Shown here piece by piece: positions 1-22,767 of a DNA stretch of 22,767 bases (position 1 is the first letter of the stretch; the number at the start of each line of letters is the position of its first letter). Below the pieces are notes generated by a model, which saw nothing but the letters and a program-made list of their open reading frames with translations, was not told where the DNA came from and made no database searches. This DNA is from a virus. The translations under genes and the position numbers were made by a program. The stretch is from the IMG/VR virus record IMGVR_UViG_3300010389_000154, positions 1-22,767 of that record; one strand, written 5' to 3'.

Positions 1-20
1 TCATCTCACAGGATAAAGAG

Positions 21-491
21 ATGGCACTCATTCAGGAGATGTCATACAAGATCAAAATGTCTAATTGGGATATTCATCCTAGTAAGACTTGTTTCTTGTG
101 CGTGTCTCCTGATTACTCTGGTATTGTAACTCAGCATCTCTCGCATTCATTGTCAATGGATCGAGAGATTTTTCATATTGAGGCAGTCAATGTGCCATTT
201 CCAGATGAAGCTCCACACCACTATAGAATTGATTTTTCAATTAATTTTCAAGAATGGATGGAGAGATGGGATAATTTTGTCTTGATTGAGGCAGGAGTTA
301 TCCGTGGCGGCAACTATAAATGGATTACTGATGTAATGAAGGATACTGCTCCACATAAACCATTTTATACTGTTGCATTATGTGAAAATGTAAATAGTAA
401 ATATAAGAGTGACTTAGTTTCACTATACTACGATAATTCCATCCAAGATTTACATTTTTGGTGGGAGAGACCAAATAATCATTGGGCATAG
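21..491 (+). CDS. hypothetical protein, degenerate phosphoribosyltransferase-like
   Basis: This 156-residue soluble protein has no signal peptide or membrane segment, and I do not recognise a T4 homologue. Its layout suggests a type I phosphoribosyltransferase-like fold. An early segment, SPDYSG (about residues 29-34), precedes a helix. A hydrophobic strand and glycine loop, FVLIEAGVIRGGNY (about 86-99), sits where active enzymes carry the PRPP-binding loop. A strand (FYTVALCEN) follows, and an ending with DLHFWWE resembles the DLW-x-FPWE ending of such enzymes. The acidic pair of the PRPP loop is reduced to Glu-Ala, so catalysis is doubtful. The start at 21 is favoured by AGGA at 10-13, seven bases upstream. 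The frame is open to the window edge, so a start further upstream cannot be excluded. It lies just before the baseplate operon. The fold call is inference; the gene itself looks real from its composition and packing. Confidence 0.75.
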   Translation: MALIQEMSYKIKMSNWDIHPSKTCFLCVSPDYSGIVTQHLSHSLSMDREIFHIEAVNVPFPDEAPHHYRIDFSINFQEWMERWDNFVLIEAGVIRGGNYKWITDVMKDTAPHKPFYTVALCENVNSKYKSDLVSLYYDNSIQDLHFWWERPNNHWA

Positions 492-540
492 GGATAGCAA
501 CCCCAAAAAAAGTTCTAATCAAACTTTTCAAAGGAGAACT

Positions 541-756
541 ATGGGATTATTTCCAGTAGATAAAAGCGGTGAGTTTATCGAAGAAGGTATGACATTGATT
601 ACCGAGACAGACAGTGATCGCCTTCTAGATGCCGCTGCAAAGCGTCGCAGATCAAAGATGAAGGAAGAACTATACCCACTTCCAGAAGACCGCATGGAGC
701 GTCCTTGTGGAGGTGCTGGTGGTTTTGATGATTTTGTAGAGCGTTGGCACGAGTGA
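541..756 (+). CDS. small hypothetical protein (71 aa)
   Basis: This short, highly charged protein is not one I recognise. The start is well supported by AAGGAG at 531-536, four bases upstream of the ATG. It has an acidic N-terminal half (FIEEGMTLITETDSD), a basic stretch AAKRRRSKMKEE near residues 32-43 that is probably helical, and a glycine-rich tail ending GGAGGFDDFVERWHE. There are no membrane segments and no cysteine pairs. Arginine is encoded mainly by CGC and CGT, as in gp8 and unlike the giant genes downstream, which favour AGA. Its stop codon overlaps the late-promoter octamer that precedes gp25. Position suggests a small virion, assembly or regulatory protein, but no function can be assigned. 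An antisense frame covers the same bases but has no ribosome binding site or neighbours on its strand. Confidence 0.7.
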   Translation: MGLFPVDKSGEFIEEGMTLITETDSDRLLDAAAKRRRSKMKEELYPLPEDRMERPCGGAGGFDDFVERWHE

Positions 757-763
757 ATAAATA
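756..763 (+). promoter_or_regulatory. T4-type late promoter element for the gp25 operon
   Basis: The octamer AATAAATA matches the NATAAATA late-promoter element recognised by the gp55-type phage sigma factor of T4-like phages. It overlaps the stop codon of the preceding small gene by one base. A start of transcription about six bases downstream would leave a leader of only about 19 bases before gp25. No element of this kind is seen at the gp6 or gp7-like starts, so it probably serves all three genes. Confidence 0.6.
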
Positions 764-787
764 ATAGCAGCCTATTGCTGTGTCTAA

Positions 788-1180
788 ATGCCGACCTTTC
801 AGACATTCAAGGATTTGAGTGTTACCTTTAAGAAGCATCCTGTTACCGATGATTTGGTAACAGTAAAGGATGAGGCAGCCATTGTACAATCTGTTTTTGC
901 TTTGCTTCAGACAAATAAAGGTGAAAGACCATTTAAACCTGATCTTGGATGTGATATTCGTAGATCACTATTCGAACCTCTAGATTATGCAACTGCTGGT
1001 CTTATTCGCTCTCAAGTGTCTGAAGTCTTGAATAAGTATGAACCAAGAATAAAGGTTGATAGTGTTGATGTTATTCCAGATGAAATGAATAATGGGTATG
1101 AAGTTACTCTTTATTACTTCATTGTTGGTAGAGACGATGCACCAGTAAGCACGGAAATATTCTTAGAGCGTACACGATAA
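788..1180 (+). CDS. gp25: baseplate wedge subunit gp25
   Basis: This is a structural protein of the baseplate wedge, of the GPW/gp25 family that joins gp6 and gp53 at the inner baseplate near the tail tube and sheath. Its 130 residues match the 132 of T4 gp25. The family signature is present: a helix with NEAAIVQSV-like character (DEAAIVQSVFALLQT), then NKGERPFKPDLGCDIRRSLF around residues 42-61, followed by EPLD and a second helix (AGLIRSQVSEVLNKYEPRI). The C-terminal half forms the expected beta segment (VDSVDVIPDEMNNGYEVTLYYFIVG). No convincing Shine-Dalgarno sequence precedes ATG 788, although a small hairpin (CAGC 768-771 with GCTG 777-780) lies in the leader. The stop codon TAA shares its last base with the gp6 ATG, which implies translational coupling. 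Despite older names, the family is not enzymatic. The identification is secure. Confidence 0.96.
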   Translation: MPTFQTFKDLSVTFKKHPVTDDLVTVKDEAAIVQSVFALLQTNKGERPFKPDLGCDIRRSLFEPLDYATAGLIRSQVSEVLNKYEPRIKVDSVDVIPDEMNNGYEVTLYYFIVGRDDAPVSTEIFLERTR

Positions 1181-2976
1181 TGCCTTATACTCAGGTTGCT
1201 AATCTAGATTTTGAAGATATTAAGACAGCTCTGAAGGATTACCTTAGAGCAACGTCAGATTTTACTGATTATGACTTTGAGGGTTCGGCAATGGCAACCC
1301 TCTTAGACACACTCGCCTATAACACCTATTATACGGCGTTTAACACTAATATGGTAGTCAATGAACTATTCATTGATTCTGCCACCTTGAGGGACAACGT
1401 AGTAGCGATTGCGAAGCAGTTAGGGTATAGACCCAAGAGTGCCACTGCTCCAGTCGCCTACGTTTCTTTTACAGCAACCTATGGCAACCAAACCAATGAT
1501 ACCGAACTCCTACTGAAGAAAGGAACTGGTTTCATTGCAAACTATGATAATGCAATCTACCAATATGTCACCTTAGATGATGCAAAAGGTCAGGTGTCAA
1601 ATGGTGTTGCAACATTTACTAGTGTTCCAGTGTATGAGGGAACACAAGTTGTCAATACATTTACTGTCAATACTGCTCTTAAGAGTCAGAGATTTATTCT
1701 TGACAACCAGAATATTGATACTACCACTATTAGCGTTAGAGTATTCCCCAGTGGTGGTAGTTTTAGCGAACCATATCTTGTAGCAGATAACATTCTTAGT
1801 GTCGATGGAGACTCTAAGATTTTCTTCTTGGATGAAATTGAAGATGAGAGATATGAAATTATCTTAGGTGATGGAGTTCTCGGAAGAAAGTTAGAGAATG
1901 GATCTAGAGTAGAAGTATCTTACATGACCACTAATGGTCCTGCTTCTAATGGCGTCAAAACATTCATTTTCTCTGGTGTATTAGAAAATGCTCAGGGAGT
2001 ATCTCCAACTAACATTACAGTCAATATAACGGGGTCTGTAGCGTCTTCTGGGGGCGAAGATATAGAATCTACCGCTAAGATTAAATTCAACGCTCCTAAG
2101 TCCTATGGAGCGCAGGATAGAGCGGTTACAGCGCAAGACTATGCTGCTATTGTAAGAGAGATTTATCCTTCAACCAGCGACATTATTATCTTTGGTGGAG
2201 AGGATCAGGTTCCACCCGAGTATGGAAAAGTATTCATTGTCCTCAAACCAAATGATGCTGCTTTCTTGACCTCGTTGACAAAACAACAAATCATCGAAAA
2301 TCTGAAGAAATATGTTGTTGCTTCTGTAGAACCTGTCATTGTAGATCCCTCTATTCTCTATGTTGAACTAACTAGTAAGATTTACTACAACAGTCAAGCA
2401 ACGGATAAGACACCTGCTCAGATTAGAGACGAAGTTATCGGTTCTGTTCAGTCTTACTTGGATACATCAGACACAGAAAAGTTCAATGGCAAGTTTAGAT
2501 ACAGTAAAGTAGTTGGTGTTATTGATGACACTGATCGTGTTATTAACTCAAACCTTACTACTGTCATGATGAGGAAAGATTTCTACCCTCTGTTAAATTC
2601 TACATCATATTATGAGATCTGTTTCCAGAACGCATTTGATGAAGATTGTGATGAACCAGTCCTGTCATCAACAGCGTTTAGAGTAACTGAATACCCAAAT
2701 TTTGATGTCTATATCGAAGATAGGTCTGGCAAAATTGTCCTATATAGACTAGATAGCGTAACTGGTGAAAAGGTTGTCCTTGACAGCGATATTGGCGATA
2801 TTGATTATGTGAATGGCGAACTTAAGATGTATTCACTGACTATTATCAAGGGAAGTTTCTTTGATAATCGTATCTCTGTAAAAGTAAAACCACTTTCTAA
2901 TGATATCAAGGCATTCCGAGAGGTTTATCTTGACGTTGATGTTGCGAATTCCTCATTCACTGCATACAAAGAGTAA
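1180..2976 (+). CDS. gp6: baseplate wedge subunit gp6 (baseplate J-like)
   Basis: This is the wedge protein that forms the inner baseplate ring in T4-like phages, related to gpJ of P2-type phages. It has 598 residues against 660 in T4. The N-terminus carries the hallmark segment FTDYDFEGSAMATLLDTLAY (about residues 28-47), followed by NTYYTAFNTNMVVNELFIDS and a conserved LRDNVV-x-AKQLGYRP-x-SA. The middle shows ILGDGVLGRKLENGSRVEVSY (about 226-246) and GGEDIESTAKIKFNAP, followed by the RAVTAQDYAAIV block (to about 325), which are typical baseplate-J signatures. The C-terminal part is beta-rich and probably contacts gp7 and gp53. The start overlaps the gp25 stop (TAATG) with no strong ribosome binding site, so it is likely coupled to gp25 translation. 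The next gene begins four bases after the stop. The assignment is secure. Confidence 0.96.
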   Translation: MPYTQVANLDFEDIKTALKDYLRATSDFTDYDFEGSAMATLLDTLAYNTYYTAFNTNMVVNELFIDSATLRDNVVAIAKQLGYRPKSATAPVAYVSFTATYGNQTNDTELLLKKGTGFIANYDNAIYQYVTLDDAKGQVSNGVATFTSVPVYEGTQVVNTFTVNTALKSQRFILDNQNIDTTTISVRVFPSGGSFSEPYLVADNILSVDGDSKIFFLDEIEDERYEIILGDGVLGRKLENGSRVEVSYMTTNGPASNGVKTFIFSGVLENAQGVSPTNITVNITGSVASSGGEDIESTAKIKFNAPKSYGAQDRAVTAQDYAAIVREIYPSTSDIIIFGGEDQVPPEYGKVFIVLKPNDAAFLTSLTKQQIIENLKKYVVASVEPVIVDPSILYVELTSKIYYNSQATDKTPAQIRDEVIGSVQSYLDTSDTEKFNGKFRYSKVVGVIDDTDRVINSNLTTVMMRKDFYPLLNSTSYYEICFQNAFDEDCDEPVLSSTAFRVTEYPNFDVYIEDRSGKIVLYRLDSVTGEKVVLDSDIGDIDYVNGELKMYSLTIIKGSFFDNRISVKVKPLSNDIKAFREVYLDVDVANSSFTAYKE

Positions 2977-2980
2977 GTAA

Positions 2981-5900
2981 ATGCCTGCTGTAAAGACCAA
3001 GAGAATTTCAACTCTGATTGAATCGCAGCTTCCAGAATTCATTACTAACGAATACGAACTTTTTGGTAAGTTTGTAGAGAAGTATTATGAATCTCAGGAA
3101 GTTCAGGGCGGCACTTTGGATGTTATTAGTAACATCCAAAAATATGCTGATATCGATTTCTACGAGAAAAATCTCTTAAAGCAGAACGATACTCTAGTAT
3201 CAAACATCAGTCAATCTGATTCTACAATTGTAGTAGAAGATGCTCAGTCCTTCCCAGAAAAAAATGGGTATATCAGGATTGATGATGAGATCATTTTCTA
3301 TGAATCTAGAACAAACACAGAGTTTTTAAATTGCTCTAGAGGAGTTAGTGGCAACACAACTCTTGGAGATCTTTATGACTCTACTAATTTTGTAAGCACA
3401 ACTGCTGCATCTCATACTGCTGGTAAGAAAGTTCATAATATCAGCAATTTGTTTTTGTATGCATTTGTAAAAAACTTTGAGAATCAATACCTTGCTTCTT
3501 TTCCAGAGAAGTATCTTAGAGGAGAAGTAGATAAGAGAACTCTTATCAAGAACATTCAGAAGTTCTACAAAGCAAAGGGAACATCTAGTTCTATTGAATT
3601 TATCTTCAACACTATTGTTGCAAGAGATACAAGCAATAAACCCAAAGTATATAATCCCAGAGATTTTACCTATAAAGTATCAAATGCTGATTGGATCAAT
3701 GTTTATGCACTAAAGTGCAAAGTTGTATCTGGAAATCCAAAAGATTTGATTGGAAAGAAAATTGTTCAAGAACCTACAGATGAGTATGGATATTCTTCAG
3801 CAACAGTAGATAATGTTTATACAGAAGGAACTTCTGATGGTGAAGTTATCTGGAATATTGTTCTAGCTCCAGAAACTGTAAATGGTGAGTTTGCAATATC
3901 CACAAAAACTAGACTAGAAAGAACTCTTTCTTCTACTGCAACAACTGGTGATAGAATTGATGTATTTTCAACTATAGGATGGGAATCTATTGGAGAAGTT
4001 CTTATTGGAGAAGAAGTTATTAAATTTGATAGTAAAACTATCAATCAGTTTTTCATCAATAAGAGAGGATCTACACCAGTTACTCACAATGCAGGAGAAT
4101 CTGTATATAAAACTGCTATCATTAGATCTGGTGGTGTAGTTTTACTAACTCTAGGAGTTGTATATAATTTAACTGCAGAGTCAGAAAGTCCATATTCTTC
4201 TCCTGGAGATAAAATTCAGGTATCTGATCCTGGATTCCAAACTGCAGATCCTAGAATTGTAAAAACAGGAACTAATCAAACAAGATGGTTCTTAAATAAT
4301 TGGCAACCAGTTTCATCTCCAACAAATCTATCGGTGCAGTCTTCCCTGCAGGGAGTTCCAACAAATGTTTCTGCTATATTAGAAGATGACCAGTATTACT
4401 ATATTACATCTTCTGGATATCCATCTTACAGTATTCTAGATCGTTCCGTTGTATCCGAAAACGTTCAGGATCAAAGACTTCTCAGAATTATCAGAAAACA
4501 ACCAACTGTAACAACGGAAGTATATAAGACTCCAAAGGCAGATGTTGGTATTTTACTGAATGGTGTTCGCATCTACGGATATAAAGATAATGACAGTATT
4601 CGATTTGGAAAACTGCAAGAGATTCGTGTTAATACTAGAGGAAGAAATTATGTAAAACCTCCTACTGTTTTGATTGATGGTGTTTCAAATAAAGCAAGAG
4701 CAGTTTTAACTGGATCTGTTGTTGATCGTATTATTGTTGATACTACCGACACTTTCCTCACTACTCCAACTGTTGAGATTACTTCTGGAAGAGGAGCAAA
4801 GGCGAGAGCAGTTGTTACAGGCGGAGAAATTACAAGTATTGTAGTAGAAGATGCAGGACGATTCTATTCATCCCCTCCAAGAGTTGTAATCAGAGACAAT
4901 GCTGGCAGAGGTAGATTTGCAGAATACATTGCCAATGTTGATTCTGATGGCACTATTGCTGGATTTGATAAAATTTCTGGTGGAACTCTTTACACACAAG
5001 CAAATGTCGAAGTAGATATTGTTGCTGTTGGAGAGGGTGCTACTGCCACCCCCCTACTAAAAGAATGGAATAAAAATAGATTTGAGAAATATAAGTCAAA
5101 ACTAGATAGTCAGTTTGGTTATGTTTTCGAGAACTATAATAATGTTCTCGAATATGGTTATGGACAACTTGCCAATCCTAAAGCACTAAGAGTTCAATTA
5201 AATGATAACTTGAACTCTGCTGATACCGAACCAGTAAATAAAACTCACTCACCTATCATTGGTTTTGCTTATGATGGCAATCCTATCTACGGTCCTTTTG
5301 GACATCAGAATCCTTTAGATTCACAATCACCTATTGTAAGGATGACTTCTAGTTATTCTTTGCGTGGTTCTCGTGAAGATGGACCTTCAGTGAGAGAGTA
5401 TCCTCTTGGCACATTTATTGATGATTACAGATATGTTCATAAGAGTGGATCTTTAGATCAAAATAATGGAAGATTTTGTATTACGCCAGATTTTCCAGAT
5501 GGAGTTTATGCTTATTTCTTGACCATTGATAGCAATCAAGTTCCCAAGTTTCCATATGTTATTGGTGATGGGTTCTATTCACTTCCAGTGGATAGCAACT
5601 ACAATTCTCAAATCAATCAAAATGATATCCCCAAAACTGCAAAGAGATTTTATCTTCCTGGTATGCCTAGGAATGGTGAAGGTCTAGTTGCTCAAATTAA
5701 TGAAGTAAAGACTGGATTTATTGATAGTATCCTAATTGATAGATCTTCAAGTAACTTCTCACCGAATTGTAAAATTTATTTTGATAATGCTTCAACAGAA
5801 GGTAATGATGCCGAAGCTTTAGTTGAAACGGTAAAGGGCAAGACAGTAAATTTCTTAGAAAGTAAGGAAGACAAAGTAGTAAAACTAACAACAATTCAGA

Positions 5901-8900
5901 GTGCTTACTTATTTGCTAATGATACATTAAGACAACCAGCAAGTGGTGCTTCAGGAAACATCGTTGGAACTGTTACTGGTGATAATATCATTGTTCTTAG
6001 AAATGTAGTTGGAACTTTTAATAATACTGGAACTTTCTCTGCTGACATTAAAACTTTCCAATTAACGGTAGATCAAGACAGCAATTATACAAAAGGTGCT
6101 ATCTTAAGTCTAACTGATGGTATCAATCCTCCTATTGCTACGGCAGAAATTCTTGAAGGAACTAGCAGACAGAATACAGTAAAGATAAAAGTCTTATCTG
6201 GAACTTGGATAGTCGATGATGACTACTTCTTACAATCTAGTAATCTTTTTAATACTTCTGGATCAAAAATTGTAACTTTAGTATCTCTTAGTGATAACTT
6301 AGAACCATTTGAGGTCAATCAAAGTGTTGCTTTGGTTGAAACTAATGAAGAACATGGTCTTGGTGTTGGGGATGAAGTTGATATTAGTATCTTCCCAGAT
6401 GATTCCACCAAAGTAAAAACATATTACTTAAGAAAAAGACTATATCAAGAAGTAACATTTAGAACTCCAAAGAACTCCTCAGAAATTGATTATGATGGTA
6501 TCGGAAGATTTACTATCTTAAATGGTGGTGCAGACTATACGCCAGGAGTATACGAGAACGTTCCATTAACTGGAGGCAGTGGAACTGGGGCAACAGCAAT
6601 TATTACCGTTTCCAGTGCTAAAGTTGTCAATGATATCCAAATTCAGAATGGCGGAAGTGGGTATGCTAGAGGAGACTATCTTGGTGTAGATGATGATCAA
6701 CTTGCAAGGTCTGGTGGTTCATTAAGTTCTTCACGACTTGCTGTTTATGTAGATCACGCTGGTGTTTCTAGAAGTTCTGCTTCCATGAGAGTAAAATCCG
6801 AAAAAGGATTCTCTGTTGGAGACTTACTAAGTGTTGGATCTGAAGTTGTAGAAATTTTAGCAATTAACGGACCAAATATCTCTATTGAAAGAGGACTAGA
6901 AGGAACAGAAGCAAAAGATCATTACAATGGCGAAAAAGTAAGTCTATACAAACCAAGATACAATTTTACTCCAGATTATAAAATTACTAATAATCTTGGC
7001 ACTGGATATGTAAGATCATACAATCCAGATACCCAAGTAGCAACAATTGTATATGATTACTCAATCGAAAAGAGAACAGCAGAAGAATTAACTATTAGCA
7101 CTACATTCTTTGATTCTAGTTCTCCACAAAGACTTGTATCTGTAAATTCAGTTACTGATGTAGATTATAAATTTGAGATTTCTGAAGATAATTCTTCATT
7201 TGTGCCAAATCCAAATATTGATATTCAGGAGTATTACAAATACGTATTTGATACTTCACACTCGTCTCTTACAGGAACTTATTTTGATATGAGTCCAAGT
7301 AAGAATTATAATCTTATCACATTAGAAAAAACTGCTTCAACTATTCTCCCTGGAAATTCTGGAGCATTTACCGAAGTTAAATTTGGTTTTGGTTCTAGAA
7401 TAGCACAAAACAATTATACCGTAAAGAGGGGAACAAATTTTAGCAATTTCTATTATTTTGATAGGAATGGTATTGTAAATTCGGAAGATGCTTTCTTAAG
7501 TATCATCGATGATCCGTTACAAGGTAAAAAGAGACTTAACTATGTAACCCCAACCAGATTTGTATATGACATCACAAGAAGTCCTCTCTGGGATGGATCG
7601 GGATCTATTTCATATACCACTAGTGGTCAGTTTGCTGTTGGTGAAATCAATTCCGTTAAGATAATCAATTCAGGTGAAAACTATAAAAAAGTTCCTTTAA
7701 TTTCTGGTGTTGATCCTTCATCAGATTTTATAGGAACAGCAACGGTATTATTTGATACTACCACTAAAGTAATTACTTCCGTCAGGATTGATGAGTTGGG
7801 ATCAAATTATGTGAATCCCATTGCAATCATTACTGATGGAGATGGAGTAGGAGCTAAATTTAAAGTTGTTCAGCAAAATGGAAGACTATTTTCTATTAGT
7901 GTTGAAAATCCTGGAAGAGGATATACATATGCTCCATCAATTGTAATTGTTGAATCCGATGTAGAATTATATGCTTCTGGAAGTGAAATTGGAATTCCTA
8001 GAAGTGTTAATATTATTAATAATGGTGGTGCATACCATTTAGATAAAACAGTTTCATCTGAAGTATCATCTCAATATACTGTATCTTTAAGAAACTTTAA
8101 TGGTCAGTTCCAAAAAGGAGAAGTGATCACACAATCGATTAATGGAAATGAGGTTCTCAGAGCTAGAGTTTCTGAATATAGAAATGGATCCAATTTGTTA
8201 AAATTAGAAGGTGTTACTGGTATTATCAGAGAAGACGTAGAGATTATTGGAAAAATTTCTAGTGCTTCTGGAACTGTAGTAAGAATTTTTGTATCTAAAT
8301 TCAATACAAACATCACCAGTTTCTTTGATAACCTTGGATATTATAAATCAGATAAAGGAAAACTTGGCGTAGCAAATCAAAAGATAACTGATAGTTTCTT
8401 CTATCAAGACTATTCATATGTTGTTAAATCCAAAACATCAATTGAGCAGTGGAGAGATTTAATTAAATCAACAACTCACCCTGCTGGATTTAAACTATTC
8501 GGTCAGGTTGACGTAGAAACATCAGCAAATACAGAGATGCCTGTTGCTGGTGATAGAAAAGCAGATACGTTTACCACCATTCAACTCTGGGATCCAGAGA
8601 AAAACAAGATTACTAGTGATATCAAACATAGAGTAGTAACTCAAACTGTGCAGAAAGTAGAAAACACTAGAATCCGCAAAGGACAAGGTTCTGCTGCAAC
8701 ATCAGAGTTCAACTTTAATGAAACTCGTGCTTTCTCTTTCACTCTTGCTGCACCATTTGATGGTTACTTTGATGGTGATGGAAGACTAAGAGGAACAACT
8801 ATCTTCCAAGTTCTTGATGATTTTAATAGACCATTTACTCCTATTAGTGCTGAGAGTTTAATTGTAACTCTCGATGGTATTATTCAAGAACCTGGGGTAG

Positions 8901-11900
8901 CATATACTGTAAATCAAGATAAAATTATATTTGCCGCTCCACCACTTGGACCTGGAGTAAAATTAACAGGGCAAAGTTCTTCTGATACTACACCATACAA
9001 AGGAACTGCATTTTTAGGAAGAGCATTCTACTTCAGAAGAAATGAGTATAACTCAAGATATATCAGAAAGATAAGAAATATTTTCCAAAGAAATGGAAGA
9101 TGGATAGATGCCGCTAATCAAATTGAAAGAAATGCACAGTTTATTATCGAAGAAGCGGTTGGATATGGAAAACAATATTATCCATCATTAGATTGGAGCA
9201 CCAAGTTAGATGATTATCAATTTGACATTGGATACATTCTTGATGCATATCAACATGATTTGAGATTTGGCGGTAACGCAAAAACTGTAGATTACGCAAA
9301 TATTTTTAATACTGCTGATTATATCACAAAAAACAAATCTGCTTCCTTAGATATCTTTAAGTATGCAACCAAATTAGCAAAATCTGCTATTAGAAATTGG
9401 GATTATATTGATGAGAATGTAACTTATATTCAGGGTTCTAAACAAATTAATGTTTCTTCCACTGAAAATCTAGTTATAGGAATGCATGTCAGTTCTGGTA
9501 GGGCATATCCAGTGGGAACTAAAATTGTTTCTATTGATGGTCCTGCAACTGTAACGCTATCAAATGCAGCATTAGTAAATTCTGGTGTTGGACCTGGAGG
9601 TGCTGCAGCTGGTATTACAACTTTATCTGGATCTACAGGAGGAAGTAATCTAGGACTACCAACCAATACAGGTGCTGTTAATCCTGGAGATACTTTTGCT
9701 GTAGAACCAGGAGATATACTTTCTGCTCCGCTATCTTTCTCTGGTGTAGAAAGTGCCACTTTCTTCTTAAGTGGTATTAATAATGGAACTTTCTATGATG
9801 CATCAAATCTAATATCACAAAATAAAAAATATTTACAGGAAGAAGTAAGTGAGTATATTTACGCAAATTATGCTCTCCCATCTGGAGATAAGGCAAAGTG
9901 TTATCGTGATCTTGGATTCTTAATTGATGCTGTTGTATATCATTTAAGATTTGGCGGCAATGAAAGAGTTGTTAATTTCGCTCAACTTTATTATACAAAT
10001 AGAGGTTATCCATATGGCGAAGAATTAACTTCTATCAATAGAAATGCAACTGAAACTGCAGCTGCAATTGCTGCTTGGGATCAATTAGCAGTTCTTATGA
10101 ATTCTGCTATGAGAAATACTCTTGGTGCAGGAACTTATACATCTATATCACCATTTGTAGATCCTTCTGTTGCTGCTGATAGTCAATTCCCATATTGTGT
10201 TGAAGTTGAGTCGGCAATTAATACTATGATTGATATTGTAAAAGATATTCTTGCAAATGGAACTGGGGTTGTTGAAGTAGCAAGGCAAAATGAAAACAAA
10301 ACAGGATATTGGTCCTCTACTACAACTTACTCAAACTATAATATCATCTTAGATCCTCAACTTAATGCAAAAGAGTGCGAAGATGTTATCTCTTCAATGA
10401 ATTTGTTGTATACAAATCTAAATGACACATTGAACAAGGTTTTGGTTACAAAAACTTTACCAGACTTTATAGACGGAGAAACAAAAGAATTTGATCTATT
10501 CTGGGATAATGGAGATCCAGTAATTACAGAAGAAGATGAAAGATTATTACTAACAATTAATGCCGTTCTTCAAGAAACAAAATACAATGCTTCATATCCT
10601 GGTGATGACTCTTACTATATTGATAGAACAGTAGTTCCTAACAAACTAGTATTTGATGTTGCTCCTATTTGGGATCAATATGAAGGGGCAAAGACTTTAG
10701 GAGAACCAACTGCAGTTGAGAAAGTATCTGGAGTTGGTATTGGAAATTATAAGAGACTTACTATTGATTCTTTCCTAGTTAACAATATCAGAAAAGGTCC
10801 ATTCTTAATTCTAGACTTAGAAGATTTAACGGTTGTTAATGTAGAGCAACCAGATTTCTTGCTGGTTTTTGTAGATGGTGTTCTTCAGAAAGAAGGAGTA
10901 TCTTATACTGTTTCTGGTCCTAATATCTTCTTCGAGTTCCCAGTAACGGAACAAATGAAGGTTGATATGAGATATCTCTATGGCAGAGATGTTGGACAGA
11001 TTCTTAATATCTTTGACTATAATCCAGATGCATATTATGCTAAGTCAGAAATAGTATTAAACACTACTGGCGGTGTAGAACAATTTATCAATAAGTCTTG
11101 GATGGGTCTAAAAGCTGGATCGCCAATACAAATTTTCCAGTTTAATCCAAATGGCACTCGTAATATTATTGGAACAATACTTGATTATAAGATAAATGGA
11201 AATATCGTAACCTTAAAGTGTTTTGGTAATTCTGCAGAACTACTTCAAGGAACTGATGTTTATATTTGTGTTTCTGGAAATTATGATACCCTCTATACTG
11301 TAATCACACTTGATGCTGCTGGATCTAGTATCACATACGAAAGAGATGAAGATGATAGATTATTATTAAGCGGACTAGATCAAGTCTGGAGAGGAACATT
11401 CTTCAGAAGATGGTATAGAAATCCATTCATTAGTCTTTCGAATAATACTCAAATAAGAGTAGAGGGCGAAGATAATTTTAGAAGAATTAAAACACTTCCA
11501 TCGGTTCTTACTAGTAAAGAGCAAAGATTACAGCAACAAGTATCTAATTCGTATTTTGGTCAGGTAGATATTGAGTCATATAATGGCACTACCAGAGGTG
11601 AAGGATTAAGTATTGTCGCAAAAATAGAAAATGGTGTTGTTGTGGATCTTGAGTGGAATCAGCGTAGTTATGATCCTATTACACAACCAACTGCTTATCA
11701 ATACTTCACTCCACCAGTAATTAATTTTATACCAGAAGATGGCAATGGTGGTGGTGCTAGAGCAGAAGTAATCGTAAATAAAGGTCAAGTAATTAGCGTT
11801 GAACTAATTGACGGCGGATCTGGATATACCAAATCCCCAAGAGTTGTTGTTGCAAGAAGATACGATGTAATTGAAGAAACTGATATTGGAGTTTCTGTAA

Positions 11901-13486
11901 TTAATATTGCTATAAATGCAAATCCAGTTTCATTAACTACCACAGGATTCTCTACAATCAGTGTTCTTGGTAACCAAGTATCTGGAATCAACACATTTAC
12001 CTCTATTCTTTTTGAGAGTCCAATTGATAGCAATAGAGTTATTACTACTATTGTTACACCAAAGGAAGAAGAAGTTAGTGAAGATTTAGCAGCATCTCTA
12101 GATGAGATTAAAACAACTGTCAACAGTCAAAGACAAGCAACACCAATAGATACATTCTATGGAGGAACTGAAATTACTGTTCGTATCAATACTCCATATA
12201 TTGTTGGTATTGAATCTGAATCTACGTTAAGTGCTACCGCAACGAGAGAGATTACAATAACAGTAGAAAATCTCATTCCAAATGATGCTCTATCTAATGT
12301 TAATTTCTTCGAGGTCGGCGCATTCTTGGATGTTCCTCTCGATCCAACAGACGATATTGTATATGTTGCAGATACTACAAAATTCAAGACAAATGGATAT
12401 CTACTTATTGGTAACGAAGTAGTAAGATACTATCGCAAGTATATTGATCGTTTCTTAAAGGTACAGAGAGCACAAAATAACACAGTTGCTCAGTTCTGGC
12501 AAGCAGGAACTTTCTTAAGACAGATTCCAGATCCAGTATCTATCGCATTTGGTGGTATTTCTGCAATCGAATCTGAATCTCAAACCGTTACATTAAAAGG
12601 CGGTTCAGAGATTGGTGGGTCTGAAAGAAAGTTACAAAAACAAGTTGTAACTCCTTCCACAACTGTTACTACTGTTTCAAGAGTAATTACAGAAGAACTG
12701 CAACCACAAGTTGATGTTCAATCTATCAGTCAAGTTGAGACAAAAGTATTCTATAAATTAGAACCATCTGCAAATAACGTTCAATCTTTCGAGACAATAC
12801 ATAATCAAACTGTTGTTCTAAACCAAGTTCAGACTGTACAGAGTGAATTTACTATCGAGAAGCAGCAACTAGAAGTTTTAGTGATTCCACCACCAAGCGG
12901 TGTAATTGATGGTTATGAAGAAAGCGTATTTATTGATGATCCTGTCAAAACCAGATTGAATGGATTTGTAGACTTGTTAGATGATTATGGTGTCGTAAAA
13001 AGAGATGGAACAGTAATTTATATACAAAATGAAGTATTCTCTGCATTCTCACAATATGTTGGAAACTATACCACTGGAAACGCTGGACATGTTATTAATC
13101 ACTTTAATGGTATATTTGATGATGGAAGTGCTGATGTATCTGGATTGACTTTATTAGAACTTTCTACATATTATCCATCTCTCACACTAAGAGATTTTAC
13201 AGAAAGAGCGGATTCTAGTTATACTCTTGCTGGAGATAAATTTATTTTAATGCCACCAAGTATTCAGAATCCTGTTGCGATCAGTTCTTCTACTGGAACT
13301 ATTGGTAACAGTGTAGTTGTTCAAGATACGACATACTTCGCAGATAATGGATATCTATTTACTTCAAGTGGATCTGTTATCCAATATACATCCAAGACTA
13401 ATACATCTTTCGAGGGTTGCACTCTATATTCTGGACCAGATTCCATCACCAGTGGTGACGAATTAGTTCCATTCTCAATCTCCTAA
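2981..13486 (+). CDS. gp7: giant baseplate wedge protein, gp7-like with large insertions (3,501 aa)
   Basis: This virion protein sits in the gene 7 position between gp6 and gp8. T4 gp7 (1,032 aa) initiates wedge assembly and binds gp8, gp6 and gp10. The N-terminal helical block (FLYAFVKNFENQYLASFPEK, then FYKAKGTSSSIEFIFN at 195-210) and the following beta segment to about 315 resemble the late part of T4 gp7 as I recall it. Residues 1808-1841 (SYVVKSKTSIEQWRDLI, then THPAGFKLFG) resemble a later T4 block. Between them lie a repeat unit at 325-370, beta modules at 545-690, 1175-1236 and 1557-1690, and a YHYH domain at 753-868. After them come DGV-x-Q-x-PGV-x-YT modules at 1959-1997 and 2624-2670, two LRFGGN modules at 2017-2150 and 2273-2430, a beta module at 2904-2958, and repeat units at about 3120-3170 and 3436-3501. 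Arginine is mostly AGA. The frame is unbroken. The reading frame is certain; gp7 homology is an inference from pattern and position. Confidence 0.9.
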   Translation: MPAVKTKRISTLIESQLPEFITNEYELFGKFVEKYYESQEVQGGTLDVISNIQKYADIDFYEKNLLKQNDTLVSNISQSDSTIVVEDAQSFPEKNGYIRIDDEIIFYESRTNTEFLNCSRGVSGNTTLGDLYDSTNFVSTTAASHTAGKKVHNISNLFLYAFVKNFENQYLASFPEKYLRGEVDKRTLIKNIQKFYKAKGTSSSIEFIFNTIVARDTSNKPKVYNPRDFTYKVSNADWINVYALKCKVVSGNPKDLIGKKIVQEPTDEYGYSSATVDNVYTEGTSDGEVIWNIVLAPETVNGEFAISTKTRLERTLSSTATTGDRIDVFSTIGWESIGEVLIGEEVIKFDSKTINQFFINKRGSTPVTHNAGESVYKTAIIRSGGVVLLTLGVVYNLTAESESPYSSPGDKIQVSDPGFQTADPRIVKTGTNQTRWFLNNWQPVSSPTNLSVQSSLQGVPTNVSAILEDDQYYYITSSGYPSYSILDRSVVSENVQDQRLLRIIRKQPTVTTEVYKTPKADVGILLNGVRIYGYKDNDSIRFGKLQEIRVNTRGRNYVKPPTVLIDGVSNKARAVLTGSVVDRIIVDTTDTFLTTPTVEITSGRGAKARAVVTGGEITSIVVEDAGRFYSSPPRVVIRDNAGRGRFAEYIANVDSDGTIAGFDKISGGTLYTQANVEVDIVAVGEGATATPLLKEWNKNRFEKYKSKLDSQFGYVFENYNNVLEYGYGQLANPKALRVQLNDNLNSADTEPVNKTHSPIIGFAYDGNPIYGPFGHQNPLDSQSPIVRMTSSYSLRGSREDGPSVREYPLGTFIDDYRYVHKSGSLDQNNGRFCITPDFPDGVYAYFLTIDSNQVPKFPYVIGDGFYSLPVDSNYNSQINQNDIPKTAKRFYLPGMPRNGEGLVAQINEVKTGFIDSILIDRSSSNFSPNCKIYFDNASTEGNDAEALVETVKGKTVNFLESKEDKVVKLTTIQSAYLFANDTLRQPASGASGNIVGTVTGDNIIVLRNVVGTFNNTGTFSADIKTFQLTVDQDSNYTKGAILSLTDGINPPIATAEILEGTSRQNTVKIKVLSGTWIVDDDYFLQSSNLFNTSGSKIVTLVSLSDNLEPFEVNQSVALVETNEEHGLGVGDEVDISIFPDDSTKVKTYYLRKRLYQEVTFRTPKNSSEIDYDGIGRFTILNGGADYTPGVYENVPLTGGSGTGATAIITVSSAKVVNDIQIQNGGSGYARGDYLGVDDDQLARSGGSLSSSRLAVYVDHAGVSRSSASMRVKSEKGFSVGDLLSVGSEVVEILAINGPNISIERGLEGTEAKDHYNGEKVSLYKPRYNFTPDYKITNNLGTGYVRSYNPDTQVATIVYDYSIEKRTAEELTISTTFFDSSSPQRLVSVNSVTDVDYKFEISEDNSSFVPNPNIDIQEYYKYVFDTSHSSLTGTYFDMSPSKNYNLITLEKTASTILPGNSGAFTEVKFGFGSRIAQNNYTVKRGTNFSNFYYFDRNGIVNSEDAFLSIIDDPLQGKKRLNYVTPTRFVYDITRSPLWDGSGSISYTTSGQFAVGEINSVKIINSGENYKKVPLISGVDPSSDFIGTATVLFDTTTKVITSVRIDELGSNYVNPIAIITDGDGVGAKFKVVQQNGRLFSISVENPGRGYTYAPSIVIVESDVELYASGSEIGIPRSVNIINNGGAYHLDKTVSSEVSSQYTVSLRNFNGQFQKGEVITQSINGNEVLRARVSEYRNGSNLLKLEGVTGIIREDVEIIGKISSASGTVVRIFVSKFNTNITSFFDNLGYYKSDKGKLGVANQKITDSFFYQDYSYVVKSKTSIEQWRDLIKSTTHPAGFKLFGQVDVETSANTEMPVAGDRKADTFTTIQLWDPEKNKITSDIKHRVVTQTVQKVENTRIRKGQGSAATSEFNFNETRAFSFTLAAPFDGYFDGDGRLRGTTIFQVLDDFNRPFTPISAESLIVTLDGIIQEPGVAYTVNQDKIIFAAPPLGPGVKLTGQSSSDTTPYKGTAFLGRAFYFRRNEYNSRYIRKIRNIFQRNGRWIDAANQIERNAQFIIEEAVGYGKQYYPSLDWSTKLDDYQFDIGYILDAYQHDLRFGGNAKTVDYANIFNTADYITKNKSASLDIFKYATKLAKSAIRNWDYIDENVTYIQGSKQINVSSTENLVIGMHVSSGRAYPVGTKIVSIDGPATVTLSNAALVNSGVGPGGAAAGITTLSGSTGGSNLGLPTNTGAVNPGDTFAVEPGDILSAPLSFSGVESATFFLSGINNGTFYDASNLISQNKKYLQEEVSEYIYANYALPSGDKAKCYRDLGFLIDAVVYHLRFGGNERVVNFAQLYYTNRGYPYGEELTSINRNATETAAAIAAWDQLAVLMNSAMRNTLGAGTYTSISPFVDPSVAADSQFPYCVEVESAINTMIDIVKDILANGTGVVEVARQNENKTGYWSSTTTYSNYNIILDPQLNAKECEDVISSMNLLYTNLNDTLNKVLVTKTLPDFIDGETKEFDLFWDNGDPVITEEDERLLLTINAVLQETKYNASYPGDDSYYIDRTVVPNKLVFDVAPIWDQYEGAKTLGEPTAVEKVSGVGIGNYKRLTIDSFLVNNIRKGPFLILDLEDLTVVNVEQPDFLLVFVDGVLQKEGVSYTVSGPNIFFEFPVTEQMKVDMRYLYGRDVGQILNIFDYNPDAYYAKSEIVLNTTGGVEQFINKSWMGLKAGSPIQIFQFNPNGTRNIIGTILDYKINGNIVTLKCFGNSAELLQGTDVYICVSGNYDTLYTVITLDAAGSSITYERDEDDRLLLSGLDQVWRGTFFRRWYRNPFISLSNNTQIRVEGEDNFRRIKTLPSVLTSKEQRLQQQVSNSYFGQVDIESYNGTTRGEGLSIVAKIENGVVVDLEWNQRSYDPITQPTAYQYFTPPVINFIPEDGNGGGARAEVIVNKGQVISVELIDGGSGYTKSPRVVVARRYDVIEETDIGVSVINIAINANPVSLTTTGFSTISVLGNQVSGINTFTSILFESPIDSNRVITTIVTPKEEEVSEDLAASLDEIKTTVNSQRQATPIDTFYGGTEITVRINTPYIVGIESESTLSATATREITITVENLIPNDALSNVNFFEVGAFLDVPLDPTDDIVYVADTTKFKTNGYLLIGNEVVRYYRKYIDRFLKVQRAQNNTVAQFWQAGTFLRQIPDPVSIAFGGISAIESESQTVTLKGGSEIGGSERKLQKQVVTPSTTVTTVSRVITEELQPQVDVQSISQVETKVFYKLEPSANNVQSFETIHNQTVVLNQVQTVQSEFTIEKQQLEVLVIPPPSGVIDGYEESVFIDDPVKTRLNGFVDLLDDYGVVKRDGTVIYIQNEVFSAFSQYVGNYTTGNAGHVINHFNGIFDDGSADVSGLTLLELSTYYPSLTLRDFTERADSSYTLAGDKFILMPPSIQNPVAISSSTGTIGNSVVVQDTTYFADNGYLFTSSGSVIQYTSKTNTSFEGCTLYSGPDSITSGDELVPFSIS
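5237..5584 (+). other. YHYH-domain coding segment inside the gp7-like gene
   Basis: Residues about 753-868 of the giant protein read as a YHYH-type domain. The segment opens with HSPIIGFAYDGNPIYGPFGH (residues 756-775), the diagnostic G-x-A-x-DG-x-PIYGP-x-G motif. It continues with DDYRYVHKSGSLDQNNGRFC, then TPDFPDGVYAYFLTID and ends near FPYVIGDGFY. The domain occurs in secreted and phage structural proteins; its biochemical role is not established. Here it lies within the long stretch inserted between the two gp7-like blocks. Confidence 0.8.
9029..9430 (+). repeat. LRFGGN helical module, copy 1 (protein-level repeat)
   Basis: Residues about 2017-2150 of the giant protein form a module predicted to be helical. 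Its order is an arginine-rich start (FYFRRNEYNSRYIRKIRN), NAQFIIEEAVGYGKQYY, then GYILDAYQHDLRFGGNAKTV (residues 2085-2104), and a final helix with AKLAKSAIRNW. It is rich in aromatic and charged residues. Copy 2 begins about 120 residues later. Confidence 0.75.
9797..10270 (+). repeat. LRFGGN helical module, copy 2 (protein-level repeat)
   Basis: Residues about 2273-2430 repeat the order of copy 1: ISQNKKYLQEEVSEYIYANY, then DLGFLIDAVVYHLRFGGNER (residues 2310-2329), followed by NFAQLYY and a helix with LAVLMNSAMRN. The LRFGGN motifs are spaced 228 residues apart. Similarity is clear in the core but the DNA is well diverged, so the duplication is old. Confidence 0.72.
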
Positions 13487-13507
13487 ATAACTGCATAAAT
13501 ATAAATA
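13483..13507 (+). promoter_or_regulatory. late promoter cluster upstream of gp8
   Basis: The sequence contains a perfect T4 consensus late element, TATAAATA at 13500-13507, overlapped by CATAAATA at 13494-13501 and preceded by CTAAATA at 13483-13489, which covers the stop codon of the giant gene. The perfect copy would start transcription near 13513 and give gp8 a leader of about 32 bases. This is the strongest promoter signal in the window, and it can make gp8 expression independent of the 10.5 kb gene upstream. Confidence 0.75.
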
Positions 13508-13544
13508 ACTCAGGCACAAATCACTACGTCGGAACGAAAAACCA

Positions 13545-15356
13545 ATGGCTGCTATCATCTCTGATAAGTTTAGAATTTTTAACGCTAAACAATTCCTGGA
13601 ATCCTTGACAGAAGGACCTAGTGAAACCAGTGCAGAACGCACTAGAATGTATTTCTTCGTTGGAAGACCTCAACCTTGGAGGGCATATCTAGAAGTATAT
13701 TCCAAGGGTTCTACCAACTTTACCGTTGGCAATGAAGTTTATGTTGGAACTTATGGTTCAACTGCTTTCCGTGCCACAGTTGCCGCTGTTTATGATAGTG
13801 CCCTCCTTTTAACCGACGTTTTTGGCAGCAATGGTATTGCTTCAGTTCCTACTCTTGGAAGCGACTTAAAAGAAACTGCAGATGGTGGTGCCACTGATAC
13901 TGGAGCAGTTGCTAAGACTGGTGTTTATCGTTACGGAACAGAGGATATCCCACCTCTTCCTCTAGATAACCAGAGAGAAAAACTAGGTCTTTATGATGAG
14001 ATTATCGCTGCTAAGCGTATTACTGATGCATATGCAAGAACAGTTATTCGTCGTTATAACTGGGACCTAGTTGCTAATCCAAAGTTTGACATGTGGAAGC
14101 CTGACTATTCTGCTACTCCTGGTGGCGGTGGTCAAGTTGGTAAGCAGACTGCAACTGCACAAGCAAGCATCGCTGATGCTAAGTTTTATGTAATGAACTC
14201 TGATTACGAAGTGTTCAAGTGCCTTTATAATGGCGAAGGTCCTGGAAACCTAACAGGACAAAACGCGACAGAGCAACCATCAACATCTGGTGCAAACTAT
14301 AACGGTGCTACTGGTCTTTACACCGAAACTTCTGGTGCTGGTTACATTTGGAAGTATATGTATACCATGCCAACCGATGACGTTCTAAGATTCCTTTCTT
14401 CGGACTTCATGCCAATCGTTCTCCCAACGAACAACACTCGCGTAGCAGTAAATGGTCTTGCTGTTCCTGGTGCTATTGATGTTGTTCTAGTTGAAGATGC
14501 TGGTCTAAATCTTCCTGCTTCACAAACATTCTACACTGGAATCAAAGGTGATGGAACAGGTGGTGTAGTAGAAATCATTACCGATGGTTCTGGAACTATC
14601 ACTTCTGCTAGTGTAGCAGCAAGAGGTCAGGACTACACATATGCTAACATCCTTCTCGGAAATGGCAATCTCTTTACTGATGCTGGTCTAACCACTCCTC
14701 TTGGAACTGCAGCAAATGCAACTGGAGCTCTAGAGGTTGTAATGCCACCTCAAGGTGGTCATGGTTCGGATCACGAACAAGAACTAAATGGCAAGCGCGT
14801 AATGACAAACATTCGCCTAACCTATGCTGAAGGTTCTGGTGATTTCCCTGTTGATAACGATTTCCGTCGTATTGGTATTATCAAAGATCCATACAACTGG
14901 GGAACTACGACTTTCGCTACTGCAGATACTCTAACTGGTCTAAAGTCACTTAAAATTACTGGTGCTACTGCAGATTATATCCCAGACGAAACCATCACCC
15001 AAACGGTATCTGGTGGAAGCGCATACGGAACTGTTGTTTCTTGGACTCTGGATAGTGGTTCGACAACGGATGGTGTTCTTAAGTATATCCAAACCGTAGA
15101 TGCACACACCGATCAAGGTGTTGTAAGAGCATTCGAAAGCAATGGATCAAATGCTGTTTCTGGTGGTCTTTCCGCTGCAGCAGGAAATGTGGATACTGGT
15201 TATGCAGGAACGCTTCTAGGAGCAACATTTGCTGCTGGTCTAGCAACTCCCGAGATTGAGAATAACTCTGGTGAAGTTATCTACATCGAAAACCGTCGCC
15301 TCATCACTCGTGCTCCTGACCAGATTGAAGATATCAAACTAGTCATCGAGTTCTGA
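13545..15356 (+). CDS. gp8: baseplate wedge subunit gp8 (enlarged)
   Basis: This is the wedge protein that in T4 forms a dimer bound to gp7 and gp10. It has 603 residues against 334 in T4. Landmarks match T4 gp8 as I recall it: SDKFRI at the N-terminus, FFVGRPQPW (37-45; T4 ITFGRSEPW), LGLYDEIIA followed by VIRRYNWD (147-174; T4 ends in PRRDWG), GYIWKYMYTMP (266-276; T4 GYVWEYLFEIP), and the final SGEVIYIENRR with APDQIEDIKL (575-598; T4 SGEMIYMENR). Extra length comes from insertions at about 46-133, 311-374 and 466-530, which resemble beta modules in the neighbouring giant genes. The ribosome binding site is weak (GGAA at 13531-13534). Arginine uses CGT and CGC about as often as AGA, unlike the flanking giants. 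A late promoter precedes it and a terminator follows. The assignment is secure. Confidence 0.95.
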   Translation: MAAIISDKFRIFNAKQFLESLTEGPSETSAERTRMYFFVGRPQPWRAYLEVYSKGSTNFTVGNEVYVGTYGSTAFRATVAAVYDSALLLTDVFGSNGIASVPTLGSDLKETADGGATDTGAVAKTGVYRYGTEDIPPLPLDNQREKLGLYDEIIAAKRITDAYARTVIRRYNWDLVANPKFDMWKPDYSATPGGGGQVGKQTATAQASIADAKFYVMNSDYEVFKCLYNGEGPGNLTGQNATEQPSTSGANYNGATGLYTETSGAGYIWKYMYTMPTDDVLRFLSSDFMPIVLPTNNTRVAVNGLAVPGAIDVVLVEDAGLNLPASQTFYTGIKGDGTGGVVEIITDGSGTITSASVAARGQDYTYANILLGNGNLFTDAGLTTPLGTAANATGALEVVMPPQGGHGSDHEQELNGKRVMTNIRLTYAEGSGDFPVDNDFRRIGIIKDPYNWGTTTFATADTLTGLKSLKITGATADYIPDETITQTVSGGSAYGTVVSWTLDSGSTTDGVLKYIQTVDAHTDQGVVRAFESNGSNAVSGGLSAAAGNVDTGYAGTLLGATFAAGLATPEIENNSGEVIYIENRRLITRAPDQIEDIKLVIEF

Positions 15357-15376
15357 TCTAAAACAATAATATTAAG

Positions 15377-15404
15377 TCCCCCGAGAAATCGGGGGATTTT
15401 TTTT
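15377..15404 (+). terminator. intrinsic terminator after gp8
   Basis: A perfect GC-rich stem, CCCCCGA (15378-15384) pairing with TCGGGGG (15389-15395), has a GAAA tetraloop. An added T-A pair closes its base and eight consecutive T residues follow (15397-15404). It begins 20 bases after the gp8 stop and is the only strong rho-independent terminator I see in the window. It separates gp8 from the next transcription unit. Confidence 0.93.
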
Positions 15405-15410
15405 ATCTCT

Positions 15411-15418
15411 ACTAAATA
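15411..15418 (+). promoter_or_regulatory. probable late promoter element for the DUF4815 gene
   Basis: ACTAAATA differs from NATAAATA at one position. It lies just after the gp8 terminator and 34 bases before the next start codon, where a promoter is needed because the terminator would stop read-through. A start near 15424 would give a leader of about 29 bases. It overlaps the left arm of an inverted repeat. Confidence 0.5.
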
Positions 15419-15441
15419 CTAGAGACTAGATACTAGTATTT
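15414..15441. repeat. 9-bp inverted repeat with ACTAG heptad repeats
   Basis: AAATACTAG (15414-15422) is perfectly repeated in inverted form as CTAGTATTT (15433-15441) around a ten-base spacer. ACTAG also occurs three times at exact seven-base spacing (15418, 15425, 15432). The element spans the probable late promoter and the leader start. It could be a DNA operator, an RNA 5' hairpin in read-through transcripts, or a decayed terminator stem. Function is unknown. Confidence 0.6.
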
Positions 15442-15452
15442 GGCGGAGTACG

Positions 15453-18400
15453 ATGCCTCAGAAGACTAACCTTAATGTAAATCCTTATTACGAGGACTTT
15501 GACGCGAATAAGAATTTTTATAAGATTCTATTCCGTCCAGGTTACTCTATTCAAGGTAGAGAATTAACTCAAGTTCAATCTATTCTCCAGAATCAGATTG
15601 AGTCTTTTGGCAAATATGCTTTCAAGCAGGGAGACTTAGTTATCCCTGGAGAAGTTGGTCTTAATACAAAATTAGATTATGTTAAGTTATCTTCTGTTTC
15701 AGAAGTAGCGGTAAATGATGGAACAGGTATCGTATATAAAAAGTATGATATCTCTCAACTAGTTGGTCTTCAGTTGAGGGGTCTAAACTCTGGTGTTATT
15801 GCAACTGTATTAGAGATACAAAAAGCAACTGAGTCTTCTGCCGATACTATTTTTGTAAGTTACTTAAACAGTGGAGATTCTAACACCGAGACTACCTTTA
15901 GACAAGGCGAAACTCTCGAAGTAATTGATGGTGTTAATACTCCATTGCTTGTTGTAGGAACTGATGGCAGTGTTCTACCAACTAGCATTTTAGTAACAGA
16001 CCCAGACACTAAAGAAACCACATCTATAGTAAGTCCTGCTATGGGTTATGGTTCCGCAGTTGAAGTTCAGGAAGGTATCTATTTTGTAAATGGTTATTTT
16101 GTAAGAAATGCAAAGCAACTTCTTGTAATCGATTCATACTATGACAGACCATCTGCAAAAGTTGGATTTACAATTAAGGAGTCTATTGTAACTCCAGAAG
16201 AAGATGCTAGTCTATATGACAATGCTATTGGATCTTCTAACTACACAGCTCCTGGAGCACATAGATTAAACATCTCTCTTTCATTGGTCAAGTATGACTA
16301 TAATGCATCTACTGATAAAAACTTCATCAAACTAATTACTACCTTAAGAGGATCTGTTCAGAGAAAGGTAGTTCCAACATCATATAGTTTGTTAGAACAA
16401 ACTCTTGCGCGTAGAACATTTGATGAAAGTGGAGATTATGTCGTAAATGATTTCTCTATTGATATTAGAGAATATGCACAGAAAAATGGAAATGGTGGTG
16501 TATATGCATTAGATGAATTTGGAAATTACAATGGATTATCAGAATCAGTAGCATCGCGTAAGATGCTTGCTAGTGTTGGTCCTGGAAAAGCATATATCAA
16601 AGGATACGAAATCGTAAATAAGGAAACTAAGTATCTTGAGATTGATAAAGCTAGAGAGAGTCTAACAAGTGACAATATTAGACTAAAGGCAAAACCACTT
16701 CCAACATTTAATATTACAAACACTTTTGGAAGTGTTCCTCTTAACAAAGAAGGTGCAGAATTAACAGCATATCCATATGTTAATTTGTATGCTACTTTTA
16801 ATGATGGATCTGTAGGATTATCAAATACAGAAGAAGATGCTGATCATAGACAAACTCTCGCAAGAAGAGGTCAGTATTTTAGTTCGGATGATGCAATCAA
16901 AACTATTGTTCTTGATGTAACCAATACTCTGAATCCACTGTCTTCTATTACTGATGGAACTTTTGAGAATCTCTTGGGAGATATCTATTTTATTAAGACA
17001 AGAGACAATGCTGGAAATGCAACATCTGTTGGATCACTAAAAACTGTTGCTTTCGCTAAAGTAAATAAACCACTATTGAACTCCAATGATGCCGTGAAGT
17101 ATCTGGAGATCACTGTAGTTGGTAAGAAAGATGATGTTGATCTTCTCTTGCTGGAGTATGATCTAGGGGATGCTAACTATCAAAGAAAACTATTCTACGC
17201 AAATTCCGATGCTGCTGTAGATCAAAATGCCATTGGATATATTGTAGATTATTCAGAAACTATTACTCCTTTAATTGGTAGAGCAAAACCAAATAATTTC
17301 TTCTTGAAGAAGAGAGGAGCAGGATTCAATTCAGATTCTGATATTATTCTTTCTCAAGGAAGATTATCTAAAGGAGATGCTGCATATAATGCAGTATTTG
17401 GACTATCATATTTCGATCCAGAATTTTTCACTAAAATTCTATTAGATACTCGTCCAGAGTCTGGAACATTTGGTGTTGGAAAATATGTTTTTGGATTAAC
17501 AAGCGGTGCATATGGCGTTGTTGAAGGAGGTCCTTCGGGGGTATATTCTATCGGAAGAACTTTGTTTGTAAAGACTCTATCTGGAAGATTTGTCTCTGGA
17601 GAAACTATTAGAGATGAAGGTGGAAATACAAGTAAGATTGCTACAGATAATACTATCTCTCACTTTATTGTAGCAAATCCAGGTCTTTCATATGCAGATG
17701 GATCGACATTATTGATTAATGGAGTTGAGTATGATCCTTCAGTTGCTGAATTGCAAAGATTGACAAATGGTTCTTTCTATGCTGCATTAATTAATAACAA
17801 GTCTGCCTTATCCACAGTATATGCTCAACCACCAGCAGTAACTATCAAACAACCTGATGGATCTGCAGATCCCGCTATTGGTGCGTCTATTATAGCAGTT
17901 CTTGTTAGAAATGCAGTTACTACATACACACCACAAAATGTGAAATCAGTTGCATCTGCATATGGTTCAGGTAATGCAAATGTATTTACTGCTGATGTAG
18001 TTACTGATGATGAAGAGTATGCAGAAATTAAACCAGTAACAGATTTTACTTTCTTTGGTTCTAAGGGATATAATTTTATTGAATCTACAAGTTTCAGTGC
18101 TGATGCTAGCAAACTACTTCAGCAGGGAGATATTGTTCAATTTGCTGATGTAGATAATAATTTGGTTCGTGCCGTAGTTAAGCACGCAACTACAAAGTCT
18201 GGTCCATTCAAGTCAAGAATTTATCTTGATAATATTCTCCCTGGAGATGTAGTCAATACTAGTGTTGTTAGACTACGCACAAAAGTTGAGAATTCTGGAA
18301 AAGGAACTTTAATTTTCCCAACTGGCAGTAAGCAAATTAAGAAGATCGCCAGCACACCAGAAGACACTAATATCAAATATTATTTCAGAAGAGACTTTGT

Positions 18401-21400
18401 TACTACAGCATCTTCTTCTGGTGGTATTATTACTTTTGCTGCTCAATTGCCATTTGGCACACAGAGATTTGCTCCATTTACAGAAGAAAATTATATCATT
18501 ACTGTATTAGATCCAGGCGATGCTCCAAATATTGTCAAGGGTGATATTGTTTATATCAATAGAGATTCTGTCCAAATTTCATCTTCTACAGATACTGCAA
18601 GTGGTTTAACTTCTGGATCTATTAGTTTGAATCTTTCAACAACATACTTCGGAACAATTCCATCTAATGGCACATATCCTAAGTTGAAATTAACTGCTAC
18701 TCTTGAGGTAGAAAATGCAAAACCAAGACTCAAGACATCGGTGAAGAACAAGAGAATTGTTGTTTCTTCATCTGGCGACAGAGTTATCCCATTCAGAGGA
18801 ACTGATTATGACAGCGAGGTTGTAGAAACCATTTCATATTCCGATGCATATAGATTAAGATATGTTTATGAGGGCAGTGCTACTCAACCCCCACAGGTTG
18901 ATACTGCTGGTAATCTAATTTCTGGAACAGATGTTACAGATAGATTTACATTTGATAATGGTCAAAGAGACACAATCTATGATGTATCAAGACTTGTATT
19001 AAAACCAGGATTTGAGCAAACTACTGGTCAGTTAGTTATTGCATTTGATTATTTCACACATTCTGCTGGTGATTTCTGCACTATTGATAGTTATATTCAC
19101 GAAGCAGGTGTTACTGAAGACGAAATTCCATCTTTTAATTCAACTCCTCTAGGAATTGTAAATCTAAAGAACGTTATTGATTTTAGACCAAAGGTAGATT
19201 CTACTGCTACTGTTAGCGGATTCCAAGATAAATCTTCACTATCATCTAACGTTGGACCATTCTCTGGATCTGGTGCTATCATTGCTGCAACTCCTGCTCC
19301 AGATATTTCCATTCCATATTCATTGGAGTTTAGTCAAGTTCAATACTTAGATCGTATTGACGGAGTATTCTTAACTAAGAAAGGTGAGTTTGTTGTGAAA
19401 GAAGGAAACTCTTCACTTAATCCAACTAAACCAGATCCTATTGATGATGCAATTGCATTGTTCTATGCTTATATTCCTGCATTCACTCAAAGTAGCAAGG
19501 ATGTAAGAATTACTCCTGTGGATAACCGCAGATATACAATGAGAGACATTGGAAAACTTGAGAAGCGTATCGAGCGTCTTGAGTATTACACCACTCTTAG
19601 CATTCTTGAGCAACAAGCTCTGAACATGCAAGTTAAGGATGAGATTGGTTTTGATAGATTCAAGAGTGGATTCTTGGTAGATAACTTTGAGTCTCATAGA
19701 ACTGGCAATTTACAGTCATTGGATTATCAGTGCGCTATTGATTCTCAACAGTCTGTATTGCGTCCCCAGTCTAAAGAGGATTCGTTTATTCTTAAAGAAT
19801 ATAATACTAGAGAAGACCAAAGAGTTGTTTCTGGATATAAGAGATCTGGAGACATCGTTACCCTTCCATTCACAAATCTAGAATTACTTGGAAATGAGTA
19901 TGCTTCTAAGACTATTAATCCAAATCCATTTGTAGTTCTTCAATATGTTGGTGATGCTTCAATTTCTCCAAGCATCGATCAGTGGTATGATCAATCAGAA
20001 GCACCTCTAATCGTTGATACAAATACGGATCTTTACAAGATTTTCCTCTCTAAAGTAGATGTAAAAGAAAGTTTCTCAAGTCTTTACAATTCATTCGTTG
20101 TCAATTGGGTTGGTTCTTCTCCATCATTTACTTCTATTAACTCACTGGGAGAAGTAAATACTTTAGATGCACAGAAGTCAGTAAGTGCTGCTTCTGTCGC
20201 TAGCAGTTCTAATATCAGTCCCCAAAACAATGATGTTGGTAAGGGAGTTCAATCAAAGACTGTAAGAGGAAATACTGTATCTTCATCACTACAGTTTTTT
20301 GCTAGAAGCGTTCCAGTTAAGTATGTTATCAAGAGATTAAAACCAAATACAAACATCTCTGTATTCTTAGAAGGAAGAAACGTCAATCGTTGGGTAAATC
20401 CAGATCTAAGATTCACAGGAGTTGCTGGCAATTCGCCATCATCATTTAATGGAACAATAACCACAGATGCTAATGGCAATGCTAGTGGTATCATTTTGAT
20501 TCCTGCTGGAGCACCACCAAGAGAAAATACTACTTGGACTGGTGATGTAGATACAGTTGATTATGATACTGCAGCAGAAGAAGTTAGAATCTCTACTGGA
20601 GTTAAGACATTCAGATTCACCTCAAGTTCCACTAATGCCGATAAGGCAACAGTAGATACTTATGCAGAAGTCAAGTATTATGCTACTGGTATTCTTCCAG
20701 AAAATCCAACAAGTATTATTTCCACAAGACCAGCATTCTTTAAAGCAAATGAAGGTGTTCAGTTTGTCGAAAGTAATACAGATAACCCAATTAGACCAAA
20801 TCCACTTGCTCAAACATTTAAGGTCGAAAATTACGAAGGTGGTGTATTTGTAACTGGAGTTGATTTGTTCTTCAAGGAAAAAGGAAACAAAATCCCCATC
20901 AAAGTTTATCTGACTGATGTGGAGTCTGAAAAACCATCAAAGAATATTCTTCCTGGTTCTGAAAAAGTTCTATCTCCATACACATTTATTAAGTTCTATA
21001 CAAATGGAAATGTCTATGTAACAAAAGGCGAGAGTGTAACTGGATCTTCATCTGCTGCTTCTGGTCCTATCCAAACAGTCATTGATAAGAATGGAACTGA
21101 ACTTGTTGCGTCATCTTCTGGAAAGTTCCAATTAACTAACGAACAAGTATATACATTAGTTCTCAGCAACCACAATGGAAGAGCATTCACTCCAAATGAA
21201 ACTTTAATTATTCCTTCAGTGACTTTAGCAAATAACACAGAAGGAACAAATTCTGTATTAACTATTGCTAAAAATAGTGGAAAAGTTTCTGGTATTAAAG
21301 TAGTTAATCCTGGAGCAAATTATGATAATGCAATTATTACTATCGAGAGCCCACAACTACCAGGAGGATCTGTTGCTACTGCTCGTGTAGAAGTATCTGG

Positions 21401-22767
21401 TGGAAAAGTTTATAATGCAGAGATTTCTCTAAATGGTTTTGGATATACAGAAGCACCATCAGTAGTCGTTAAAGGCGTCGGAAATGGGGCAGGAGGATGC
21501 GTTCTAGAGACTCAGATAGAGATTGACGCTCCTGCAGTTAGAATGGGTGTTGCGACCGATTCTGAGGGCGTCACACCATCAACTACATCAACTAAGTTTG
21601 AGTTTGAGTATCCAGTATATCTACAGAATGATACAGAATATGCTTTAGTAGTTGAGACTGATTCGACTGATTACCAACTATGGGTTTCTACATTGGGAGC
21701 AACTGATGTTGCAACCAGCACAGTAATTACTACTCAACCATCTCTTGGTTCAGTTTATAAGTCTCAGAATACAGATGTTTGGACAGAAGATACTTCCGAA
21801 GACATCAAATTTACCATGTATAGAGCAGAATTTGATATTACTCGCTCCGCAGAATTGATTCTGACAAATGAAGAATTGGGTTATGAATTGCTTAATAAGA
21901 ATCCATTCCAAACAAATGCTACTGCTAATACAAATGCAACATCAAAACTCTTCGGAAACAACAACTATATTCTAAAAGTAAATCACAGAGATCATGGTTT
22001 TGAGGATTCTGGTCATTCATATGTGTTCTATAGAAGTGCTTTAGAAACTGGTGGTGTTACATCAGATACATTAAATAGCACATTATTTAAAATTACAAAT
22101 AGTGGAATTGATAGTTACAACATCACTTCCCCAGTATCTGCTTCTGGAAACATTCTTGGTGGTGGTAGCGGTGTATATGCAACTTATAATAGAAAGTTTG
22201 AGACTCTATATCCACAAGTTCAGTATTTAACATTTACTGGAACTAAGTTAGAGTCTATGGTTAAAACCACTAATGTTATTCCCGTTGATTCTATTACTTC
22301 TAACTATAATTCATACTCACAAACAGAATATGAAAAGACTTTCTTAAATGAACCACATTATTTTACAAATCAAAAATTAATTGCTTCTAGCATTAATGAG
22401 ACATTGAATAGTATTGATGAATCACTTCTGTATAAATTAAATCTTTCTTCTACAGTATCTTACTTATCTCCAGTTGTTGATTTGGGAACGTGTAGTGTAA
22501 AGACTGCAACTAATAGAATTGAAAATGCAACTGGACAAGAAGATAGATTTGGTAGAAGAGATCAGATCTTGAAGTTCTATCCTGTTTATAAATTTACTAT
22601 CGATGGAACTCAGGGCACACAAATTCAGAATGATCAAGCAATTGAAGGTTATACTTCTAAAGCAGTTGGATCTATTGCTAAGGTAGATGGTAATACTGTT
22701 TGGGTTAGACTAAAGACTACACAATACTTCCAAAAGGGCGAGAGATTGACATTAGGCAATCAACCAT
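15453..22767 (+). CDS. giant DUF4815-type virion structural protein (3' end outside window)
   Basis: The frame runs unbroken for 2,438 codons to the window edge, so the C-terminus is missing. ATG 15453 follows GGAG at 15445-15448. The N-terminus (NPYYEDFDANKNFYKILFRP, then QGRELTQVQSILQNQIESFG and KQGDLVIPG, residues about 10-69) is the DUF4815 signature of tail and baseplate-associated phage proteins. Residues 671-730 carry a GE-x-I module, and 1363-1400 a short coiled coil (MRDIGKLEKRIERLEYYTTL) typical of this family. Residues 1947-2016 carry a G-x-Y-x-x-x-P beta module also present in the gp7-like protein. There is no signal peptide or membrane segment. It occupies the place of T4 genes 9-12 and may be a peripheral baseplate or fibre-attachment protein; that role is inference. 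It is expressed from its own promoter after the gp8 terminator. Arginine is almost always AGA. Confidence 0.9.
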   Translation, partial: MPQKTNLNVNPYYEDFDANKNFYKILFRPGYSIQGRELTQVQSILQNQIESFGKYAFKQGDLVIPGEVGLNTKLDYVKLSSVSEVAVNDGTGIVYKKYDISQLVGLQLRGLNSGVIATVLEIQKATESSADTIFVSYLNSGDSNTETTFRQGETLEVIDGVNTPLLVVGTDGSVLPTSILVTDPDTKETTSIVSPAMGYGSAVEVQEGIYFVNGYFVRNAKQLLVIDSYYDRPSAKVGFTIKESIVTPEEDASLYDNAIGSSNYTAPGAHRLNISLSLVKYDYNASTDKNFIKLITTLRGSVQRKVVPTSYSLLEQTLARRTFDESGDYVVNDFSIDIREYAQKNGNGGVYALDEFGNYNGLSESVASRKMLASVGPGKAYIKGYEIVNKETKYLEIDKARESLTSDNIRLKAKPLPTFNITNTFGSVPLNKEGAELTAYPYVNLYATFNDGSVGLSNTEEDADHRQTLARRGQYFSSDDAIKTIVLDVTNTLNPLSSITDGTFENLLGDIYFIKTRDNAGNATSVGSLKTVAFAKVNKPLLNSNDAVKYLEITVVGKKDDVDLLLLEYDLGDANYQRKLFYANSDAAVDQNAIGYIVDYSETITPLIGRAKPNNFFLKKRGAGFNSDSDIILSQGRLSKGDAAYNAVFGLSYFDPEFFTKILLDTRPESGTFGVGKYVFGLTSGAYGVVEGGPSGVYSIGRTLFVKTLSGRFVSGETIRDEGGNTSKIATDNTISHFIVANPGLSYADGSTLLINGVEYDPSVAELQRLTNGSFYAALINNKSALSTVYAQPPAVTIKQPDGSADPAIGASIIAVLVRNAVTTYTPQNVKSVASAYGSGNANVFTADVVTDDEEYAEIKPVTDFTFFGSKGYNFIESTSFSADASKLLQQGDIVQFADVDNNLVRAVVKHATTKSGPFKSRIYLDNILPGDVVNTSVVRLRTKVENSGKGTLIFPTGSKQIKKIASTPEDTNIKYYFRRDFVTTASSSGGIITFAAQLPFGTQRFAPFTEENYIITVLDPGDAPNIVKGDIVYINRDSVQISSSTDTASGLTSGSISLNLSTTYFGTIPSNGTYPKLKLTATLEVENAKPRLKTSVKNKRIVVSSSGDRVIPFRGTDYDSEVVETISYSDAYRLRYVYEGSATQPPQVDTAGNLISGTDVTDRFTFDNGQRDTIYDVSRLVLKPGFEQTTGQLVIAFDYFTHSAGDFCTIDSYIHEAGVTEDEIPSFNSTPLGIVNLKNVIDFRPKVDSTATVSGFQDKSSLSSNVGPFSGSGAIIAATPAPDISIPYSLEFSQVQYLDRIDGVFLTKKGEFVVKEGNSSLNPTKPDPIDDAIALFYAYIPAFTQSSKDVRITPVDNRRYTMRDIGKLEKRIERLEYYTTLSILEQQALNMQVKDEIGFDRFKSGFLVDNFESHRTGNLQSLDYQCAIDSQQSVLRPQSKEDSFILKEYNTREDQRVVSGYKRSGDIVTLPFTNLELLGNEYASKTINPNPFVVLQYVGDASISPSIDQWYDQSEAPLIVDTNTDLYKIFLSKVDVKESFSSLYNSFVVNWVGSSPSFTSINSLGEVNTLDAQKSVSAASVASSSNISPQNNDVGKGVQSKTVRGNTVSSSLQFFARSVPVKYVIKRLKPNTNISVFLEGRNVNRWVNPDLRFTGVAGNSPSSFNGTITTDANGNASGIILIPAGAPPRENTTWTGDVDTVDYDTAAEEVRISTGVKTFRFTSSSTNADKATVDTYAEVKYYATGILPENPTSIISTRPAFFKANEGVQFVESNTDNPIRPNPLAQTFKVENYEGGVFVTGVDLFFKEKGNKIPIKVYLTDVESEKPSKNILPGSEKVLSPYTFIKFYTNGNVYVTKGESVTGSSSAASGPIQTVIDKNGTELVASSSGKFQLTNEQVYTLVLSNHNGRAFTPNETLIIPSVTLANNTEGTNSVLTIAKNSGKVSGIKVVNPGANYDNAIITIESPQLPGGSVATARVEVSGGKVYNAEISLNGFGYTEAPSVVVKGVGNGAGGCVLETQIEIDAPAVRMGVATDSEGVTPSTTSTKFEFEYPVYLQNDTEYALVVETDSTDYQLWVSTLGATDVATSTVITTQPSLGSVYKSQNTDVWTEDTSEDIKFTMYRAEFDITRSAELILTNEELGYELLNKNPFQTNATANTNATSKLFGNNNYILKVNHRDHGFEDSGHSYVFYRSALETGGVTSDTLNSTLFKITNSGIDSYNITSPVSASGNILGGGSGVYATYNRKFETLYPQVQYLTFTGTKLESMVKTTNVIPVDSITSNYNSYSQTEYEKTFLNEPHYFTNQKLIASSINETLNSIDESLLYKLNLSSTVSYLSPVVDLGTCSVKTATNRIENATGQEDRFGRRDQILKFYPVYKFTIDGTQGTQIQNDQAIEGYTSKAVGSIAKVDGNTVWVRLKTTQYFQKGERLTLGNQP

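Follow-up and report, generated by a model that had tools for sequence, protein, structure and literature searches.

Phycobiliprotein-like modules in a giant baseplate-position protein of T4-like cyanophages, with candidate pigment sites

Phycobiliproteins (PF00502; e.g., C-phycocyanin alpha, TIGR01338, beta-phycocyanin, and phycoerythrin) share a light-harvesting fold in which Cys84-x-Arg86-Asp87 (with Cys82 as the beta-subunit cysteine) provides the covalent bilin attachment and bilin-contact residues. A phycobiliprotein-like domain within a large multidomain scaffold is also known from ApcE, the cellular phycobilisome core-membrane linker. On the viral side, the closest described systems are T4 gp7, a protein of about 1030 aa encoded in the order gp25-gp6-gp7-gp8, and phage CpeT, a T-type bilin lyase known as an auxiliary metabolic gene that is thought to act on host phycoerythrin; the CpeT of P-HM1 reportedly (Gasper, in 2017) binds phycoerythrobilin with no transfer to host beta-phycoerythrin. 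The phage modules described here are this known family, the phycobiliproteins, in a new setting, a virus particle. They resemble phycobiliproteins in helices B, E, F, G, and H, in the K-C-x-R-D signature of module 2 and the glycine after helix E, and apparently in a cysteine that opens helix H of module 2, the candidate counterpart of the one in beta subunits. Unlike phycobiliproteins, they are embedded and repeated in virion proteins of 900-7300 aa, have no matched helices X/Y, carry Asp for Arg93, and show a diverged F-G region, many degenerate copies and, in some modules, a beta domain in the G-H loop. The bilin-binding domain of ApcE (4xxi) is among the Foldseek matches, with the difference that the scaffold here is a phage baseplate/tail protein. 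A literature search, covering neither subscription papers nor automatic database annotations, found no report of phage virion proteins with phycobilisome or phycobiliprotein domains, and an earlier notice of such domains in virions could exist.

The window, i.e., the whole stretch of viral DNA that was analyzed (22,767 nucleotides), carries the following features, residue numbers being those of the giant protein.

788-1180, + strand: gp25 baseplate wedge subunit, context (ORF and PHROG)
1180-2976, + strand: gp6 baseplate wedge subunit, context (ORF and PHROG)
2981-13486, + strand: giant structural protein of the virion (3501 aa, phrog_4406) in the gp7 baseplate-wedge position (ORF, PHROG match, synteny)
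9056-9430, + strand: module 1, residues 2026-2150, phycobiliprotein-like, helices B-E-F-G without helix H (PF00502, AlphaFold, Foldseek/VIA)
9230-9277, + strand: first motif GYILDAYQHDLRFGGN, residues 2084-2099, second half of helix E and E-F turn (alignments)
9431-9763, + strand: putative beta domain, residues 2151-2261, with VIGMHVSSGRAYPVGTKIVS (DSSP of the model; order G-beta-H in S-PM2 and AG-345-P14)
9764-10291, + strand: module 2, residues 2262-2437, phycobiliprotein-like, helices B-E-F-G-H (profiles, AlphaFold, Foldseek/VIA)
9899-9910, + strand: C-Y-R-D of module 2, residues 2307-2310, aligned with Cys84-x-Arg86-Asp87 (sequence alignments, conservation)
9914-9961, + strand: second motif GFLIDAVVYHLRFGGN, residues 2312-2327, second half of helix E and E-F turn (alignments)
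10196-10198, + strand: Cys2406, opening helix H, putative counterpart of beta-subunit Cys153/155 (no variation among 42 orthologues, end-anchored position, motif spacing)
13545-15356, + strand: gp8 baseplate wedge subunit, context (ORF, synteny with S-CAM4)

The earlier note on this DNA had placed the motif in a baseplate protein, and the gene order gp25-gp6-3501-aa protein-gp8, which is the same in the annotated S-CAM4 and matches the place of gp7 in T4, bears this out. PHROG 4406 (virion structural protein) matches the 3501-aa protein end to end, phrog_2885 (baseplate wedge subunit) matches it at E 5.6e-214, and baseplate-wedge PHROGs match parts of it; a search of PDB with the whole protein gave no match at E 0.01. 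The module-bearing protein is annotated as gp7 in P-HM1 and P-HM2. By gene order and profile matches, the 3501-aa protein thus holds the baseplate-wedge gp7 position of a T4-like cyanophage, and its physical place in the baseplate is predicted from this. At 3501 aa, it has more than three times the length of T4 gp7, which is without the module, whereas the cyanophage protein has both the phycobiliprotein-like modules and a YHYH domain (PF14240, E 6.3e-32; residues 753-855, window 5237-5545). In the cluster-C phage S-CREM2, the wedge protein at the gp7 position was detected in the measured virion proteome (PMC10665884). The first ORF of the window spans 21-491 and encodes 156 aa.

The LRFGGN motif occurs exactly twice in the 3501-aa protein. 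Taken by itself, the 16-residue motif match (9/16 identical) is at chance level for a protein of 3501 residues, as shuffled copies gave at least nine identities in 12 of 30 trials. The duplication is instead established by whole modules: the module 1 family aligned with the module 2 family over 107 columns (hhalign, 99.7% probability, E 9.5e-26), which is not at chance level; we reject a chance repeat, and the duplicated LRFGGN module proposed before is thereby confirmed. The second motif lies at 2312-2327 as previously given and the first starts at 2084, not at 2085. A common helix order, also claimed in the earlier note, holds through helix G, the final helix H being present in module 2 only. 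The motif had been called strictly kept, which was taken to imply a structural or binding role. Both copies are retained in 42 IMG/VR orthologues, that of module 1 as an invariant H-D-x-R-F-G-G-N; in module 2 only G-G-N is invariant and LRF gives way to LKF, LKW, or LKQ. LRFGGN itself is the end of helix E together with the E-F turn, the counterpart of YxLxxGG/GD in phycobiliproteins.

No domain family could be named at that time; the duplication and the fold kinship of the two segments hold, and a name can now be given, that of the phycobiliprotein fold. AlphaFold2 modeled the tandem with a mean pLDDT of 77 (pTM 0.55) and module 1 alone with a pLDDT of 70 (pTM 0.63). Phycobiliproteins filled all of the best 50 Foldseek matches in PDB for both models with probability near 1, at best E-values that are modest (1.7e-3 for the tandem, 4.2e-2 for module 1). 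The VIA-align matches listed were phycobiliproteins for both modules as well: module 2 superposed on a cryptophyte phycobiliprotein beta chain with Z 15.5 (2.4 Å, 136 residues), and module 1 reached Z 11.7 (3.5 Å, 113 residues; another match 2.2 Å, 105 residues). As the match of module 1 stops near chain residue 150, this module has the fold and ends before helix H. Among predicted viral structures with the module fold, those named by organism (E < 0.001) are cyanophage tail or structural proteins. Both modules are thus predicted to have a phycobiliprotein fold, and the expectation that the two segments share one is borne out through their common phycobiliprotein targets rather than by direct superposition.

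Sequence comparisons that make no use of structure lead to the same family. PF00502 (Phycobilisome) matched residues 2026-2069 of module 1 with 24.0 bits (cut-off 22.2) when a 431-aa region was scanned, a score that falls to 16.5 with the whole 3501-aa protein; a Pfam scan of module 2 alone gave no match, and 37 of the 42 orthologues were matched at E up to 1. The same 431-aa region yielded 11 phmmer matches among PDB sequences at E up to 10, all of them phycobiliproteins (best E 0.0068), with KCYRDLGFLIDAVVYHLRFGG pairing with C-phycocyanin alpha. A profile built from 28 diverse phage modules (A3) recovered C-phycocyanin alpha from PDB at E 2.6e-7 along chain residues 39-159 (ca. 120 residues); its best 49 distinct sequences were all phycobiliproteins and the first unrelated chain appeared at E 0.05. 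In hhalign comparisons with a set of six phycobiliprotein sequences, of which the beta-phycocyanin one is identical to 1I7Y chain B, module 2 types reached 96% (E 4.6e-9) and module 1 reached 73% (E 3.1e-5), and in NCBIfam phycocyanin alpha was the best weak match for three of the five modules scanned. The alignment sets the module K-C-x-R-D-I-G-Y on the phycobiliprotein K-C-A-R-D-I-G-Y. Homology of both LRFGGN modules to phycobiliproteins is close to certain. A convergent or merely common helical arrangement could be considered, given that helical folds can reach middling Z-scores by chance and that module 1 attains Z 11.7 and a Foldseek E above 0.04; however, the structure-free profiles (E 2.6e-7 and E 4.6e-9), with no other family above noise, and the K-C-x-R-D-I-G-Y correspondence make it scarcely credible.

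The two modules differ at the candidate pigment sites, which are absent from the earlier note. Module 2 keeps the chromophore signature Cys-x-Arg-Asp, whereas module 1 reads Y-Q-F-D at this place (D-D-Y-Q-F-D), its chromophore cysteine being replaced; it is without both cysteines and without helix H. The end of helix H in the model (model residue 419) aligns with beta-phycocyanin residue 172, and if the helix is ungapped, Cys2406 (model residue 400) would fall on beta Cys153. Relatives have PECQNIATTIEGYFEQIF in helix H, and C-x6-I-x-G-Y-F is spaced as in beta-phycocyanin GDCSALMSEIAGYFDR / CSALMSEIAGYF. The equivalence is one of position and spacing, since a 27-residue helix-H profile used alone found no phycobiliprotein in PDB; on these grounds Cys2406 apparently matches beta-subunit Cys153, the site that T-type lyases serve (PMC10452541). 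The features of alpha-beta assembly that we looked for in the modules (helices X/Y, Arg93) are missing: helices X/Y lie outside the match, module 2 aligning from chain residue 32 onward, and the invariant Arg93 of the alpha-beta contact is replaced by Asp in both modules and, across the family, mostly by Asp/Glu.

Between the modules, the beta segment had been placed at about 2164-2186, and VIGMHVSSGRAYPVGTKIVS starts at residue 2165. Rather than a linker, it is probably a domain inserted in the G-H loop, to judge from S-PM2 and AG-345-P14, where a beta domain lies inside one module with helices G and H on either side; in the window the helix H that would follow the beta domain has been lost, which accounts for its absence from module 1. 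The segment (window 9431-9763) has the pattern VIGMxVSSGRAxPxGTKIVSI, and a similar domain occupies the G-H loops of S-PM2 and AG-345-P14.

A profile search and a copy count, suggested together with the original observation, revealed modules in many cyanophages, often several per protein. Collections were scanned with single modules and an alignment (A5) as queries, and the census comprised 391 fetched loci with 1126 module matches, of which 333 long ones were non-redundant at 80%. With four different modules, tblastn returned 75, 272, 354, and 383 phage records, all of them Synechococcus phages, Prochlorococcus phages, cyanophages or one marine Kyanoviridae fragment. Genomes have four to five matches in S-H38, S-CREM1, P-SSM4, and P-SSM7 and 11-13, some partial, in Syn1, S-PM2, and S-CAM4; the virion proteins that bear them range from 900 to 7300 aa, and some modules share proteins with beta-helix and other tail-fibre domains. 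No match to the module profile was found in T4, KVP40, P-SSP7 (a cyanopodovirus) or HTVC008M (a pelagiphage), the last of which is assigned by NCBI to the same family, Kyanoviridae, as module-bearing phages but has a different host. These results show a domain family, often with several members per protein, in the tail/baseplate proteins of most T4-like cyanophages. A scan of bacterial and archaeal genomes placed modules on four contigs only (L307-L310), from three marine MAGs labeled Rhodobacteraceae, Proteobacteria, and Planctomycetaceae; we discount these as a cellular source, the contigs being most likely cyanophage DNA that was binned in.

Across the non-redundant set, the helix-E cysteine is kept in 247 of 302 modules (missing in about a fifth), the helix-H cysteine in 177 of 201 and Asp87 in 282 of 301 (94%). 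Arg86 is kept in 137 of 302, with Asp there in 108, and the full C-x-R-D in 130 of the 301 modules scored. By relative entropy (333 modules), which weights rare residues, the two cysteine columns rank first and second; when rare residues are not favored in this way, the columns of GGN, Asn13, and Asp come out above them. Pigment-site residues are thus partly kept and antenna-assembly residues are lost.

The phage under study is known from its 22.8-kb window, and the relation between modules and bilin genes was drawn from other cyanophage genomes. Among 29 genomes selected by name, the presence of CpeT matched that of modules in 28 (18 with both, 10 with neither), i.e., CpeT was found in 18 of 19 module-bearing and in none of 10 module-less genomes (Fisher p 5.5e-7, ignoring kinship); the CpeT of ACG-2014f was counted by annotation, as its score lies below the Pfam cut-off. 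Nine of ten genomes in a second panel, for which the outcome had been predicted in writing beforehand, agreed, and CpeT was also present in all of seven additional complete genomes that had been selected because they have modules, two of them with two copies. The latter are the complete, module-rich environmental genomes with loci L381 (G016) and L324 (G018), each with two CpeT genes. On the gp23 tree, four module-less cyanomyoviruses fall in one clade, leaving only two independent pairs (sign test p 0.5), and because of so few independent events the CpeT-module link, though suggestive, falls short of proof. Only 1-5 kb separate cpeT from a module-bearing tail gene in the S-PM2-like group, in contrast to P-HM1, Syn9, and S-SM1, where it is not near such a gene. 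The sole exception in the 29-genome panel is S-SKS1, which has a module and no CpeT. An S-type lyase was considered as an explanation and rejected: a search of S-SKS1 for CpeS found none, and no module was found in the cluster-C phage S-B68, for which the S-type lyase CpcV has been reported (PMC10665884). Bilin reductases were likewise dismissed as partners of the modules, as their presence does not follow them. The S-SKS1 module sits in a shorter tail-fibre protein (L262, minus strand; 928-aa frame) that has a beta-helix-like start and this one module with NCADD and SCANV cysteines.

The best overall explanation, to which we give about an even chance, is that of phycobiliprotein-derived tail modules whose intact copies bear bilin and whose degenerate copies are structural. 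An ancestor would have taken the domain from a cyanobacterial phycobiliprotein and then multiplied it. Copies that keep Cys-x-Arg-Asp and the helix-H cysteine, e.g., module 2, would have a bilin linked to them covalently. This bilin would come from the host or from phage HO1/PebS/PcyA, and host lyases or the phage T-type lyase CpeT would attach it; copies like module 1, their sites lost, would be structural only. For module 2 itself, the kept cysteines, the Asp and CpeT speak for a bound bilin, and the case is about evenly balanced. Counting against a bilin are the loss of Arg86 (half of the modules being without the full signature), the missing alpha-beta contacts, S-SKS1, S-B68, the bilin reductases, the small number of independent pairs on the gp23 tree, and the failure of the helix-H profile alone to find phycobiliproteins. 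The strongest competitor is a pigment-free scaffold, in which the captured fold was multiplied as a helical spacer or adhesin and the cysteines and Asp serve folding, capping or assembly. The persistence of module 1 and about a fifth of the copies without the helix-E cysteine, the loss of Arg86 in over half of the modules, the copies' sharing of proteins with beta-helix and other tail-fibre domains and the failure of bilin reductases to track the modules all agree with such a scaffold, to which we assign somewhat less than an even chance; it accounts poorly for CpeT tracking the modules and for the top two relative-entropy columns being exactly the cysteines aligned with bilin attachment sites.

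The cysteines could also form a disulfide that stabilizes an extracellular tail domain, again with no pigment. Virion proteins are exposed to an oxidizing medium, and the two cysteines are indeed associated (137 modules have both, 9 have neither, and 24 have just one; Fisher p 1.1e-4), yet these 24 modules keep a single cysteine, the phycobiliprotein sites, whose bilins are some 34 Å apart, are too distant for a bond in the same fold, and the Asp at 94% is left without explanation, so that we regard a disulfide as improbable. Still less probable is mimicry, in which the domains would imitate host phycobiliproteins so as to bind a lyase, a linker or another phycobilisome factor of the host while the cell is being infected or afterwards: it fits the restriction of the modules to cyanophages, but they sit in virion proteins at baseplate/tail-fibre positions that act outside the cell, contact residue 93 is changed, and Prochlorococcus phages carry them too, their hosts having no phycobilisomes (PMC2984593).

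Coming back to bilin-bearing tail modules, a pigment in the tail might protect or tune it, e.g., in light-dependent adsorption, which is documented for several cyanomyoviruses (PMC2984593, PMC5082946); such a role for the module pigment is speculative. That cyanophage virions are biliproteins with a light response of their own, their bilins being attached during infection, and that CpeT has the phage tail proteins as its substrate instead of, or in addition to, the host antenna, is a broader proposition that we hold to be rather unlikely. If the modules were pigmented, they would be a new kind of virion component, and if the virion were the acceptor of phage bilins, this may explain why phages have pigment-making and pigment-attaching genes; were the adsorption role true as well, the unexplained light-dependent adsorption of cyanomyoviruses would gain a candidate sensor (PMC2984593, PMC5082946). 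If no bilin is bound, the modules still show, strikingly, how the fold of a photosynthetic antenna became a viral building block. A common and so far unnamed domain of the tail/baseplate proteins of abundant marine viruses gains a name, and a light-harvesting fold is seen reused in a virus particle.

A minor observation concerns the S-PM2 RefSeq record (L092 7584-12411, NC_006820.1), in which some 16 tRNA genes are listed inside the 11.3-kb tail-fibre CDS. ARAGORN found no tRNA inside this CDS and nine just upstream (2410-4330), and the listed positions look displaced.
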